From the NCBI RefSeq assembly GCF_003751225.1, contig NZ_RJKE01000001.1, positions 3,100,001-3,164,000 of the forward strand: DNA of 64,000 nt, in the 5' to 3' direction. Under the pieces are notes generated by a model. It ran no database searches. It had not been told where the DNA came from and saw only the letters and a program-made list of their open reading frames with translations. Position numbers and translations under genes: made by a program. Shown here piece by piece: positions 1 to 64,000 of this stretch (its first letter is position 1; the number at the start of each line of letters is the position of its first letter). Source of the stretch: Actinocorallia herbida (GTDB lineage Bacteria; Actinomycetota; Actinomycetes; Streptosporangiales; Streptosporangiaceae).

Positions 1-1251
1 GGGCTGGTCACCTCGACCGGGTTCGCGGTCGCGGCGGGGGCGGGGGTGCGGGCGCAGCGCGCCTATGTGGCGGCGCTGGAGGAACGGGCGGAGCGGGCCG
101 AGCGGCAGCGCCGCGAGGAGGCGGACCGGCTCGTCGCCGAGGAGCGCATGCGCATCGCCGGGGAACTGCACGATGTGATCGCGCATCGGCTGACCCTGAT
201 CAACGCGCAGGCGGGGGTGGCGCTCCATGTGAACGGCGCCGGGGCGCCGGAGCCGGCCCGGCTCGCCGAGACCCTCGCGCACGTGAAGCACGATTCCAAG
301 GAGGCGCTGACGGAACTTCGCGCGATCGTGGGGCTGCTGGGCGGCGCCGAGGCCCCACGGGAGCCGATCCCGGGCCTGGGCCGGCTCGACGATCTGGCCG
401 CCTCCTTCGCCCTCGCGGGCCTCGACGTCCGGGTGCGTCGCAAGGGCACGGTCGTCGCGCTGCCCTCGGCCGTGGACGTCTCGGGCTACCGCATCGTCCA
501 GGAGGCGCTGACCAACGTCCGCAAGCACGCCGACACCCGCACGGCATGGGTGCGCCTGGACTACGGCCCCGACACCCTCCGCATCCGCATCGAGGACGAG
601 GGTCCCGGCACCTGTCTCGGCGCCGTCCCAGGACGCGGCACCGGCCGGGGCCTGATCGGGATGCGCGAGCGCGCGTGCGCCGTCAACGGCAGCGTCCGCA
701 CCGGCCGCCGAGAGGGGGGCGGCTTCCTCGTGGAGGCGGACCTCCCCCTGGGGACCCGCTTACCGGACTTCCCGTCCCGTCGGCACCCGGGGCGTGGACT
801 GGTGTTCCTGCGCGCCATGCCGGTCGTGCGGGTCGGCGGAGGGCGTGCCCGGCCACCGCGAAGGGGTGAGCGTGCGATCGAGGGCGGCCAGGTCACCGGA
901 CCGGATGGGACGGTGCTGGCGTACCTCACGGTCGGGAGCGGTCCGGACCTGGTGATGGTCCAGGGCACGATGAGCGACGGTCTGGAATGGCCCCGGTCGC
1001 CTCGCTGCTCCAGGACCGCTTCCGCGTCATCATGCCCGACCGCCGCGGCCACGGCCGTTCCTCGGCCGGGGGTCCTCATCGGTACCGGGAGCCCGGCCGT
1101 CGCCCGCACCGCGGAACAGGCCCTCACCGGCGGCTCCCGCCTCACCACGGCCCTCCTCGACGGGCAGGGGCACACCGCCCACCAGACCGATCCCCGCTCT
1201 TTCGCCGCCACCCGCACCCGGTTGATCCTGGGATCTGGTGAAGTGTGGTAG
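1..1251 (+). CDS. Sensor histidine kinase (HisKA_3/NarL class), 5' end outside window, abnormal C-terminus
   Basis: This is the cytoplasmic part of a NarL/DesK-class sensor kinase, which autophosphorylates and passes phosphate to a response regulator. From base 1 the frame reads the end of a hydrophobic segment, then an Arg/Glu-rich linker and the dimerisation/phosphoacceptor motif AGELHDVIAH, with the His codon at 169-171. An HATPase_c domain follows, with an N box (EALTNVRKHA, near 510-545) and G boxes (DEGPG; GRGLIGMRER). The catalytic domain ends near base 750, yet the frame stays open to a TGA at 1249-1251 and runs in frame through a decayed hydrolase. The true stop has therefore probably been lost, or the last 165 residues are not functional. 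No response regulator lies downstream; it is expected to the left of the window. Confidence 0.85.
   Translation, partial: GLVTSTGFAVAAGAGVRAQRAYVAALEERAERAERQRREEADRLVAEERMRIAGELHDVIAHRLTLINAQAGVALHVNGAGAPEPARLAETLAHVKHDSKEALTELRAIVGLLGGAEAPREPIPGLGRLDDLAASFALAGLDVRVRRKGTVVALPSAVDVSGYRIVQEALTNVRKHADTRTAWVRLDYGPDTLRIRIEDEGPGTCLGAVPGRGTGRGLIGMRERACAVNGSVRTGRREGGGFLVEADLPLGTRLPDFPSRRHPGRGLVFLRAMPVVRVGGGRARPPRRGERAIEGGQVTGPDGTVLAYLTVGSGPDLVMVQGTMSDGLEWPRSPRCSRTASASSCPTAAATAVPRPGVLIGTGSPAVARTAEQALTGGSRLTTALLDGQGHTAHQTDPRSFAATRTRLILGSGEVW
880..1240 (+). pseudogene. Decayed alpha/beta hydrolase remnant
   Basis: Three hydrolase blocks appear in order but not in one frame. Frame 1, 883-990, reads an N-terminal strand block (GPDGTVLAYLTVGSGPDLV). 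Frame 3, from about 987, reads RFRVIMPDRRGHGRSS, the usual strand and turn before the nucleophile elbow. Frame 1, 1105-1235, reads a C-terminal block with GQGHTAHQTDP, which carries the catalytic His. The nucleophile Ser region and the cap, roughly 130 residues, are missing. I infer one frameshift near 985-995 and a deletion near 1065-1095. The segment is fused in frame to the kinase upstream. Confidence 0.75.
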
Positions 1252-1388
1252 CTTCGCGAAGCCAGTGCACCGCACTGCGCCGACTTCGAGGAGGTGAGAC
1301 CGATCAACGCTGTGACAGGTCGGGGCTCCCTCTCGCGCATCGCCTAGGGAGCGCCCGCACAAGGCATCCCGAAAGGCTTGAAAAGCGC

Positions 1389-2105
1389 ATGCGCTTCACT
1401 TCGCAGACGTCGGCCGACGGCGTCACCGAACGCTCCTTCACGCTCGGCGAGATCCCCGGTGTGCTGTGGACTCCGGAAGACGCCGAACCCCGTGCCCTCG
1501 TGCTCATCGGACACGGCGGCGGACAGCACAAGCAGGCTCCCGGCGTCACGGCCCGGGGGCTCCGGCTGGCCGCCGAGCTCGGCTTCGCCGCGGCGGCGAT
1601 CGACGCTCCGGCCCACGGCGACCGGCCCAGGACCGCCGACCACGACAGGCTCGTCACCGAACTGCGGGCCCGGATGACCGGCGGGGGAGACCCCGTTCCG
1701 GTGCTGGCCGAGTTCCACACGCTGCTGGCCGCGCAGATCGTCCCGGACTGGTGCGCGGTCCTCGACGCGCTCGGCGACCTGGGACCCGTCGGCTACTGGG
1801 GCATGTCGCTGGGCTGTGCCCTCGGCCTCCCCCTCGTCGCCGCCGAGCCGCGCATCCGCGCGGCGGTCGTCGGTCTGAGCGGCACCTCACTGGCCTCGCC
1901 CGAGGCCGCCGCCAAGGTCACCGTCCCGGTGAGGTTCCTGCTCCAGTGGGACGACGAACGGGTCCCGCGCACGGAGGCCCTGGCCCTCTTCGACGCCCTG
2001 TCCTCCCCCGAGAAGACCCTGCACGCCAACCCCGGCGGCCACGACGCCGTCCCCGCCTTCGAGGCGGACAGCGCCTCCCGCTTCCTCGCCCGCCACCTCG
2101 GCTGA
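1389..2105 (+). CDS. Alpha/beta hydrolase (dienelactone hydrolase-like)
   Basis: A 238-residue cytoplasmic serine hydrolase; the substrate cannot be told from sequence. The fold is complete: an oxyanion-type HGGG motif (42-45), the nucleophile elbow GMSLG with Ser130, a candidate acid at Asp188/189 (QWDDE) and the catalytic His208 in GGHDAVP. The frame is open upstream to 1245, but ATG 1389 starts directly before the first conserved strand. The leader 1245-1388 can fold a GC hairpin (about 1322-1356) just upstream of the start. A strong terminator follows 14 bases after the stop. It is unrelated in detail to the decayed hydrolase just upstream. Confidence 0.85.
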   Translation: MRFTSQTSADGVTERSFTLGEIPGVLWTPEDAEPRALVLIGHGGGQHKQAPGVTARGLRLAAELGFAAAAIDAPAHGDRPRTADHDRLVTELRARMTGGGDPVPVLAEFHTLLAAQIVPDWCAVLDALGDLGPVGYWGMSLGCALGLPLVAAEPRIRAAVVGLSGTSLASPEAAAKVTVPVRFLLQWDDERVPRTEALALFDALSSPEKTLHANPGGHDAVPAFEADSASRFLARHLG

Positions 2106-2118
2106 CCTGCAACCCCGC

Positions 2119-2149
2119 CCCGCCGATCGGGCCTCCCCCGATCGGCGGG
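2119..2149 (+). terminator. Intrinsic terminator after the hydrolase
   Basis: A perfect 13-bp stem (2119-2131 with 2137-2149) with a 5-base loop begins 14 bases past the stop at 2105. There is no T tract, which is usual for actinomycete terminators. Confidence 0.7.
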
Positions 2150-2186
2150 ACCCGCCGTCCCAACCCCGCCCCGTCGGCCCGCCCGC

Positions 2187-2640
2187 GACGTCAGCCCGAC
2201 CTGTGTGCGTACGCGTGGTGGGGGGCGGCCGGTCCGGGCCCGGCCCGTCGGTCCGTCTGGGACGTCAGCCCGACCTGTGTGCGTACGCGTGGTGGGGGGC
2301 GGCCGGTCCGGGCCCGGCCCGTCGGTCCGTCCGGGATGCCCGCCCGACTCGCGTGCACATGGCTGGCCCGTCCCTGGCGGCGGGTTGTCGGCCCGTGCCC
2401 GGCTCATCGGCCTGTCCCGGGATGTCCGCCCGACTCGTGTGGGTATGCCCGGCGGGGGCCGCCCGTCGGTCCCGTTCGAGAGATCCGGCCGGCTCACGTG
2501 CGTATGCGCGGTCTGTCCCTGGCGGCGGACTGTCCGTGCCGGCCCGGACGGTCGGTGCGTCCGAGACGTCAGGCCGTCTCGTGCACGCGCTCGGCTCGTC
2601 CCCCGTGGTGGACCGCCGGTTCACGCCTCTGCGACGGTGG
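2187..2640. repeat. Degenerate tandem repeat block, unit 74 to about 86 bp
   Basis: Units begin with GAYGTCMGCCCGACT-like sequence at 2187, 2261 and 2335 (period exactly 74), 2421 (period 86), about 2482 and about 2564. The first two units are nearly identical; later ones diverge, and the conserved core is the unit start plus a G+C-rich middle. All three forward frames stay open because the block lacks AT, but no frame has a start with a ribosome site or recognisable protein similarity. I read this as a non-coding repeat array filling the 2106-2841 gap between the two flanking genes. Confidence 0.7.
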
Positions 2641-2841
2641 GCGTGACGCGGCGTGGTCTTCAAGGTCGGGACCCGTGGCTTCCGCCTGCCGCTCCTGGGA
2701 TCCTCCTGCGCGGCCGCGAGGCCGCGCTCGGTCGGTGTGCGAGCGCTTGCCGGGCAGGGCGACGGATCTCGTGGGAGGTCCCGCGTCGGTCGGAGGGCGG
2801 GGCGGACTCCGGTGGGAGTGCGCGAAGCCGGTATCTCGGGG

Positions 2842-3486
2842 TCAGTAGGCGACGGTGAAGCGGGTTCGGTGGTGGGCGGGATGGTCGAGCTCGTCGGCGA
2901 AGGCGATGGCGTAGTCGGCGCCGGAGATGAAGGAGCGGCCTGCGGCGTCGGTGATGAGGACGTCGGTGCCGAGGCGGAAGGCACCGGTTCGTTCACCCGG
3001 GTCGAAGGAGCCGAAGGACCCGGCCGGGCTGAGGTAGAACCAGTCGGCCTTCGTGTCGGCGTCTTTCAGGGCCTCCAGCACGCGCGCGTGCGCCTCGGCC
3101 TCCGGCCGGTACTCCTCGGGGAACCCGGTGTCGAGCACGCGCGGCCCGCCCTCGGCGACGAGCAGGCTCCCGGCTCCGCCCACCACGCCGAGCCGCGCGC
3201 CCGCCTTCGCCGCGGCGTCCAGCAGGCCGGGCACCGCCTCCACCAGATCCGGCTCATCGCCCTGATGCGCGTGAACCGCGATGACGACGGCGTCCGCGCC
3301 CCGCACGACCTCGTCGACGAACGCGGGGTCGTAGAGCGACCCGCCTCGGACGGTCAGGCCCTCCCGCGGAGCGACCTTCCCGACATTCCGCGCAACCCCG
3401 ACGACGGAGTGCCCCCGATCCAGCAGCTCCCGAGCGATATGCCCGCCCGCATAACCGGTGACGCCGAAGACGACGACCGTGGACAT
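2842..3486 (-). CDS. NAD(P)-dependent epimerase/NmrA-type oxidoreductase
   Basis: A 214-residue Rossmann protein of the atypical SDR (NAD(P)H-binding, YwnB-like) group. The nucleotide-binding motif GVTGYAGGHIA is at residues 8-18, and the second strand reads VARNVGK. The middle carries AVIAVHAH and GVVGGAGSL, as in this family, where substrates are seldom known. A longer start at 3549 exists, but ATG at 3484-3486 is preceded by a GGAAAGGGG ribosome site at good spacing and begins directly with the first strand. It is transcribed toward the repeat block. A role in stress or quinone reduction would be inference only. Confidence 0.85.
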   Translation of the reverse strand: MSTVVVFGVTGYAGGHIARELLDRGHSVVGVARNVGKVAPREGLTVRGGSLYDPAFVDEVVRGADAVVIAVHAHQGDEPDLVEAVPGLLDAAAKAGARLGVVGGAGSLLVAEGGPRVLDTGFPEEYRPEAEAHARVLEALKDADTKADWFYLSPAGSFGSFDPGERTGAFRLGTDVLITDAAGRSFISGADYAIAFADELDHPAHHRTRFTVAY

Positions 3487-3981
3487 GAGATCCCCTTTCC
3501 CCTGACGCAGGCGACCCGGGCGGCGGAACCGCACCTCCGAGCCCAGCATCGAACCTGCCCCGCACCGGGAATCCCCCCGGACTCGGCCGAGTCAAGAACC
3601 GACAGATCACCACCGGATCCTCTAGCCGGTCGCGCCCTGGCACCGGCCGGACGTCGGCCCGGCCACTCCGGAAGCGGCGGGCGGGGCGCTGCGCGATGGA
3701 ATCCCCTGGGCGAAGAGCCGTCATGCGACGGTCGGTTCCGCTTTCGAGCAGGCCATGCGGAAGACGGGCGACTCGGTATCGGAGATCTGCATCCCGGCAG
3801 GGACGCTGCTGAGGACGGGGCGGACGGACCCGGCGTCGGCGGACCCGGTGCCGGGAACCCCGACGATCAGGACTCCGACGGCGCCCTGAGCGCTTCCGAT
3901 GGTGGCGGTTCCGGCGACGGCGGGGCCTTCCAAGGCGGTGCGCCAGGGACCGGCGAACGCCCGGAGCCGGTGGTGAGGACG
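3487..3981. other. 495-bp gap, no convincing gene
   Basis: The gap lies between the divergent side of the NAD(P)-binding gene and the stop of the DinB gene. A reverse-strand frame of 70 codons (3721-3933) opens with TTG and has no clear ribosome site or known motif. It could be a gene remnant, but I do not call it. No repeat or strong hairpin stands out. Confidence 0.4.
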
Positions 3982-4476
3982 TCAGGGGGCTGGGTAGGCG
4001 CCCGTGGTGCCGTCGAGGAGTTCGCGGAGGATGTCCAGGTGGCCGGTGTGGCGGGCGGTCTCCTCGATCATGTGGATGAGGGTCCAGCGGAGGGAGACGC
4101 GGCGACCGTCCCAGGAGGTGCCCAGCGTGTCGAGGGGGAGGGCGGCGATGGTGGCGTCGGCGGCCGTGCGGGCACGGGTGTAGAAGGCGACGAGGTCGGC
4201 GGCGGTCTCGGACTCGGCGGCCGCCATGTCCTCGGTGGCGGGGTCGAACCACAGTGGCTCGGACGGGCGGGCGAAGGTGTCGCAGAACCAGGAGTACTCG
4301 ACGCTCGCCAGATGCTTCACCAGGCCCAGGAGGCTGGTGCCGGAAGGGGTCATCGGGCGGCGGAGGTCCGCGTCGGTCAGTCCTTCGAGCTTCCACAGGA
4401 CGACGTCGCGGTGGCGGTCGAGACTGGCGTGCAGGCTCTCCTTCTCACCTCCGGCGAACGGCACGATCTTGCTCAT
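3982..4476 (-). CDS. DinB family protein (DUF664, mycothiol-dependent enzyme superfamily)
   Basis: A 164-residue protein with the four-helix DinB/MDMPI layout. Metal-site histidines expected in the family are visible: H53-like in LVKHLASVEYSWF, and the C-terminal HMIEETARHTGHLDI. The sequence WTLIHMIEETARHTGHLD is a signature of actinobacterial DUF664 proteins. In this superfamily the metal site supports mycothiol or bacillithiol transferase chemistry, but the substrate here is unknown. It sits alone on the minus strand, with the zinc-finger gene upstream on the same strand at 123 bp. Confidence 0.85.
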   Translation of the reverse strand: MSKIVPFAGGEKESLHASLDRHRDVVLWKLEGLTDADLRRPMTPSGTSLLGLVKHLASVEYSWFCDTFARPSEPLWFDPATEDMAAAESETAADLVAFYTRARTAADATIAALPLDTLGTSWDGRRVSLRWTLIHMIEETARHTGHLDILRELLDGTTGAYPAP

Positions 4477-4599
4477 GCGCCGACCGTACCCGACCCCACC
4501 GACGGTTCGGTCCCGCCGAAGGCCGATCGCCCGGCCACCGGCCGACGTGTGCCGACCGGCCGCCCCGCCGACGGCGTCGGGTGGGCGGCCGGGGACGGG

Positions 4600-5049
4600 T
4601 CAGCCGCCGGTGGCGGGCGTCTCGCGGGCGGTCTCGAAGAAGTGGGACAGTGGGGAGGCACCCGGTTCGACCGCGGGCGGGGCCTGGTCCACGGGAGCGG
4701 TGCGGGCGGCCTCGGCGGCCTGGCGGAGCCGGTCGGTGTGCGGGCGGACGGGCTTGCCCGCGCCCGTCCGGCAGGGGTTGCCGGGCTGGGCGGCGCACCG
4801 TGGGCAGCCGACCTGGTAGGGCTTCACGTCGGTCGGCTGCGGGGCGGGGCGGCGCTCGCGCGTGCGTCTCGCGGGCTTGGGCGGAGGCGCCTCGATGACC
4901 GCCTCCACCGCCTCGGCGACCTCGGCCGCCCGGACCGTCACGACCTCCTCGACGGGCCGGTCTTCGCTCGTCTCCAGGCCGAGCATCCGCTGGTACTCCG
5001 CTTCGCGCTCCGCCCATTTGGCGAGGAGTCGCGCCTTCGTCTTCCCCAT
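4600..5049 (-). CDS. Phage-type zinc-finger domain protein
   Basis: A 149-residue protein. The N-terminal 30 residues are basic and helical (KARLLAKWAEREAEYQ), then comes a Pro/Glu/Arg-rich linker. A zinc finger follows, CPRCAAQPGNPCRTGAGKPVRPHTDR, with Cys ligands spaced CxxC...C plus a downstream His. This is the small finger found in DnaG/gp4-like phage proteins and in many actinobacterial proteins. It probably binds nucleic acid; no enzyme domain is present. ATG at 5047-5049 gives the natural N-terminus; the frame extends 18 codons further without support. Confidence 0.7.
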   Translation of the reverse strand: MGKTKARLLAKWAEREAEYQRMLGLETSEDRPVEEVVTVRAAEVAEAVEAVIEAPPPKPARRTRERRPAPQPTDVKPYQVGCPRCAAQPGNPCRTGAGKPVRPHTDRLRQAAEAARTAPVDQAPPAVEPGASPLSHFFETARETPATGG

Positions 5050-5184
5050 GAACGGCACCGTAGGGCAGAAAGCGGCCCGCGCGGTGAAGAAATGCCACGT
5101 CACTCCGCATTCCCGGTCGATTTCTGCCGGAGCGGCCGGGACGGCCCGGTTCGTCGGCGCGGTCCACGAGAGCGGCGGAAACGG

Positions 5185-5218
5185 CAGAGCGGGACAGACC
5201 CTCGCCTGCCCCGCTCTG
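5185..5218 (-). terminator. Hairpin downstream of the GH16 gene
   Basis: A 9-bp stem (CAGAGCGGG at 5185-5193 with CCCGCTCTG at 5210-5218) with a 16-base loop lies 18 bases past the glucanase stop at 5237, reading on the minus strand. A short T run follows (ccgttt). Confidence 0.55.
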
Positions 5219-5236
5219 TTCAGGTGTTGCCAAAGG

Positions 5237-7183
5237 TCACTGGTAGAGGGCCACCGACTTGACTTCTTGGGCGTTGAGCGCGCGGTTCCAGACCTGGACG
5301 TCGCTGATGAGGCCGGGGAAGAAGTCGGCGGGGTTGCCGTTCCACTTCCCCCGGCCGAGGACGAGCGGGCCCGTGGCGCTCCAGGGGTTCGCGACGGCCA
5401 CGGGGGTGCCTTCCGCGGTGCCGTTGACGTAGAGCCGGAGCGTGGTGTCGGCGGCGTTGTAGACGCCGGTGAGGTGGGTCCAGGCGGCGGTGGGCGTGGT
5501 CGTGCCGTAGGTGCCCGTGTTGTTGGTGGGGTTGGCGATGTCGGCGCTCATCCGGTTGAAGCCCCAGGCGTTGAGGCTGCCGCTGTACTGGAGGTAGAAG
5601 CCGCTCTGCTGGGCACCGTCCTGGCTGACCGCGGTCTTGTTGCCGGTGAGGGGCACGCCGGGCAGCTTGACCCGGGCCGAGACGGTGAAGCTCTGCCCGG
5701 TGTTGACCACCGGACCGGTGCCGGTGGCGCAGGACTGGGCGCCGCTGAACTCCGCGACGGTGCCGCGGACCGCGTCCGGGGTCCAGGTCACACCGGACGC
5801 GCAGGCGGCGTGGTTGGCGTTACGGGAGAAGTCCTTGGCCGTGGTGCCCGTGCCGTCCGTGAGCCTCCAGTGGTTGGTCGGGCCCGCGGGCACGCTCCAC
5901 GCCTGGCCGAGGGCGGGGCCGCATGGCTGGATCTCCAGCTGGGCGCCGGTGGCGGGGACCTGGAGGCACTTGCCGCTGGCGGAGTGGTAGAGCTGGGCCA
6001 TCTTGACGCTGCCCGACTGCGCGCCCATCTCGACCCGCCACTGCTGGGTCAGGTCGTTGGGCACGCAGGCCCTTGCCTCGGCCTTGCTGCCGGGGGCGGT
6101 CGCGGGAACGGTCAGGCAGGAGCCGAAGGCGCGGATGGTGCCGTCGGTGGCGAGCGTCCAGGTCTGGGGCTGGGTGCCGTTGCAGGTGTACTGCTGGATG
6201 ACGGTGCCGTCCGGCGGGTTGCTCTGGGCGACGTCGACGCACTTGTCGTTGTGGTTGGTGATGGCGCCGACGGCGTTCACCTTGGGCGCGGTCTGCTGGT
6301 ACACCCGGACGTAGTCGATGTACATCTGGGCGGGGAAGGGCGTGGTCTCGTCCGGCGGGCCCGGCCAGTCGCCGCCCACGGCGAGGTTGAGGATCAGATA
6401 GAAGTCCTCGACCAGAGGCCACTGCTTGCCCAGCGACTCCACCTGCGCGCGGTAGATGGTGTGGTAGGAGACACCGTCGATGGAGTAGTTGATGTGGTCG
6501 GGATACCAGTCGGCGGCGAAGAGGTGGTAGGCGTCGGAGAAGTTCCCGCTCGCCAGCGTGTAGGTGCTCGTCAGGTGCAGGTCGTCGGTGCCGTGCAGGG
6601 CGCTGTGCGCCTTGCCGGCCTCGCCGTTCGCGTTCCCGATCTGCTCCATGATGTCCATCTCGTTGACCAGGGTCCCGGTGCCCTTGCCCCAGAACGCCGG
6701 CCACAGGCCCTTGCCCGCCGGAACCTTGATGTTCGCCTCGAACCGGCCGGCCTGCTGCGAGAACTTCTGATAGGTGTCGAGCCTGGCCGAGGTCGCGGCG
6801 CAGACCGTCGCGCTCTCCTGGTTCGGGCAGCGCAGGTTCGGGTCGGTGTTCTCGTACGCGGTGATCACCAGATGCCCGTTGCCGTCGAGTGAGGCGTGCT
6901 TCTGCGCGGCGTTGTCCGGGTCGTTCAACTTCACATAGCGCTCAAGCTCGTTGTTGCCCACCCCGCCCTCATAAAATCGCCATTTACTCGAGTTCGGCAG
7001 CGTCCCCGCCGTTCCCGCGAACTCATCCGACCAGGTCAACTCCCAGGTGGACGGTCCACTGGACCTGCTCTCCGTCCAGGTCACCACCGCCCCCGCCCCG
7101 GATCCGACCAGGACGGCCCCGCTAACGCCCATGCACACGGCCACGACGGCTCTTATCAGCCGCCCGGTGAAACCCCGGATCAT
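5237..7183 (-). CDS. Secreted GH16 beta-glucanase with ricin-type lectin and LamG-like modules
   Basis: A 648-residue exported enzyme that should cleave beta-1,3 or mixed-linkage glucan outside the cell. Order: Sec signal peptide (1-32, MIRGFTGRLIRAVVAVC then a small-residue AxA-like end); GH16 domain (about 45-298) with the catalytic signature EMDIME giving Glu175 (nucleophile), Asp177 and Glu180 (acid/base); a ricin-B beta-trefoil (about 303-432) with repeated CLxV and QxW elements; and a C-terminal LamG/concanavalin-like domain (about 435-648). ATG 7183 is preferred over 7261 because AAAGGGA lies just upstream and because the longer form would translate an operator-like palindrome (7248-7271). 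A 9-bp-stem hairpin lies past the stop. The two C-terminal modules probably target it to polysaccharide. Confidence 0.93.
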   Translation of the reverse strand: MIRGFTGRLIRAVVAVCMGVSGAVLVGSGAGAVVTWTESRSSGPSTWELTWSDEFAGTAGTLPNSSKWRFYEGGVGNNELERYVKLNDPDNAAQKHASLDGNGHLVITAYENTDPNLRCPNQESATVCAATSARLDTYQKFSQQAGRFEANIKVPAGKGLWPAFWGKGTGTLVNEMDIMEQIGNANGEAGKAHSALHGTDDLHLTSTYTLASGNFSDAYHLFAADWYPDHINYSIDGVSYHTIYRAQVESLGKQWPLVEDFYLILNLAVGGDWPGPPDETTPFPAQMYIDYVRVYQQTAPKVNAVGAITNHNDKCVDVAQSNPPDGTVIQQYTCNGTQPQTWTLATDGTIRAFGSCLTVPATAPGSKAEARACVPNDLTQQWRVEMGAQSGSVKMAQLYHSASGKCLQVPATGAQLEIQPCGPALGQAWSVPAGPTNHWRLTDGTGTTAKDFSRNANHAACASGVTWTPDAVRGTVAEFSGAQSCATGTGPVVNTGQSFTVSARVKLPGVPLTGNKTAVSQDGAQQSGFYLQYSGSLNAWGFNRMSADIANPTNNTGTYGTTTPTAAWTHLTGVYNAADTTLRLYVNGTAEGTPVAVANPWSATGPLVLGRGKWNGNPADFFPGLISDVQVWNRALNAQEVKSVALYQ

Positions 7184-7247
7184 CTGCGCTGTTTCCCTTT
7201 CTGGTGATCCCGCGGAACGGGATCGAAGGAAGGCCGATAATTGCATT

Positions 7248-7271
7248 AGTCGACATTTCATAATGTCGACT
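7248..7271. promoter_or_regulatory. Perfect 10-bp inverted repeat, candidate operator
   Basis: Arms AGTCGACATT (7248-7257) and AATGTCGACT (7262-7271) are perfect complements around a TCAT spacer. The site sits almost in the middle of the 148-bp divergent gap, 64 bp from the GH16 start and 60 bp from the kelch lipoprotein start, in an AT-rich patch. It does not match the CebR/LacI-type sites usual for actinomycete glycosidases, so the regulator is unknown and no regulator gene is adjacent. Confidence 0.65.
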
Positions 7272-7331
7272 CGATGATCTTAAACATGGGCTCGGTGCAA
7301 CGTGGGGGTGGGGCAGGGGCGTCTTGGAGGT

Positions 7332-8489
7332 ATGACACTTCGTGGTTCGGGGGCGGCGGGCTGCGCGCTTCTCTTCGCGGTCGGTTGCGCCGGGGCGGTG
7401 CCGAGGGCGGGTGACGTGCCGGTACCGCCGACCCGGGCGGCGGGAACGGTGCGGGTGCTGCCGGGGGCGCCGGTCCCCGGCCGGTCGTGGAGCGGGGCGG
7501 TCTGGACGGGTCGGGAGATGGTCGTCTGGGGTGGGGTGACGGAGCGGGAGGAGACGGACGGGAAGAAGGTGCGAACCGTCGTGGAGGAGCGGGCGGACGG
7601 GGCGGCCTACGATCCGGCGACGGATCGGTGGCGGGTGCTCCCGGTCGCGCCGCTGTCCGGGCGGGAGCGGCCGGTGATGGTGTGGACGGGGGAGCGGGTG
7701 CTGGTGGTCGGCGGGCGGGTGCGGCGGCGCACGGACGGGGTTCGGGACGGGGCGGCTTATGACCCGGTGGCCGATTCCTGGGAGGTGCTGCCCGGCGCGC
7801 CCGAGCCGCCGTCGGAGCATGTGGTGTGGACGGGGGAGGAGGCCGTGTTCGTGTCGGAGCTCGGCGGGGTCGCCTACCATCCGGGGCGGAGGACCTGGCG
7901 GACGCTGGCCGGCGGGCCGGGGCTGGAGTGGGTGGAACAGCTCGTCTGGACGGGGTCGGAGGTGATCGTCCTCGGGTCGGACGGAGGGGAGGAACTCGCC
8001 GGGGCGGCCTACGACCCGGGGGCCGACCGGTGGCGGGAACTGCCGGAACCGGGCGTCTCCTCGTCGTCCGGGCGGGTGGCGGTATGGAGTTCCGGCAAGG
8101 TTCTCGTGGTTTCGCCGTCTTCGGAGCGGGTCGACGGGGGTGAGGTGGACCCCTTTCCGAAGCCGCTCGATCCCGGTGGAGTCTACGATCCGGCGACGGA
8201 TCGGTGGTCGGCGCTGCCGCTCGCGCCCGCCGGGCTGGGGGCGACCTACCGAGGGGCGCTCACGCCGAGGGGCGTGCTGTTCTGGGACGGCGGGCCTACC
8301 GTCGCGCGCTTCGATCCCGCCACCGCGCGCTGGAGCAGCCAGCCCGTGCCCGGTCGGCCCGGCCGGTCCTTCGGCGTCCTGATCTGGACGGGTGCCGAAC
8401 TCGTCGTCTGGGGCGGCGACGGGTGCCCGCCGCTCGCGGACTGCGTTCGCCTGGTCCCTCCCCCCGAGGCCATCGCCCTCACTCCTTGA
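7332..8489 (+). CDS. Kelch-repeat beta-propeller lipoprotein
   Basis: A 385-residue predicted surface lipoprotein. A short signal peptide ends in a lipobox (FAVGC, Cys at about residue 18). The body is built of about six kelch-like repeats, each with a WTGREMVVWGG-type strand pair followed by AAYDPATDRWRVLP. Such propellers bind proteins or glycans; no enzymatic residue set is evident. ATG 7332 follows GGAGGT directly. The gene is divergent from the GH16 gene with a shared palindrome between them, which suggests co-regulation. Its last 11 bases overlap the end of the convergent pentapeptide gene. Confidence 0.85.
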   Translation: MTLRGSGAAGCALLFAVGCAGAVPRAGDVPVPPTRAAGTVRVLPGAPVPGRSWSGAVWTGREMVVWGGVTEREETDGKKVRTVVEERADGAAYDPATDRWRVLPVAPLSGRERPVMVWTGERVLVVGGRVRRRTDGVRDGAAYDPVADSWEVLPGAPEPPSEHVVWTGEEAVFVSELGGVAYHPGRRTWRTLAGGPGLEWVEQLVWTGSEVIVLGSDGGEELAGAAYDPGADRWRELPEPGVSSSSGRVAVWSSGKVLVVSPSSERVDGGEVDPFPKPLDPGGVYDPATDRWSALPLAPAGLGATYRGALTPRGVLFWDGGPTVARFDPATARWSSQPVPGRPGRSFGVLIWTGAELVVWGGDGCPPLADCVRLVPPPEAIALTP

Positions 8490-9567
8490 CCGCCATGTCC
8501 TTGGCCGGGGGCTCCGGGGCGTCGGGTTCGGGGAGGCCGGTGCCCTGGAGGTCGGCGTCGGTGAGGTCGGCGCCTTCCAGGTCGGCGCCGGCGAGGTGGG
8601 CCTGGGAGAGGTCGGCGCCGGGGAGCCTGGCGTTGCGCAGGGTGGCGCGGCCCAGGTTGGCGTTGGTCAGGTCGGCTTGGGCGAGGTTCGCGGAGGTGAG
8701 GTCGGCGCGGCGGAAGGCGGCGTCGCGCAGACGTGCCGCGCGCAGGTCGGCGTGGGACAGGTCGGCGTTGCGCAGGTCGGCTTCGGTGAGATCGGCTCCG
8801 GCCAGGAGGGCCCCGCGCAGGTTCGCGCCGCCCAGATCCGCGCCCTGGAGCTGCGCGTCGGTGAGGTCGGCGCCGCGCAGGTCGGTGCCGCGCAGGTGCG
8901 CGCCGGGGAGGCGGACGCCGCGCAGGCGGCTGCGGTTGAGGTCGGCCTCGGTGAGGTCGAGCGGTTCGACGTCGAGGTCGGGGTCGCGGCGGGCCATGAC
9001 GGACAGGGCGGCCTGGAGGTCGGGGCGCAGCCGGGTCCGTGGTGAGCGGGCGTCCCCGGCCCCGGCCGCGCCGGGCCGCGCGGAGTGCGCGTCGTCGTCG
9101 TGGGAGTGCTCGCGGAGGAACGCGGCGAGGACCGCCATGACGGTCGGGTGGTCGCGCGCGGAGTCGCGGGCGATGCGCTCCAGGGCGTAGATGCCGCCGA
9201 GCCGGATGTCGATGGTGGCCGAGCCGAGCTGCTCGATCGCGGCGGTGTACCGGGTCGTCACCTGGCCCTGCTCGGTGGCGACCGCGGTCTGCCGGGCCGC
9301 GGCGCTGCTGTCGAGTGCCGCCTGGGCGGTCCGCGCGGTGAAGTAGATGGCCGCGACGGCGAACAGGCCGGTGCCGATCGAGACCGCGCGCCCCCGCACC
9401 CGGTCGATCGCCTCCGCGAGCGCGGCCCCCTCCAGGCCGCGGACCCCGTCCGCGTGCGCCAGCACCCAGACGGCTCCGGGCCCGAGCGCCACCCACAGCA
9501 CGAGCCCGGTGACCACCACCCCCGCCACGCCTCCGACGATCCCGCCCACCAACCGCAAGTGCCACAT
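8479..9567 (-). CDS. Membrane pentapeptide-repeat protein
   Basis: About 362 residues. Two N-terminal membrane segments (about 6-30, LVGGIVGGVAGVVVTGLVLW, and 60-80) are followed by a conserved cytosolic segment (TTRYTAAIEQLGS, LGGIYALERIARDS). That segment is characteristic of a widespread actinobacterial family. From about residue 190 to 345 runs a long array of A(D/N)LXX pentapeptides, which fold as a right-handed square beta-helix. The array is complete and ends in a Pro/Glu-rich tail. An in-frame start at 9585 is possible; 9567 begins just before the first membrane helix. The function of this membrane-anchored class is not established. Confidence 0.88.
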   Translation of the reverse strand: MWHLRLVGGIVGGVAGVVVTGLVLWVALGPGAVWVLAHADGVRGLEGAALAEAIDRVRGRAVSIGTGLFAVAAIYFTARTAQAALDSSAAARQTAVATEQGQVTTRYTAAIEQLGSATIDIRLGGIYALERIARDSARDHPTVMAVLAAFLREHSHDDDAHSARPGAAGAGDARSPRTRLRPDLQAALSVMARRDPDLDVEPLDLTEADLNRSRLRGVRLPGAHLRGTDLRGADLTDAQLQGADLGGANLRGALLAGADLTEADLRNADLSHADLRAARLRDAAFRRADLTSANLAQADLTNANLGRATLRNARLPGADLSQAHLAGADLEGADLTDADLQGTGLPEPDAPEPPAKDMAVKE

Positions 9568-9628
9568 ACCGCTCAATCTAGACACCTGTCCGCGGCCTGT
9601 GACGTGTCCGGGCGGGCACAGTCCCTTC

Positions 9629-9655
9629 CCCGTCGGCCGGGCCGGAGGCGACGGG
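9629..9655 (-). terminator. Possible hairpin past the lipoate ligase gene
   Basis: Stem CCCGTCG/CGACGGG (9629-9635 with 9649-9655) around a G+C-rich loop, 12 bases after the stop at 9668 on the minus strand. The stem is short, so the call is tentative. Confidence 0.35.
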
Positions 9656-9667
9656 CGGCTCGGCGCG

Positions 9668-10732
9668 TCAGGGGATACGGGCCGTCCATTCGGGGTTGGC
9701 GAACTTGGTGGCGGCGAGGTGTTCGGCGCGGGCCATCTCCTCCGGCGTCACCTGGCCGGAGCTGAGGCCGTGGCGGGCGGCGAAGGAGGCGAGCATGCGG
9801 TCGATGACGGTCTCCCGGGGGAGGCCGGTCTGACGGCGCAGGGGATCGACCCGCTTCTTGGCGCTCTTCGTGCCCTTGTCGGACATCTTCTCGCGGCCGA
9901 TCCGGAGGACTTCCAGCATCTTGTCCGCGTCGATGTCGTAGCTCATGGTGACGTGGTGGAGGACCGCGCCGGGCCCGCCGTCGATCGGGGCGAGGCGCTT
10001 CTGGGCCGCGCCGCCGATCTTGCCCGCGTCGGTGGCGATGTCGTTGAGCGGCTGGTACCAGGCCTTGATGCCCATGTCGGCGAACGCCTGGAGCACCCAG
10101 TCGTCCAGGTAGGCGTAGGAGTCGGCGAACGACAGCCCGGAGACGAGCGGGGCCGGCACCGACAGCGAGTACGTGATGGTGTTGCCGACCTCGACGAACA
10201 TGGCGCCGCCGCCCGAGATGCGGCGGACCACGCTGATCCCGTGCCGCTCCGCCCCCTCCGGGTCGACCTCGTTGCGCAGCGACTGGAAGCTGCCGATGAT
10301 CACCGAGGGCTCCGCCCACTCCCAGACGCGCAGGGTCGGCGGTCTGCGGCCCGCCGCGACCTCGGTGGTGATGACCTCGTCCAGGGCCATGTGCAGCGCG
10401 GGCGGCTGCGGCGCGTCGCGGATGAGCTGCCACTCGTAGTCGCTCCAGTCGGTGGCCCGGGCGAGCGCCCGCCGCAGCGCGACCGCGATGCCCTCCGACG
10501 TCACCCCGTACATCACCGTGCCTTCGGGCAGCGCCGCGTCGATCCGCGCCGCGAGCCCTTCCGTGGCGGTCTCCGCGGGCGCCCCCACCAGCGCCGCGTC
10601 GATCGCCGCCAGCGCCTCGTCGGGCTCCAGAAAGAAGTCCCCCGCCACCCGGACGTCGCTCAGCAGCCCGTCGACCACATCGAGGTCGACGACGACGAGC
10701 TTGCCCCCGGGAACCTTGTACTCACCATGCAT
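9668..10732 (-). CDS. lplA: Lipoate-protein ligase A with N-terminal accessory domain
   Basis: A 354-residue ligase that should activate free lipoate with ATP and attach it to E2 or GcvH lipoyl domains. The order is permuted compared with E. coli LplA. The accessory domain, normally C-terminal, is first (about 1-75, KVPGGKLVVVD and VAGDFFLEPDEAL). The catalytic BPL_LplA_LipB domain follows (about 95-330), with RRISGGGAMF and the catalytic-lysine region DAGKIGGAAQKR. ATG 10732 has AAGGAAGGGG upstream; an in-frame ATG at 10837 lacks a site. The accessory-first fusion is known in some actinobacteria and archaea. It stands alone, downstream of the NACHT gene. Confidence 0.88.
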   Translation of the reverse strand: MHGEYKVPGGKLVVVDLDVVDGLLSDVRVAGDFFLEPDEALAAIDAALVGAPAETATEGLAARIDAALPEGTVMYGVTSEGIAVALRRALARATDWSDYEWQLIRDAPQPPALHMALDEVITTEVAAGRRPPTLRVWEWAEPSVIIGSFQSLRNEVDPEGAERHGISVVRRISGGGAMFVEVGNTITYSLSVPAPLVSGLSFADSYAYLDDWVLQAFADMGIKAWYQPLNDIATDAGKIGGAAQKRLAPIDGGPGAVLHHVTMSYDIDADKMLEVLRIGREKMSDKGTKSAKKRVDPLRRQTGLPRETVIDRMLASFAARHGLSSGQVTPEEMARAEHLAATKFANPEWTARIP

Positions 10733-10876
10733 TTCGGTGTGCCCCTTCCTTGCCCTTGAAGCAACACCAGGCCCTTCTTGTCGCTTCCCGTCCCGCTCGA
10801 CCTGAACCCGAGGTGAATGTTCGAACGAGGTGGCCACAGCACCGCAGCGGGCTGCCGTTGCATGTCCGGCTCCCGC

Positions 10877-13012
10877 TCAGCGAGGATCCGTTCGGGTACG
10901 GCGATCCGGCAGAACGGACCTTGGGGCGTCCTCTCGGTGGTTCTGAGCGAGGAAGTCAAGGAGTTCGCGGTGGACGAAGATGTAGCCGTGCCCCACCTGC
11001 CGAAGAATCAGGCACTCGGTCATGAAGTCGAGGAACGGCAGGCACGGCCAGGGGACCCGATCGTGCCGTGCGAGGTTGGAGCGCAGGATCCATTGCTCGA
11101 CAAGCGGTCCGCCACCGATCGAAACGAAGGTGAGCAGGAACGCGGCCGTGCCGAGGAGTACGCCGTAGTTTCCGGGCGCAACCGACTCGGCGGGTGCGGC
11201 AGAGGCGATGTAGGACGTGAGGAAGCCCGTCATCAGTCCCCAGGCAGACCCCACCCGCAGCGCGAGGCGCACCCGCGGACGCAGCGCCGGGCTCGGTACT
11301 TCGGAGCGCCGGAAAATGGTTCGGCCTGAGTTCGCCAGTTCGAACATGAGGCCATCGATCATTCCGGAGACCAGAACGTAGAAGACGAACAGTGCGATCG
11401 CGTAGACGGGTCCTGCCGGAGCCTTTTCGTGCACGCTGAGGCTGACGCCGACGCCGATGGTGATCGGCAGCGCTGCGATCTTGTCTCGCTGTCCGCTGTC
11501 GAGGAAACCTCTCACGGTCATGATGAACGATTTCATGACAGAGTTGGAGGTAATGTCTCCGCGGACAGGCAACTCTCGGGGCGGCCGGATGATGTCGACG
11601 GAGTTCCTTTGATTTTCTTGACTGCGCCAGGAGATGCCAGCGGCATCCTCGTAATCCTCGCTGGACATTTGGATGATCAATGCGATGCCGAGGGCCGTGG
11701 TCGCGATGAACGCCACAGTCGTGCCCGCGAGTACCTGGGAAGTGAGGAACATGACCGCACAGGCCGGTATTGCGGCCAAGGCCATGATGTACCAGGTATT
11801 GCTGAAACGCCGTCCTGTGAAAGCCCAATTGGTGCCCAAGAGGTCGAGGGTGAATACCGTTTGCCGGTCGCTCTGCAACCGGTGGGCCAGGAGCTTGAGA
11901 TAGCGGTGAGATTTATCGGGAGGATATAGTCGGTTCTTCCGCCATCGAAGCATCGTACTGACATATTGCGCATAGAGACGGTGGCGTGGGCCGGCGGACC
12001 GGTTCGCGGACGTCGTCTCGGGGCCGTCCCTGTAGGCGAGAGCCATGATGCTGAGAAGCAACGGTGAGTCCGCGAGCTGCCGGAGTTCGGGATCGGAGGT
12101 CAGCGCGGCCTTCAGACCGTCGAGGCCGGGGCCGGCAGCGGCGAGGAAGCGTTCGGTCTGAGCGGGGCTCAAGCGCTGGATCGTGACCATGCCATGAAAC
12201 TTGATTCCGCCCTCGAGAAGCCTGTATTCCTGGCTGCGGCAGCAGACCGCACTGCTTGTGGGGTTCTCATGCAGGTACCGGTTGAGTGCGCTGACACACG
12301 CTTTGCGATGCTCGAGGGCGACTTCGTCCAGTCCGTCGAACAAGGGTAGGATCTGGTGGGCGCGCAGCCAATCTCCCGCGAGACGTCGCGGCATGCCGTA
12401 GCTTTCGACGAGTTCGTCAACGATCCATTCACCGATAGACCTACGCTGCCGTGCCCAGGAGGCGAGCGGCAGGACGACAGGCACAGGATCTGTCTCGTTC
12501 CCCGCTTCGGACAAGAGGGCCTTGGCGAGTTCCAAGAGCATGGTGGTCTTGCCCGCACCCGGATCGCCGAGGATCACGATACGCCGGTCCATTCGCGCAA
12601 AGACCTCGGCCATCCCCGTTCCCGGCGGCAACTGTTCTCGTGTTCCGTTCGACCAGGTGACCGTGATGTCGAACGGGCGGTCGGTCGAGTCCTCGACAAC
12701 GAGGTCGAGTTCGATCCTGGCTTCGTTGTACAGGGACTTCTCCAGGACACCGGTCACCCAGAAACGTCTCACTCGGCGGAGGAGTTCGTCCCTCGCCTGG
12801 TGTGAAGGAAAGTCCGGTGAGGGTTCGTCTTTTTGGCTGACCTCCAGCACCGCCGCTGCGATGAGGATGACGATCAGGAGCGGCCACGCGACCCACAGTC
12901 GGCCTTGCCACGACGACGGAAGGACTCCGGTTGCGATGTTGGTCGCGATACCGAGCAGCGCGACGAACATGACCGAGAGGATGATCTGGGCGCGGCGCAG
13001 CATGGATCCCAT
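10877..13012 (-). CDS. Membrane-associated NACHT-domain NTPase (STAND family)
   Basis: A 711-residue STAND ATPase. Two N-terminal membrane segments (about 7-25 and 40-57) precede a NACHT core with Walker A GDPGAGKTT (149-157) and Walker B LPLFDGLDEV (222-231), where the double acid is D-E as in NACHTs. After the helical arm (about 300-420, ending YAQYVSTMLRWRKN) come roughly six more membrane helices, and the C-terminus keeps the NACHT closing motif YIFVHRELLDFLAQ. Codon use is clearly less GC-rich than that of its neighbours, with many A/T third positions, which suggests horizontal transfer. Bacterial NACHT proteins include anti-phage NLR-like systems, but no effector domain is recognisable here. 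ATG 13012 or 13003 are both possible. Confidence 0.85.
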   Translation of the reverse strand: MGSMLRRAQIILSVMFVALLGIATNIATGVLPSSWQGRLWVAWPLLIVILIAAAVLEVSQKDEPSPDFPSHQARDELLRRVRRFWVTGVLEKSLYNEARIELDLVVEDSTDRPFDITVTWSNGTREQLPPGTGMAEVFARMDRRIVILGDPGAGKTTMLLELAKALLSEAGNETDPVPVVLPLASWARQRRSIGEWIVDELVESYGMPRRLAGDWLRAHQILPLFDGLDEVALEHRKACVSALNRYLHENPTSSAVCCRSQEYRLLEGGIKFHGMVTIQRLSPAQTERFLAAAGPGLDGLKAALTSDPELRQLADSPLLLSIMALAYRDGPETTSANRSAGPRHRLYAQYVSTMLRWRKNRLYPPDKSHRYLKLLAHRLQSDRQTVFTLDLLGTNWAFTGRRFSNTWYIMALAAIPACAVMFLTSQVLAGTTVAFIATTALGIALIIQMSSEDYEDAAGISWRSQENQRNSVDIIRPPRELPVRGDITSNSVMKSFIMTVRGFLDSGQRDKIAALPITIGVGVSLSVHEKAPAGPVYAIALFVFYVLVSGMIDGLMFELANSGRTIFRRSEVPSPALRPRVRLALRVGSAWGLMTGFLTSYIASAAPAESVAPGNYGVLLGTAAFLLTFVSIGGGPLVEQWILRSNLARHDRVPWPCLPFLDFMTECLILRQVGHGYIFVHRELLDFLAQNHREDAPRSVLPDRRTRTDPR

Positions 13013-13196
13013 TTTTACCGTCTCATGTGTCGATCGGGCCACTGGTCGTGGTGATCTCTTAGAGACGGAAGCAACGGGTGTGGGCCGAGGAAGATCCGAC
13101 CGAATGGCCCTGAACGCTTTATCGCGAAGGGTGCTTGGCAGCGCTCTGACGGAGGGACCCGCGACCTGTGCCGCGCCTGTCATCTCCCGCCGTCCG

Positions 13197-14099
13197 TCAG
13201 GGGACGGGGTGGAGGCGGGCGTGGTGGACGAGCTGGTGGTGCAGGTCGCGGACGGCGCTGGGGAGGCGGGGGGAGGGGCGGCCCTGGAGGAGGAGGAAGA
13301 CCTCGGTCTGGGGGAGGGAGAGGGGGCGGATGGTGATGGCGCCGAGGCGTTCCAGGGGGTCGCCGCGCACGCTGTAGTCGGGCAGGAGGGTGACGCCCAT
13401 GCCTTCGGCGACCATGAGCTTGCCCATCTCGGCGCCGTCGGTGGAGTAGGAGAACGGGACGCGGCCGTCGTAGAGGCGGTGGACGTACCGGTGCATGAGG
13501 TAGCCCGCGCGCATGACGATGAGCGGCTCGGTGAGCAGGTCGTCGGTGGTGAGCGTGTCCAGCGAGGCCAGGGGGCTGTCGGCGCGGACGCAGGCGACGA
13601 CCCTGCCGCGCAGCAGGAGGGTGGAGTCGAGGTCGTGCGGCGGGTCGTCGCCCGCGAGCACGTTGACGAGGCCGAGGTCGAGGCCGCCTTCGAGGAGCGA
13701 CCGGTGGATGTCGGCCTGCTGGGCGGGCATCACCTCGACCCGGGTCTCGGGGTGGATCCGGCGGAACGCCTGGACGGCGGGGGCGAGCAGCGAGACCGTC
13801 GCGGCGTTGACGGTGCCGAGCCGGACCATCCGGTTGCTCTGGTGCTGCTGGTCGGCGGCCCGGTTGAGCCGGTCGACGGCCTCCAGGACGCCGGTGATGT
13901 AGGGCAGGAGCTCCCGCCCGTCGCTGCTGATGCTGGCGCCGGACCGCTTGCGGTCCAGGAGCGTCACCGACAGCTCCCGCTCCAGGTTCCGGATGGTCTC
14001 GCTCAGCGCGGGCTGGGAGACGTGCAGTTCCTGGGCCGCCCTGCGCAGTGATCCGAGGCGGGTGACCGCCGCGAGGTACTCCAGCTGCTCGATCCGCAA
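13197..14099 (-). CDS. LysR-family regulator of the organosulfur operon
   Basis: A 300-residue LTTR. The winged HTH is at 1-60 (LEYLAAVTRLGSLRRAAQELHVSQPALSETIRN in two parts), followed by the linker helix and a LysR_substrate domain (about 90-290). The natural start is TTG 14099, preceded by AGGAG at 6-7 bases; the open frame runs further up to 14234 but that part is not LysR-like. It is divergent from the monooxygenase/ABC operon that starts at 14445. LTTRs of this position (CysB/Cbl/SsuR-like logic) normally respond to a pathway metabolite and control the divergent operon; that role is inferred here from position only. Confidence 0.88.
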   Translation of the reverse strand: MRIEQLEYLAAVTRLGSLRRAAQELHVSQPALSETIRNLERELSVTLLDRKRSGASISSDGRELLPYITGVLEAVDRLNRAADQQHQSNRMVRLGTVNAATVSLLAPAVQAFRRIHPETRVEVMPAQQADIHRSLLEGGLDLGLVNVLAGDDPPHDLDSTLLLRGRVVACVRADSPLASLDTLTTDDLLTEPLIVMRAGYLMHRYVHRLYDGRVPFSYSTDGAEMGKLMVAEGMGVTLLPDYSVRGDPLERLGAITIRPLSLPQTEVFLLLQGRPSPRLPSAVRDLHHQLVHHARLHPVP

Positions 14100-14159
14100 A
14101 TGCCGCTCCTGTCGTCGCCGGTGGAAGGGATTCCCTGCCGCCCTCTCGACAGCGCCTAT

Positions 14160-14189
14160 TTGACGCTGCGTGAGGCACGGGACAATACT
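14160..14189 (+). promoter_or_regulatory. Candidate promoter of the organosulfur operon
   Basis: A TTGACG -35 (14160-14165) and an AATACT -10 (14184-14189), 18 bp apart, lie between the LysR start and the mini-ORF. Match to the SigA-type consensus is 5/6 and 4/6. It is 255 bp upstream of the first enzyme gene, which leaves a long leader. Confidence 0.4.
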
Positions 14190-14388
14190 AACCATGTCCA
14201 CCTGAAAGGTAGGGATTGTGTCGGCGCAGGTCATGGGCCATCGAACCGGTCACGGTCAGGGCGCCTCGGTCGCCTGCGAAGGTCGCTCCCCGCGACCCGG
14301 GGTGTACCGGGGTCCGGGCGCGCTGCACGCGTCACCCTGTCTCCCCGCGCGCGGGCCGGCCCGCGCGTCCCGGTATGGAAAGGTCCCC

Positions 14389-14448
14389 ATGAACGCAAGC
14401 GCGACGCACCTCCACCGCGGTGGAACGTTCCGCGGAGCCGCCGCGTGA
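14389..14448 (+). CDS. 19-codon leader ORF translationally coupled to the first operon gene
   Basis: ATG 14389 is preceded by GGAAAGG and encodes 19 residues (MNASATHLHRGGTFRGAAA). Its TGA (14446-14448) overlaps the GTG start of the next gene (GTGA). It contains no Cys, so it is unlike the known Cys-type sulfur leader peptides. A perfect 14-bp palindrome, TCCACCGCGGTGGA (14411-14424), lies inside it. The role could be coupling or attenuation; the evidence is only layout. Confidence 0.4.
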   Translation: MNASATHLHRGGTFRGAAA

Positions 14449-15650
14449 GCGCCACGGTGATCCGCACCGGCGACCAGGCCGTCGCGGCGGCCCGCGACCT
14501 CGCCGCCCGGCTGGCCGAGGGCGCCTCCGCCCGCGACCTCGACCGCCGCCTCCCGCATGCCGAACTCGACGCGCTGTCCGAAGCCGGGATCTTCGGGCTG
14601 ACCGTCCCCGCCCGCTTCGGCGGCGCCGACGTGCCCGTCACCGCGCTCGCCGAGGTCTTCCGGCTGATCGCCGCGGCGGACCCGAGCATCGGCCAGATCC
14701 CGCACAGCCACTTCGTGTTCCTCGAGGCGCTGCGCCTGCGCGGCACCGAGGCCCAGCAGGCGCGCTTCTTCGCCGAGGCGCTGGCCGGGCGCCGGTTCGC
14801 CAACGCCCAGTCCGAGCGGTCCGGCCGCACCATCACCGACGACGCGACGACCCTCACCCCCGATGGCGCGGGCGGCTTCGTCCTGGACGGCGAGAAGTTC
14901 TACGCCACGGGCTCGCTGTTCGCGCACTGGCTCGTCGTCCGCGCCGTCCTCCCGCACGAGGCGCCGACCCCGTCCGGGGCCCTGCGCAAGGCCGTCGCCT
15001 ACATCCCCGCCGACGCCCCGGGCGTCACCATCGAGGACGACTGGGACGCGCTCGGCCAGCGCACCACGGGCAGCGGCACGGTCCGGCTCGCCCGGGTCGC
15101 GGTGCCCGCCGACGCCGTCGTCCCCTACACCGAGATCTTCGACGTGCCCACCGCCTACGGCTCGTTCGCCCAGGTCCTGCACGCCGCCCTGGACGCCGGG
15201 ATCGCCCGCGCCGCCCTCACCGAGGCGGTCCGGCAGGTCGCCCGCGCCCGGCCGTGGTTCGAGAGCGGCGCGGACCGGGCCGCCGAGGACCCGCTGCTCG
15301 TCCAGCAGGCGGGGGAGCTGGAGATCACCGTCCGCGCCGCCGAAGCCCTGCTGCGGGAGGCCGCCGAGGCCGTCGACGCCGCCCGCACCGCCCCCGACGA
15401 GACGACCACCGTGCACGCCTCGGTCACCACGGCCGTCGCCAAGGTCGCCACGGCCCGCGCCTGTGTGGAGGCGTCCTCCGCCCTGTTCGAGCTGGCGGGG
15501 ACGCGCGGTGCCCTCGCCGGGCTCAACCTCTCCCGGTACTGGCGCGACGCCCGCACGCACACCCTGCACGACCCGTCCCGCTGGAAGGTCCAGCACATCG
15601 GCCGCCATCTGCTCGACGGCGCCGCGCCGCCCCGGCACGGCCTGCTCTGA
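14445..15650 (+). CDS. SfnB/DszC-type flavin-dependent monooxygenase (acyl-CoA dehydrogenase fold)
   Basis: A 401-residue enzyme with acyl-CoA dehydrogenase fold (N-terminal helical domain 15-130, beta domain 135-235, C-terminal helices 245-400). It lacks the usual catalytic Glu region of dehydrogenases and shows the pattern of SfnB, DszC and TdsC relatives: RFANAQSERSG, a GEKFYATGS motif, and ALGQRTTGSGTV. Such proteins use reduced FMN and O2 to attack sulfur or neighbouring carbon of organosulfur compounds. GTG 14445 overlaps the stop of a leader ORF. It is first of seven genes (14445-24608) and is one of three paralogues. No flavin reductase is in the operon, so reduced flavin must come from elsewhere. 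Confidence 0.85.
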   Translation: MSATVIRTGDQAVAAARDLAARLAEGASARDLDRRLPHAELDALSEAGIFGLTVPARFGGADVPVTALAEVFRLIAAADPSIGQIPHSHFVFLEALRLRGTEAQQARFFAEALAGRRFANAQSERSGRTITDDATTLTPDGAGGFVLDGEKFYATGSLFAHWLVVRAVLPHEAPTPSGALRKAVAYIPADAPGVTIEDDWDALGQRTTGSGTVRLARVAVPADAVVPYTEIFDVPTAYGSFAQVLHAALDAGIARAALTEAVRQVARARPWFESGADRAAEDPLLVQQAGELEITVRAAEALLREAAEAVDAARTAPDETTTVHASVTTAVAKVATARACVEASSALFELAGTRGALAGLNLSRYWRDARTHTLHDPSRWKVQHIGRHLLDGAAPPRHGLL

Positions 15651-15709
15651 CCTTCGCCATGACCCCGTTCGATCCCGGCACGACCCCTGAGAACAGAAAG
15701 ACCACCAAC

Positions 15710-17341
15710 GTGCGCAGAACCCTTCCTTCGCTGTCCGTCGCCCTCCTGAGCACGGTGCTGCTCGCCGCGTGCGGCGGGGGCGGCGGCGAAGACACCGCGA
15801 ACCTGACGCCGCAGCAGGGCGGGACCCTGGTCTACGCGACGGGTGACGACGAGCCGGCCTGCCTCGACCCGCAGACCCGCGGCAACGTCCCGCAGGCGCT
15901 GCTCGGCAGCCAGTTCCTGGAGAGCCTCTTCTACCAGGACGAGAAGGGCGAGATCCAGCCGTGGCTGGCCTCCGCCTGGAAGGTCTCCGAGGACGGCAAG
16001 GCCTGGACGGTCGACGTCCGCCAGGACGTGAAGTTCTCCGACGGAACCCCGCTCAACGCCGAGGCCGTCAAGGTCAACATCGACCGCGTCCTGAACCCCG
16101 ACACCCAGTCGACCACCGGCCGGCTCGCCCTGTCGAAGGTCGACAAGGTCGAGGTGACGGGCGAGTACACCGCGGTGATCCACCTGCTCCAGCCCGACGG
16201 CGCCCTCCTGGAGTCCCTGTCGCAGGTGTGGCTCCCGATCGAGTCGCCGACGGCCCTGAAGCGGAGCAACGAGGAGAACTGCCTCTCCCCGGTCGGCACC
16301 GGCCCGTTCAAGATCGAGTCCTGGACCAAGCAGGACAACGTCACCCTCGCCCGCAACGACTCCTACAGCACGCCGCCGCCCGGCGCGTCGCACACCGGCC
16401 CCGCCTATCTCGACAAGATCGTGTGGCGCTTCGTGCCGGACGGCACCACCCGCTTCGCGGCCCTCCAGAGCGGCCAGGTCAACGTGGTGGACGTCCTGGA
16501 GCCGCAGAACGCGGTCGCGGCGAAGAACATCCCGACGCTGGGGACGCTGATCGCCTCCCGGCCCGGCGAGCCCGTCGAGATCAAGCTGAACACCGGGCGC
16601 GCCCCGTTCGACGACGCCAAGGTGCGCGAGGCGTTCTTCTCCGCCGTCGACGTCGCGGGCGCGCTCAAGAGCGTCTACCTCGGCACCGTCGAGCAGGCGA
16701 AGTCGCCGCTCAGCTCCGCCACCCGCTACCGCGCCGACACCGTCAAGCAGGCCTACGACCCCGACGCCGCGAACCAGCTCCTCGACGAGGCGGGCTGGAC
16801 CGCCAAGGACGCCGACGGCATCCGCAGCAAGGACGGCAAGGCCCTGACCGTCGTCCTGCCGTACGCCGCGACGATCCCGCTGGAGCCCGGCTTCTACGAG
16901 CAGGTCCAGGCGACCGCGAAGAAGGTCGGATTCGACGTCAAGCTCCAGCCGCTGGAGACCGCCAAGTGGTGGGTCGCCAACAACGACTGGGAGTACGACG
17001 CGCTCCCGATCTACTACACGAAGAACTCCGCCGACGTCCTGCGCATCACCTCCCTCAGCTCGGCCAACACCGCGACGACGGTCGGCGGCTACCACTCGGG
17101 CAACACGGCCCTGAAGAGCCCCGAGCTCGACGCGCTGCTGGAGAAGGCCGGCGAGAGCACCGACGACACCGAGCGCGCCGACCTCTACAAGCAGGCCCAG
17201 GAGCTGCTCTCCAACGGCTACTACGTGCTGCCCGTCTACGACCAGCAGACGCGCCTCGGCTACGAGACCAAGGTGAAGGGCCTGCGCCTGCTCCCGTCGC
17301 TGAGCATGCCGACCTTCTACGACGCCTGGATCAACGACTGA
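15710..17341 (+). CDS. ABC transporter substrate-binding lipoprotein (SBP_bac_5)
   Basis: A 543-residue extracytoplasmic binding protein of the peptide/nickel cluster-C type. The signal peptide ends with lipobox LLAAC followed by a Gly-rich spacer. The mature part has the family signatures WKVSEDGKAWTVDVRQDVKFSDG, GTGPFKIESW and the C-terminal lobe pattern. GTG 15710 fits the signal peptide and has AGAAAG upstream; ATG 15659 is in frame but has no ribosome site. The stop overlaps the next start (TGATG). In this operon the likely cargo is an organosulfur compound rather than a peptide, which is an inference from the surrounding monooxygenases. Confidence 0.88.
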   Translation: MRRTLPSLSVALLSTVLLAACGGGGGEDTANLTPQQGGTLVYATGDDEPACLDPQTRGNVPQALLGSQFLESLFYQDEKGEIQPWLASAWKVSEDGKAWTVDVRQDVKFSDGTPLNAEAVKVNIDRVLNPDTQSTTGRLALSKVDKVEVTGEYTAVIHLLQPDGALLESLSQVWLPIESPTALKRSNEENCLSPVGTGPFKIESWTKQDNVTLARNDSYSTPPPGASHTGPAYLDKIVWRFVPDGTTRFAALQSGQVNVVDVLEPQNAVAAKNIPTLGTLIASRPGEPVEIKLNTGRAPFDDAKVREAFFSAVDVAGALKSVYLGTVEQAKSPLSSATRYRADTVKQAYDPDAANQLLDEAGWTAKDADGIRSKDGKALTVVLPYAATIPLEPGFYEQVQATAKKVGFDVKLQPLETAKWWVANNDWEYDALPIYYTKNSADVLRITSLSSANTATTVGGYHSGNTALKSPELDALLEKAGESTDDTERADLYKQAQELLSNGYYVLPVYDQQTRLGYETKVKGLRLLPSLSMPTFYDAWIND

Positions 17342-18291
17342 TGGGAAGGATCGTCGCACGCGTCCTCGGCGCGGTCTTCGTCCTCTGGGCCGTCGTGACC
17401 CTGGCGTTCTTCGGCGCCTACGCGATCCCGGGAGACCCCGCCGAGGCCGTCGTGGGCGGCGCGGGATCGCGGTCGACGCCCGAGCAGCTCGCCCAGATCA
17501 GCGCGCAGTACGGGTTCGACCGGCCGCTGTGGGTCCAGTACCTCGACACGCTCGGCGACCTGCTGCACGGCGACCTCGGCACCTCCTACTCGCTGAAGAC
17601 GCCGGTGGCCACGCTGATCGGGCAGACCGTCGGCGGGACCCTGGTCCTCGCGGCGGCCTCCCTGGCCGTCGCCTGGGCCGTCGCGATCATCGTCGCGCTC
17701 GGCTCGACCCGCGACAGCAGGCTCGGCACGGCGCTGGGCTCGCTGCTGGAGGTCACCTCCGTGGCGGTGCCGCACTTCTGGCTCGGCAGCGTGCTGATCC
17801 TGCTGTTCAGCGTCGGCCTCGGCTGGCTGCCGCCGATCAGCACGCCGGGTCCCTCGGGGCTGGTGCTGCCGGTGCTCAGTCTGGCGCTGCCGCTGGCCGG
17901 GTTCCTCGGCCAGGTGATGCGCGAGTCGTTCATCGCGGCCCTGGACGCGCCGTTCACCCTCTCGGCGAGGGCCCGCGGCGAGACCGAGACCCGGGTCCGG
18001 CTGGTGCACGCGCTGCGGCACGCGGCGCTGCCCGCGATCAGCCTGTCGGGCTGGGCGTTCGGCTCGCTCATCAGCGGCGCGGTCGTGGTGGAGACGCTCT
18101 TCTCCCGGCCCGGCCTCGGCCGGACCCTGCTCGCCGGGGTCCTCGCCGGGGACATCCCGGTCATCGTCGGCGTGGTCCTCGTCATCGCGGCCGTGTACGT
18201 CCTGGTGACGTTCGCGACCGAGGCCGCGGACCGGATCGCCGACCCGCGGCTCAAGGCGGCCGCCCGTCCGACGGAGGCGGCGGCATGGTGA
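17341..18291 (+). CDS. ABC transporter permease (DppB-like)
   Basis: A 316-residue inner-membrane permease with about six transmembrane helices. It starts with the typical first helix of the DppB class (VARVLGAVFVLWAVVTLAFFGAY split by a charged start) and carries the periplasmic segment GDPAE...YGFDRPLWVQYLDTLGDLLHGDLG. The EAA loop (ARARGETETRVRLVHALRHAALP) that contacts the ATPase is present. It overlaps the binding-protein gene by one base at its start and the next permease by 7 bp at its end. It pairs with the second permease to form the channel. Confidence 0.9.
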   Translation: MGRIVARVLGAVFVLWAVVTLAFFGAYAIPGDPAEAVVGGAGSRSTPEQLAQISAQYGFDRPLWVQYLDTLGDLLHGDLGTSYSLKTPVATLIGQTVGGTLVLAAASLAVAWAVAIIVALGSTRDSRLGTALGSLLEVTSVAVPHFWLGSVLILLFSVGLGWLPPISTPGPSGLVLPVLSLALPLAGFLGQVMRESFIAALDAPFTLSARARGETETRVRLVHALRHAALPAISLSGWAFGSLISGAVVVETLFSRPGLGRTLLAGVLAGDIPVIVGVVLVIAAVYVLVTFATEAADRIADPRLKAAARPTEAAAW

Positions 18292-19136
18292 CCTTGACGA
18301 AAACGGCGGGCCCCGCGAGGCCGGCACGCCTGCTGAAGTCGGTGCGCCCCGGAGAGGCGGTCGGCGCCGTCCTGGTGCTGCTCCTGCTCGTGGCGATGGT
18401 CGCCCCGAGCGTCCTCGCCCCCTACGACCCGTTCGAGATCAACCCGTCCGAGGCGTTCCAGGGCCCGTCCTGGAGCCACTGGTTCGGCACCGACGAGTCG
18501 GGACGCGACGCGTTCAGCAGGGTCATCCACGGCACGCAGTCATCGATCCTCATCGGCCTCCTGGCGATGGCCATCGGGCTCGGCCTCGCGGTCGTGCTCG
18601 GCACCCTCGCAGGGCTCGGCAACCGGGCGCTGGACTTCGCCGTCGGCCGCGTACTCGAAGTGCTGTTCGCGGTGCCCGTGCTGCTGCTCGCGCTGCTGTT
18701 CGTCGCGGTGCTCGGCAGCGGCGTGGTGCCGTCCGGCATCGCGGTCGGGCTGGCGACCGCGCCGGGGTACGCCAGGCTCATCCGCAGCCAGGTGATCAGC
18801 GCCCGGACGTCCGGGTACGCCGAGGCCGCGACGGTCCTGGGCCGGAGCCGGTGGACGTCGCTGCGCCGGCACATCCTGCCGAACATGGCGTCCCGGCTGT
18901 TCGTGCTGGCCACGCTGGGCGTCGGGCAGGCCGTGGTGTGGGCGTGCTCGCTGAGCTTCCTCGGCCTCGGCGTCGCCCCGCCGAACACCGAGTGGGGCGC
19001 GATGCTCGCCGCGGGCCGCGACTACATCTCGAACGCCTGGTGGCTGACGGTCTTCCCCGGGGTGTTCATCGTGCTCACCGCGGCGACCCTGACGCTGCTC
19101 GGCCGCTCCCTCCAGAACCGTTCCCGGGAGGCATGA
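18285..19136 (+). CDS. ABC transporter permease (DppC-like)
   Basis: A 283-residue partner permease. The signature after the first helix, APYDPFEINPSEAFQGPS then HWFGTDESGRDAFSRVIHG, is diagnostic of DppC/OppC proteins. The EAA loop reads YAEAATVLGRSRWTSLRRHILPN. It ends with SFLGLGVAPPNTEWGAML, also typical. Start ATG 18285 (GTG 18288 is possible) lies inside the end of the previous gene. It shares the operon with the fused ATPase one base further on. Confidence 0.9.
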   Translation: MVTLTKTAGPARPARLLKSVRPGEAVGAVLVLLLLVAMVAPSVLAPYDPFEINPSEAFQGPSWSHWFGTDESGRDAFSRVIHGTQSSILIGLLAMAIGLGLAVVLGTLAGLGNRALDFAVGRVLEVLFAVPVLLLALLFVAVLGSGVVPSGIAVGLATAPGYARLIRSQVISARTSGYAEAATVLGRSRWTSLRRHILPNMASRLFVLATLGVGQAVVWACSLSFLGLGVAPPNTEWGAMLAAGRDYISNAWWLTVFPGVFIVLTAATLTLLGRSLQNRSREA

Positions 19137-19137
19137 C

Positions 19138-20766
<1,629 letters not shown>

Positions 20767-20818
20767 CCGCCGCGCCGCCTCACCCTTTCCTGACCCCCTT
20801 TCTCCCGAAGGACAGAGG

Positions 20819-22180
20819 ATGACCCTTCACTTCAACGCGTTCGTCATGAACACCGCATCGCACATCCAGCACGGCCAGTGGCGGCATCCCGACTCGGGCC
20901 AGGTCGACTTCGACGACGTCGATTTCTGGGTCGATCTCGCCAAGCGGCTGGAGGCGGGCCGCTTCGACGCGATCTTCTTCGCCGACGTGTCCGGGCTGTA
21001 CGGGCCCGCCGACGGCGACTACGAGGTGCACGCCCGCAACGGGCTCCAGATCCCCAGCAACGACCCGGCGGTGCTGCTGTCGGCGCTCGCGGTCAACACC
21101 GAGCACCTCGGTCTCGCCTACACCAGCGGCATCCTCCAGATGCCGCCGTTCACCTTCGCCCGGCAGATCTCCACCCTCGACCACATCTCCCGCGGCCGGG
21201 TCGCCTGGAACGTCGTCACCGGCACCCAGGAGAACGGCGCCCGCAACCTCGGGCTGCCCGGGCTCATCCCGCACGATGAGCGCTACCGGCAGGCCGAGGA
21301 GTTCGTGGACGTCACCTACCAGCTCTGGGAGGGCTCCTGGGACGACGGCGCGCTGCTGAAGGACCGGGCGCGCGGCGTCTACGCGGACGCGTCCAAGATC
21401 CACAAGATCCGGCACAAGGGCGAGTTCTACTCCGTCGAGGGCCCGCACCTGCCTTCGCCGTCGCGCCAGCGCACCCCTCTGCTGTTCCAGGCCGGCGCGT
21501 CGGCCACCGGGCGGTCCTTCGCCGCCCGGCACGCGGAGGCCGTGTTCATCGCGGCGCCCAGCCCCGAGGTCGCCGCCGAAGGCATCACCGAGACCCGGCG
21601 GCTCGCCGTGGAGGCGGGACGGCTCGCCTCCGACATCAAGTTCTTCCAGGGCATCTCGTTCGTCGTCGGCAGCACCGAGGAGGAGGCGAGGCGCAAGGAG
21701 GCGGACCTCGAGGAGTACATCAGCGCCGAGGGCATGCTCGCCCACATGAACTTCGGGACGCGGCCCGACGGCACCGCCTACCCGCCCGAGACGCTCCTCA
21801 AGGACATCGACACCGAGACCAGCAAGGGCATCCTGGAGTGGCTGCGGCGCAGCGTCACCGACCGGGAGCCGACCGTCGCCGACCTCGCCGACATCGTCGC
21901 CAGGCGGGCCACCCGGCTCGTCGGGACGCCCGAGCAGATCGCTGACGGCCTCCAGGTCTGGAAGGACGCCGGAGTCGACGGCATCAACGTCGTCAACTGG
22001 CGGCTTCCCGGCTCCTACCAGGAGTTCATCGACCACGTCATGCCCGTCCTGCGCAAGCGCGGGCTCGCCCAGGAGGAGTACACCGAGGGCTCGCTGCGCA
22101 AGAAGCTGTTCGGCACCGACCTGATCAACGACCGCCACCCCGCCGCCCGCCACCGCGGCGCGTTCAAGGAGTCCCGATGA
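20819..22180 (+). CDS. NtaA/SnaA/DszA-family FMNH2-dependent monooxygenase
   Basis: A 453-residue luciferase-like (LLM) monooxygenase. Family hallmarks are MTLHFNAFVMNTASHIQHGQWRHPDS at the N-terminus (given here as two parts of one motif), GRFDAIFFAD, HISRGRVAWNVVTG, and FQAGASATGRSFAARHAE. The length matches DszA and NtaA (about 450). DszA cleaves C-S bonds of sulfones and NtaA oxidises nitrilotriacetate; neighbours of the SfnB/DszC type favour a sulfur substrate. It has a clear ribosome site (GAAGGACAGAGG) and its stop overlaps the next start (ATGA). It also needs reduced flavin from an outside reductase. Confidence 0.9.
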   Translation: MTLHFNAFVMNTASHIQHGQWRHPDSGQVDFDDVDFWVDLAKRLEAGRFDAIFFADVSGLYGPADGDYEVHARNGLQIPSNDPAVLLSALAVNTEHLGLAYTSGILQMPPFTFARQISTLDHISRGRVAWNVVTGTQENGARNLGLPGLIPHDERYRQAEEFVDVTYQLWEGSWDDGALLKDRARGVYADASKIHKIRHKGEFYSVEGPHLPSPSRQRTPLLFQAGASATGRSFAARHAEAVFIAAPSPEVAAEGITETRRLAVEAGRLASDIKFFQGISFVVGSTEEEARRKEADLEEYISAEGMLAHMNFGTRPDGTAYPPETLLKDIDTETSKGILEWLRRSVTDREPTVADLADIVARRATRLVGTPEQIADGLQVWKDAGVDGINVVNWRLPGSYQEFIDHVMPVLRKRGLAQEEYTEGSLRKKLFGTDLINDRHPAARHRGAFKESR

Positions 22181-23394
22181 CCGCCCCGCTCCCCGTCGCC
22201 GATGACGAGGCCGCCTACGAGCGGCTCGCGGCGCGGTTCCGCCCCGTCTTCGCGCGGATCGCGGAGGGCACGGTGGACCGGGAGCTCCACCGCGGCCTCG
22301 CCCACGAACCCGTCGCGTGGTTGAAAGAGGCCGGGTTCGGCGCGGTGCGGGTGCCGGTCGAGCTCGGCGGGTCCGGCGCGTCCGTCACCCAGCTGTTCCG
22401 GCTGCTCGTCGAGCTCGGCGAGGCCGACTCCAACCTGCCGCAGATCCTGCGCGCCCACTTCGGCCTGCTCGAAGAGCGGCTGCACGACGCCGACGGCGAC
22501 GCCCGCGAACGCTGGCTGAAGCGGATCGGCGCGGGCGCGATCATCGGGAACGCCACGACCGAGATCGGCGGCGGCGCCCTCGGCGCCGTCGGGACCACGC
22601 TCACCGGCGACGGGCCGACGTGGGAGCTGACCGGCACCAAGCACTACAGCACCGGCAGCCTGTACGCCGACTGGATCGCGGTCCTCGCCCGGCGCGGCGA
22701 GGAGGCGCAGGGCTTCGCGCTGGTCGCCGCCGACGCCCCGGGCGTCGAACGGATCGACGACTGGGACGGCTTCGGCCAGCGCCTCACCGGCTCGGGCACC
22801 ACCGTGCTGGAAGGCGCCGAGGTCGAGCCCGCCGACGTGTTCTGGTTCGCCGACCGCGGCCCCAACTACATGATCGCCTTCTACCAGCTGTTCCACCTGG
22901 CGACGCTCAGCGGGATCGGCCGGGCCGTCGTGCGGGACGCCGCCGAGTACGTCCGCGGGCGCAAGCGGGTGTTCAGCCACGGCAGCGGCCCGTCCCCGGC
23001 GGAGGACCCGCTGGTCCAGCAGGTCGTCGGGCGGATCTCCGGGCTGGCGTTCGCGGCCGAGGCGACGACCCTCGCCGCCGTCGCCCGGCTCGAGGCGATC
23101 AACGCGCTCCGCGCCGCGGGGGAGGTGCCGCAGGAGGTCTTCGACGCGGCCGAGATCGCCGCGTCGCAGGCGCACATCACGGTCGCCGACACCGTCCTGC
23201 GGGCGGCGAACCTGCTGTTCGAGACCGGGGGCGCCTCGACCGTCCAGCGCACCAAGGCGCTCGACCGGCACTGGCGCAACGCGCGCACCCTCGCGGTGCA
23301 CAACCCGGTCATCTACAAGGAACGCGTGGTCGGCGACCACCTGGTGAACCAGGCGGCCCCGGCCTACTCGTGGATCGTGGGAGTACGGAAGTGA
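22177..23394 (+). CDS. SfnB/DszC-type monooxygenase, second paralogue
   Basis: A 405-residue protein of the acyl-CoA dehydrogenase fold, closest in layout to the flavin-dependent SfnB group: GNATTEIGGG, GTKHYSTGSLYADW and GFGQRLTGSGTT mirror the first paralogue. The C-terminal helical bundle ends with the conserved RHWRNARTLAVHNPVIYKERVVG, which in this group replaces the dehydrogenase catalytic region. It is translationally coupled on both sides (ATGA with the LLM gene, GTGA with the third paralogue). Probably an S-oxygenating step acting with the DszA-like enzyme. Confidence 0.87.
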   Translation: MTAPLPVADDEAAYERLAARFRPVFARIAEGTVDRELHRGLAHEPVAWLKEAGFGAVRVPVELGGSGASVTQLFRLLVELGEADSNLPQILRAHFGLLEERLHDADGDARERWLKRIGAGAIIGNATTEIGGGALGAVGTTLTGDGPTWELTGTKHYSTGSLYADWIAVLARRGEEAQGFALVAADAPGVERIDDWDGFGQRLTGSGTTVLEGAEVEPADVFWFADRGPNYMIAFYQLFHLATLSGIGRAVVRDAAEYVRGRKRVFSHGSGPSPAEDPLVQQVVGRISGLAFAAEATTLAAVARLEAINALRAAGEVPQEVFDAAEIAASQAHITVADTVLRAANLLFETGGASTVQRTKALDRHWRNARTLAVHNPVIYKERVVGDHLVNQAAPAYSWIVGVRK

Positions 23395-24608
23395 ACGAGC
23401 TGGACCTCATCCCGGACCCGAGCGTCCCGGACGACCCCGCGCTGCGCCACTGGACCGGCGTCGCCGCCGAGGTCGCCGCGAAGCTGCGCGCCGACGTCAT
23501 CGAGCGCGACGCGGCGAACATGGAGCCGCACACCGAGATGGCGCTGCTGCGCGAGCACGGGCTGCTCTCGCTGACCGTCCCGGCCGAGTTCGGCGGGCAC
23601 GGGCAGCCGTGGCGGACGGGCCTCCAGGTCTCCCGGCTCATCGCCCGCACCGACGCCTCCGTCGCGCACATCCTCGCCTACCACTACGCGTGGCTGCGGG
23701 TGCTGGAGTACTTCCGGACGCCCGAGTCCGACGGGCAGCTCCGCGAGACCGCCGCGCGCGGGCTGGTGTGGGCGAGCCCGGGGCACAACCGGGCGGGGTT
23801 CCCCAAGCTGATCCCGGTCGAAGGCGGCCAGGTCGTCACCGGTGACAGCGGCTTCGCCACGGGAGCCCCGGTCTGCGACCGGATCTTCACCCGCGTCGTG
23901 CACGCCGGGACCGGGCGTGCGATGGCCGTCGCGCTGGACGCCGCCGCCGAGGGCATCGCCTACACCGGGACCTGGGACGTGCTCGGGCAGCGCCTCACCG
24001 CGAGCCGCGAGATCACGCTGACCGAGGTGCCCGTCCCCGACGCCGCGATCCTCGCCGACCTCGGGCCACTGGACGCCGCGCCGCCGCCGTACCAGGCGCT
24101 CGGCGTGCTCAACTTCCAGCTCATCTTCGGCACGCTGCAACTGGGCGTCGCCGAGGGCGCGCTGCTGGAGGGCGCCGAGTACACGCGGACCCGCACCAGG
24201 CCCTGGTACCACTCGCTCGTGGAGAAGGGCAGCGACGAGCCGTTCATCCTCCAGGGCTACGGCGGCCACGTCGCCCGGCTCCAGGCGGTCTCCGCGCTGG
24301 TCGACCGGGCCGAGAAGGCGCTGCTCTGGCTCTACGAGCGCGGCGAGGAGGCGACACCCGCCGAGCGCGCGGCGGTCGCCGAGACGATCGTGAGCTTGAA
24401 GATCTCCTCCACGGAGGCTTCGCTGACCGCCGCGTCGGAGCTGTTCGACCTGACCGGCGCCCGGTCCACCGCCACCGACGTCGGCCTCGGCCGCTTCTGG
24501 CGCGACCTCCGCACCCTGAGCCTCCACGACCCGGTCGCCTACAAGCAGCACGAGCTGGGCCGCTACTTCGTCAACGGCCACGAACCCGAAGCCTCCGGCT
24601 ACCGCTGA
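23391..24608 (+). CDS. SfnB/DszC-type monooxygenase, third paralogue
   Basis: A 405-residue paralogue beginning at GTG 23391, which overlaps the previous stop. It has ALLREHGLLSLTVPAEFGG, a beta domain with WDVLGQRLTASREITL, and the C-terminal LGRFWRDLRTLSLHDPVAYKQHELG. It is the most diverged of the three. The flavin-contact residues look different (GHNRAGFPKLIPVEGG), so it may act on a different intermediate or oxidation state. Last gene of the operon, followed at 17 bases by a strong hairpin. Confidence 0.86.
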   Translation: MNELDLIPDPSVPDDPALRHWTGVAAEVAAKLRADVIERDAANMEPHTEMALLREHGLLSLTVPAEFGGHGQPWRTGLQVSRLIARTDASVAHILAYHYAWLRVLEYFRTPESDGQLRETAARGLVWASPGHNRAGFPKLIPVEGGQVVTGDSGFATGAPVCDRIFTRVVHAGTGRAMAVALDAAAEGIAYTGTWDVLGQRLTASREITLTEVPVPDAAILADLGPLDAAPPPYQALGVLNFQLIFGTLQLGVAEGALLEGAEYTRTRTRPWYHSLVEKGSDEPFILQGYGGHVARLQAVSALVDRAEKALLWLYERGEEATPAERAAVAETIVSLKISSTEASLTAASELFDLTGARSTATDVGLGRFWRDLRTLSLHDPVAYKQHELGRYFVNGHEPEASGYR

Positions 24609-24624
24609 CCCTTTCCGATCTTCC

Positions 24625-24656
24625 GGCCCGGGCGCCGTCCCAGACGGCCCCGGGCC
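24625..24656 (+). terminator. Strong terminator of the organosulfur operon
   Basis: Fourteen paired bases with one bulged C: GGCCCGGG and GCCGTC on the left (24625-24639), GACGGC and CCCGGGCC on the right (24643-24656), loop CCA. It lies 16 bases after the stop at 24608, then TTCGGTCGT. Confidence 0.8.
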
Positions 24657-24667
24657 TTCGGTCGTCC

Positions 24668-24799
24668 TCAGGCGGCCCCGTCGAACAGCTCCTCGGCCCA
24701 CCGCCACATCCGCGACTCCGCCGGCGGATCCAGCACCCCGAGCACATCCAGAACCGCCCTGAGCAGCCTGTCGTCCTCATCCACATACCCCGTCGTCAT
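24668..24799 (-). CDS. Small acidic hypothetical protein
   Basis: A 43-residue frame (MTTGYVDEDDRLLRAVLDVL then a Trp-containing helix, SRMWRWAEELFDGAA). It is amphipathic, acidic and looks like real coding sequence, but I do not recognise a family. It is convergent with the sulfur operon, with the terminator between them. The start is uncertain: the frame is open up to 24967 and no good ribosome site is seen. The rest of the gap to 25023 is C- or G-rich with nothing else evident. Confidence 0.45.
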   Translation of the reverse strand: MTTGYVDEDDRLLRAVLDVLGVLDPPAESRMWRWAEELFDGAA

Positions 24800-25023
24800 G
24801 CCCGCGACAATGCCGCCACCCCCCACCCCGCCGCTCCCCACATGACCACCCCTTAACCCCCGCCCACAAGAACCCGGAAGAACCCCCTCCCCCCAGAACC
24901 TCCACCTGACCCACCCCAGACACCACCCGGAACGGAACTCGAGGATGGTCGAGCGCGATCGGACCATGGCCTGCGCCCGCCGACGCCCTGTACGGTCGGC
25001 CTCTGCTCGGGAAGGTGCGGAAG

Positions 25024-25749
25024 ATGCCGAATGCGGGCGTGCAGAGGATCGCAGACGCCGTGCGGGTCCGGGACGGGGCGGGCGCGTTAGTGGGGGTCGG
25101 CGAAGAAGAGATCCTCGCGGTCATGGCAGACCAGGGACTGGGCCGGTTGCCGGGCGCCTATCGTGAGTTCCTCGCCCTGATGGGGCGCCGCGCGGGAAGG
25201 CTTCTGGCGGGTACCGACGCGTTCCATCCCGCGATCTTCGGGCTCAAGAAGAGCGCACCCGAACTCTCCGAGGGGACGGCGTTCGAGGGCATTCCGCCCG
25301 GGGCGCTCGTCTTCGCCATGCACCAGGGCTACCAGGTCTACTGGATGGAGGACGTGTCCGCCGACGACCCGAAGGTCTTCTTCTACCAGGAGGGCGACGA
25401 CGGGATCGCCCGGGAATGGGAGTCGTTCACCGAATTCCTGAACGCCGAGTTCGGGGACGGCGGGGCGCTGGTTTCCCTGGTGGAGGCGGCGGTCACGGGG
25501 TTCGTCACGATGGAGATGGCGGACGGGATCGCGCGCGAGTATCCCGAGGTCGTCGGGTCGGTGGTCGGGTGGATCCGCGATGCGGCCGCTGCGGGGAACT
25601 GGCGGAGGGTGGAGAGGCTGGCGAATCTCGCGGCTCCGCTCGCCCCTCCCGGGCTGGGTGCGGAGCTCTGCGGGATCCTCGAAGCGGATCCGGTCGGGCT
25701 GGGCGTCGAGGACGAGCTCGGTTTCGATGAAGCGCGAATGCCGGAGTGA
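25024..25749 (+). CDS. SMI1/KNR4 (SUKH) family protein
   Basis: A 241-residue protein. Residues 5-135 are a SUKH domain: helix RIADAVRV, EILAVMADQGLGRLPGAYREFLALMG, and the strand block GALVFAMHQGYQVYWMEDVSADDPKVFFYQEGD, then FTEFLNAEF. A second, helical domain (about 140-241) has no family I recognise. SUKH proteins serve as immunity proteins to contact toxins or as adaptors; no toxin gene is adjacent, so immunity is not supported. ATG 25024 has GGAAGG at 8 bases. The kinase gene starts 86 bp further on the same strand. Confidence 0.82.
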   Translation: MPNAGVQRIADAVRVRDGAGALVGVGEEEILAVMADQGLGRLPGAYREFLALMGRRAGRLLAGTDAFHPAIFGLKKSAPELSEGTAFEGIPPGALVFAMHQGYQVYWMEDVSADDPKVFFYQEGDDGIAREWESFTEFLNAEFGDGGALVSLVEAAVTGFVTMEMADGIAREYPEVVGSVVGWIRDAAAAGNWRRVERLANLAAPLAPPGLGAELCGILEADPVGLGVEDELGFDEARMPE

Positions 25750-25835
25750 CCTGTCCTGCCACGGGTGTCGGACCGCCGGTGGCCCACAGCGGACAGGCGC
25801 TTCGGCGGGGCGTCCGGCACCACCACAATGCGACC

Positions 25836-27893
25836 ATGGCGTGGCACGCGGAGACGGCACCGCTCACCCCTGAGGATCCACGCGCGCTAGGTGGGTACCG
25901 CCTGCACGGCAGGCTCGGCGCGGGCGGCCAGGGTGTCGTCTACCTGGGCGCGGACGGGAGCGGGCGGCACGTCGCGGTGAAAACCCTGCGCGCTCCCAGC
26001 GGCATCGCTCGGGAGCGGTTCGCGGCCGAGGCCGAGCACGTCATGCGCGTTCCCCGGTTCTGCATCGCGGCGGTCCTCGCGGCCGACGCGTACGCGGACC
26101 CGCCCTACGTGGTCAGCGAGTACGTTCCGGGGCCGTCGCTGGCGGCGGCGGTCCGCCGGAGGGGCCCGCACACGGGCGGCGACCTGGACCGGCTCGCCGT
26201 CGCCACGGCGACCGCGCTGATCGCCATCCACCAGGCGGATGTGGTCCACCTCGACTTCAAGCCCGCGAACATCATCGTCGGCGCCGATGGCCCGCGGGTG
26301 ATCGACTTCGGCATCGCGCGGCTGCGGGAGACCATCACCGGTGGCGCGGCCCGCATCGGCACGCCCGCCTACATGGCCCCGGAGCAGGCGCACGGGGACG
26401 TCCTGCCCGGCCCCGCCACCGACCTGTGGGCGTGGGCGCTCACGATGGTGTTCGCCGCGACCGGCCGCGATGTCTTCCGCGGCGGCTCGGTGCGCGACAT
26501 CCTCGCGAAGGTGGGTGCGGGCGCACCCGTCCCGACCGCCCTGGACCGGCCGCTCGCCGACGCGGTGGCCGAGTGCCTGTCGGCCGACCCGCGGCGCCGG
26601 CCGACCGCACGGCGGGTGCTGGGCCTCCTCACCGGGCTGCCGGGGACCCTGACGGACGGCCAGGCGATGAGCCAGGGCGCCGACCTGGCCTCGGGATCCG
26701 CCGGGTTCGCGGCGATGGCCGAGGAGGCCCTGCGCAGGGGCCGCTACGCCCTCGCGATCCGGTACGCCGACCAGGGCCTGGCGCGCGCCGACGGCCAGGA
26801 GGCCCTGCGGCTGACCCGGGACGAGGCCCGCTGCCACCGCGTGCGCGGCCTCGCCGAGCGGGCGCTGCGCGAAGGCGACGGGCTCGAGGACCTCGAACTC
26901 GCGTACGAGATCGACCCGGAGGACTCCGAGTTCACCCTCACCTACGCCCGGGCCCTGGACGAGGACGGCCACCACGACGAGGCGTTCGCCCTGGCCCCCG
27001 ACGACCCGGGGATCGCCGGGGCCTGGGTGGAGGCGCTCGTCGAGCGGTACCGGACCGATCCCGGCGAGGTGAACGACACCCAGAGCGGGACCGCGCTGCG
27101 GCTCTGCCCGGACGATCGCCGGGTGGTCCTGATGCGGGCCGGGGTCCTCGCCCGGACGGACGGGGGCCTGCCCGAGGCGTCCACGCTGGTGTCCGGGGAT
27201 TCGGATCTCTCCTGGCGGCTCGCCTCGTCGCTGGCCCAGGGCCGGCCGAGCCAGATCCGGGCCGCGGCCCGCCTGGCGCCTAGCCTGGCCACGGACGCCT
27301 ACTCCGCGCTACTGACCGACCCCCTGGAGAGCGAGCCGACCTTCGCCCACCTGCGCGGCCTCTGGCCGGACCTGCCGGAGGAGGAGCGGCAGCGGCTGTC
27401 CGACGCGGTGGCAGACCGCCTCGCCACGCTGGTCCCCTCCCCGTCGGCGCCGTTCGACCGCGACACTCTGCACGCCTTCTCCCGCGAGGTGTGCACGGGG
27501 ATGCTCGACCTAGGGCCGCCCGACGGGCTGCGGCTGCGCGGCCGCCGCGTTCTGGCCGGGGTGGGCATCTGGATCGGGGTCTTTGCCGTCGTGCTGGTGA
27601 CGGCGGCGTTCTGCTCCTGGATCGCCGTGTTCTTCGGCGTGGCCTTGAAGGTGGGCGATGGTGAGACCACGGACGCCGACAACACGCTCTTCGTCGCGGG
27701 CCTGATCGGTGCGAGCGTCCTGAGCCTCGTGGCGTCGCTGTGGTTCGCCACCTTCTACCTGCGGCGGCTGCGCGCCCGCGGCGCCCGGACACTGACCCTC
27801 CACCGGGCGAACCCGCCCTGGGCCCCGTACCTTCGCGCCCACGACACGGGCTCCTTCGACGACCCCTTCCTCGGCGACGCCCATTTCGACTGA
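25836..27893 (+). CDS. Ser/Thr protein kinase with C-terminal membrane anchor
   Basis: A 685-residue Hanks-type kinase. Glycine loop GRLGAGGQGVVYLG (25-38), ATP Lys49 (VAVKT), catalytic loop HLDFKPAN (138-145, Asp140; a non-RD kinase because Leu replaces Arg), DFG at 157-159, and activation end GTPAYMAPEQ. After the kinase (to about 265) comes a helical TPR-like stretch (280-560; RRGRYALAIRYADQGLA, YEIDPEDSEFTLTYARALDEDG). Two membrane helices near 573-600 and 615-640 end in a cytoplasmic tail. Most actinomycete kinases instead have one helix and an extracellular sensor, so this topology is less usual. It probably senses through the TPR region. Confidence 0.88.
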   Translation: MAWHAETAPLTPEDPRALGGYRLHGRLGAGGQGVVYLGADGSGRHVAVKTLRAPSGIARERFAAEAEHVMRVPRFCIAAVLAADAYADPPYVVSEYVPGPSLAAAVRRRGPHTGGDLDRLAVATATALIAIHQADVVHLDFKPANIIVGADGPRVIDFGIARLRETITGGAARIGTPAYMAPEQAHGDVLPGPATDLWAWALTMVFAATGRDVFRGGSVRDILAKVGAGAPVPTALDRPLADAVAECLSADPRRRPTARRVLGLLTGLPGTLTDGQAMSQGADLASGSAGFAAMAEEALRRGRYALAIRYADQGLARADGQEALRLTRDEARCHRVRGLAERALREGDGLEDLELAYEIDPEDSEFTLTYARALDEDGHHDEAFALAPDDPGIAGAWVEALVERYRTDPGEVNDTQSGTALRLCPDDRRVVLMRAGVLARTDGGLPEASTLVSGDSDLSWRLASSLAQGRPSQIRAAARLAPSLATDAYSALLTDPLESEPTFAHLRGLWPDLPEEERQRLSDAVADRLATLVPSPSAPFDRDTLHAFSREVCTGMLDLGPPDGLRLRGRRVLAGVGIWIGVFAVVLVTAAFCSWIAVFFGVALKVGDGETTDADNTLFVAGLIGASVLSLVASLWFATFYLRRLRARGARTLTLHRANPPWAPYLRAHDTGSFDDPFLGDAHFD

Positions 27894-27990
27894 CGACTCG
27901 GCTTCCTTGAACGTGCGGACCGCCCGGAAGGGGTTCTGAACCGTTGCCCGTTGAGTGTTCAGGAGTGTTCGGAAGCGCCCACAAGGTCGT

Positions 27991-28017
27991 GTCCGTGGTG
28001 TCCGTGGTGTCCGTGGT
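27991..28017. repeat. Three perfect 9-bp repeats
   Basis: GTCCGTGGT occurs three times head to tail (27991-28017). Both strands are open around it, giving VSVVSV on the plus strand and HGHHGH-type reading on the minus strand, but no frame is a convincing gene. It sits in the 27894-28184 gap before the decayed transposon. Confidence 0.6.
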
Positions 28018-28184
28018 GCTGATCGTCGTTGTCTCCCTGGCCGGGGTGCACGGCCGCTGGTTCCGGCAGCATGGCAGGGAATGTGTGTTGCCCGATTCCC
28101 CGGACATGGCCCCGGCACCGGGAGTAGGTTCTCGATTGATCACATTGAGTGATATCGGCCGGGTGAGGGGGTCGTCTGCTGTGG

Positions 28185-29515
28185 GTGGGGTCGATGCCGC
28201 TCCGGTCGATGGCGGCGCCGTTCGTGATCTCCGAGGCCTGCGGGGTGTCGGTGCGGACCCGTCTGAAAGGCCTCACCGCCCAGGACGAGGAGGTGCTGCG
28301 GAGGGTCGGCGCGCATCTGGGATCGCTCGCTTCCCGGGACCTCAAGGCGCGGTGCGCTGACGGTCTGGGGCACAGTGGACGGCGGAAAGAGCCTCGCTCG
28401 TGGCCGGCATCATCTGGAGGCGGCCGGGGTGAGTGAGCAGGAGTGGAGGGGTCGGTGGGAGGCGGCCCGCTGGTTCCTGTCCGCCGACGGTGAGACCGGC
28501 AAACGGCACGGCAACGAAACCCTCCGCATCACGCCCGACGGACAGGTCTTCATCAAGCTGCCCGCCCCACTGGCGGACCTCGCGAACGCGCCCCACGGCC
28601 GGTACACAGTGTCCGCCCGCGCCTCCTTCGCCCATTGCGGCCGGGAGTGGGCAGATCGGGTCGAGGCGGACCGGGCGGTGGCCTACCGCATCCACGTGGA
28701 CCCCGCACGGGGCCGCTGGTACGTGGACGTGTCCTGGCAGCGCCCGCCCGTGCAGACGATCTCGCTGGAGGCGGCACTGGCTGCGGGTGTGATCGGAATC
28801 GACACCAACGCCGACCACCTCGCGGCCTGGCACCTGGACGTTCACGGTAACCCGGTGGGGAGGCCGCGCCGGTTCTCCTACGACCTGTCGGGCACCGCCT
28901 CGCACCGCGACGCGCAACTCCGCCACGCCCTCACCCGGCTCCTGAACTGGACCCGCCACCTCGGCGTCGCGGCGATCGCTGTGGAGGATCTCGACTTCAC
29001 CGACGTCAAAACCCGCGAGAAGCACGGCAGACGGCGCCTGCGCCAGGTCGTCCACGGAATCCCGACGGCCCGGTTGGAGGCCCGGCTGGTGTCGATGGCC
29101 GCCGAACACGCGATCGCCTCGGTGGCGGTGGATGCGGCCTACACCAGCCGGTGGGGAGCCCAGCATCGGCAGCAGCCCACCAGCACACCCGCACACAAGA
29201 CCAGCCGACATGAGGCCGCGAGCCTCGTGATCGGACGGCGCGCCCAAGGACATGGCGCCCGGCGACGGACGGCACCGCCCCGACACCACCAGAGCGATGG
29301 TGCCGGGCATCGGACCCTCCAGGCCCGGCACCACGGCCTCGGGTGTGAGGAACCCCGCCCCGCTCGAACCGGAGGGCGGACACGATCCGCCGCTCCACCG
29401 GGCGCGTGAAAGCCGGGGACCAGTCTGTCCAGCACCGTTCGGGACAGACGCACTGGCCCCGGGAGGAACACTCCTGGACAGTGCTCAGGAACGGTTGACC
29501 CTGACGTGCGGGTGA
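28185..29515 (+). mobile_element. Decayed IS200/IS605-type element carrying only a tnpB-like gene
   Basis: The unit covers the tnpB-like pseudogene and the 100-odd bases after it, which still hold TnpB-element-like open sequence ending near 29515. No tnpA is present, as is common for stand-alone tnpB elements. The left boundary may be near 28136, where ATCAC-ATTGA-GTGAT forms a small hairpin. Exact ends cannot be set without an intact relative. Confidence 0.5.
28209..29409 (+). pseudogene. tnpB: TnpB-family nuclease gene with internal deletion and frame change
   Basis: Frame 3 from ATG 28209 reads the start of a TnpB-related protein (VRTRLKGLTAQDEEVLRRVG then LASRDLKARCADGLGHSGRR). Near 28373-28385 the reading moves to frame 1 (GGKSLARGRHHLEAAGVSEQ) with about 100 codons missing compared with intact relatives as I remember them. 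The rest is well kept: RuvC-I Asp in GIDTNADH (codon 28801), RuvC-II Glu in AVEDLDF (28984), RuvC-III Asp in VDAAYTSRWG (29131). The zinc-ribbon CxxC pairs of classic TnpB are absent, as in the actinobacterial group with SRWGAQH. Probably inactive because the N-terminal half is broken. Confidence 0.7.
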
Positions 29516-29576
29516 GGGGTTACGGTGCCGGGCGCCGGGTCCGAGGGGCGGGCCCGGGACGTCAGGGAGGTTCGTG

Positions 29577-30587
29577 ATGGGTGCCGTGGTGCGGGGTGAC
29601 GTGATGCGGGAGATCCGGGTGGCGGCGGTGCGGGAGGGGCTGCCGTCGGAGGAGGACTTCGCGGTGGTGGAGGCGCCGGTTCCGGCGGTGGGGGAAGGGG
29701 AGATGCTGGTGCGGAACCGGTGGTTCGCGGTGTTCCCCGCGGTGCGGACGCTGCTGGGGGGAGGGGTGCCGGGGACGCCGTTCCCGGCGCTGCGGGTGGG
29801 AGACGCGCTGTTCGGGCCCGCGGTCGGGGAGGTCGTCGCCTCGGCCGCGGGCGGGCCGGTGCCCGGGACGCTGGTGGCGCACTTCCTGGGGTGGCGGGAG
29901 TACGCCGCGGTGCCGGTGGCGCAGGCCGTTCCGCTGGACGACGTGCTGCCCGATCCGGCGGCGGAGCTCTCGCAGGGGGCACTGGCGTACGCGGCGCTGA
30001 CGCGGGACGCCGATCTGCGGCCGGGCGAGACGGTGTTCGTGACGGGCGGGGCGGGGGCCGTCGGGTCGATGGCGGGTCAGGTGGCGCGGCTGCTCGGTGC
30101 CGGAAGGGTCGTCGGGAGCACGGGGTCGCCGGACAAGGCCCGGCGGATGAAGGCGGAGCTGGGCTATGACGCCGTGGTGCCGCGGGATGCGGAAGGGCTC
30201 GCCGAGGCCGCGCCGGAAGGGCTCGACGTCGTCATCGACACCGTCGGGGGAGCGCAGTTGCGCGCCGCCGTCGCCGCCGCGCGTCCGGGGGCGCGGATCG
30301 TGCTGGTCGGCACGCTCGGCGGCCAGCTCGCCCCGGGCCGGACCGGCACCGACGCGCCGGTCGAGCTGGACACCTTCCAGCTCGTCGCCAAGGCGGTCAC
30401 GCTGCGCGGGTTCCGCGGCCTCTCGCCGGACGAACGCCGATCGGGCACCGAGCGGCTCGGCGTGTGGCTGCGCGAGGGCCGGATCTCCTTCCCGCACACC
30501 CGGGTGGCGGGATTGTCCGGCGCGCCCCGGGCGTTGACCGAACTGCTGGCGGGCGTCCACCTCGGCGCCGTCATCGTGGAGCTGTGA
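29577..30587 (+). CDS. MDR-family NADP-dependent oxidoreductase (PTGR/curcumin reductase-like)
   Basis: A 336-residue zinc-independent medium-chain reductase. A GroES-like N-domain (about 15-130, no structural-zinc Cys cluster) is followed by a Rossmann domain with VFVTGGAGAVGSMAGQVA (about 148-165) and the NADP-side motif STGSPDKARRM. The end QLVAKAVTLRGF...GAVIVEL is typical of leukotriene B4 12-hydroxydehydrogenase relatives, which reduce activated C=C bonds. ATG 29577 follows GGGAGG; ATG 29604 is a weaker choice. A MerR regulator follows 13 bp later and probably controls both. Confidence 0.87.
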   Translation: MGAVVRGDVMREIRVAAVREGLPSEEDFAVVEAPVPAVGEGEMLVRNRWFAVFPAVRTLLGGGVPGTPFPALRVGDALFGPAVGEVVASAAGGPVPGTLVAHFLGWREYAAVPVAQAVPLDDVLPDPAAELSQGALAYAALTRDADLRPGETVFVTGGAGAVGSMAGQVARLLGAGRVVGSTGSPDKARRMKAELGYDAVVPRDAEGLAEAAPEGLDVVIDTVGGAQLRAAVAAARPGARIVLVGTLGGQLAPGRTGTDAPVELDTFQLVAKAVTLRGFRGLSPDERRSGTERLGVWLREGRISFPHTRVAGLSGAPRALTELLAGVHLGAVIVEL

Positions 30588-30600
30588 CCCGGGAGGGGCC

Positions 30601-31071
30601 ATGCGCATAGGCGACGCGGCGGCGGTCACCGGAACGACGCCGCGAGCGCTGCGGTTCTACGAGGAGCGCGGCCTGCTGACGGTGCCGCGCACCCCGTCCG
30701 GTCAGCGCGAGTACGGACCACCCGAACTCGGTCGTATCCGCACCATTCGCCTCCTGCTTTCGCTCGGCCTCACCGTCGAGGACGTCCACTCCTCCGCCGC
30801 GCGGCTGGACGCCTTCGAAGGCGACGGACTCCCTGCTCACGGCGGCCCCGCCTGCGACGCCTCCCAGGGCATCGCCGCAGCCCGCCTCGCCGCCCTCGAC
30901 AGCGAGATCGCCCGCCTCACCGTCCTCCGCACCCGTCTGGCCGAAGCCCTCGCCCTCCCCTGCCGGCCGACGACGGGGGGCGTCCCGGGCGGACGCGAGG
31001 CAGCGGATCCTCCCGTCCGCGAGGGCCTACCGGGTGCCTTCGGGACGCGGCCGCCGATGCTCCGCCCGTGA
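30601..31071 (+). CDS. MerR-family transcriptional regulator
   Basis: A 156-residue regulator. The winged HTH is intact at 1-70 (MRIGDAAAVTGTTPRALRFY then EERGLLTVPRTPSGQREYGP). A dimerisation helix follows (80-120, IAAARLAALDSEIARLTVLRTRLAEAL). The C-terminal 35 residues are Pro/Gly-rich with no clear effector domain; the single Cys in LPCRP is not a metal-site pattern by itself. It starts 13 bp after the oxidoreductase stop, so the pair is one transcript; MerR regulators often activate their own stress-response operon. Confidence 0.87.
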   Translation: MRIGDAAAVTGTTPRALRFYEERGLLTVPRTPSGQREYGPPELGRIRTIRLLLSLGLTVEDVHSSAARLDAFEGDGLPAHGGPACDASQGIAAARLAALDSEIARLTVLRTRLAEALALPCRPTTGGVPGGREAADPPVREGLPGAFGTRPPMLRP

Positions 31072-31095
31072 CGTGCCCGCACGCGGTGCCGGGGC

Positions 31096-31761
31096 TCAAC
31101 GGGCTCCGGCGGCTTCGAGGAGGGCGGCGATCCCGGTCTGGCGGCGGGCCTCGGCGTGGCGCCGAGGGGTGATGCCGTCGTCGTCGGCGATGGAGAGGTC
31201 GGCTCCTGCGGCGATGAGGAGGGTGACGATCTCCACGTAGGGGCGGGAGCCGTCGCCGAGGATGATCGCCTCGAGGAGGGCGGTCCAGCCCAGGTCGTTG
31301 ACGTGGTCGACGTCGATCGCGGTCTTCAGGAGTTCGCGGACATAGGGGACGTGGCCGCGTTCGCAGGCGGGGATGAGAGCGATGCCGCCGTAGCGGTTGC
31401 GGATCGTCAGGTCGGGGCGGGCCGGGAGCAGGGTGCGCAGCATGGCGACGCTGCCGGTCACGCCGGTGACGAGGAAGGGGGTGTCGTGGCGGCCGTCGAG
31501 GGCGTCGGGGTCGGCCCCGGCCGCGACGAGTGCTTCGGCGGCCTCGACACGGTCGTAGGTCGCGGCGAGGAGGAGCGCGGTCCGTCCCGCGGGGTCGCGG
31601 GCCTCGAGCTCGGCGCCGTCGGCCAGCGCGACCCTGACCGCCCGCGCGTCGCCCGCCGCGGCGGCCTCCAGTAGATCCACGCCGGTGCTCCCTTCGTTCC
31701 GCGGGGCCGCGCCGCAGCCGGTCAGCGCGACCGGCGACGCGAGGAACGCCCGCCTGCCCAT
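31096..31761 (-). CDS. Ankyrin-repeat lipoprotein, Tat-like signal
   Basis: A 221-residue protein. The signal MGRRAFLASPVALTGC has twin Arg and a lipobox (ALTGC), so it is probably exported and lipid-anchored. Five or so ankyrin repeats follow (DLLEAAAAGDARAVRVALADGA; GRTALLLAATYDRVEAAEALVAAGADPD; and later GWTALLEAIILGDG...LLIAAGADLSIADDDG). Ankyrins mediate protein binding. ATG 31761 has GGGGAAG 8 bases upstream; GTG 31767 is in frame. It is convergent with the MerR gene (24 bp apart) and in the same direction as the HbpS-like gene upstream. Confidence 0.85.
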   Translation of the reverse strand: MGRRAFLASPVALTGCGAAPRNEGSTGVDLLEAAAAGDARAVRVALADGAELEARDPAGRTALLLAATYDRVEAAEALVAAGADPDALDGRHDTPFLVTGVTGSVAMLRTLLPARPDLTIRNRYGGIALIPACERGHVPYVRELLKTAIDVDHVNDLGWTALLEAIILGDGSRPYVEIVTLLIAAGADLSIADDDGITPRRHAEARRQTGIAALLEAAGAR

Positions 31762-31792
31762 CGTCACATCTTCCCCTCTCGTCCCCGCGAAG

Positions 31793-31820
31793 AGGGGCCG
31801 CGGGAGGACCCGCGGCCCCT
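31793..31820 (-). terminator. Terminator of the HbpS-like gene
   Basis: A perfect 12-bp stem (31793-31804 with 31809-31820) and a 4-base loop begin 8 bases after the stop of the haem-binding protein gene on the minus strand. It overlaps the region just upstream of the ankyrin gene start. Confidence 0.75.
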
Positions 31821-31827
31821 GGCAAGG

Positions 31828-32346
31828 TCAGTTCAGCCCGCGCTGGATGGCCTTGAGGCCCTCCTGGGCGAGGCGCGCGTCGATGTCGCCGGACGGCGCG
31901 CCCGCGACGCCGATCCCCGCGATCGGGGCGCCACCCGACGCGATCGGCAGCCCGCCGCCCAGGAACAGGGTGCCCGGAATGTCGCGGAGGGTGGCCCCCG
32001 AGCCCGTGACGTTCGCGGCGAGTTCGGCGGTCGGGCGGCCGAAGCTGACCGAGGTGAACGCCTTGCGCTTGGCCGACTCCTCGGTCTGCGGGCCCGCGCC
32101 GTCCCCGCGCAGGATGATCTTGACCGCACCCGAGCGCTCCACGATGGCGACCGTCACCCGCTGGTTCTCCTTGCCCGCGGCCTTCTGCACCGCGTCGGCG
32201 GCCCGGAGGGCGGCCTCGGCCGTCAGCGTGCTCCCGGTGACGACGGTGTCGCGGTCGGGCGCGGCGGAGGCCGAAGCCGCCGTGAAGGCCGCGGTCCCGG
32301 CGGTGAGGACGAGCCCTCCGGCGACGGCGGCGACCAGCTTCTTCAT
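31828..32346 (-). CDS. hbpS: Secreted GlcG/HbpS-family haem-binding protein
   Basis: A 172-residue protein with Sec signal peptide (MKKLVAAVAGGLVLTAGTAAF...ASA, cleaved near 28) and a complete GlcG/HbpS domain: LTAEAALRAADAVQKAAGKENQRV, TVAIVERSGAVKIILRGDGA, KRKAFTSVSFGRPTAELA and the Gly-rich turn GGGLPIASGGAPIAGIGVAG. In Streptomyces reticuli HbpS is an extracellular octamer that binds haem and modulates the SenS kinase. Here the gene is divergent from a SenS-like kinase and SenR-like regulator, the same partner set, so the same role is likely. Its own strong terminator follows. Confidence 0.85.
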   Translation of the reverse strand: MKKLVAAVAGGLVLTAGTAAFTAASASAAPDRDTVVTGSTLTAEAALRAADAVQKAAGKENQRVTVAIVERSGAVKIILRGDGAGPQTEESAKRKAFTSVSFGRPTAELAANVTGSGATLRDIPGTLFLGGGLPIASGGAPIAGIGVAGAPSGDIDARLAQEGLKAIQRGLN

Positions 32347-32523
32347 GGGGTTCCTCCAGTTCTGCGAGGGCCCCTGCGGCCTCGCACCTCCCACTCTTCG
32401 CCCGGACGCCTCCCGATCCGTCGGGGAAAAGGCCGATCCGAAAACGCCGGTAGGTGGAGGTCGATATCGGCCGTAAGGTGGATGCGCCGACGTCCCGGAT
32501 CTGGTCGGCTACGGAAGGTGATG
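32347..32523. promoter_or_regulatory. Divergent control region hbpS / senS-like
   Basis: A 177-bp gap between the two divergent starts. It holds a spaced inverted repeat GGCCGAT (32431-32437) and ATCGGCC (32466-32472), the right arm within a CGATATCG palindrome (32462-32469). These are candidate SenR-type or redox-regulator sites; no consensus is proven from this sequence. Confidence 0.4.
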
Positions 32524-33639
32524 ATGGGTGAATCGGACAAGAGGCTGACGGCGGCCGTCAGCGCGGGCTTCTACCTGCTGCTCCTCGCCTCAGTGCTGCG
32601 CATGATCACCCGGCACGGGGCGGTCGAGTACACGGTCCTGCCGCTGACCCTCTCCGCGGTCCTCGCCGTCCTGTACGGCGCGGGCGTCCTGTGCTGGGAG
32701 GCGCTCGGCCGCCACCGCGTCCGGTGGCTGCTCGCGCTCGTCGGCTGCTGGCTGGCGCTCACCGAGATCGCGCCGAGCTTCAGCTGGTGTGCGATCCCGC
32801 TCTTCTTCGTCAGCCTGCGGGTGCTGCCGCACCGGTTCACCGCGGTCGTGGTGCTCGTCCTCACCGTGGCGGTGATCTCGGTGCAGATCCAGGTCGCCGA
32901 CAGATTCGACCCCAGCCTCGTCCTCGCGCCGATCGGCGTCGCGGCGATGACGTCGACGGTGTTCGTGGTGCTCGAGCGGCTGATCGACGATCTCACCCGG
33001 ACCCGCGGGGAACTCGCCACGGCCCAGCGCGCGGCGGGCGTCCTGGCCGAGCGTGAAAGGCTCGCCAGGGAGATCCACGACAGCCTGGCCCAGGGCCTGA
33101 CCAGCATGGGCATGCTGCTCCAGGCCGCCGACCGGGCCTTCGACCACGATCCGGCACGGGCGCGGGCCCTCGCCGCCCAGGCCGCCGGCACCGCCTCGGC
33201 GAGCCTGGAGGACGCCCGCCGGTTCCTGCGCGGCCTCAACGCGCCGGAGGGAAGCCTGCCCGACGCCCTGCGCGCGCTGGCGGGCCGCGGCCTCGCCCCC
33301 GTCGAGGTGCGGACGGAAGGCGCCGAGTACGACCTGCCACCCGATCAGCGGGAGGCGCTGCTGCGGGTCGCGCAGGGCGCGCTCGCCAACGCCGCCGAGC
33401 ACGCGACCGCCGAACGGGTCGTGATCACCCTGTCCTACCTCGACGACACCGTCACGCTCGACGTCTACGACGACGGCTCGGGCTTCGACCGGACCTCCGT
33501 CACGAGCGCCCCCGGCCGCGGCTTCGGGCTGCGCGCCATGCGGGACAGGCTCGACGCCGTCGCCGGGACCCTGACCGTCGAGACCGCTCCAGGCGAGGGC
33601 ACCACGATCGCCGCGACGGTGCCCCGGAGGACGCCGTGA
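32524..33639 (+). CDS. senS: SenS-like sensor histidine kinase
   Basis: A 371-residue integral-membrane kinase. Five to six hydrophobic helices fill residues 10-150 with little extracellular loop. HisKA_3 follows with LAREIHDSLAQGL (His185), then HATPase_c with N box GALANAAEHA and G boxes DDGSGF and GRGFGLRAMRDRL. ATG 32524 is 5 bases from GGAAGG (ATG 32521 also possible). Its GTGA overlap with the response-regulator gene and divergence from an HbpS-like gene match the S. reticuli HbpS-SenS-SenR set, where the kinase responds to haem and oxidative stress through HbpS. Confidence 0.85.
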   Translation: MGESDKRLTAAVSAGFYLLLLASVLRMITRHGAVEYTVLPLTLSAVLAVLYGAGVLCWEALGRHRVRWLLALVGCWLALTEIAPSFSWCAIPLFFVSLRVLPHRFTAVVVLVLTVAVISVQIQVADRFDPSLVLAPIGVAAMTSTVFVVLERLIDDLTRTRGELATAQRAAGVLAERERLAREIHDSLAQGLTSMGMLLQAADRAFDHDPARARALAAQAAGTASASLEDARRFLRGLNAPEGSLPDALRALAGRGLAPVEVRTEGAEYDLPPDQREALLRVAQGALANAAEHATAERVVITLSYLDDTVTLDVYDDGSGFDRTSVTSAPGRGFGLRAMRDRLDAVAGTLTVETAPGEGTTIAATVPRRTP

Positions 33640-34268
33640 CCGTCCGAGTGATGATCGTCGACGATCACGCGGTCGTCCGGGCCGGGCTGCGGGCGCTCCT
33701 GGCCGGGGAGGACGACCTCGAACTCGTCGCCGAGGCGTCCGACGGGGAGGAGGCCGTCCGGCGCGCCGCCCTCGACGCGCCCGACGTCGTCCTCATGGAC
33801 CTCCGGCTCGACGGCGGCATCGACGGCGTCGAGGCCACCCGGCGCGTCCTCGCCCTGCCCGCCCCACCGCACGTCCTCGTCCTCACCACCTACGACTCCG
33901 ACGCCGACCTCGCCCGCGCGATCGACGCCGGCGCCACCGGCTACCTCCTCAAGGCGGGCCCGCCCGACGAGCTCTTCGCCGGCGTCCGCGCCGCCGCCCG
34001 AGGCGAGACCGCGCTGTCTCCCAAGGTCGCCGGCAAGCTCATGAACCGCGTCCGCCGCCCGTCCGTCTCCCTCACCCCCCGCGAGATAGAGATCCTCACC
34101 CTCCTCGCCGAAGGCCGCACCAACCGCGACCTGGCCCGCCACCTCTACATCAGCGAAGCCACCGTCAAGACCCACCTCCTCCACATCTACGCCAAACTCG
34201 GCGTCGACTCCCGCACCGCCGCCGTCACCACCGCCGCCGACCGCCGCCTCATCCGCCTGACGGACTGA
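33636..34268 (+). CDS. senR: SenR-like NarL/FixJ response regulator
   Basis: A 210-residue regulator. The receiver domain (4-120) has acidic pocket D9-D10, phospho-acceptor Asp55 (VVLMDLRLDG), Thr in VLTTYDSD and Lys in YLLKAG. The LuxR-type HTH (about 145-205) reads LTPREIEILTLLAEGRTNRDLARHLYISEATVKTHLLHIYAKLGV in the usual blocks. GTG 33636 overlaps the kinase stop. In the SenS/SenR model it controls redox genes and the hbpS-senSR locus; the divergent gap is its likely target. Confidence 0.9.
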   Translation: MTVRVMIVDDHAVVRAGLRALLAGEDDLELVAEASDGEEAVRRAALDAPDVVLMDLRLDGGIDGVEATRRVLALPAPPHVLVLTTYDSDADLARAIDAGATGYLLKAGPPDELFAGVRAAARGETALSPKVAGKLMNRVRRPSVSLTPREIEILTLLAEGRTNRDLARHLYISEATVKTHLLHIYAKLGVDSRTAAVTTAADRRLIRLTD

Positions 34269-34315
34269 CCGGCGGGTCGGCGGACACGGCCGCCGCGTCC
34301 GGGCATCCTCGAGGC

Positions 34316-34753
34316 ATGGACGACGACGCGGAAGAGGCCAGGGGAGCCGGGGCGCTCGTGGTGAACGACGCGGGCGAGTACCTGCTGCACCTTCGGGACG
34401 ACATTCCGGGCATCTGTGATCCGGGTGCCTGGTCGCTCATCGGCGGGAACCGCGATTCCGGGGAGACCTCCGAGGAGACGATCCGCCGAGAACTGAAGGA
34501 AGAGGCCGGGCTGGACCTGCCGGATCTCGTGCGGTTCACCGTCGCGGAGAGCGTGGGGCACGACGGTCTCGCGAAGGGGCGCGTCCAGGTGTTCCGCGCG
34601 GTGTGGAACGGCGACGCGGCGGCCCTGCCCGTCGGAGAGGGCATCATGTTCCACTGGTTCGCCCCGGACGTCGTGCCGCGGTTGCGGATGAGCGGGTGGG
34701 CGCGCGCGGCGATCGCGCGGGACCAGGGGCGGGAACCCGATGAGGGGGGCTGA
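34316..34753 (+). CDS. Nudix hydrolase
   Basis: A 145-residue pyrophosphohydrolase. The Nudix box is complete: G(x5)E(x7)REUxEExGU is met by GNRDSGE and RELKEEAGL (about 43-65), preceded by GAWSLIGG. The substrate cannot be told. It follows the response regulator by 47 bp in the same direction and may be read through from that transcript. It ends before a small VOC remnant. Confidence 0.88.
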   Translation: MDDDAEEARGAGALVVNDAGEYLLHLRDDIPGICDPGAWSLIGGNRDSGETSEETIRRELKEEAGLDLPDLVRFTVAESVGHDGLAKGRVQVFRAVWNGDAAALPVGEGIMFHWFAPDVVPRLRMSGWARAAIARDQGREPDEGG

Positions 34754-34853
34754 CGCGCGGGTTCGGGAAACCGCCGGAGGGGGCTGATACCTCGGGGGAG
34801 CGGACGGTTCTCGGCGGGATGCCGGGAGCACCCGACGTGGTGAGGGGGAGGAC

Positions 34854-35018
34854 ATGGCGCTGGGGTGGAAGGTGGTCTTCGACGCTGCGGAGCCGTACCG
34901 GCCGGCGGTGTTCCGGGCGGGGGCGCCGGAGCACGTGGTGGAGGACAACAGCGCGCTGATCGAGCGGCTGCCGTCGGTGGGGGGATCGACGGGAAGGCTT
35001 GGCCGCCATGTCGCCTAA
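34854..35018 (+). pseudogene. VOC/glyoxalase-like gene remnant
   Basis: A 54-codon frame starting at ATG 34854 after GAGGGGGAGGAC reads MALGWKVVFDAAEPYRP, then EHVVEDNSALIERLPS, and stops. This pattern is the N-terminus of actinobacterial VOC-family proteins, which usually continue for more than 100 residues. The part between (a WA-rich segment) and everything after is missing, so this is a truncated leftover with a still good ribosome site. Confidence 0.55.
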
Positions 35019-35027
35019 ACTGCCGTG

Positions 35028-35240
35028 ATGAGCCCCGCCCGAGACCCTGAGCCCTCCGAATACCAGTTGCCGCACGGCGTGAATCTCGTCTGTGTGGTCT
35101 GCGCGCACGAGCTCTTCGAGCGGGACACCCGCAAGCTCAACTCCACGGGCATGGAGTTCATGAACCTCGCCTGGGCCAACCGGAACGCCACCCTCCTCAT
35201 CTGCGCCCGCTGCCGCCACATCCACTGGTTCGACGCCTGA
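35028..35240 (+). CDS. Small zinc-ribbon protein
   Basis: A 70-residue protein with two CxxC knuckles, VCVVCAHEL (near 22) and LLICARCRHIHWF (near 60), about 35 residues apart: one zinc ribbon. The type is widespread in actinomycetes and usually annotated as DNA-binding or hypothetical, but binding is not shown by sequence. ATG 35028 (GTG 35025 just before it). It is close behind the VOC remnant. Confidence 0.75.
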   Translation: MSPARDPEPSEYQLPHGVNLVCVVCAHELFERDTRKLNSTGMEFMNLAWANRNATLLICARCRHIHWFDA

Positions 35241-35536
35241 CGCCCCGGCCGACCCGCGTCCGCCGGCGGCCGGGCCGAGGCCGGGGGCTCGGGTACTCGC
35301 GCCGTGCGGCGATGACGCATCCCGCCGTCCCCGTGCGGGCTGAGCCCGGCCACCGGACCTGACGGTCCGCACCCTCGGCTCCGCGAAGCCCGGTCGGTTG
35401 AGCGGCACATGTATGCGGCCCGTCCTGGGGATGCCGATTGCGGGGAGGAATCGGCGGCGCTCGGTGACCGCTCCGGGGCGCGGGCCCCGTACGGCCATAC
35501 GGTCGGGACTTCGGCCGACGTTCAGCGGGGGGCGCT
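35241..35536. other. 296-bp gap, no gene seen
   Basis: Open frames exist here on both strands because of high GC, but none has a ribosome site or recognisable similarity. No strong hairpin or repeat was found. Confidence 0.4.
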
Positions 35537-36550
35537 GTGGCGGGCATCGGGCGGGGCGACGAGCCCGTGGAGGAGACGCGGCCCGGGGGTGGACGCCGTC
35601 GGCGCCGCGCGTTGAGGATCACGGCGGGTGCCGTCGCCGGAGCGGTCGTCGCGGTGGCCTTCGCGCTGCGCGCACCGTCGCCGGTCGGGCACTGGAACAG
35701 CGCCGAGGGCCGCGCGGACTTCCTGGCCGCCTATGACCGGGCGATGGCCGCGATGCCGCGTCCCGCGGCGACGCTCGATGTGCCGACCGATTTCGGATTC
35801 GTCCGGGTCTATCGGTACGCGGGTGCCGCGGGCCGGGCGGAACCGCTCGTGCTGCTGCCGGGCAGGGCCTCGGCGTCACCGGTCTGGGCGGACAACATGC
35901 CGTCCCTGCTCCGGATCGGCGACGTTTACACGCTCGACCTGCTCGGCGAGCCGGGCCGGAGCGTCCAGGACGCGCCGATCACCTCCGCGGCCGACCAGGC
36001 GGCCTGGCTGGACCAGGTGCTCGAGCGACTGCCGGAGCACGCCTTTCACGTCGTAGGGCTGTCGATCGGCGGATGGGCCGCGGTGCACCTCGCGCTCCGC
36101 GCGCCCCGGCGCGTCGCCACCCTGACGCTCATCGACCCGGTCTACACGTTCTCCGACATCCCGTTCGCTACGGCGCTCCGCGCGATCCCGGCCGCCGTCC
36201 CCTGGCTGCCCAAGTCCTGGCGCGACTCCTTCACCTCCTACACCGCAGGCGGCGCCGCCGTCACCGACGTGCCCGTCGCCGCGATGATCGAATCCGGCAT
36301 GCGCAACCACACCCGGCGTCTCCCGCAGCCCGCCCTCCTCCCCGAGAAGGATCTGCGCCGCCTCACCATGCCGGTCCTGGCGATCCTCGCCGGCGACTCG
36401 GTGATGCACGACCCCGCCACCTCCCGCACCGTCGCCGAACGCGCCCTCCCGCACGCCACCGTCAAGCTCTACCCGCACGCCTCCCACGCCCTCAACGGCG
36501 AGCACCCCGCCGAACTGGCCACCGACCTCACCACCTTCCTCATTCCCTGA
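35537..36550 (+). CDS. Membrane-anchored alpha/beta hydrolase
   Basis: A 337-residue hydrolase. The N-terminus is Arg-rich (GGGRRRRRALRI) followed by one hydrophobic helix (about 27-45), giving a signal anchor with the enzyme outside. The fold has the strand LVLLPGRASAS, nucleophile elbow GLSIGGWAA, acid region AILAGDSVMHDP and catalytic His in HASHALNGEHP. The substrate is unknown; the family includes lipases and haloperoxidase-like enzymes. GTG 35537 is the first start, with GGGGGGCGC upstream; ATG starts further in would cut the anchor. Confidence 0.83.
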   Translation: MAGIGRGDEPVEETRPGGGRRRRRALRITAGAVAGAVVAVAFALRAPSPVGHWNSAEGRADFLAAYDRAMAAMPRPAATLDVPTDFGFVRVYRYAGAAGRAEPLVLLPGRASASPVWADNMPSLLRIGDVYTLDLLGEPGRSVQDAPITSAADQAAWLDQVLERLPEHAFHVVGLSIGGWAAVHLALRAPRRVATLTLIDPVYTFSDIPFATALRAIPAAVPWLPKSWRDSFTSYTAGGAAVTDVPVAAMIESGMRNHTRRLPQPALLPEKDLRRLTMPVLAILAGDSVMHDPATSRTVAERALPHATVKLYPHASHALNGEHPAELATDLTTFLIP

Positions 36551-36700
36551 CCCCGCCCACCGGCCACGTCGTCCCGTTATTTGCCGAAACAGGGTGATTG
36601 GACGATTCTGGGTGGTTCGGCGGTTCGTGGACGAGACTCGGGTCGTGGGTGGTTATGTCATTATTTTGATCATCAGGGAGAGATCGGGCTCGGGGGTTTG

Positions 36701-38686
36701 GTGACGCATTTTCGGATCGGCCTGTTCGGTGGGTTTCGGGTGGAGGTGGACGGGCGTGCCGTCCCGCCTGAGGCGTGGTCGCAGCGGAAGCCCGCGGCGC
36801 TGGTCAAGCTGCTGGCGCTGGCACCGGGGCACCGGCTGCGCCGGGAGCAGGTGATGGACGCGCTGTGGCCGGAGCTCGACCAGCGCGCGGCGGGGGCGAA
36901 TCTCCGCAAGGCATTGCATTCTGCACGTCGCAGTCTGCACGCCGACAAAGGCGCAGATATAATCTTGTCTGCGGGGGATCTGCTTTGTTTGCCTTCCTCG
37001 GGCCTTTCGGTGGACGTCGCCGAGTACTGGTCGCTCATGGCCGCCGCCCGCAAGACCCGGGAGGCCGACTCCTACGCCGCGGCGCTCGAGATCTACCGGG
37101 ACGGGCTGCTTCCCGAGGACGTCTACGAGGACTGGGCCGCCGCGCCGCGCGATGAGCTCCGGCTCGACTGGATGGCCGCCGCCGAGGAGTTCGCCGGGCT
37201 GCTGGAGGCCCGCGGTGATCTCAACGGCGCGGCGCGGGCGGTGCAGCGCATCGTCGCGGCGGACCCGCTGCGCGAGACCGCGCACGTCTGGCTGATGCGG
37301 CTGTACGCACTCGCCGGACGCCGCGACGAGGCCCGCCGCCAGTACGCGCGGCTGGAAGAGGTGCTCGACACCGAGCTCGGCGTCGAGCCGAGCCCGGAGA
37401 CCCAGCGGCAGCACGCGGAGATCAGCAGCGCCGAGACCGCCGAACCCGACCTGACGACGGAGCTGTGGGAACGCGTCGGCGACCTCCGTGTGCAGTCGGG
37501 CGACCCGGACGGGGCGGTGAAGGCGTTCGACCAGGCGCTCACCACCGCCGCCGACGACGCCACGGCCGGGCGCATCCACCGCAAGTCCGCGAGCGCGTGG
37601 CTGATGCGGCACCGGCCCGACGCGGCCGAGCCGCACCTCACGGCCGCCGAGGGCCGCGCACCGGACCCCGCCGAGCGCGGACGGCTCCTCTGCCTGCGCG
37701 CGAACCTCGCCTGGGAGCGCGGTGACTTCACCGCGGCCCGCGGTCTCGCCGAGCAGGCCCACGACATCGCCCGCGCCGAAGACGACCCGAGCGACGTCGC
37801 CGCCGCCCTGGAGGCGCTCGCGTTCATCTCGCACGTCCAGGGGGACTGGCGGCCCGGCCTGCACGCCCAGATCGAAGGGCTCGCCGGCGTGGCCCTCGGC
37901 GTCCGCGTCGCGAGGTTCTGCGACTTCAACCACTGCCTCGCGCAGTACCAGCTGCACGGCGACGACTTCGCCGACAGCGTCGAGGAGTACGCCAGGGAGA
38001 CGCTCGCCGTCGCCGAGCGGACCGACGCCGTCCCCGCGCAGGCGTTCGCCTGGTGCCTGCTCGGCGAGTCGCTCCTGCTGCGCGCCGTCTGGGACGAAGC
38101 GGACGCCTGCCTCGAACGGAGCTGCGAGCTGTACACGCCGCTGGGCAGCCGCTCGGTCGCGCTCCCGTGGCTGCGCCGCGCGGAACTCGCGGCCTGCACG
38201 GGCGCGCACGCCGACGCCTCGGCCTACCTGCGGCGCGCGACCTCGATCGCGATGGTCACCCCGATGGCCAGGCACGCGTGGGCGCGGCTGCACGCCACCG
38301 CCGCGCTGGCGGCCATGGAGCGCGGCGCGCCGGAGGACGCCATCCGCGCGGTCCGCGCCACCCAGAAGGCGGCAGCCCGTTACGGCGACTGCCCCACGTG
38401 CAGCGCGCTCCTCAATCCCGTCGGCGCGCAGGCCTTCGCCCTGGTCGGCGACCGGGAGGGCGCGCACGCCCTCGCCCTGTCCGCGGCCCAGTTCGCCGAG
38501 TCCTTCCCCAGCTCGGCGTGGAGTGCGATGGCCGAGGCGACCTCCGCGAGCGCCGCCGTCACCGACGGAGACCTCGACGCGGCCCGCGCGCGGTTCCAGG
38601 CCGCGGCGGTCCTCTACGAGAAGGCGGACCACCCGTTCTGGGCGGCCCGTTCCCTCGCGCAGCGGGACACGGTCGGCGCCGGATAG
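36701..38686 (+). CDS. SARP/BTAD-type transcriptional regulator with TPR domain
   Basis: A 661-residue regulator. The OmpR-like winged HTH (about 1-92, FRIGLFGGFRVEVDGRAVPP, LLALAPGHRLRREQVMDALWPE) is followed by the BTAD domain (about 95-240, ending YARLEEVLDTELGVEPSPET) and a long TPR-like helical region to the end. There is no NB-ARC ATPase, unlike AfsR. GTG 36701 is preceded by GGGGG and begins directly at the DNA-binding domain. The first 300 bases and the 150 bp upstream are less GC-rich than neighbours. Such regulators often activate secondary-metabolism genes, but none are adjacent; the peroxiredoxin follows. Confidence 0.86.
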   Translation: MTHFRIGLFGGFRVEVDGRAVPPEAWSQRKPAALVKLLALAPGHRLRREQVMDALWPELDQRAAGANLRKALHSARRSLHADKGADIILSAGDLLCLPSSGLSVDVAEYWSLMAAARKTREADSYAAALEIYRDGLLPEDVYEDWAAAPRDELRLDWMAAAEEFAGLLEARGDLNGAARAVQRIVAADPLRETAHVWLMRLYALAGRRDEARRQYARLEEVLDTELGVEPSPETQRQHAEISSAETAEPDLTTELWERVGDLRVQSGDPDGAVKAFDQALTTAADDATAGRIHRKSASAWLMRHRPDAAEPHLTAAEGRAPDPAERGRLLCLRANLAWERGDFTAARGLAEQAHDIARAEDDPSDVAAALEALAFISHVQGDWRPGLHAQIEGLAGVALGVRVARFCDFNHCLAQYQLHGDDFADSVEEYARETLAVAERTDAVPAQAFAWCLLGESLLLRAVWDEADACLERSCELYTPLGSRSVALPWLRRAELAACTGAHADASAYLRRATSIAMVTPMARHAWARLHATAALAAMERGAPEDAIRAVRATQKAAARYGDCPTCSALLNPVGAQAFALVGDREGAHALALSAAQFAESFPSSAWSAMAEATSASAAVTDGDLDAARARFQAAAVLYEKADHPFWAARSLAQRDTVGAG

Positions 38687-38740
38687 CCCGAGGGAACGCT
38701 CAGGGAACGCGGAGTCCGTAGGTTCTTCTTCAACAGGGCG

Positions 38741-38765
38741 GTCCGGCCCCATACGGGGGCCGGAC
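38741..38765 (+). terminator. Hairpin between the BTAD regulator and peroxiredoxin genes
   Basis: A perfect 10-bp stem (GTCCGGCCCC at 38741-38750 with 38756-38765), loop ATACG. It is 54 bases after the regulator stop and 23 bases before the peroxiredoxin ATG, so it may end one transcript or form a 5' leader structure of the other. Confidence 0.55.
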
Positions 38766-38788
38766 GCCTTGACGAGACGGAGAATCTC

Positions 38789-39445
38789 ATGAGCCTCACC
38801 ATCGGCGACACCGCCCCCGACTTCGTCGCGGCCACCACCGACGGCGCGATCTCGTTCCACGAGTGGATCGGCGACTCCTGGGCGGTGCTGTTCTCGCACC
38901 CCAAGGACTTCACCCCGATCTGCACCACCGAACTCGGCTACATGGCGAAGGTCAAGCCCGAGTTCGACCGGCGCGGCGTGAAGATCATGGCGCTGTCCGT
39001 CGACCCCGTCGACAAGCACGCCGCGTGGGCCGCCGACATCGAGGAGACCCAGGGCACCGCCCCGAACTACCCGATGATCGGCGACGCCGACTTCACCGTC
39101 TCCAAGGCCTACGGCATGCTCGGCGCCGACGTCAGCGGCGACCCCGCCGACCGCACCGCCGCCGACAACCAGACGGTACGCGGCGTCTTCGTCATCGGCC
39201 CGGACAAGAAGATCAAGCTGATCATGCTCTACCCGATGACCACGGGCCGCAATTTCGACGAGATCCTCCGCGTCATCGACTCGCTCCAGCTCACCGCCAA
39301 GCACAAGGTCGCCACCCCGGTGAACTGGCAGCAGGGCGAGGACGTCGTCATCGCCGGCTCGGTCTCCAACGACCAGGCCAAGGACATCTTCGGCACCTGG
39401 GCCGAGCCCAAGCCCTACATCCGCATCGTCCCCCAGCCGAAGTAG
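38789..39445 (+). CDS. 1-Cys peroxiredoxin (Prx6 type)
   Basis: A 218-residue thiol peroxidase that reduces H2O2 and organic peroxides. The peroxidatic Cys45 is in DFTPICTTE, with FSHPKDFTP before it. No resolving Cys is evident, and the long C-terminal 1-cysPrx_C domain (NWQQGEDVVIAGSVSNDQA) is present, as expected for the Prx6 class at 215-220 residues. A clear start follows GACGGAGAATCTC. A partner thiol such as mycothiol is likely but not shown. A terminator follows before the SQR-like gene. Confidence 0.92.
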   Translation: MSLTIGDTAPDFVAATTDGAISFHEWIGDSWAVLFSHPKDFTPICTTELGYMAKVKPEFDRRGVKIMALSVDPVDKHAAWAADIEETQGTAPNYPMIGDADFTVSKAYGMLGADVSGDPADRTAADNQTVRGVFVIGPDKKIKLIMLYPMTTGRNFDEILRVIDSLQLTAKHKVATPVNWQQGEDVVIAGSVSNDQAKDIFGTWAEPKPYIRIVPQPK

Positions 39446-39604
39446 CCCCGCGCCTTCCCCGACCGCCCGCCCGCCCGCCGTCCCGGCGGGCCGGTGGGCC
39501 GGGAGGGGCCGCGTACGGTCCGGCCCGGCGTCGCGGGCCCGCCCAGAGCGATGGGCTTCGTTCTTCGGGTACCGGCGACCGGCGGGGGCCGGGGGAGCAG
39601 AGCC

Positions 39605-39638
39605 GACCGCGGTCGCCGGGCAAGGGCCGCGGTCTTTT
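39605..39638 (+). terminator. Terminator with T tract
   Basis: Stem GACCGCGG (39605-39612) with CCGCGGTC (39627-39634), 14-base loop, followed by TTTT. It lies 160 bases after the peroxiredoxin stop and 27 bases before the next ATG. Confidence 0.55.
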
Positions 39639-39664
39639 CCGTGAGAGACAGGTGGAGGGACAGG

Positions 39665-40807
39665 ATGCGAGTTCTCGTGCTGGGCGCCGGCTTCGGCGGC
39701 CTCGAGTTGACGGCGCGGCTCTCGGAGGAGCTGGGGGACACCGCCGACATCGTGCTCATCGACAAGGCCGAAGGATTCGTCTTCGGCTTCTCGAAGCTCG
39801 ATGTGATGTTCGGCCGCACTTCCGCCGAGGAGGTGCGGCACGCGTACGCCGACGTGGTCAAGCCGGGCGTGCGCTTCATACGGACCACGATCCGGGTGAT
39901 CGACCCGGAGCGGGTGCGGGTCGAGACGGACGCGGGCCCGTTCGAGGCCGACGTGATGGTGGTCGCGCTCGGCGCCGACCTCGACCCGTCGGCGACGCCC
40001 GGCCTCGTGGAGGCGGGCCACGAGTTCTACACGGTGCCCGGTGCGTTCGCGCTCCGCGACGTCCTGGCCTCTTTCGGGGGCGGCCGGGTCGTCGTGGGCG
40101 TGACCTCCACCCCGTTCAAGTGCCCGCCCGCCCCGAGCGAGACCGCGCTGATGCTGCACGACTTCCTCACGGCGCGTGGATTGCGCGAGACGTCGGAGAT
40201 CGCGCTCGTCATGCCGCTCGGCACCCCGATCCCGCCCTCCCCGGCCGCTTCGGCGGCCCTGCTCACGGCCTTCGCGGAACGAGGCATCTCCTGGCACCCC
40301 GAACGCCTGGTCCGCGCCCTCGACCCGGACCGCAAGGTCGCCGTCCTGGCCGACGGCGCGGAGCTGCCGTTCGACCTGTTCCTCGGCGTCCCCGTCCACC
40401 GGGCCCCCGACGTCGTCCTGGCCTCCGGGATGTGCGAGGACGGCTGGATCCCGGTCGACCCCCGCACCCTGGAGACCCGCTACCCGAACGTCTACGCCGT
40501 AGGCGACGTCACCAGCGTCGGCACCCCCAAGGCGGGCGTCTTCGCCGAAGGCCAAGCCGGAGTCGTCGCCGCCCGGCTCATCGCCCGCGCCCGCAGCGGC
40601 GCAGACTCCGCGACGTACAACGGCACAGGCACCTGCTATCTGGAGTTCGGCGCCGACCGAGTCGCCCGTGTGGAAGTGACCTTCCTCCCCGGACACCCCC
40701 CGAACGGCACCTTCGACCCCCCCGACCGCACCACCGCCCACGACAAATCCTCCTTCGGCACCACCCGAGTCCACCGCTGGTTCGACCGCCCCTGGACCCC
40801 CCACTGA
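39665..40807 (+). CDS. FAD-dependent oxidoreductase, SQR/NDH-2-like
   Basis: A 380-residue flavoprotein of the disulfide-reductase fold. FAD motif LGAGFGGLE (6-14), C-terminal FAD motif YPNVYAVGDVTS, and one Cys at 153 in the motif TPFKCPPAPSE, which is conserved in sulfide:quinone reductase relatives. Classic SQR has three Cys and this protein keeps just one in a conserved place, so the true substrate may be sulfide, a polysulfide or a quinone with NADH. The start has GGAGGGACAGG upstream. Given the sulfur genes in the window, sulfide oxidation is plausible but not shown. Confidence 0.82.
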   Translation: MRVLVLGAGFGGLELTARLSEELGDTADIVLIDKAEGFVFGFSKLDVMFGRTSAEEVRHAYADVVKPGVRFIRTTIRVIDPERVRVETDAGPFEADVMVVALGADLDPSATPGLVEAGHEFYTVPGAFALRDVLASFGGGRVVVGVTSTPFKCPPAPSETALMLHDFLTARGLRETSEIALVMPLGTPIPPSPAASAALLTAFAERGISWHPERLVRALDPDRKVAVLADGAELPFDLFLGVPVHRAPDVVLASGMCEDGWIPVDPRTLETRYPNVYAVGDVTSVGTPKAGVFAEGQAGVVAARLIARARSGADSATYNGTGTCYLEFGADRVARVEVTFLPGHPPNGTFDPPDRTTAHDKSSFGTTRVHRWFDRPWTPH

Positions 40808-40835
40808 CCCGCACCTCCACGAACCCCACCGCCCC

Positions 40836-41008
40836 GCGCACCGCCTACGGAACAGCCCGGGACTCCGCTGACCCCCGCCCCCCACGAACCCACCACGCAT
40901 CGCTCACGGCTCGGCCCGAGGGCTCCTCGATCTGTGCGCGGGACCCACCTCGCGCATTGCTCACGGCTCGGCCCGAGGGCTCCCCGATTCGTGCGGGACC
41001 CACCCCGC
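40836..41008. repeat. Tandem repeat, about 57-59 bp unit, three copies
   Basis: Copies begin near 40836, 40895 and 40952. The last two share the segment GCTCACGGCTCGGCCCGAGG (40902 and 40959, period 57); the first is diverged. All lie in the 40808-41384 gap past the SQR-like gene. The copies are unrelated in sequence to the array at 2187-2640 but similar in setting (3' flank of a gene). No protein is encoded convincingly; a 50-codon reverse frame at 41149-41301 is open but unrecognised. Confidence 0.65.
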
Positions 41009-41384
41009 AAGGCGAGTGCTGCCGACCGTGCCGCTACCGTCGGCCCGGCTTTCGGCCGGGAAGGGTGTCGGCACCGGCGCCATCATCTGGAACCCGATCA
41101 CCTGGCGGTTCGGCCTCCCCCTCCTCGTCCCACGTCCTCATCAGCGAATCAGGCCCCCGAGGCGACCGCCTGGCCGCGGGGCTCGTCGTAAGAGCCGACG
41201 AGGTGCCGTCGGACGGTCGCCACCGGCTCCAGCACCGAGTCGGCCCCGCTACTCGAGCCGGGCGAGCCCGTCGTGTTCGCCAGACCTCCGTGCTGAGACA
41301 TCGGGTTCGCGAGTCCTCCGCGCTTGCGGCGTCGGGGTCGCGGACCCGACGGGGCCGACGGCGAGCGGTGTGGCCGGGGGAGGG

Positions 41385-42011
41385 TCAGCGTTGGCCGGGG
41401 TTGAGTTGGACGGAGAGGCCCTCGAATTCGGAGCAGAGGGTGGTGTCGTGGAGGAGGCGGCCGTGGGCGAAGCGCTTGCGGCCTTCCTCGCGGGTGTAGT
41501 CGAGCTCGAAGTGGAGTTCGGTCTCGATGGGGGTGATGGCGCGGAACGAGGTGTTGAGGTAGGCGGTGCGCGAGGGCGGGCGGGTGCCGGAGGAGTTGGC
41601 CAGGTGGCCGAGGAGGGCGTCGAACAGCAGGGTGATGGCGCCGCCGTGGACGGCGGAGGCACGGCCCAGGTAGTGGCGGCCGAAGGTGACCCGGCCCCGG
41701 AGGGACGTGGCGTCGCAGTGGTCCACGGCGTAGACCGGGACGAAGGTCTGGCCCTGACCCGGGGCGTCGAGGTGCCCGACCACCTGGAGGGACTCGGGGA
41801 CCCGGTGCGCGGCGAGTTGCGCCGAGATCCGCTCGAACTGGCCCCGCATCTCGGCGGCGAGCGTCGGCGGCACGTCGGCCGCGATCAGCCGGTCGTTCAG
41901 CACCCGCAGCGCCTCGATCATCGGCGCGAAGTCCGGGCCGCCGTGATCCGCGGGCCAGATGACGCCCCAGCTCTCGGGCGCGGAGGGGTGCGGCATGGTC
42001 TGTTCGCTCAT
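41385..42011 (-). CDS. PaaI-family thioesterase (hotdog fold)
   Basis: A 208-residue acyl-CoA thioesterase. The core motif VHGGAITLLFDALLGHLAN gives the HGG loop and catalytic Asp region; strands RTAYLNTSFRAITPIETELHFELDY follow as in 4HBT domains. The N-terminal 85 residues are helical and extra to the family core; actinobacterial members of this longer class are often next to lipid or aromatic catabolism genes. ATG 42011 is preferred over 42020. Substrate unknown. Confidence 0.85.
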   Translation of the reverse strand: MSEQTMPHPSAPESWGVIWPADHGGPDFAPMIEALRVLNDRLIAADVPPTLAAEMRGQFERISAQLAAHRVPESLQVVGHLDAPGQGQTFVPVYAVDHCDATSLRGRVTFGRHYLGRASAVHGGAITLLFDALLGHLANSSGTRPPSRTAYLNTSFRAITPIETELHFELDYTREEGRKRFAHGRLLHDTTLCSEFEGLSVQLNPGQR

Positions 42012-42299
42012 AGCCCGCATTGATATCTGATCGGTCAGGGATCACCGACCGCCGGGTCGCCCCCAGGACGTCCGTTCGCGCGGGGGCGGAGGGCATCCCG
42101 AGTGCCCTACCGGGGTCCGGTCTCCCGTCAAGCCGGAGCAGCCTTCGACCGAAGCGCAAGATCCTTCGCCATGTGCCCATTTCGTCCCCCCGATGCGTTC
42201 CCCGGCGTCATCGCCGATGAACCCATGTCATCGCGGCTGGACGGACCCTCGCCTCCCTCGCGCGAGTGATCTTGCGGGCGGGAGATCTCGCGTCAGGGC

Positions 42300-42941
42300 T
42301 CAGTTCTCTTCGGCGATGGACTGGATCCGGAGGTCGAGGCTGCGCTGGAGGTGGCCGCGCATCTCGGCGCGGGCGGTCTCGGCGTCGCGGGCCCGCAGGG
42401 CGGCCATGATCTGCTCGTGCTCGGCGTTGAGGAGGTCGGGGTCGCCATAGGAGGCGGGCGGTCCGCTGTCGTAGATCCGCAGCCGGGTGGTGAGCCGCTC
42501 CAGCAGTGAGGTGATCGTCACATTGTGCGCGGCCTGCCACAGGGCTTCGTGGAAGCGGAAGTGCCCGGCCCGGCCGGTGGCGTCGTCCGGTGCGGTGCGG
42601 CACAGGTCGTGTTGCCTGGCCAGCCGGGCCAGGTCGAGATCGGTGCGGCGCAGTGCCGCGGCCCCGGCGGCCTCGGCCTCCAGGGCGATCCGGGCCTCGT
42701 AGATCTCCACGACGTCCTCGGGCCGCCCCGATCGGACCCGGTACCCGCGGACGGCCCGCTCGATCAGCCCGTCGTGCTCCAGCAGGCCGAGCGCTTCGCG
42801 GATCGGCGCCCGAGACGTCCCGTAGCGGGCGCTGAGCGACGTCTCCAGCAGCGGGGAGTCGCGCGGGAACGCGCCGTCCAGGATGTCCTGGCGGAGCTGC
42901 CAGTAGTGGGTGAGTCGGTCGGGGTGCGGCGTCTCGGTCAA
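42300..42941 (-). CDS. GntR-family (FadR/FCD) regulator
   Basis: A 213-residue repressor-type protein. The wHTH is at about 10-70 (LRQDILDGAFPRDSPLLETSLSARYGTSRAPIREALGLLEHDGLI in the usual blocks). The FCD ligand domain has the metal-binding Asp/His pattern (EIYEARIALEAEAA, HFRFHEALWQAAHN, EHEQIMAALRARDAE). TTG 42941 has GGAGG at 7 bases. Divergent from the rhodanese-ThiM-SsuD operon (114 bp gap), whose expression it probably controls. A 15-bp imperfect palindrome (42970-42984) in the gap is a candidate operator. Confidence 0.86.
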   Translation of the reverse strand: MTETPHPDRLTHYWQLRQDILDGAFPRDSPLLETSLSARYGTSRAPIREALGLLEHDGLIERAVRGYRVRSGRPEDVVEIYEARIALEAEAAGAAALRRTDLDLARLARQHDLCRTAPDDATGRAGHFRFHEALWQAAHNVTITSLLERLTTRLRIYDSGPPASYGDPDLLNAEHEQIMAALRARDAETARAEMRGHLQRSLDLRIQSIAEEN

Positions 42942-42969
42942 GCGGGCCTCCGGGAGGGTTCGGGTAATC

Positions 42970-42984
42970 CTACCAACTGTGTAG
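42970..42984. promoter_or_regulatory. Candidate GntR operator
   Basis: CTAC (42970-42973) and GTAG (42981-42984) frame CAACTGT, giving an imperfect 15-bp palindrome just upstream of the GntR start and of the sulfur operon. It is close to the likely -10 region of the operon. Confidence 0.35.
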
Positions 42985-43001
42985 TCTTATGGAGGCATGT
43001 G

Positions 43002-43037
43002 TCGACACGCGTCGACATGGTTCGACACACTCAGACA
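43002..43037. repeat. Helically phased TCGACA repeats upstream of the rhodanese gene
   Basis: TCGACA occurs at 43002, 43012 and 43022 (exact 10-bp period), followed by a degenerate TCAGACA at 43031-43037. They lie between the candidate operator and the GTG start at 43056. Exact helical phase suggests protein binding or an RNA role. Confidence 0.6.
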
Positions 43038-43055
43038 CAAGGGGGAGTTTCCGGA

Positions 43056-43898
43056 GTGCAGGCGTTGATCTCCGCGGCCGAGCTGGCCGCCACCACCGAC
43101 GCCCTCGTCCTCGACGTGACCGTGCAGCTGGCCGCGCCCGAGTTCGACGGCGACTACCGGTCGGAGTCCGGCCGGGGCCTCTGGCTCGACCGGCACATCC
43201 CCGGTTCGGCGCACGTGGACCTGCGGACGGTCTTCGCCGACCCGGCCGCGTCCTACCACTTCGGAAAGCCCTCCCCCGCCCAGGTGGCCGCCGAACTCGC
43301 CGCTCTCGGCGCCGTCCCGGGCACCCCCGTCGTCCTGTACGACGCGGGATCCATGCAGTGGGCCTCGCGCGCGTGGTGGACGCTCAGGGACGCGGGATTC
43401 GACGCCCGCATCCTGGACGGCGGCCTCCCCGCCTGGCAGGGCCCCTTCGCCTCGGGCGAGGAGCCCGCCCGTTCCGCCGGGCACCTGCCCGACCCGGGCG
43501 AGAGCCGCGGCCTGTGGGCGGACCGCGCGGAGGTCGAGGCGATCAGCCTCGGCAAGGTCCCCGACGAGCTCGTGTGCGCGCTGGGCCCCGAATACCTCGC
43601 CGGCACAGTCCCCACCCGCTACACCCGCCGCGGCCACATCCCCGGCAGCCTGAGCCTCCCCGCCAAGAGCCTCATCGGCCCCGAAGGCACCGTGCTCTCC
43701 GGCGAGGCGCTCTCCTCGGCGCTACGGCCCGTCGAGGGACGGCTGGACGAGCCCATCGTCGTCTACTGCGGCGGCGGCGTCTCGGCCTGTCTCACCGCCC
43801 TCGGCCTCGTCCTCGGCGGGTACAGCGATGTGCGCGTCTACGACGGCTCCCTCGACGAGTGGAGCGCCGACCCGTCTCTGCCTCTCGTCTTCTCTTGA
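43056..43898 (+). CDS. Rhodanese-type sulfurtransferase (thiosulfate/3-mercaptopyruvate)
   Basis: A 280-residue protein with two rhodanese domains: an inactive N-domain (1-135; HIPGSAHVDLRTVFAD, LYDAGSMQWASRAWWTL) and an active C-domain with catalytic Cys238 in VVYCGGGVSA. The loop CGGGVS is closer to thiosulfate/MST variants than to small single-domain rhodaneses. It would move sulfane sulfur to cyanide or thiol acceptors. GTG 43056 has GGGGGAG 8 bases before. First gene of a three-gene operon with ThiM and an SsuD-like monooxygenase, divergent from a GntR regulator. Confidence 0.9.
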   Translation: MQALISAAELAATTDALVLDVTVQLAAPEFDGDYRSESGRGLWLDRHIPGSAHVDLRTVFADPAASYHFGKPSPAQVAAELAALGAVPGTPVVLYDAGSMQWASRAWWTLRDAGFDARILDGGLPAWQGPFASGEEPARSAGHLPDPGESRGLWADRAEVEAISLGKVPDELVCALGPEYLAGTVPTRYTRRGHIPGSLSLPAKSLIGPEGTVLSGEALSSALRPVEGRLDEPIVVYCGGGVSACLTALGLVLGGYSDVRVYDGSLDEWSADPSLPLVFS

Positions 43899-43932
43899 TC
43901 CCCCCGACCTCCCCTACCGAAGGGAACCTTCC

Positions 43933-44766
43933 ATGACCTCCACCGCCGCCGTGACGCCCTCCGCCGAGACCTCGGCCGTCGCGCTCGAGCGCCTGCGCGA
44001 GACCGTCCCGCTCGTCCAGTCGCTCACCAACATCGTGTCGGCCAACTACCTGACCAACGTGCTCCTCGCGGCGGGCGCCACCAACGCCGTCATCGACAAC
44101 CCGCACGAGGCCGCGTTCTTCGCCGGGATCGCCGGGGGCGTCCTGGTCAACCTCGGCACCCCGACCGACTTCCAGGCCGCGGCCTTCGAAGAAGCCGCGC
44201 GGACCGCGCACGAGAAGGGCACCCCGTGGGTGCTCGACCCGGTCGGCGTCGGCGGCCTGCCCTGGCGCACCAAGCTCGCCGCCGAGCTGCTGACGCACCG
44301 GCCCACCGCGATCCGCGGCAACGGCTCGGAGATCGCCGCGGTCGCCGGGCTCGGCGGCGAGGGCCGCGGGGTCGACAGCGCCGCCGACGCGGCCGACGCG
44401 GTCCCCGCCGCGCTGGCCCTCCTGGACGTCGCCGGGGCGGTCTCGGCCTCCGGCCCGGTGGACTACGTCGTCGGACGGGTCGGGGACGCCCCGCAGACCG
44501 TCCGGGTCCTCGGCGGGAGCGACCTCCTGCCGCGGGTGACCGCCACCGGCTGCTCGCTCGGCGCGCTCTCGGCGGCCTACCTGGCCGTCGCCGACCCCTT
44601 CACCGGCCTGGTCGCCGCGCACGCGCACTTCGCCGTGGCGTCCGAGCTCGCCGCCCAGAACTCCGCGGGCCCCGGCACCTTCGCCCCGGCCTTCCTCGAC
44701 GCGCTCGCCTCGGTCACGCCGGACGACCTGCGGCGCAGCGCCCGCATCGAACGGGTGATCGCATGA
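43933..44766 (+). CDS. thiM: Hydroxyethylthiazole kinase
   Basis: A 277-residue ribokinase-like kinase that phosphorylates 4-methyl-5-(2-hydroxyethyl)thiazole for thiamine salvage. Hallmarks are present: VPLVQSLTNIVSANYLTNVLLAAGA, WVLDPVGVGG, RGNGSEIAAVAG and the catalytic ATGCSLGALSAAY with Cys as in ThiM. The length is normal. Its stop overlaps the next start (ATGA) and it starts 34 bp after the rhodanese. Thiamine-salvage context would normally carry thiE/thiD; here it is with a sulfurtransferase and monooxygenase, so the true substrate may be another thiazole. Confidence 0.87.
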   Translation: MTSTAAVTPSAETSAVALERLRETVPLVQSLTNIVSANYLTNVLLAAGATNAVIDNPHEAAFFAGIAGGVLVNLGTPTDFQAAAFEEAARTAHEKGTPWVLDPVGVGGLPWRTKLAAELLTHRPTAIRGNGSEIAAVAGLGGEGRGVDSAADAADAVPAALALLDVAGAVSASGPVDYVVGRVGDAPQTVRVLGGSDLLPRVTATGCSLGALSAAYLAVADPFTGLVAAHAHFAVASELAAQNSAGPGTFAPAFLDALASVTPDDLRRSARIERVIA

Positions 44767-45872
44767 CCGTCAAGACCTTCTGGTACCTCAGCGCCGCGGA
44801 CGGCGAGTACCCGTGGAGCCCGGACGGCCTCTACGAGTTCGACCCAGCGCGCTATGTCGGCCTGGCGAAGGCCATCGACCAGGGCGGCTTCGAAGGCGCA
44901 CTGGTCGCCACCTGGCCGAACGACCCGTTCGTCTCGGCCTCCATGGCGGCCCTGCACACCACGTCGATGAAGTTCCTGGTCGCGGTGTACGCCCGGATGA
45001 TCCCCGCGCGGCTCCTCGCCGAGAAGGCCCTGACGTTCGACGCGTTCAGCAACGGTCGCCTGCTCATCAACTCGGTCAACGGGCGCGACAACATCCTCAC
45101 CAAGTACGGGATGGAGACCGAGCACGACGAGCGGTACGAGCTCGGCCGCTCCTACTGGGAGGACTTCCGCCGCCTGTACGGGGAGGGCGCGGACTCCAAC
45201 TTCCCCAACACCCCGCTGCGGATGGAGCCGACGGCCACGGACGGCGTGCCGGTGTGGGGCGCGGGCGACTCCGAGGCCGGTCTGGCGAACTCCGGTCAGG
45301 TCCTCGACGCCTACCTGACGATGATGCGGCACCCCGACTTCCTCGCAGAGAAGTTCGCGACGGCCCGGGCGTCGGCCGAGGCCGCGGGCCGCGAGCTCAC
45401 GGACTACGGCGCCCTCGCCGGGGTGATCGTCCGCCCGACCGAGGCCGAGGCGCTGGACCGCCTCGCGTCGCTCTTCGAGCGGACCGGCATCGAGCGGATG
45501 ACCGAGGTGCTCGACCAGGCGGTCCGCCGCCGCACCCACGGCGCACAGGACCTGAAGACCTTCACCGCGCGCGACCCGCTCCGCCAGAAGTGGGTCGACA
45601 CCCTGCTCGCCGGGCAGCTCCCGCACCCTCGCGACCTGAAGATCGGCGACAACCTCTACGCGGGCATCACCGCCTGGTCCCCGCTGGACATCTTCAGCAC
45701 GGGCTCGTCCGCCGTCTATCTCGTGGGCACCCCGGACGGCCTGACCGGCACCGTCGCCGATCTCCGCGCCCGCACGGGCCTGACCGCTCTCATCCTCGGC
45801 GGCTGGCCCCTCACCGAGGAGGCCGCGCAGGTGGCCGAGCACCTCATCCCGAGGTTCAGCGCCCTGCCGTAG
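44763..45872 (+). CDS. SsuD-like FMNH2-dependent monooxygenase
   Basis: A 369-residue LLM monooxygenase close to alkanesulfonate monooxygenase in length and layout: N-terminal FWYLSAADGEYPW, GFEGALVATW, FDAFSNGRLLINSVNGRDNILTKYGM and VPVWGAGDSEAG. SsuD proteins release sulfite from alkanesulfonates using reduced flavin; the typical SsuE reductase is absent here. It is translationally coupled to thiM. The true substrate is open, because ThiM as the partner suggests oxidation or desulfonation of a thiazole-type compound. Confidence 0.87.
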   Translation: MTVKTFWYLSAADGEYPWSPDGLYEFDPARYVGLAKAIDQGGFEGALVATWPNDPFVSASMAALHTTSMKFLVAVYARMIPARLLAEKALTFDAFSNGRLLINSVNGRDNILTKYGMETEHDERYELGRSYWEDFRRLYGEGADSNFPNTPLRMEPTATDGVPVWGAGDSEAGLANSGQVLDAYLTMMRHPDFLAEKFATARASAEAAGRELTDYGALAGVIVRPTEAEALDRLASLFERTGIERMTEVLDQAVRRRTHGAQDLKTFTARDPLRQKWVDTLLAGQLPHPRDLKIGDNLYAGITAWSPLDIFSTGSSAVYLVGTPDGLTGTVADLRARTGLTALILGGWPLTEEAAQVAEHLIPRFSALP

Positions 45873-45897
45873 CACCCGGCGCGGTTACTCTGACCGC

Positions 45898-46695
45898 GTG
45901 CACATTCTCGACGATCCGGATGTCCCGCACCGGGTCCGGGCGCTGCTCGCCGGGGCCCGCAGGTATCCGGCGATGCCCGCCGACCGGATCAGGGAGACCG
46001 GGCGCGCGAAGGCCGCGGACGGGTCCGTCGGGCCCGCGCCGGCCGAGGCGGTCGTGGCGATGATCCGCTTCGAGGAGAGGTACGGGGGACTGGCCTACCC
46101 CCTGCTCAACTCGAACGGCATCGAATACGGGCTGGAGTGGGACGCGACGGTCCACGCCGACGGTGACGGCTGGTCCTTCCCGGGGATCTCGGACGGCGAC
46201 TGGACGTGGCCGCTCGACGTGCTGATCGACGGGCGCACGACGATGACCCTCCAGGGGCGTCGCAGGGTCGTCAACCGGGACGTGGCCCAGCGGATCGAGG
46301 CGCACGCGCTCCTGGCGAGCGTCCGCCGCCTGCCGCACGCGACCTTCCGGGTCAGGACCGCGCCTGAGGTGGCGCCGGTCCTCGCCGAGGCGTTCCTCCC
46401 GCCCCGCGACGACGCCGCTACGGGCCCCGCCGACCTGTGGTGGTCCGACGGGGACACCGCCGTCCATCTCAGCCTTCACGGCTGGTGGTACGGCGACGAC
46501 GACTGGACCGCCAACTGCTTCACCCGGACCGCCGCCGACCTCCCGGCGGCGGTCGAGTCCTGGAAGCGAGCGACGGCGGGAGCCGACGCGTCCGACGCAG
46601 ACTGGTGCACCCTGTGCAGCCGCCGCCTGAACTCCGCCGAGCCCTGCCCCGACCCGCCGCAGCAGCCGATCCGATTCCCCGGCTCTCCGGGCTGA
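45898..46695 (+). CDS. Hypothetical protein with SUKH-like core
   Basis: A 265-residue protein. The middle RFEERYGGLAYPLLNSNGIEYGLEWD, then WSFPGISDGDWTWPLDVLIDGR, resembles the SUKH-type fold common in actinomycetes; the second half is helical with a CTLC pair and another Cys near the end (WCTLCSRRLNSAEPC), a possible metal site. I do not recognise a named family with certainty. GTG 45898 starts 25 bp after the SsuD-like gene and may be in the same transcript, but its relation to sulfur is not evident. Confidence 0.6.
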   Translation: MHILDDPDVPHRVRALLAGARRYPAMPADRIRETGRAKAADGSVGPAPAEAVVAMIRFEERYGGLAYPLLNSNGIEYGLEWDATVHADGDGWSFPGISDGDWTWPLDVLIDGRTTMTLQGRRRVVNRDVAQRIEAHALLASVRRLPHATFRVRTAPEVAPVLAEAFLPPRDDAATGPADLWWSDGDTAVHLSLHGWWYGDDDWTANCFTRTAADLPAAVESWKRATAGADASDADWCTLCSRRLNSAEPCPDPPQQPIRFPGSPG

Positions 46696-46796
46696 CGGGC
46701 GCCGCACCGCGCTCTCGCCGTGTGCGAGCCCCGGCCGAGCCGGCGGAACCGCGCCGGGACGCCGCTCGCGGCCGGACCGGCTAGGCTCGTTCGATC

Positions 46797-47465
46797 ATGG
46801 AATCGTCGGTGCGGGTCGAGATGATCTCCGTTCCGTCGGGGCGGGTGTCCCTGTCGGATCGGCGGACGGAGCGCGGTTGGTCGGTCGAGTTCGGGCCCTA
46901 TGCGCTCGGGGTCGTCCCGGTCACGCAGGAGCAGTACGAGCGGGTCACCGGGGTGCGGCCGAGTACCGCGAGGGGGGATCGCCTGCCCGTCGAGGGCGTC
47001 TCCTGGTGGGACGCGGTCCGGTTCTGCAACGCGCTGTCCGAGCGTGAAGGGCTCGCGCTCGCCTATCGCATGGACGGCGACAACGTCTCGTGGGATGCGG
47101 GAGCCGACGGGTACCGGTTGCCGACCGAGGCAGAGTGGGAGTACGCCTGCCGCGCGGGATCGGAGGGGCCGCGCTACGGGCCGCTCGACGAGATCGCGTG
47201 GCACCGGGGCAACTCGGGGGAGCGCGTCCATGAGGTGGGCGGCAGGCTCGCCAATGCCTGGGGCTTCCACGACATGCTCGGCAACGTCTGGGACTGGTGC
47301 TGGGACCTGTACGACCCGGAGGTCTACGGCGCCTACCGGGTGCTCCGCGGTGGCGGATGGTTCGACGAGCACTGGAGCTGCCGCGCGTCGGCCCGCCGCC
47401 GCAGCCACCCGACCTTTCGCATCGACGACGTGGGCTTCCGCCTCGCCCGCTCCCTCGCCCCCTGA
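46797..47465 (+). CDS. SUMF1/formylglycine-generating-like protein lacking the active-site Cys pair
   Basis: A 222-residue FGE-sulfatase-fold protein: VSWWDAVRFCNALSEREGLALAYR, YRLPTEAEWEYACRAG, AWGFHDMLGNVWDWCWD, VLRGGGWFDEHWSCRAS and the end VGFRLAR are all family marks. True FGE enzymes carry a Cys pair five residues apart just after the RGGSW turn; here only SCR is present, so formylglycine production is doubtful. Other members of the fold act in ergothioneine or phage-like recognition. ATG 46797; weak ribosome site. Alone in its orientation block. Confidence 0.82.
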   Translation: MESSVRVEMISVPSGRVSLSDRRTERGWSVEFGPYALGVVPVTQEQYERVTGVRPSTARGDRLPVEGVSWWDAVRFCNALSEREGLALAYRMDGDNVSWDAGADGYRLPTEAEWEYACRAGSEGPRYGPLDEIAWHRGNSGERVHEVGGRLANAWGFHDMLGNVWDWCWDLYDPEVYGAYRVLRGGGWFDEHWSCRASARRRSHPTFRIDDVGFRLARSLAP

Positions 47466-47520
47466 TCTGTGGCCCACGCGGAGGTGCGCTGTTGAGCCGA
47501 AGGCCGTCGACGGGCTACAT

Positions 47521-47541
47521 TAAGTTTGATTTTCAAACTTA
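47521..47541. promoter_or_regulatory. Perfect 9-bp AT-rich palindrome upstream of a thioesterase gene
   Basis: Arms TAAGTTTGA (47521-47529) and TCAAACTTA (47533-47541) match perfectly around TTT. The right arm ends 13 bases before ATG 47555. The pattern looks like an operator of a MarR/TetR/HxlR-type repressor; no regulator gene is adjacent. Confidence 0.65.
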
Positions 47542-47554
47542 TGAGGGAGTCGGC

Positions 47555-48343
47555 ATGGGTCTCGACGCGTCGTTCGATCTGCTGCGGGTGCCGAGCGGGG
47601 AGGCGGTCGTACCGCCGAGGGAGTTGTGGGGTTTCGGCGGGCTGCACGGAGGCCTGGCGCTCGGGCTGCTGGCGGAGGGGATGCGGGAGCACGCGGCGGG
47701 CGGCGCGCTGCGGTCGGCGACCGCGCGGTTCCACCGGTCGCTCTCCGACGCGTTCCAGGTGCGGACGTCGCTCGACCGCGCCGGGCGGACCCTCACCGAG
47801 GCGTCCGCACAGGCCGTAGGCGAGCGGGGAGTCCTCGTCGACGCGTCGGCGGTCTTCGCCCACGCGCGCGAGGAGGCATGGCCGCCTTTCGCACCGGCGA
47901 TGCCCGCGGTGCCGCGCCCGGAGGAATGCGAGGTCTTCGAGATCCCGCCGGAGTTCGTGCCCGTCGGCCGGTACAGCGAGATCAGGGCCGTCGGGTCGAA
48001 CCGGCCCTACGCGGGCGGCACCGAGCCCGCGCTGACGGCGTGGATCAGGCCGGCGGGCAGGGACACCCCGCCCGACGCCGCGCTCTTCCTCTTCCTCATG
48101 GACGCGCTGGCCCCGTCCTACGCCGCGGTGCTCGACACGCTCCTGTTCGTTCCCACGGTCGAATTGTCCGTCCGGATCGGCCCCGCCCTCGACGCCATGA
48201 CCACGCCCTGGGTCCTGCTGCACGCCAGGACGCACTCGGCGAGCCCTGGCGGCTGGATCGACGAGCACATCGACGCCTGGTCCGAGGACGGCGCCCACCT
48301 CGGTTCGGCCCGCCAGCTCCGCCTCGCCCTCCCCGCCCGGTAG
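47555..48343 (+). CDS. Thioesterase family protein (TesB/4HBT_3-like)
   Basis: A 262-residue double-hotdog protein. The N-half has ELWGFGGLHGGLALGLLAEGM and the C-half SNRPYAGGTEPALTAWIRPAG followed by LFLFLMDALAPSYAAVL, matching acyl-CoA thioesterase II-like actinobacterial proteins. Catalytic Asp is probably in LMDALAPS. Start ATG 47555 with AGGGAGT. The upstream 9-bp palindrome overlaps the promoter and is likely its operator. It is convergent with the next gene across a hairpin. Confidence 0.83.
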   Translation: MGLDASFDLLRVPSGEAVVPPRELWGFGGLHGGLALGLLAEGMREHAAGGALRSATARFHRSLSDAFQVRTSLDRAGRTLTEASAQAVGERGVLVDASAVFAHAREEAWPPFAPAMPAVPRPEECEVFEIPPEFVPVGRYSEIRAVGSNRPYAGGTEPALTAWIRPAGRDTPPDAALFLFLMDALAPSYAAVLDTLLFVPTVELSVRIGPALDAMTTPWVLLHARTHSASPGGWIDEHIDAWSEDGAHLGSARQLRLALPAR

Positions 48344-48363
48344 CCCGGGCGCGGGACCCGGGC
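48343..48363. terminator. Bidirectional terminator
   Basis: GCCCGGG (48343-48349) and CCCGGGC (48357-48363) with a 7-base loop sit exactly between convergent stops at 48343 and 48371. Confidence 0.55.
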
Positions 48364-48370
48364 GGGCGTT

Positions 48371-49012
48371 CTAGGCGACGGTTCGCACGGTGGCGAACAG
48401 GCCGCGGGAGCGGGTGCCGTCGGGCCCCCGCCAGGGGCCGGAGACGTGGCCGGCCGTGCCCGGCGGGAGGACGGGGACGCCGTCCGGCGCGGGGCGCAGA
48501 ACCCGGTGCAGGTGGAGCGTGGCACCAGAACGTCCAGACAAGTCGGTGCCTTCCGGGGTGTCGGTCGCGGCCGTGAAGCCGGCGAGGTCCGCGCCGGGGA
48601 GGCAGGACCGGGTGACGTCCCGGTCGGGGACATCGCTGGTGTCCTGGTCCTGGGCCTCGACGCGGCCTTCGATCAGCGCGAGCAGCTGGGCGACCATGAC
48701 CGGGTCGTGGGCTCCGTCGTAGGCCCAGCGCCGGCCCAGCACCCCGTGTTCCATGACGCCCACGAGGGCGTGTTCCGCGCCCGTGAGCGGCGCGCCGCGG
48801 TAGGTGAGCGGCACGAGGTAGGCGGCGGTCGGGTCGGCGGCGATCAGGAACTCGATGCCGACCTCGCCGTCCGGGTCGTCCAGCCGGAAGCCGCCCGCCT
48901 TGGCGAGGTCCGGCGCGCCCGCGCCGCCCGCGTACCACGGACGCGAGGGCAGCCAGGAGGTGAGCAGTTCGAGCTTGGACGGCTTGAGGGTGGTGCGGTG
49001 GATGACGGCCAT
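48371..49012 (-). CDS. Maltokinase N-terminal cap-like protein
   Basis: A 213-residue protein. The start MAVIHRTTLKPSKLELLTSW and LPSRPWYAGG, then AGGFRLDDPDGEVGIEFLI and TYRGAPLTGAEHALVGVMEHGVLGRRWAYDG, match the N-terminal cap domain of mycobacterial maltokinase (Mak). No kinase catalytic motifs follow, so this is the cap as a stand-alone protein. Such proteins are common in actinomycetes and of unknown role. ATG 49012 has GGTGAAAGG upstream; 49021 is the in-frame alternative. It follows the TetR gene by 24 bp and may belong to that operon. Confidence 0.72.
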   Translation of the reverse strand: MAVIHRTTLKPSKLELLTSWLPSRPWYAGGAGAPDLAKAGGFRLDDPDGEVGIEFLIAADPTAAYLVPLTYRGAPLTGAEHALVGVMEHGVLGRRWAYDGAHDPVMVAQLLALIEGRVEAQDQDTSDVPDRDVTRSCLPGADLAGFTAATDTPEGTDLSGRSGATLHLHRVLRPAPDGVPVLPPGTAGHVSGPWRGPDGTRSRGLFATVRTVA

Positions 49013-49036
49013 GCCGATCATCCTTTCACCGGGCGG

Positions 49037-49774
49037 CTAAGCCACGGGGCGCTGGGCTTCGAGGAGGGCGACGGTCTCGGCGGGGTCCTCGCCGCGGCGA
49101 AGGGCGAGGCCGAGGAGGACCGTGGTGATGTGGTCGTGGAAGGGGGGCGGGGCGTCCAGGGCGCCGGTGGAGGCCAGCGCGGAGAGGTGGGGGAGGGGGC
49201 GGCCGTCGGCGATGAGGCGCCGGACGTCGCGGGTGAGGTCGCGGCCCGCGGAGGCCGCGGCGTCGGCTCGGATGCGGGCGACCGCGGCGCCCAGGGCGCA
49301 CTCGGAGACGAGGTCGTAGGCGTGCAGGGCTTCGGCGGGGGTGAAGCCCTGGCGAACGCACAGGTCGAGGGCCGCGTCGATGTTGTCGGCCATCGCCTCG
49401 ACGCTGATGGCGCCGTCGATGTACTGCTTGAGCAGACCGGGATCGGCGACGAAGGCCCGCTGGATGTAGGTCGCCCACTCGTGGAACCAGACGGCCCAGT
49501 GCTGCCCGTGGTCGGCGGGCAGGGTGAGCCGGTGCGCGGTCTGCTCGGCGGCGAGGGCGAACAGGTCGTCGCGTCCCGCGACGTAGTGGTAGAGGCTGGA
49601 GACGGTCACGCCGAGGCGTTCGGCGACCGAGCGCATGGTGAGGTCGGTCAGCGGGAGGGCGCCGGCCGCGGCCGCGATGGCGGCCCGGTCGATGCGCGGC
49701 GGCCGGCCCTTGCGGGTCGAGGCCCGCGCCGGGGCCGCCCGGTCCGCGGGGCCGGGCGGCTGGCGTTCGCTCAC
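49037..49774 (-). CDS. TetR-family regulator, end of the Rieske operon
   Basis: A 245-residue repressor-type protein. HTH at about 25-70 (LTDLTMRSVAERLGVTVSSLYHYVAGRDDLFALA), preceded by a basic, Pro-rich tail. The ligand domain has the TetR_C helical pattern (AVWFHEWATYIQRAFVADPGLLKQYIDG). GTG 49774 is 35 bp after the SDR gene stop on the same strand, so it is probably the fifth gene of the catabolic operon and regulates it. Its ligand is probably the substrate or an intermediate. Confidence 0.85.
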   Translation of the reverse strand: MSERQPPGPADRAAPARASTRKGRPPRIDRAAIAAAAGALPLTDLTMRSVAERLGVTVSSLYHYVAGRDDLFALAAEQTAHRLTLPADHGQHWAVWFHEWATYIQRAFVADPGLLKQYIDGAISVEAMADNIDAALDLCVRQGFTPAEALHAYDLVSECALGAAVARIRADAAASAGRDLTRDVRRLIADGRPLPHLSALASTGALDAPPPFHDHITTVLLGLALRRGEDPAETVALLEAQRPVA

Positions 49775-49808
49775 GGTGCTCCGAAGGTAGCGGGACGGGG
49801 TCCGGTCG

Positions 49809-50699
49809 TCAGGATCCCAGACCCGCCTCCAAGGTGGGGTGCCGCCCCTCCGCGAGCCGGTCGGCACGGGCGTGCAGCCTCCCGACCTCCGCGCCGAGAT
49901 CGTCGGCGACGCAGTAGACGCCCTTGAGGACGCCTTCGAGGAGTTCGGCGGCGAGTTCGTCGAGCGGCTTCAGCTGGAGTTCCGCGCCGCGCTCGGCCAT
50001 GAGCGCCTGGAACTCCTTGACGGTCATGCCGGGCCGCGCGCGGGGCCGCTCTCTGGCGAGGTCGGCCGGGCGGTTGCGGTCGGCGGTCCACAGGCCGGTG
50101 TCCAGGACGCCGCCGCCCGGAAGGAACAGCGAGACGCCGATCGGCGCCGCCTCGGCCTCGAGCTGGGCGGCGAGGCACTCGGTGAGCGTCGCCACGGCGG
50201 CCTTGCTCGCCGCGTACACCGACGCGTCCGGCAGCGGGTTCACCGCCCCGTCGGACGACGCGGTGTTGACGACGTGCCCGGGCTCACCGCTCGCCAGCAT
50301 CCGCGGCACGAACGCCTGGACGCCGTGGGCGACCCCGAACACGTTGACGGAGTGGACCCAGCGCCAGTCGTTGGGCGTCGTCTCCCAGGGCCTGGCCGAC
50401 GGGGCGCCCACGCCGGCGTTGTTCACCAGCACGTGGACCGCCCCGTGGCTCGCGAACACCCCTTCGGCGAGCGCCTCGACGGACGCGGGGTCGGTGACGT
50501 CGCATCGCACCCCGACGACGTCGTGCCCTTGCGCGACGAGTTCGGCGACCGTCGCGGTGAGCGCGGCCTCCTCGACGTCGGAGAGGACGACCCGGGCCCG
50601 CTCCGCAGCGAACGCCTCGCCCAGCGCGCGGCCGATGCCGGAAGCGCCCCCGGTGACGACGACGGTCCGGCCCGCGTAGCCGGTGAGATGGGCGGTCAT
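49809..50699 (-). CDS. SDR-family oxidoreductase
   Basis: A 296-residue classical SDR. Cofactor motif GGASGIGRALG (17-27), Asp-rich VRCDVTDPAS, NNAGVG at about 90, catalytic Ser in NTASSDG and the YxxxK motif YAASK. The preference at the second strand (LSDVEE) suggests NAD. It carries a longer C-terminus than the usual 250. Its ATG (50697-50699) overlaps the amidohydrolase stop (ATGA), so the pair is coupled. It should oxidise a hydroxyl made upstream in the Rieske pathway. Confidence 0.88.
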   Translation of the reverse strand: MTAHLTGYAGRTVVVTGGASGIGRALGEAFAAERARVVLSDVEEAALTATVAELVAQGHDVVGVRCDVTDPASVEALAEGVFASHGAVHVLVNNAGVGAPSARPWETTPNDWRWVHSVNVFGVAHGVQAFVPRMLASGEPGHVVNTASSDGAVNPLPDASVYAASKAAVATLTECLAAQLEAEAAPIGVSLFLPGGGVLDTGLWTADRNRPADLARERPRARPGMTVKEFQALMAERGAELQLKPLDELAAELLEGVLKGVYCVADDLGAEVGRLHARADRLAEGRHPTLEAGLGS

Positions 50700-51907
50700 C
50701 GTTCGGACCCGTGGATGTCGGCGACGGTCGGCCCGACCCGGTCGACGTGCGGGGCCAGCGCGTCGAGGTCGAAGCCGTACACCTCCGCGGCGGTGAGCCC
50801 GAGGATCTGCCGCACGTCCTCCTGCGGGACGCGCCCGAACCGCTCGGCCAGCCACGGCCGCGTGTTCGGCCAGGTGCCTTCGGGGTGCGGATAGTCGCTG
50901 CCCCACATGAGGTTCCCGACGCCGATCTCGTGCCGCCGGTCGACCTCGACGTCGCCCATGACGGACGCGGCCATGAAGCAGTTCCGGCGGAAGTAGTCGC
51001 CGGGTTTCATGGTCAGGCCGGCGCGGAAGGCGGCCGGGCCGAACTTGCGGGTCGCGTGGTGGCCCTCCCACTTGCTGTCCATCCGGCTGACGATGTCCGG
51101 CGTCCACCAGGCGCCGTTCTCGGCGACGACGTACTTGAGCGCGGGGTGCCGTTCGAAGACGCCGCCGAGGATGAGCGCCCACAGCGGCCGCGCGGCCCAC
51201 CAGTAGGCCTCCGTCGCGTAGATGGCGATGAGGCCGGGCGTGTAGCCGTAGTCATCCGGGTCGGGTCCTACGCCGGAGTGGGTGTGCACCGGAAGGCCGG
51301 TCGCGGAGGCGGCCGCCCAGACGGGGTCGTAGACGGGGTCGTTGTACGACGGCAGGGCTCCCCACTTGGTGGGGATCATGATGCCGCCGCGCAGCCCGTG
51401 GTCGGCCGACCACTCGATCATCTTCACCGCGGCGGCGACGTCGTGCAGGGGCACGATCGCGACACCCGCGCGGCGCTCGGGGCTGTCCTGGCAGAACTCG
51501 GCGATCCACCGGTTGTGCGCCCAGGCTCCGGCGAGGGTCATCTCGGCGTCGTCGTCACCGGTGGAGCCGAGGCCCGCGGCGAACGGGGTCTTGGCGACGC
51601 CGCCGACGCCCGCGGAGTCGGCGTCGGGGAAGACGACCTCGGCGGCGACCCCGTCGTGGTCCATCTCCTTGGTGCGGACGGCGGGGTCGTAGGCGCCCTT
51701 CATGCCGCCGTGGTGGCCGATCTCGGCGTTCCACTCGGCGAGGAAACTGCGGTGCTCGTCGTTCTCGGCGAGCTGCCGCATCGCCTCGGCCTCCTCCTGG
51801 GCAGCGTCGAACGCCTCGCGGTACTCGGCGTCGATGTAGTCGCGGTAGCCCTCGGCGGGCAGGCCCGCGTGGGAGTCGGTGGAGATGAGGACATAGCTAT
51901 CGCTCAT
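50696..51907 (-). CDS. Amidohydrolase family protein (amidohydro_2)
   Basis: A 403-residue metal-dependent hydrolase of the ACMSD/decarboxylase-like amidohydro_2 type. Key motifs: STDSHAG (first strand; actinobacterial version of HxH), PVHTHSGVG, YVVAENGAWW and WGSDYPHPEG, which hold the metal and catalytic Asp. Members decarboxylate or hydrolyse ring-cleavage products. It starts 10 bp after the ADC-like gene and is coupled to the SDR gene. It is one of several in the operon that point to breakdown of a cyclic compound. Confidence 0.88.
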   Translation of the reverse strand: MSDSYVLISTDSHAGLPAEGYRDYIDAEYREAFDAAQEEAEAMRQLAENDEHRSFLAEWNAEIGHHGGMKGAYDPAVRTKEMDHDGVAAEVVFPDADSAGVGGVAKTPFAAGLGSTGDDDAEMTLAGAWAHNRWIAEFCQDSPERRAGVAIVPLHDVAAAVKMIEWSADHGLRGGIMIPTKWGALPSYNDPVYDPVWAAASATGLPVHTHSGVGPDPDDYGYTPGLIAIYATEAYWWAARPLWALILGGVFERHPALKYVVAENGAWWTPDIVSRMDSKWEGHHATRKFGPAAFRAGLTMKPGDYFRRNCFMAASVMGDVEVDRRHEIGVGNLMWGSDYPHPEGTWPNTRPWLAERFGRVPQEDVRQILGLTAAEVYGFDLDALAPHVDRVGPTVADIHGSER

Positions 51908-51917
51908 GAGGTGTCCT

Positions 51918-52670
51918 TCACTGGTACCGGATCGGGGCGAACGGGGCGAACGCCACGGGGTCGAGGGGGCCGACCACCTTCGGCGTGTTCGCGCTGGACC
52001 TGAGCTGCCACGTCAGGGAGACGAGTTCGCGGACGGGAAGGTCGACGACCGGGCAGCCGGGCAGCTCCCGCAGGACGAGATCGCCCTCGACGCGCTCGAT
52101 CGCGTGCGGCGTCCGGGTCTGCTCGACGACGATCAGCAGCGGATCCCCGTCGAAGCCGGCCCCGGAGACCGATGGCGAGAACTTGATCCAGAACTGCCGG
52201 GCCGGATAGGGCGCCGGAGTCGGGAGTTCCCCGGTGACCCGTCCGGACATCTCGAGGAAGGCGACGCCCTGCCGGGTGACCGTGCCCGCGACGTCGGCGC
52301 CGTTCCGGGTGAGCGTGAGGTCCGCGAGCTTCTTCGGCTCGCCGAACCGCTCCCGGCTGATCGCGATCGCCGGTTCCAGGTCGATCGGGATGAGCAGCGG
52401 GTACTCGCCGGGCTCCCCGTCCAGCTCGGCCTCGACCGCGAAGTAGCCGACGAGCTCCTTGTGCCGGTGGGTCCCGAAGCCGAGGTCGATGTCGGTGATC
52501 CGGACGTGGACCCGGGGTTCGGCGGGCGGCTTCAGCGGGGGCGGCAGGACCTCGGCTAGGGCCGCGGGGTCCGTGAGGTAGACGGCCTCCAGGGAGGGCA
52601 GCGGGGGCAGCCCGTCCGTCAGGCTCGCGGTCGGCTCGCTCGGGGGCTGGACCCAGCGGGTCAGGCTCAT
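51918..52670 (-). CDS. Acetoacetate decarboxylase-family protein
   Basis: A 250-residue protein with the ADC fold. The family motif that carries the Schiff-base Lys is present as RERFGEPKKLAD (Lys113/114), together with VGYFAVEAELDGEPGEYPLLI and the end REL.SLTWQL. Most actinobacterial members act on larger keto acids or lack decarboxylase activity, so the reaction is open. ATG (52668-52670) overlaps the stop of the Rieske gene (ATGA). It is second of the operon. Confidence 0.83.
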   Translation of the reverse strand: MSLTRWVQPPSEPTASLTDGLPPLPSLEAVYLTDPAALAEVLPPPLKPPAEPRVHVRITDIDLGFGTHRHKELVGYFAVEAELDGEPGEYPLLIPIDLEPAIAISRERFGEPKKLADLTLTRNGADVAGTVTRQGVAFLEMSGRVTGELPTPAPYPARQFWIKFSPSVSGAGFDGDPLLIVVEQTRTPHAIERVEGDLVLRELPGCPVVDLPVRELVSLTWQLRSSANTPKVVGPLDPVAFAPFAPIRYQ

Positions 52671-53749
52671 CGCGTCTCCTGCTCTGCGTCGACCGGCCGA
52701 GCGTCGACCGGCTTCGAATAGAACTGCGCGGACCAGCGGCGGTGCTCGCTGATGTCCTTCTCCATGGGCCGCAGCACGGGCGGGTCGCGATAGACCTTGT
52801 TCTCCCAGATCGGGATGTCCTGGCTCAGCCCGGTGCAGAACATCTCGGCGGCCTGCTCGGCCGCGTCCTCCCCGCTGCCGCGCGGTGCGGTGAAGATCCA
52901 TCTGACGTGCACGGTGTCCTCGTCCAGCGGGGTCGTGCTCGACAGGAACGTGGTCAGGCCCCGCACCCGAAGAACGCCGAGGCCGAGCCCGAACCCTTCG
53001 CGGACGAACGCCCCGCCTTGCCCGACGGCCCGCTTGTAGGCGCCGTCCACGTGGAACTCCTCCTCCGGGACGGCGTCGGTGCCGTGTACGAACTTGAAGT
53101 GCGCCCGGTCCACGTTGTTCTCCGCCATCTCCTGGCAGCAGGTGGCGAGCTGGAACTCGCGGACGGCGATCGGCAGCCAGTCCGGATCGTGGAACTCCGG
53201 CACCTCGGGCACGTCGTAGAACGGCGCGCCGCCTTCGAGGTGGTGCCAGGCCCAGATCATGTGGTTCCGCTCGAGCGTCGGATACGCCCGCATGGCGGCG
53301 CGCTGGGGGATGTGGTCGACGTCGTCGTAAGGCACCTCGACGCACTCGCCGGTGGCACCGTGGAACTTCCAGCCGTGGAACGGGCAGCGGATGCACGAGT
53401 CCTCGACCTGCCCGCCGACGGCGAGATGCGCGCCGAGGTGGGAGCAGTGCGCGTCGAGGAGCCGCGCCGCGCCGTCCAGCCCGCGGAACAGGACGAGTTC
53501 GCGCCCGAAGCAGTACAGCGGCACCACGTCGCCGGGCGCGAGATCGGCCGACGCGGCGACGATGAACCAGCCGTTCGGGACGGGAAAGGGGAAGCGGCCG
53601 CGGGACTCCTTGAGCACCCGCGGCCTGCGCTCGGGCTCGAACAGCAGGCGCGGATCCCCCGGCATGGGCAGGCCGGGGAGGTTGCGCGGCGGTGGCGGTT
53701 CCGGAGGGGAGAGGAGTTCGGTTGGCGGGGTGGTCACCTGCGACCTCAT
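52667..53749 (-). CDS. Rieske non-haem iron oxygenase (KshA/ring-hydroxylating type)
   Basis: A 360-residue oxygenase. The [2Fe-2S] Rieske ligands are Cys102-His104 (HCSHLGAH) and Cys122-His125 (RCPFHGW). The mononuclear iron site is ENNVDRAHFKFVHG (Asp214, His217, His222). The spacing and NGWFIVAASADLAPGDVV start resemble KshA and cholesterol-7-desaturase relatives, so a steroid or terpenoid ring is a reasonable guess. The reductase partner is not encoded here. The stop overlaps the ADC-like gene. The upstream 80 bp is AT-rich and holds promoter-like sequence. Confidence 0.88.
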   Translation of the reverse strand: MRSQVTTPPTELLSPPEPPPPRNLPGLPMPGDPRLLFEPERRPRVLKESRGRFPFPVPNGWFIVAASADLAPGDVVPLYCFGRELVLFRGLDGAARLLDAHCSHLGAHLAVGGQVEDSCIRCPFHGWKFHGATGECVEVPYDDVDHIPQRAAMRAYPTLERNHMIWAWHHLEGGAPFYDVPEVPEFHDPDWLPIAVREFQLATCCQEMAENNVDRAHFKFVHGTDAVPEEEFHVDGAYKRAVGQGGAFVREGFGLGLGVLRVRGLTTFLSSTTPLDEDTVHVRWIFTAPRGSGEDAAEQAAEMFCTGLSQDIPIWENKVYRDPPVLRPMEKDISEHRRWSAQFYSKPVDARPVDAEQETR

Positions 53750-53829
53750 TTCCGAATGATTTTTTGAAATCGCTTCGAAAATACATCGCCGGACGCGCCC
53801 GTCAAGGGCCCAACTTTCGGCGTGAGGAC

Positions 53830-53916
53830 TCAGCCCCAGGTGGCGAGCGCGTCCTCGGTGCGGACCACCTCGGCGATCGGCTTGATCGTGTCCCCGACGA
53901 CCATCTCGGCATGCAT
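53830..53916 (-). CDS. 28-codon ORF ahead of the Rieske gene
   Basis: The frame reads MHAEMVVGDTIKPIAEVVRT then EDALATWG and stops, 80 bp before the Rieske start. Its regular amphipathic pattern and Glu/Asp/Val content look like coding. It may be a leader peptide or the remnant of a longer gene; I do not recognise it. Start alternatives are ATG 53916 and ATG 53904. Confidence 0.45.
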   Translation of the reverse strand: MHAEMVVGDTIKPIAEVVRTEDALATWG

Positions 53917-54047
53917 GGCCCTTCGGCGGGGTGGGGCGTTCGTGCGTTCCCTCTTTCGTGGTGCGGCCGGGGGCGGACGGGCGGCGACACGGGCCGCCCG
54001 CCCCGCACCTCCACCGGCATGAGCGGCATCTTACGTATATATGGCAT

Positions 54048-54075
54048 GAATTATTAAGATGACATGACGTGTCAA
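54048..54075 (-). promoter_or_regulatory. Candidate promoter of the Rieske operon
   Basis: On the minus strand TTGACA (54075-54070) is followed after 16 bp by TAATTC (54053-54048). Both are in an AT-rich patch that is rare here. Transcription would lead into the 28-codon ORF and the Rieske gene. Confidence 0.55.
54060..54074. promoter_or_regulatory. Palindrome overlapping the -35 box
   Basis: TGACATGACGTGTCA is a 15-bp palindrome with one mismatched pair. It overlaps the TTGACA box by five bases and lies 80 bp before the divergent TetR gene at 54155, so it is a candidate TetR operator. Confidence 0.5.
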
Positions 54076-54154
54076 CTTCTCCCGCGGAAGATCGGAGGGG
54101 GCGGGGGCGACGTGCCAGAATGGGCCGTCCGTCGCCGCGAGAGAGGCCGTCAGG

Positions 54155-54754
54155 GTGACCGCGAACCGGGAGGCAGCCCGGCCGACGCTGCGCGAGCGGC
54201 GCAGGGCCGAGCTCCAGCACGTGATCGGCGTGCGTGCCGCCGAGCTGTTCCAGCGGCAGGGTCTCCAGGCGACCACCGTCGAGGAGATCGCGGAGGCCGC
54301 GGGCATCTCCCTGCGGACGTTCTACCGGCACTGCGCCGTCAAGGACGACGCCCTGACCCCGCTGCTCGCCCAGGGCGTCCACGACATGGTCGCGCTGCTG
54401 GCGGCCCGTCCCGTCGGCGAGCCCCTGGCCGTGTCCGCGCGGGCCGCGCTGGTGGAGTCCATCGCGCCCACCGGGGAGGGCAGCCGGAACATCGCCCGCG
54501 TCATGCTCGGCGAACCGTCGCTCAAGGCGCGCTGGCTCGCGGCCGGCAGGCAGGCCCAGGACCTCCTCGCCCCCGTCCTCCGCGACAGGCTCGGCCCCGG
54601 GACCGGGGAGCTCCGGGCCGCGGTGACGGCCGGGTTCCTCATCAACGTCGCCACCACGGCCCTCGAGCACTGGGCGCTCCACGACGACGCGGGCCCGCTC
54701 GAGGCCGTCGTCGAGGAGGCCTTCGACGGTATCGCCGACCGCACCGGCCTCTGA
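54155..54754 (+). CDS. TetR-family regulator, divergent
   Basis: A 199-residue TetR protein. HTH at about 30-75 (TTVEEIAEAAGISLRTFYRHCAVKDD). The ligand domain is helical and ends with a hydrophobic dimer helix (LINVATTALEHWALHDDAG). GTG 54155 is preceded by GTCAGG. It is divergent from the Rieske operon and likely represses through the palindrome at 54060-54074; a second TetR gene (49037) is the last in that operon, so dual regulation is possible. Confidence 0.87.
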   Translation: MTANREAARPTLRERRRAELQHVIGVRAAELFQRQGLQATTVEEIAEAAGISLRTFYRHCAVKDDALTPLLAQGVHDMVALLAARPVGEPLAVSARAALVESIAPTGEGSRNIARVMLGEPSLKARWLAAGRQAQDLLAPVLRDRLGPGTGELRAAVTAGFLINVATTALEHWALHDDAGPLEAVVEEAFDGIADRTGL

Positions 54755-54856
54755 CGGCCCGCCCGGTGCGCTTCCGGAGATTCCGGGTAGGGGTGGAATG
54801 TGATGAGTGTCGGATTCCCCCCGTCGGCGCCGGGCGACGCGAGGAGGGCGACGGAC

Positions 54857-55624
54857 ATGCTGGAACGGCTGGAGGGGCTGCCCGCCGGGGTCTACGGGGT
54901 CAGGGCCGTCGGCACCCTGTCAAGGGAGGACTACGAGACGGTGATCGTCCCGGTGGTCGAGGAGGCGCGGAAAGAGGGCAGGAAGCTCCGGGTGCTGTCG
55001 GAGGTGGGACCGGATTTCCACGGGCTCACCCCGGGTGCCATGTGGGAGGACCTCAAGGTCGGGTCGAGCGCCCTGCGGCTGTTCGAGGGCTGCGCGATCG
55101 TCACGGACACCAAGTGGATCCGCGAGTCGACCAGGCTCGCGTCCTTCTTCATGCCCTGCCCGGTGCGGGTCTTCCCGCTGGGCGAGCGCGAAGCCGCGGC
55201 CGCGTGGCTGAGCACCCTGCCCGAGGGCCCCGGAGTCTCCCACCGGCTCGTTCCCGAGTCGAACGTCATGGTCATCGAGGTCGCGGCGCCCCTGCGGGCG
55301 CAGGACTTCGAGGCGCTGGCGCAGACCGCCGACACCTGGCTCGCGACGCACGCCGAACTCGCCGGGATCGTCGTGCACGTCCGCACGTTCCCCGGCTGGG
55401 AGAACGTGAAGGGACTCCTCAAGCACGCCCGCTTCGTCCGCGACCACCACCGCAGGGTCAGAAGGGCGGCGCTGGTGTCCGACAGCAGGGTCGCCGACCT
55501 GGCGCCCGCTCTGGTGAACCACTTCGTCCACGCCGAGGTGCGCCACTTCGACTACGCCGATCTCGACGCCGCCATCGCCTGGGCCGGTGCGGCGCCCGTC
55601 CAGAAAGTGGGCGACGCGGGCTGA
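54857..55624 (+). CDS. Tandem SpoIIAA-like (STAS-fold) protein
   Basis: About 255 residues with two copies of the PF11964-type SpoIIAA-like domain. Copy 1 (2-125): GLPAGVYGVRAVGTLSREDYETVI...KLRVLSEVGPDFHGL, MWEDLKVG, AIVTDTKWIRES. Copy 2 (130-250): NVMVIEVAAPLRAQDFEALAQTADTW, GIVVHVRTFPGWENVKGLLKHARFVRDHH, RRAALVSDSRVADLAPALVNHFVHAEVRHF. Tandem duplication in one chain is less usual than single copies. ATG 54857 has GAGGAGGG upstream; ATG 54803 is possible. The single-domain family binds lipid-like or regulatory ligands; function unknown. Confidence 0.8.
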   Translation: MLERLEGLPAGVYGVRAVGTLSREDYETVIVPVVEEARKEGRKLRVLSEVGPDFHGLTPGAMWEDLKVGSSALRLFEGCAIVTDTKWIRESTRLASFFMPCPVRVFPLGEREAAAAWLSTLPEGPGVSHRLVPESNVMVIEVAAPLRAQDFEALAQTADTWLATHAELAGIVVHVRTFPGWENVKGLLKHARFVRDHHRRVRRAALVSDSRVADLAPALVNHFVHAEVRHFDYADLDAAIAWAGAAPVQKVGDAG

Positions 55625-55670
55625 CGGACGCGCCGCCCCACACACGACGCCGAGGCTCGCGCCGACGGAA

Positions 55671-55697
55671 GAGCCGCCCTCGCACGCGGGGCGGCTC
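55671..55697. terminator. Bidirectional terminator
   Basis: GAGCCGCCC (55671-55679) and GGGCGGCTC (55689-55697), 9-bp stem and 9-base loop, between convergent stops at 55624 and 55707. Confidence 0.65.
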
Positions 55698-55706
55698 GCC
55701 GCGGCG

Positions 55707-56327
55707 TCAGCCCGACGCGAACTGGCACACCGTGGACACGGTGACGGTGATCTGCGCCCCTCCCGCGAGCGACAGGACGTTGTACTGCCAGCGGCTCCCG
55801 TTGTTCGAGTCCCCCAGCAGATAGGGAACTCCCATGCCCGTGTACGTCATGGTCCCGTTGACGGGGTAGTAGTCGTCCGGGCACTCGCCCCCCTGGACGA
55901 TGGCGCTGGCGCCGGCGGCGATGTTGGTCGGCTGCGCCGGAGGCACGATCACCGGCGGGAGCGTGGGCCCGGCGACCCCTTGTTCCCCGGGCAGGCCCTG
56001 CGGGCCCCGATCCCCCGGGAGCCCTTGCGGGCCGCGATCGCCCGTCAGCCCCTGCGGGCCGCGCGGGCCTTGTTCGCCCTGTGGCCCTGCGGGTCCCCGA
56101 GGCCCGGTGGCGCCTTCCGGCCCGGCCGGCCCGCGCGGTCCACGCGGGCCGCGCGGGCCGCGGGGACCCGGGCAGCGGTCGTTGTCGAAGTCGTCGTCGA
56201 GGTTCGTCACGGTGGCGGGCCAGGGGCACGGGGTGCCTTCCGGGGCGCGCGCCTCGGCGGTGCCCGTCAGGGCGGTGGTGATGGCGAGAGCGGCAAGGGA
56301 AGCGCCCGCCGTCCTAGTGATGATCAT
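55707..56327 (-). CDS. Secreted collagen-like protein
   Basis: A 206-residue exported protein. Signal peptide [25 protein letters not shown] (cleaved near 26), a short acidic head ([12 protein letters not shown]), then Gly-X-Y repeats over about 50-115 ([32 protein letters not shown]). A globular tail (about 120-206) has three Cys and [37 protein letters not shown]. Collagen triple helix is likely; the tail may trimerise. Bacterial collagen-like proteins are often surface or spore structures. ATG 56327 fits the signal peptide. Confidence 0.85.
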
Positions 56328-56442
56328 GCACGGATCATCACCGCGTCCATGATCACTCAATCCGGGATGGCCCAGACACACCCGCTCCCTTCCAACATTT
56401 GACGATCTTCCGCACCGCGGTTCCGCGACACGCCCGACGGGG

Positions 56443-58074
56443 TCAGCCGGTCCCGTGGTGGAGGTCGAACGCGGGACGGTTGCTGCGGATCGGGGGGATG
56501 GCGTCGAAGTTGTGCCGGGGCGGCGGGCACGAGGTCGCCCATTCCAGGGAGCAGCCCGCGCCCCACGGGTCGTCGACGCCGACGGGGACGCCGCGCCGGT
56601 GGGTGATCCAGACGTTCCAGAGGAAGGCGAACGTCGACGCGCCGAGCAGGAACGACCCGAGGGACGAGACGAGGTTCAGGGCGGTGAACTCCGACGCGTA
56701 GTCGGCGTACCGGCGCGGCATGCCCTGCGCGCCGAGCACGTGCTGGACGAGGAACGTCACCTGGAATCCGGTGAACAGCGCCCAGAAATGGACGCGCCCC
56801 CATTTCTCGTCGAGCCTCTTACCGGTCATCTTCGGCCACCAGAAGTAGAAGCCGCCGAACATCGCGAAGACGACGGTGCCGAACAGGACGTAGTGCAGGT
56901 GCCCGACGACGAAATAGCTGTCGGTGGTGGCGAAGTCAAGCGGCGGCGAGGCGAGGATGACGCCGGTGAGCCCGCCGAACAGGAACGTCACGAGGAAGCC
57001 GACCGCGAACAGCATCGGCGCCTCGAACGTGAGGTGGCCGTGCCACATCGTGCCGATCCAATTGAAGAACTTGATGCCGGTGGGGACGGCGATGAAGAAC
57101 GACATCAGGGAGAAGAACGGGAGGAGCACCTGGCCGGTGGCGAACATGTGGTGCGCCCAGACCGTCATCGACAGGCCGGTGATGGCGATGGTCGCGCCGA
57201 CCATGCCGAAGTAGCCGAAGAGGGGCTTGCGGCTGAACACCGGAAGGATCTCGGTGACGACTCCGAAGAACGGCAGCGCGACGATGTAGACCTCGGGGTG
57301 GCCGAAGAACCAGAACAGGTGCTGCCAGAGGATCGCGCCGCCGTTGGCCGCGTCGAAGACGTGCGCGCCGAACTCGCGGTCGGCGTACAGCATGAGCAGC
57401 GCCGCGGCCAGCACCGGGAACGCGATGAGCACCATGAGCGCGGTGAACAGGACGTTCCACGTGAAGATCGGCATCCGGAACATCAGCATGCCCGGCGCGC
57501 GCATGACCGTGATGGTGGTGACGAGGTTGACGGAGCTGAGGATGGTGCCGAGCCCGGACAGGACGAGGCCGGCGATCCACAGGTCGGGCCCGGCACCGGG
57601 GGAGCGGGAGGAGTCGGACAGCGGCGCGTATCCCGTCCAGCCGAAGGCCGCGGCCCCGCCTTCGATGAGGAAGCCCGACACGACGAGCAGGGCGCCGAAC
57701 AGGAAGAGGTAGTAGCCGAGGGTGTTGAGCCGGGGAAAGGCGACGTCGGGCGCCCCGATCTGGAGGGGGATGAGGACGTTGGCGAATCCGGAGAACAGCG
57801 GGGTGGCGAACAGCAGCAGCATGATCGTGCCGTGGATGGTGAGGAGCTCGTTGTAGCCCTGGTGCGTCACGAGCTGCATGCCGGGTTCGAGGAGTTCCGC
57901 GCGCATCACCATCGCCATCAGTCCGGCGAGGAGGAACATGGTGAAGGAGGTGGCGAGATACAGGTACCCGACGACCTTGTGGTCGGTGGTCGCCAGCACG
58001 TTCCTCAGCCGGGCCCCTTTGCGGTGCGAGGTGAGCGCCTGGGGCGGACTCGCCGCGGGGGTCTGTCTCGTCAC
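56443..58074 (-). CDS. ctaD: Cytochrome c oxidase subunit I, orphan copy
   Basis: A 543-residue polytopic haem-copper oxidase subunit of the aa3 type. Ligands visible: low-spin haem His81 (LTIHGT), CuB site GHPEVY (His259, Tyr263 cross-link pair), HH at 308-309, and haem a3/haem a histidines in [11 protein letters not shown]. Charged K-channel and D-channel parts are in place. No ctaC, ctaE or assembly gene is adjacent, so this is a second, isolated ctaD as in other actinomycetes. ATG/GTG start near 58074 with the usual MTRQT-like N-end. It probably replaces the main copy under some conditions. Confidence 0.93.
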
Positions 58075-58309
58075 TCGCCGCCTCCTGCGCCACGGGTCTC
58101 CGTCGCGACGACACTGTCACATTCCGAAGTGCATCACTCACTAAGAGTGCTGGTGTGTTCTCGAGTGCGGGTGGTGACGGTGAAAAGTGGCAAAGATGGC
58201 TTTTGGTGCGTTTATCGCCGGGCATGGTCCGCATGTCCGAGGAACGCATACGACGGGGTGATCCCGACCGGTCTGCGGCGGGATCTCACCGGCTGAGGGG
58301 TCGCGCGGC
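58075..58309. promoter_or_regulatory. Divergent gap ctaD / YbdK-like ligase
   Basis: A 235-bp gap with a local AT-rich part (58120-58220). CACTC (58135-58139) and GAGTG (58145-58149) form a small inverted repeat around ACTAA near the ctaD start. No regulator gene adjoins. Confidence 0.35.
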
Positions 58310-59440
58310 ATGGCCGACCGTCCGGTCTGCACGGTAGGAGTCGAGGAGGAGTTCCTCCTGGTCGATCCGGAGAGCGGGGAGACGCGGGGGCGGGGGCCCG
58401 AGGTGCTCGCCGCAGTGGCCGACCACGGGCCGCGACCGCCCGGCGGATTCCACGCTGAGCTCCAGGCGACCCAGGTCGAGTCGGCCACCGAGGTGCACAC
58501 CCGGCTCACCGACCTGAGGCGCGATCTCGTGCGCGGCAGGGGCATGCTCGCCGACGCGGCCCGCGCGAAGGGCCTCGTGCTGATCAGTTCGGGGACGCCG
58601 GTGGCCCCTTCGCCGGATCCGCCGGTGGCGCCCGGTGAGCGCTTCTCCGTGGCCCGGCGCGCCTTCGCCGACGTCACCCGGCGCTATGAGGTGTGCGGCT
58701 GCCACGTCCACGTCGGGGTGCCCGACCGGGACACCGCGGTGGCCGTCGTCGGCCATCTCCGCCCGTGGCTGCCGACGCTCCTCGCGCTGTCGGTGAACTC
58801 GCCGTACGACCGGGGCAGGGACTCGGGATACGCGAGCTGGCGGATGATCGAGCAGGCACGCTTCCCCGGTGGGGGCGCGCCGCCCTGCTTCCGCTCGGCG
58901 GCGGAGCACGACAGGGCGGTCGACCGGCTCGTCGCGTGCGGCATTCTCATCGACGCGGGGATGACCTTCTGGACCGCCCGGCCTTCCCCGCGCTACCCGA
59001 CGGTCGAGGTCCGGGCCGCGGACGCCTGCGGCACCGTCGACGAGGCGGTCCTGCAGGCGGCGCTGGCCAGGGCATTGGTCGCCACGGCCCTCGCCGAACT
59101 CGCCGCGGGACGGGAGGCGGTCCCCGTCGACCCGCAGATCTGCGCGGCGGGCCAGTGGAACGCCGCGCGCCACGGGCTCGCCGGCGCCGCCGTGGATCCG
59201 GTCGAGGGAAGGCTGGTGCCGGCTCGGACGCGGGTCTCGGCGCTCCTCACCGCGGTCCGTCCGGCCCTGGAGGAGGCAGGGGACTTCAAGGAGACCGATC
59301 GGCTGCTGCGGCGCGTCCTGGACCGAGGCACCGGCGCGGAACGGCAGCGCAACGCGGGTGCGGCGGGGATCCCCGCCGTGCTGAGGATGCTCGCCGAACA
59401 GACGAGCCAGAAGGAGACCGAGGACGAGGGGGAGACATGA
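58310..59440 (+). CDS. YbdK/EgtA-like carboxylate-amine ligase (GCS2 family)
   Basis: A 376-residue ATP-dependent ligase of the glutamate-cysteine ligase type 2 family. The N-terminus TVGVEEEFLLVDPESGETRGRGPEVL holds the metal-binding Glu cluster; QATQVESAT, CGCHVHVGVPD and TFWTARPSPRYPTVEVRAADAC are family signatures. YbdK members join glutamate-like carboxylates to amines but are usually far weaker than GshA. The stop overlaps the start of the haem-oxygenase-fold gene (ATGA), so both act in one pathway. Substrates are unknown. Confidence 0.88.
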   Translation: MADRPVCTVGVEEEFLLVDPESGETRGRGPEVLAAVADHGPRPPGGFHAELQATQVESATEVHTRLTDLRRDLVRGRGMLADAARAKGLVLISSGTPVAPSPDPPVAPGERFSVARRAFADVTRRYEVCGCHVHVGVPDRDTAVAVVGHLRPWLPTLLALSVNSPYDRGRDSGYASWRMIEQARFPGGGAPPCFRSAAEHDRAVDRLVACGILIDAGMTFWTARPSPRYPTVEVRAADACGTVDEAVLQAALARALVATALAELAAGREAVPVDPQICAAGQWNAARHGLAGAAVDPVEGRLVPARTRVSALLTAVRPALEEAGDFKETDRLLRRVLDRGTGAERQRNAGAAGIPAVLRMLAEQTSQKETEDEGET

Positions 59441-60447
59441 CCTCGACACCGGTGAGGCCGGACCGCACGCACGGCTCCGCGCGCCTGCCCGCACCACGCG
59501 GACCGCTCTCCGCGGCGGTCGTCACGACGCTCGGCGCACCGCCGGGGACGGCGCCGCCGTCCGTGCCGCGCGTCGCCGACCCGCTGGGAGAGGACGCGCA
59601 GCTCGCCCTGTACACCTGTTACGAGCTGCATTATCGCGGTTTCGCCGGGGTGGATCCCGAGTGGGAGTGGGATGTCGGCCTGCTCGGATTGCGCCGGACG
59701 CTGGAGCGCGGCTTCCTCGACGCGTTGCGCGGGAACGTCCCGGACGGCGTGGACGTCGAGGCCGCGCTCGCGCCATTGCTCGTGGTGGATCCGGCGGCGC
59801 GCGGGCCGTCCCATCACCTCGCGCGGGAGGGTTCGTGGCGGGAGCTGCGCGAGTTCCTCGTCCACCGCTCGGCCTACCACCTCAAGGAGGCGGACCCGCA
59901 CGCGTTCGTGATCCCGCGCCTGGAAGGCCAGGCCAAGGCGTCCCTGGTGGCGGTGGAGTACGACGAGTACGGGGGCGGCCGGGCCGCGCGCGTGCACGCC
60001 CGCCTGTTCGCCGACCTCATGGAGGCGACCGGCCTGGACGGCTCTTACCTGCGTTATCTCGACCTGGTCCCCGCGGTCTCCCTGGCGATCGTGAACATGA
60101 TGTCCCTGTTCGGCCTGCACCGGGCGCTGCGCGGCGCGATGGTCGGCCACTTCGCCGCGGCCGAGATCTCCACCCCGCCCAGCGCCCGGCGCATGGCCGC
60201 CGCCCTCGCCCGCCTCGGCGCCGACGAGCGGGCGCTGGTGTTCTACACCGAGCACATCGAGGCCGACGCCGTCCACGAACAGGTGCTCAGGCACGACGTC
60301 ATCGGAGACCTGCTGGCGCGGGAGCCGGACCTCGCGGGCGACGTCGTCTTCGGCATCGGGGCCACCGAGTGGCTGGAGGACCGGCTGGGCGCCCATCTGC
60401 TGGACCGATGGCGGGAGGGGGAGTGCTCACTCCTCGCGCCGCCGTGA
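59437..60447 (+). CDS. Haem-oxygenase-fold iron-containing redox enzyme (HDO-like)
   Basis: A 336-residue protein of the iron-containing redox enzyme class, haem-oxygenase-like with a non-haem metal site. Candidate ligands follow the HDO pattern: Glu151/His155 (LKEADPH), Glu174 and His187 (VAVEYDEYGGGRAARVH), then His273-x3-Asp277-x2-His280 (HIEADAVH). Characterised relatives (UndA, BesC, SznF) desaturate, cleave or N-oxygenate amines and fatty acids. The N-terminal 50 residues are disordered. Coupling to the ligase gene and the facing CDGSH gene suggest oxidative tailoring of a small amide; that is inference. Confidence 0.82.
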   Translation: MTSTPVRPDRTHGSARLPAPRGPLSAAVVTTLGAPPGTAPPSVPRVADPLGEDAQLALYTCYELHYRGFAGVDPEWEWDVGLLGLRRTLERGFLDALRGNVPDGVDVEAALAPLLVVDPAARGPSHHLAREGSWRELREFLVHRSAYHLKEADPHAFVIPRLEGQAKASLVAVEYDEYGGGRAARVHARLFADLMEATGLDGSYLRYLDLVPAVSLAIVNMMSLFGLHRALRGAMVGHFAAAEISTPPSARRMAAALARLGADERALVFYTEHIEADAVHEQVLRHDVIGDLLAREPDLAGDVVFGIGATEWLEDRLGAHLLDRWREGECSLLAPP

Positions 60448-60645
60448 CGGGCGGGCCCGCCGGTGGCTGGTGTCGCAGAGCGGATAGATGCGGCTGCGAT
60501 GGCACTGGCAGATCGCGACCACGAACCTGTCGCAGACGACCTCGGTGCCGTCGGGCAGCACGATCTCCACCGGGCCCTCGATCAGCAGCGGCCCGCGCGG
60601 GACGATCCTGACCCGGCGGCGCGGCCGGTCACCGGCGCTCGGCAC
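60427..60645 (-). CDS. CDGSH iron-sulfur domain protein
   Basis: A 72-residue protein with a single CDGSH motif. The [2Fe-2S] ligands are Cys46, Cys48, Cys57 and His61 in ICQCHRSRIYPLCDTSH, with Thr in place of Gly-Ser in CDTSH, a known variant. It could carry electrons to a redox partner. It faces the haem-oxygenase-fold gene with 21 bp overlap at the 3' ends and overlaps the end of the methyltransferase gene upstream (17 bp), so it is coupled with that gene. GTG 60645. Confidence 0.83.
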   Translation of the reverse strand: MPSAGDRPRRRVRIVPRGPLLIEGPVEIVLPDGTEVVCDRFVVAICQCHRSRIYPLCDTSHRRARPSRRREE

Positions 60646-61282
60646 GGATCACCACAAGGTCGTCGCGGTCCTGCCCCGGCTCGATGAGCCCGCGGGCGAG
60701 GAGATCGGAGGTCCTGGGCCCGATGATCGGACCGAACCGCTCGGGCTCGCGGTGCACGACCGCCGCGCGCAGGCCCGCGGCGCGGAGCGCGGCCAGGGTC
60801 CGGCCGACGCCGCAGAGGTCGGAGTGGACCAGGAGCAGGACGCCTCCCGGCGTGAGGAGGTCGGCGGCCCCGGCGCAGATGCGGTCCACCGCGGCGCGTC
60901 CGTCCGGACCCGCGTCCCAGGCAAGGGCCCTGCCGTGCCTGCGCGGACGCCCGCGGGCGCGCGGCACGTAGGGCGGGTTCGCGGTGATGAGGTCGAAGCG
61001 CTCACCGGTGACGGGCGCGAACAGGTCGCCGCACCGCACCCGCACCCGGAGTCGTCGGAGAAAGCCGTTCAGCGCCGCGCAGAGCACCGCCCTGCGCGAG
61101 ATGTCGACGGCGGTCACCCGGGCCGCCCCGCGCCGCGCCGCGGCGATCGCCACCCGCCCGGTCCCGGTGCACAGGTCCAGCGCCCGCGCGCCCGGCGGCA
61201 TGGCGACCTCGCCCACGGCCCGGCACAGGATCCAGGTGTCCCGGCGCGGCCGGTAGACCCCAGGCAGCCGGACAAGCCTCAT
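60629..61282 (-). CDS. HemK/PrmC-like N-methyltransferase
   Basis: A 217-residue SAM-dependent methyltransferase. Motif I is LDLCTGTGRVAIAAARRGA (35-53) and the catalytic NPPYVP is at 102-107. That motif marks methylation of amide nitrogen in Gln or of exocyclic amines (PrmC/HemK2 group). The PrmC helical N-domain is missing, as in Mtq2/HemK2-type proteins. ATG 61282 follows a run of decayed transporter sequence. It overlaps the CDGSH gene, so a common transcript is likely. Confidence 0.82.
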   Translation of the reverse strand: MRLVRLPGVYRPRRDTWILCRAVGEVAMPPGARALDLCTGTGRVAIAAARRGAARVTAVDISRRAVLCAALNGFLRRLRVRVRCGDLFAPVTGERFDLITANPPYVPRARGRPRRHGRALAWDAGPDGRAAVDRICAGAADLLTPGGVLLLVHSDLCGVGRTLAALRAAGLRAAVVHREPERFGPIIGPRTSDLLARGLIEPGQDRDDLVVIRAERR

Positions 61283-61289
61283 AAACCCG

Positions 61290-61480
61290 AGATACCGCAC
61301 ATATGACCAGGGGAAACACCTCGAGCGCCAGGACGGCGAGCCCGATCGGCACGTTGACGAGGAAACGGCCGCGCAGGCCGCGTCCGAACGGCCGACCGCG
61401 ATGATCACGCCGCCGACGAACCGGCCGAAGACCGCGGCGGTCCCCGGCATCAGCGCGATGCGTCCCGCCACTCTGCCCCC
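61290..61480 (-). pseudogene. MFS (DHA2) transporter remnant
   Basis: On the minus strand two frames together read transporter sequence: AAVFGRFVGGVIIAVG (about 61393-61440) and, in another frame, GRFLVNVPIGLAVLALEVF (about 61310-61370). The second is a classic DHA2 drug-exporter signature. The fragment is some 60 codons of a family that usually has more than 450, with a frame change. It lies directly upstream of the methyltransferase start and may supply its leader. Confidence 0.65.
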
Positions 61481-61510
61481 GCGGCCTCGGCGGGCCGGCG
61501 TGCCGGCGGG

Positions 61511-61945
61511 TCAGCGCGGGGGCATGGGCGGGTAGGGGATCCAGAAAGGCGGGTAGGCGATCGGGCTGCCGTCGGGATGGAAGTCGTGCCTGCGCAGCAT
61601 GCTCCGGCGCCTGTAGCCGAAGAGCCGAGGGAACAGCCTGTCCAGCGCGGTCTCGAGGAGGACCATGCCGACCGGGACGGTGACCGGCCACCAGATCGGT
61701 GGGCCGAGGTACTCGAACTCGCCGTACTGCAGGAACATGGCCACGGCGACCCCGAAGGGGATCAGCACGCCGTACACCACGAAGATGACCGGAAAGAGGA
61801 CGAGGGCCTGGCGGGTCGCGAACCCCGGGCGGAGCACGTCGTCGCGGACCCAGTACCGGTTCTGGTAGGGCACACGCACGCCGAGCAGGCGGTAGGCCAG
61901 GAGCCGGTGCAGCGCAGGGCGCACCGGCGCGGTCGGAGAGTACAT
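61511..61945 (-). CDS. Small membrane protein (possibly DUF5313-like)
   Basis: A 144-residue protein with two membrane segments (about 47-70, ALVLFPVIFVVYGVLIPFGV; 85-108, WWPVTVPVGMVLLETAL). The start HRLLAYRLLGVRVPYQNRYWVRDDVLRPGFATRQ resembles the N-part of DUF5313 proteins, and a short tail ends in YPPFWIPYPPMPPR. Function unknown. ATG 61945 is preferred; the frame opens at 62008. Confidence 0.6.
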   Translation of the reverse strand: MYSPTAPVRPALHRLLAYRLLGVRVPYQNRYWVRDDVLRPGFATRQALVLFPVIFVVYGVLIPFGVAVAMFLQYGEFEYLGPPIWWPVTVPVGMVLLETALDRLFPRLFGYRRRSMLRRHDFHPDGSPIAYPPFWIPYPPMPPR

Positions 61946-62054
61946 GCAAGGCTCCCGGGAGGTCCGGACGGTTCGGCGCCGATCCAGAAATCCCGGCAAA
62001 CCTCGCAAAGTGTATAAAACGCCACAATCAGACCTGCCGCGGTCGTGGCCGGGG

Positions 62055-62516
62055 TCAGTCCCGTGGGGACAGGTCGCGGGGATGGGGCTGGCCGGGCCGG
62101 AGGGCGACGATGGAGAACGAGAGCGTCGCGACCGCGGCGACGAGGTCGCGGCCCTCGTCCCGGACGGTGACCTCGACGACCGTGAGGTTCCGGCCGCGGC
62201 GCAGGACCCGCGCGGCGGCGACGGCCGGGCCGACCGAGACCGAGGACAGGTAGCGGATGTTCAAGTCGGCGGTGGCCGAACTCTCCCCGTCGCCGAGTCC
62301 GAGGGCGACGGCACGGGCCGCGGCCAGGTCGACGAGCGTGGCCACGAGCCCGCCCTGCAGCCCGCCCCTGGTGTTCACGACGCGCGGGGTGAGCGCCATC
62401 GCCATCGCGAGGTCCGCCCCTTCCGGCGCGGGCACGTCGTAGAGGCCCATCACCTCGAGCACATGGCCTTCCAGCTCGAAGGCGACGCCTCCGGCCCGTC
62501 CGTTCCCCTCCGCCAC
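62055..62516 (-). CDS. PaaI-family thioesterase (hotdog)
   Basis: A 153-residue single-hotdog thioesterase. The core is NTRGGLQGGLVATLVDLAAARAVA (the HGG motif has become GLQGG) with strands LNIRYLSSVSVGPAVAAARVLRRGRNLTVVEVTVRD. The missing His of HGG may change activity. GTG 62516 has GGGAGG at 5 bases; GTG 62531 or the ATG at 62588 are alternatives. Alone on the minus strand. Confidence 0.8.
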   Translation of the reverse strand: MAEGNGRAGGVAFELEGHVLEVMGLYDVPAPEGADLAMAMALTPRVVNTRGGLQGGLVATLVDLAAARAVALGLGDGESSATADLNIRYLSSVSVGPAVAAARVLRRGRNLTVVEVTVRDEGRDLVAAVATLSFSIVALRPGQPHPRDLSPRD

Positions 62517-62634
62517 CGCGACCTCCCGCACCCGGCCTCCGGCCCGCCCGGAAGCACCTTTCCCGAAATTCCAGAAGCATGCTCTCACGCCGTGTGAGCC
62601 CCATCCCGGGTGGTCGCCGCCTCCGGGCGTCCGG

Positions 62635-63459
62635 TCAGCCAGGAGTGACGTTCCGCCAGCGGGCCTCGCAGGCGGAATAGACGCCGAAGACGGTGAGCCC
62701 CGCGGCGACGACGGCGAGGAGCCACGGGCCGAACGGGGCCGCGGCCAGCTCCCGGAGGGTTCCGTCGACGCCTTCGGCCTTGCCGGGGTCGACGGTCGCG
62801 CCCGCGTACGCGAGGAACACGCCGACGCCGGTGAAGACCGTGCAGCGCGCGGCGTAACCGACCCGGCCCAGCGTCTCCACCACGGGCCTGGCCTGCCCCG
62901 ACACGTGAAGCTTATCCATGAAGTCGCGCTTCACCACCGACTTGTACGCCATCCACAGCGCGCCGCCGACGAGCACGACGCCCGCGAGCAGGACCAGCCA
63001 GCGGCCGCCCGGCAGATCGTGCATCGCCCGTCCGGTGAGGTCGCGCGACTGCTCGTCGGAGGACTTCTGGCCGCGCGCCCCGAGGACGAACAGCAGGGTC
63101 GTCGTGCCGAGCCCGGTGTAGAAGACGCCGCGTCCGAGCGACATCGCGCGGGCGGACGCCTTGTGCCCGTCGGGTCCCGCGGCGCCGAACGCGGCCTCGG
63201 CCAGCCGCCACAGCGCGAGCCCGAACAGCCCCGCGACGAGCAGCCACAGCATCACCTCGCCGCCGGGCTGCCGGGCCAGCGTCTGCACCGCGCCGGAACT
63301 GTCGGCCTCCTGCCCGCCGGCGCCGAATGCGACGCGCAGTGCCAGCACCCCCATGAGCAGGTACAACACCCCTCTGCCGGCGAGCCCCAGCCGCGCCGCG
63401 GCCCCCATCGCACTGCCGCGCGACGCGCTTCGCACACTCCGTTCCGCGTTCGTAACCAT
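62635..63459 (-). CDS. DUF1206 membrane protein
   Basis: A 274-residue membrane protein with three repeats of the DUF1206 unit, each two helices with the pattern LGLAGRGVLYLLMGVLALR, SLGRGVFYTGLGTTTLLF and GRVGYAARCTVFTGVGVFLAY. The family is widespread in actinomycetes and uncharacterised. ATG 63459 is clear. Upstream is an AT-rich promoter-like stretch (63480-63520). Confidence 0.87.
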   Translation of the reverse strand: MVTNAERSVRSASRGSAMGAAARLGLAGRGVLYLLMGVLALRVAFGAGGQEADSSGAVQTLARQPGGEVMLWLLVAGLFGLALWRLAEAAFGAAGPDGHKASARAMSLGRGVFYTGLGTTTLLFVLGARGQKSSDEQSRDLTGRAMHDLPGGRWLVLLAGVVLVGGALWMAYKSVVKRDFMDKLHVSGQARPVVETLGRVGYAARCTVFTGVGVFLAYAGATVDPGKAEGVDGTLRELAAAPFGPWLLAVVAAGLTVFGVYSACEARWRNVTPG

Positions 63460-63727
63460 AGGTGATCCCTGCCCCAGGTCAGGGTAAAAAAACCCAAAAC
63501 ACCTCAATCGGTTACATGTCACCCACGCAGGCTTTCTTGATCGTTATCGTCGCGGCCGACCCGAACGTGGTCATCGTCCGGATGATGAGACCCACCTCGA
63601 GAAGGGGGCCGGTCGTTCCGGCCCCCTGTCCCGTGCCATGCCTTCTTTGCCGGTTCGCGGTATCCGGCGGGCCGCGCTCAGGGGAACGAATCATGGGCGT
63701 GGTCCAGCCGATTCCCGAGGAGATGCC
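63460..63727. promoter_or_regulatory. Divergent gap with a strong hairpin
   Basis: A 268-bp gap between the DUF1206 and alkylsulfatase genes. GGGGGCCGG (63604-63612) and CCGGCCCCC (63618-63626) form a perfect 9-bp stem with a 5-base loop, 102 bases upstream of the alkylsulfatase start. It may be a terminator of an unseen small transcript or a leader structure. Confidence 0.45.
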
Positions 63728-64000
63728 GTGGCCGTCCTGCCGTCGTTCGCCGACCGGACCGACTTCCACTCCGCCGAGCGCGGGTTCGTCGGGACCACCT
63801 CGGATCAGGTGATCAAGGACGCCCAGGGCCGCGTCGTCTGGGACTTCGCGGCCTACGCCTTCCTCGACGGCGAGTGCCCGGACACGGTGCATCCGAGCCT
63901 GTGGCGGCAGTCCAGGCTCACCGCCAAGCACGGCCTCTACCGGGTCGCCGAGGGCGTCTACCAGGTGCGCGGCTTCGACCTGTCCAACGTGACCTTCATC
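63728..64000 (+). CDS. Alkyl/aryl sulfatase (SdsA1/BDS1-like), 3' end outside window
   Basis: Ninety-one codons are present. The start AVLPSFADRTDFHSAERGFVG, GRVVWDFAAYAFLDGECPDTVHPSLWRQSRL and GVYQVRGFDLSNVTFI are typical of MBL-fold alkylsulfatases, which cut sulfate from alkyl sulfates such as SDS and release it for growth. The MBL metal motif and the dimerisation and SCP2-like domains lie beyond the window. GTG 63728 has GAGGAGAT upstream. It fits the sulfur-scavenging theme of the region. Confidence 0.85.
   Translation, partial: MAVLPSFADRTDFHSAERGFVGTTSDQVIKDAQGRVVWDFAAYAFLDGECPDTVHPSLWRQSRLTAKHGLYRVAEGVYQVRGFDLSNVTFI

Follow-up and report, generated by a model that had tools for sequence, protein, structure and literature searches.

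The genes for a haem-oxygenase-like diiron oxidase/oxygenase (HDO), a CDGSH-type iron-sulfur protein and a SAM methyltransferase (MT), often together with a YbdK-type carboxylate-amine ligase, were linked and co-occurred across Actinomycetota. The HDO and the CDGSH protein formed the core, the MT was common and the ligase was optional. The module is most likely a stress-induced N-oxygenation pathway in which the CDGSH protein would serve as electron donor, and a probability of roughly 0.45 was assigned to a general-stress module that oxidises a nitrogen-containing small molecule.

The window, the whole 64,000-nucleotide stretch of Actinocorallia herbida DNA that was analysed, contained four real genes in the layout first described, as judged by an ORF and profile check, and the coordinates agreed with the overlaps of the earlier note (Table 1). 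The ligase and HDO genes shared 4 bp, the CDGSH gene, which starts with GTG, shared 17 bp with the MT gene, and the HDO and CDGSH genes shared 21 bp at their 3' ends. No fusions among the four were found in the window or in loci L036–L175. Genes and starts were called by our own codon-based script, and the overlap counts in relatives are therefore approximate. An anti-phage defence role was rejected on the PADLOC result: the ligase, HDO and CDGSH protein matched none of its defence models, and the MT matched two methyltransferase models, mads_2 over part of the model length (80.7 bits) and one for a type II MTase (15.2).

Table 1. Positions of the module genes, the promoter candidate and the predicted HDO metal ligands in the window.
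Feature	Position	Strand	Basis
GCS2/YbdK-type carboxylate-amine ligase, 376 aa	58310..59440	+	Pfam GCS2, TIGR02050, PRK13517.1-1
Haem-oxygenase-like diiron oxidase/oxygenase (HDO), 336 aa, predicted 3H/4C site	59437..60447	+	PF14518
CDGSH-type [2Fe-2S] protein, 72 aa	60427..60645	-	PF09360
HemK2/MTQ2-type SAM methyltransferase (MT), 217 aa	60629..61282	-	TIGR00537, NPPY
Weak SigF/SigB-like promoter candidate, GCTT-N17-GGGCA	58199..58224	+	loose-pattern match, not significant alone
HDO E151 = SznF E189	59887..59889	+	alignment, chain numbering
HDO E177 = SznF E215	59965..59967	+	alignment; SznF ligand list, accessible text of PMC11705231
HDO H187 = SznF H225	59995..59997	+	alignment; SznF ligand list, accessible text of PMC11705231
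HDO E243 = SznF E281	60163..60165	+	alignment; SznF ligand list, accessible text of PMC11705231
HDO H273xxxD277xxH280 = SznF H311, D315, H318	60253..60276	+	alignment; accessible text of PMC11705231

The HDO scored 194.9 bits with Pfam Haem_oxygenas_2 (PF14518, cut-off 28.9), and Pfam showed no second domain. Its AlphaFold2 model (pLDDT 92, pTM 0.90) had a predicted haem-oxygenase fold, for which Foldseek placed HrmI, SznF and RohS at ranks 1–18. At E ≤ 0.001 the search gave 30 PDB matches: chains of HrmI, SznF, RohS, FlcD and CADD, and 3bjd, labelled a putative synthase. The profile E-values were 7e-15 for SznF, 2e-14 for RohS, 7e-13 for HrmI and 0.19 for BesC. By profile and modelled fold, the HDO is thus nearest to the N-oxygenases SznF, RohS and HrmI rather than to UndA or BesC, which ranked 45 and 38 by fold; the kinship with SznF given in the earlier note held, and UndA and BesC were dropped as nearest models.

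The metal-ligand set, chosen beforehand as a refutation test, was complete. All seven SznF-type 3H/4C ligands were found on the SznF alignment, comprising the core set of three histidines and three carboxylates with its HxxxDxxH motif (E177, H187, E243, H273, D277 and H280) and the extra glutamate E151 at the auxiliary-helix position, and they were intact in 140/141 HDOs. The exception, in locus L165 where the HDO stood alone, lacked six of the seven. The counterpart of E151 is SznF E189, which we take to be the extra carboxylate ligand. From fold and ligands, the HDO would be a dimetal, O2-activating N-oxygenase of the 3H/4C class (PMC13108848, accessible text), an assignment limited by the few examples that tie 3H/4C to N-oxygenation and by the 3H/3C enzyme HrmI, which N-oxygenates too.

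The ligase scored 147.8 bits with Pfam GCS2 (cut-off 21), passed the NCBIfam YbdK family model TIGR02050 (231.8, cut-off 176.4) and reached 371.9 with PRK13517.1-1 (cut-off 332); the equivalogs PRK13515.1 and PRK13516.1 scored under cut-off. Its nearest solved structure was E. coli YbdK (1r8g, E 2.4e-23), and it is probably an ATP-dependent amide-bond former. The ligases near HDOs represented several GCS2 sub-families, and those apart from the HDO in genomes G027, G034 and G083 fell within the clade of linked ligases (support 100/96). A dimethylargininase lay between ligase and HDO in locus L204 only; such a neighbour of the HDO would hint at a methyl-arginine substrate.

The CDGSH protein scored 59.1 bits with Pfam zf-CDGSH (PF09360, cut-off 29.5) and carried a CDTSH variant, with the ligands C-x-C-x8-C-x3-H at C46, C48, C57 and H61, each intact in 118/119 module copies. 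The MT scored 50.6 bits with Pfam MTS (cut-off 23), and its NPPY motif (N102–Y105) was intact in 95/95 copies. It had been called PrmC-like, a label that had to be withdrawn, with a TIGR03534 score of 96.4 under the cut-off of 199.1. Since the HemK2/MTQ2 model TIGR00537 was passed (95.4, cut-off 87), the MT is better named HemK2/MTQ2-like, and its nearest solved relatives were N6AMT1/HemK2 structures (E 3e-12). Characterised HemK2/MTQ2 enzymes act as protein methyltransferases. The MT might modify a protein side chain, possibly of the HDO or the CDGSH protein, with the HDO oxidising a protein as CADD does; where both genes were present, MT and CDGSH lay on the same strand in 72/72 named loci, drawn from the best-scoring 80 of at least 576 matches, and in 18/20 phylum loci, consistent with such a reading. 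Protein modification is nonetheless improbable as the role of the module: among the 45 listed neighbour families no outside protein substrate recurred as strongly, and YbdK-type ligases of known function yield small amides. Its precedent is CADD, an HDO that sacrifices its own tyrosine (PMC13108848, accessible text).

Conservation was followed in two sets of loci. The 80 named loci scored best among at least 576 matches; they are biased to near relatives and trained the linkage profiles. Within 3 kb of their HDO they contained CDGSH in 79/80, MT in 72/80 and a YbdK-type ligase in 32/80, and the other 48/80 showed no ligase there. The phylum-wide set comprised 60 regions from 58/62 positive genomes, with the two HDOs of L142 counted as one, and excluded the window genome, G123, the two genomes with broken HDOs (G160 and G476), and a second G130 copy. 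In this set CDGSH, MT and ligase lay within 3 kb in 39/60, 22/60 and 6/60 loci, a ligase was not detected in the other 54/60, and in 19/60 the HDO had no partner at all. Gene order was shuffled, with 12 multi-gene arrangements in each set.

Across 140 relatives' loci (~1.34 Mb of flank), the CDGSH profile gave zero matches beyond 3 kb of the HDO, and the 9.8-Mb genome of the window itself held four HDO-family matches and three CDGSH domains, in two places. With so few copies in that genome and no CDGSH match in the far flanks, the HDO–CDGSH adjacency is far beyond chance. Among 149 relatives, CDGSH was present in 51/57 HDO-positive genomes against 3/92 others, the MT in 21/26 close-HDO genomes against 1/123, and the ligase sub-type in 14/26 against 0/123 (p from 3e-29 to 6e-13, with score limits set after the scores were seen). 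ORF overlap is common in high-GC actinomycetes, and the genes might have been chance neighbours in compact genomes; that explanation is refuted by the linkage, the shuffled orders and the co-occurrence, and retains next to no credibility. The module ranged over many orders and families, so that the proposal of a functional unit conserved past close relatives was borne out, with the ligase as an optional member. The ligase and HDO had been taken for the tight pair; their 4-bp overlap stood, but the most constant pair in relatives was HDO and CDGSH.

SigF/SigB-type promoters (GTTT-N14-17-GGG[TA]A before leader genes, in 260-base search windows) were found upstream of 45/217 module leaders versus 33/514 other leaders (Fisher 4e-8), the search windows being offset slightly, from the profile match start for module genes and from the predicted start for controls. 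The reversed pattern occurred at 0/217 module leaders. The remote loci L129–L168 showed no enrichment (4/46 versus 8/147, p 0.31). The window had no strict match, and its loose candidate lay ~111 nt upstream of the ligase gene. Genes for hemerythrin, Mn-catalase, UsfY, CsbD, a sigma factor and an FMN reductase were found beside the module in relatives, with catalase and hemerythrin genes near it in mycobacterial loci and SpoIIE/STAS/CsbD nearby in one annotated locus; neighbours were named by Pfam/NCBIfam for 20 proteins and by eye for the rest, and a plasmid-record search with the window's own CDGSH protein was used for annotation only. The FMN reductase gene lay near the module in some loci.

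The setting looks like general stress more than an antibiotic cluster. A classical strain-variable secondary-metabolite cluster would agree with the natural-product roles of most known HDOs (PMC13108848, accessible text) and with the C39-peptidase ABC transporter, a type used in peptide export, within 2.5 kb in 5 loci. It is very unlikely, as no NRPS or PKS family was recognised among the 45 listed neighbour families (by eye, 10 Pfam-checked) and the module spans many families, partly amid stress genes. The earlier suggestion of an unusual small-molecule pathway keeps its conserved unit and metal site; the context shows stress genes and promoters of SigF type and no recognisable antibiotic cluster.

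The M. smegmatis copies, MSMEG_1771–1773, appear from synteny with loci L122, L110 and L091 to be strongly SigF-dependent. Their likeness to the MT–CDGSH unit facing the HDO was judged only from gene order and the form of the promoters, and the SigF-dependent carboxylate-amine ligase MSMEG_5590, unlike here, lies elsewhere in the genome. In the accessible text of PMC4694148, the delta-sigF log2 values were -6.17/-5.69 for MSMEG_1771, -5.91/-6.43 for MSMEG_1772, -5.98/-4.09 for MSMEG_1773 and -5.48/-3.09 for MSMEG_5590, and MSMEG_1771–1773 were named just 'conserved hypothetical' or 'methylase, putative'. A search for the published promoter letters gave no match in the relatives' loci, and one of these promoters was also absent from 297 same-genus genomes. 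A hemerythrin/Mn-catalase site (MSMEG_6212/6213-like) was replaced as the M. smegmatis location by the lat-UsfY-CsbD locus, because gene order and promoter forms matched the latter better.

The stress context and SigF-type promoters, the mycobacterial catalase and hemerythrin neighbours and the H2O2 sensitivity of M. smegmatis sigF mutants (PMC4694148, accessible text) also suit protection with no special metabolite. In cells that dry out or face oxidative stress, the HDO would then use O2 or peroxide, or hold iron; CDGSH would be its reductant, and the ligase and MT would be auxiliary stress enzymes, for example in thiol supply or protein modification. The precedent is Acinetobacter DtpC, an HDO that limits peroxide, permits drying survival and requires its HDO ligands (PMC13232832, accessible text). 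This protective role is somewhat unlikely: it leaves unexplained why the ligase sub-type and MT track the HDO, and the modelled HDO is nearest to N-oxygenases, DtpC having been compared by description only.

In the preferred N-oxygenation pathway, the ligase would couple a glutamate-like carboxylate to an amine, and the diferrous HDO site would take O2 and N-oxygenate this amine or the amide; at loci that lack a ligase, some other nitrogen compound would be its substrate. The CDGSH protein may return electrons to the diiron site, perhaps supplied by a nearby FMN reductase; as the most constant HDO partner, and by analogy with MboA/MboB, it would fit as candidate donor. The NPPY MT may N-methylate the nitrogen that the HDO oxygenates, or a precursor of it, in the way that SznE works for SznF. 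The product of the pathway would help cells to survive stationary phase, desiccation or oxidative stress, for instance through metal binding or oxidant scavenging. More tentatively, and at rather doubtful odds, this would be a hitherto undescribed but widespread general-stress pathway of actinobacteria: a mitoNEET-like CDGSH donor would be dedicated to the N-oxygenase, the ligase and MT would supply its substrate, and the N-oxygenated protective metabolite (N-hydroxy, nitroso or related) would belong to core physiology rather than to antibiotics. The role of bacterial CDGSH proteins and the oxidation targets of many unassigned 3H/4C HDOs are testable through the module, which would also supply a hypothesis for strongly SigF-dependent mycobacterial genes.

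Literature searches, with most subscription journals outside their range, found nothing joining 'iron-containing redox enzyme' with CDGSH, or CDGSH with Streptomyces, sigma factor, methyltransferase and osmotic; CDGSH with Mycobacterium smegmatis returned only Bacillus TSPO work. Among the matches listed for diiron, gene cluster, actinobacteria and operon, CDGSH was named only in AlkB work (PMC11854999). DtpC shares the stress setting, and its E143/H153 have the E-x9-H spacing of E177/H187, but it sits in an operon with katE, and no CDGSH, MT or ligase is described in the accessible text of PMC13232832. RohS and HrmI are, with SznF, nearest to the HDO by profile and fold; HrmI differs in being 3H/3C (PMC13108848), and the accessible descriptions of both lack CDGSH or GCS2 partners.

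In the mangotoxin system the HDO MboA requires the flavin/Fe2S2 partner MboB and lies beside the amino-acid ligases MboC/MboD, and it is thus alike in combining an HDO with a dedicated Fe2S2 redox partner and ligases. It is unlike in that MboB is a reductase, MboA is a 3H/3C desaturase, the cluster was found via ATP-grasp rather than GCS2 ligases, and no HemK2-type MT is described (PMC13185094, accessible text). SznE/SznF of streptozotocin likewise pairs a methyltransferase with an HDO N-oxygenase, SznE being an arginine-guanidino methyltransferase that acts with SznF on N-methyl-arginine (PMC11705231, accessible text). Only the HDO region of SznF aligns, the chain here being 336 aa long and the compared chains 471–491, and the C-terminal cupin of SznF type, which rearranges to N-nitroso, is absent. 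The MT here is of HemK2/MTQ2 type, and CDGSH, a YbdK-type ligase and a stress context are added. Compared with characterised HDOs, which are mostly natural-product enzymes, the HDO here apparently belongs to the stress physiology of many actinobacteria, with a near-fixed iron-sulfur partner.

The four reading frames of the window, with the overlaps described in the earlier note, were confirmed, and their products matched the YbdK-type GCS2 ligase, Haem_oxygenas_2, zf-CDGSH and HemK2/MTQ2-type methyltransferase (MT) families above curated cut-offs. The second product is a haem-oxygenase-like diiron oxidase/oxygenase (HDO). The source genome, a single contig of 9.8 Mb, contained five GCS2 matches, four HDO-family matches and CDGSH domains at two places. 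The HDO query was matched in 68 of 149 related genomes (57 at E <= 1e-45) and in 62 of 396 genomes of an even phylum draw (E <= 1e-30).

Profiles of the four families were scanned over 80 named loci, the highest-ranking among at least 576 matches, and 60 regions sampled across Actinomycetota. Within 3 kb of the HDO, the named loci contained CDGSH in 79/80, MT in 72/80, ligase in 32/80 and all four genes in 30/80, and the phylum sample gave 39/60, 22/60, 6/60 and 4/60, respectively. In the flanks beyond 3 kb (747 kb and 593 kb), CDGSH gave no profile match, MT one and ligase four. Twelve multi-gene arrangements were found in each set, including the facing pairs of the window, co-directional HDO-MT-CDGSH and MT-CDGSH-HDO; remote families showed ligase-HDO-CDGSH with a divergent MT. 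The MT and CDGSH genes shared a strand wherever both were present in named loci (72/72) and in 18/20 phylum loci. The genes lie close together: by our own gene calls, overlaps were seen in 20/38 HDO/CDGSH pairs that face each other and in 18/44 MT-CDGSH pairs. The module was also carried by actinomycete replicons recorded as plasmids, where its parts were annotated as 'iron-containing redox enzyme', 'CDGSH' and 'HemK2/MTQ2', and 'YbdK' in one of three regions viewed. The module is real and conserved, and the neighbourhood noticed in the window is kept across actinomycetes.

Coordinates of the module genes and of side observations
Location	Position (strand)	Feature
Window	58310-59440 (+)	YbdK-type ligase
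Window	59437-60447 (+)	HDO
Window	60427-60645 (-)	CDGSH
Window	60629-61282 (-)	MT
Window	55707-56381 (-)	Collagen-like Gly-X-Y repeat protein (Pfam Collagen)
Window	52667-53665 (-)	Rieske oxygenase, C-terminal domain KshA-like; adjoins acetoacetate-decarboxylase-like and amidohydrolase genes
Own genome (L180, L181)	G000:C1:3085367-3085996	Second CDGSH gene, ~14 kb ahead of window start; a single long frame (~615 aa) encodes two CDGSH domains
L201 (genome G085)	1903-2833	Adjacent MT and CDGSH; HDO not found in G085
L204 (Kitasatospora sp. NBC_00039 plasmid)	3884-7942	Ligase, dimethylargininase, HDO, CDGSH and MT together; adjoins SpoIIE phosphatase, ATP-binding, STAS and CsbD genes
L205 (Curtobacterium plasmid pW21, 62 kb)	5968-7277	Two-gene unit, HDO and CDGSH
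L165 (genome G487)	7104-8066	HDO copy with six of seven ligands lost, D277 alone left; no partner genes up to 3 kb away; possibly a descendant that has lost catalysis

Among the 149 relatives, CDGSH of the module type occurred in 51/57 genomes with HDO versus 3/92 others. MT occurred in 21/26 genomes with a close HDO versus 1/123 others, the sole exception (G085) having MT and CDGSH adjacent, and the ligase sub-type in 14/26 versus 0/123. In three genomes (G027, G034, G083) the ligase gene lies away from the HDO, yet these ligases grouped with the HDO-linked ones in a clade of 36 rows (support 100/96), as did a second copy in genome G051. The HDO was paired with a different, deep GCS2 clade at remote loci L131, L144, L147, L149 and L168, and with a third at L127 (genome G300). 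Four Amycolatopsis loci (L073, L082, L094, L095) had tandem ligase genes of two GCS2 sub-families ahead of the HDO. The ligase was missing near the HDO in most loci, which shows that it can be encoded at another site, substituted or done without. The HDO had no partners in 19/60 phylum-sample regions. The repeated recruitment of such ligases argues that the ligase reaction matters.

Residues Glu177, His187, Glu243, His273, Asp277 and His280 of the HDO aligned with Glu215, His225, Glu281, His311, Asp315 and His318 of the N-oxygenase SznF. Glu151 aligned with SznF Glu189, which we take to be the extra ligand of the 3H/4C (three His/four carboxylate) set. All seven ligands were present in 140/141 HDO copies. 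Residues Arg144 (139/141), Arg161 (140/141) and Arg229 (139/141) were near-invariant and are candidates for carboxylate binding. In SznF, alanine at any one of the six aligned positions abolished activity (PMC11705231), and the 3H/4C set, first seen in SznF, is thought to hold for about one quarter of HDOs (PMC13108848). The profile search gave SznF (7e-15), RohS (2e-14) and HrmI (7e-13). The AlphaFold2 model (pLDDT 92, pTM 0.90) matched HrmI, SznF and RohS chains at ranks 1–18 (TM by query 0.63–0.72), followed by FlcD, 3bjd and CADD, and further down BesC, PolF and UndA.

The SigF/SigB-type promoter pattern GTTT-N14-17-GGG[TA]A was found upstream of 45/217 module leaders versus 33/514 other leaders of the same loci more than 4 kb off (Fisher 4e-8), and the reversed pattern upstream of 0/217. 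The split was 14/33 versus 7/70 in mycobacteria and 31/184 versus 26/444 in all others; the excess was absent in remote loci L129–L168 (4/46 versus 8/147). Over all genes, the pattern preceded HDO in 25/141 and CDGSH, mostly operon-internal, in 2/119; the window had a weak form only. Neighbours within 2.5 kb, on a scale where the HDO family itself counts 137, included a family without Pfam match (14 loci), FAD/Rieske oxidoreductase (13), zinc alcohol dehydrogenase (12), NADPH-dependent FMN reductase (11), SDR (9), hemerythrin (9), glycosyltransferase (9, all phylum sample), sigma-70 factor (8), DUF4383 (7) and C39-peptidase ABC transporter (5).

Locus L122 had the order lat (L-lysine 6-transaminase), PAS/ANTAR gene, FMN reductase, UsfY, CsbD-like gene, then MT-CDGSH facing HDO, with lat and UsfY above cut-off. 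Loci L110 and L091, their MTs from the profile scan, had the same order; UsfY of L110 scored 98.4, slightly below the cut-off of 100. Reports on M. smegmatis give lat as MSMEG_1764 and UsfY as MSMEG_1769, and list MSMEG_1771–1773 in spray-drying expression tables (PMC5445863); MSMEG_1770 follows, then MSMEG_1771 ('methylase, putative'), MSMEG_1772 on its promoter and MSMEG_1773 on its own (PMC4694148). This order from lat to MSMEG_1773 is that of L122. Other records are log2 changes of -4.09 to -6.43 for MSMEG_1771–1773 in a sigF mutant, lower MSMEG_5590 ('carboxylate-amine ligase') there (PMC4694148) and use of MSMEG_5590 as a SigF-regulon marker (PMC8049324). A pafBC mutant was reported to have raised levels of both MSMEG_1773 protein and Dps (PMC5656591). 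From gene order and promoter form rather than sequence, MSMEG_1771–1773 are assigned as putative mycobacterial copies of the module. The exact published promoter letters were not found in the collected loci, nor those of one promoter in 297 genomes of the genus.

The pathway proposed in the earlier note found support in part: the conserved unit and the metal site stood, and the chemistry is kept as a proposal. Judging by its family, the ligase would form an amide; the MT may methylate a nitrogen, as in the SznE/SznF precedent; the HDO, from its ligands and fold, would then oxygenate nitrogen with O2. The dimethylargininase, found at L204 only, hints at a methyl-arginine-type substrate. Electrons may come from CDGSH, by analogy with MboA/MboB, a precedent for a dedicated partner bearing an Fe2S2 cluster (PMC13185094). 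However, HDOs studied so far are described in a review as needing no protein effector, unlike ferritin-like oxygenases (PMC13108848). The product would be a stress-protective compound. The main rival explanation is a direct protective role of the HDO, like that of DtpC, the Acinetobacter stress HDO.

No description of the module was found in the literature searched. The SznF cupin is missing from the window HDO. The parts belong to known families, and their combination and stress setting are new within that literature.
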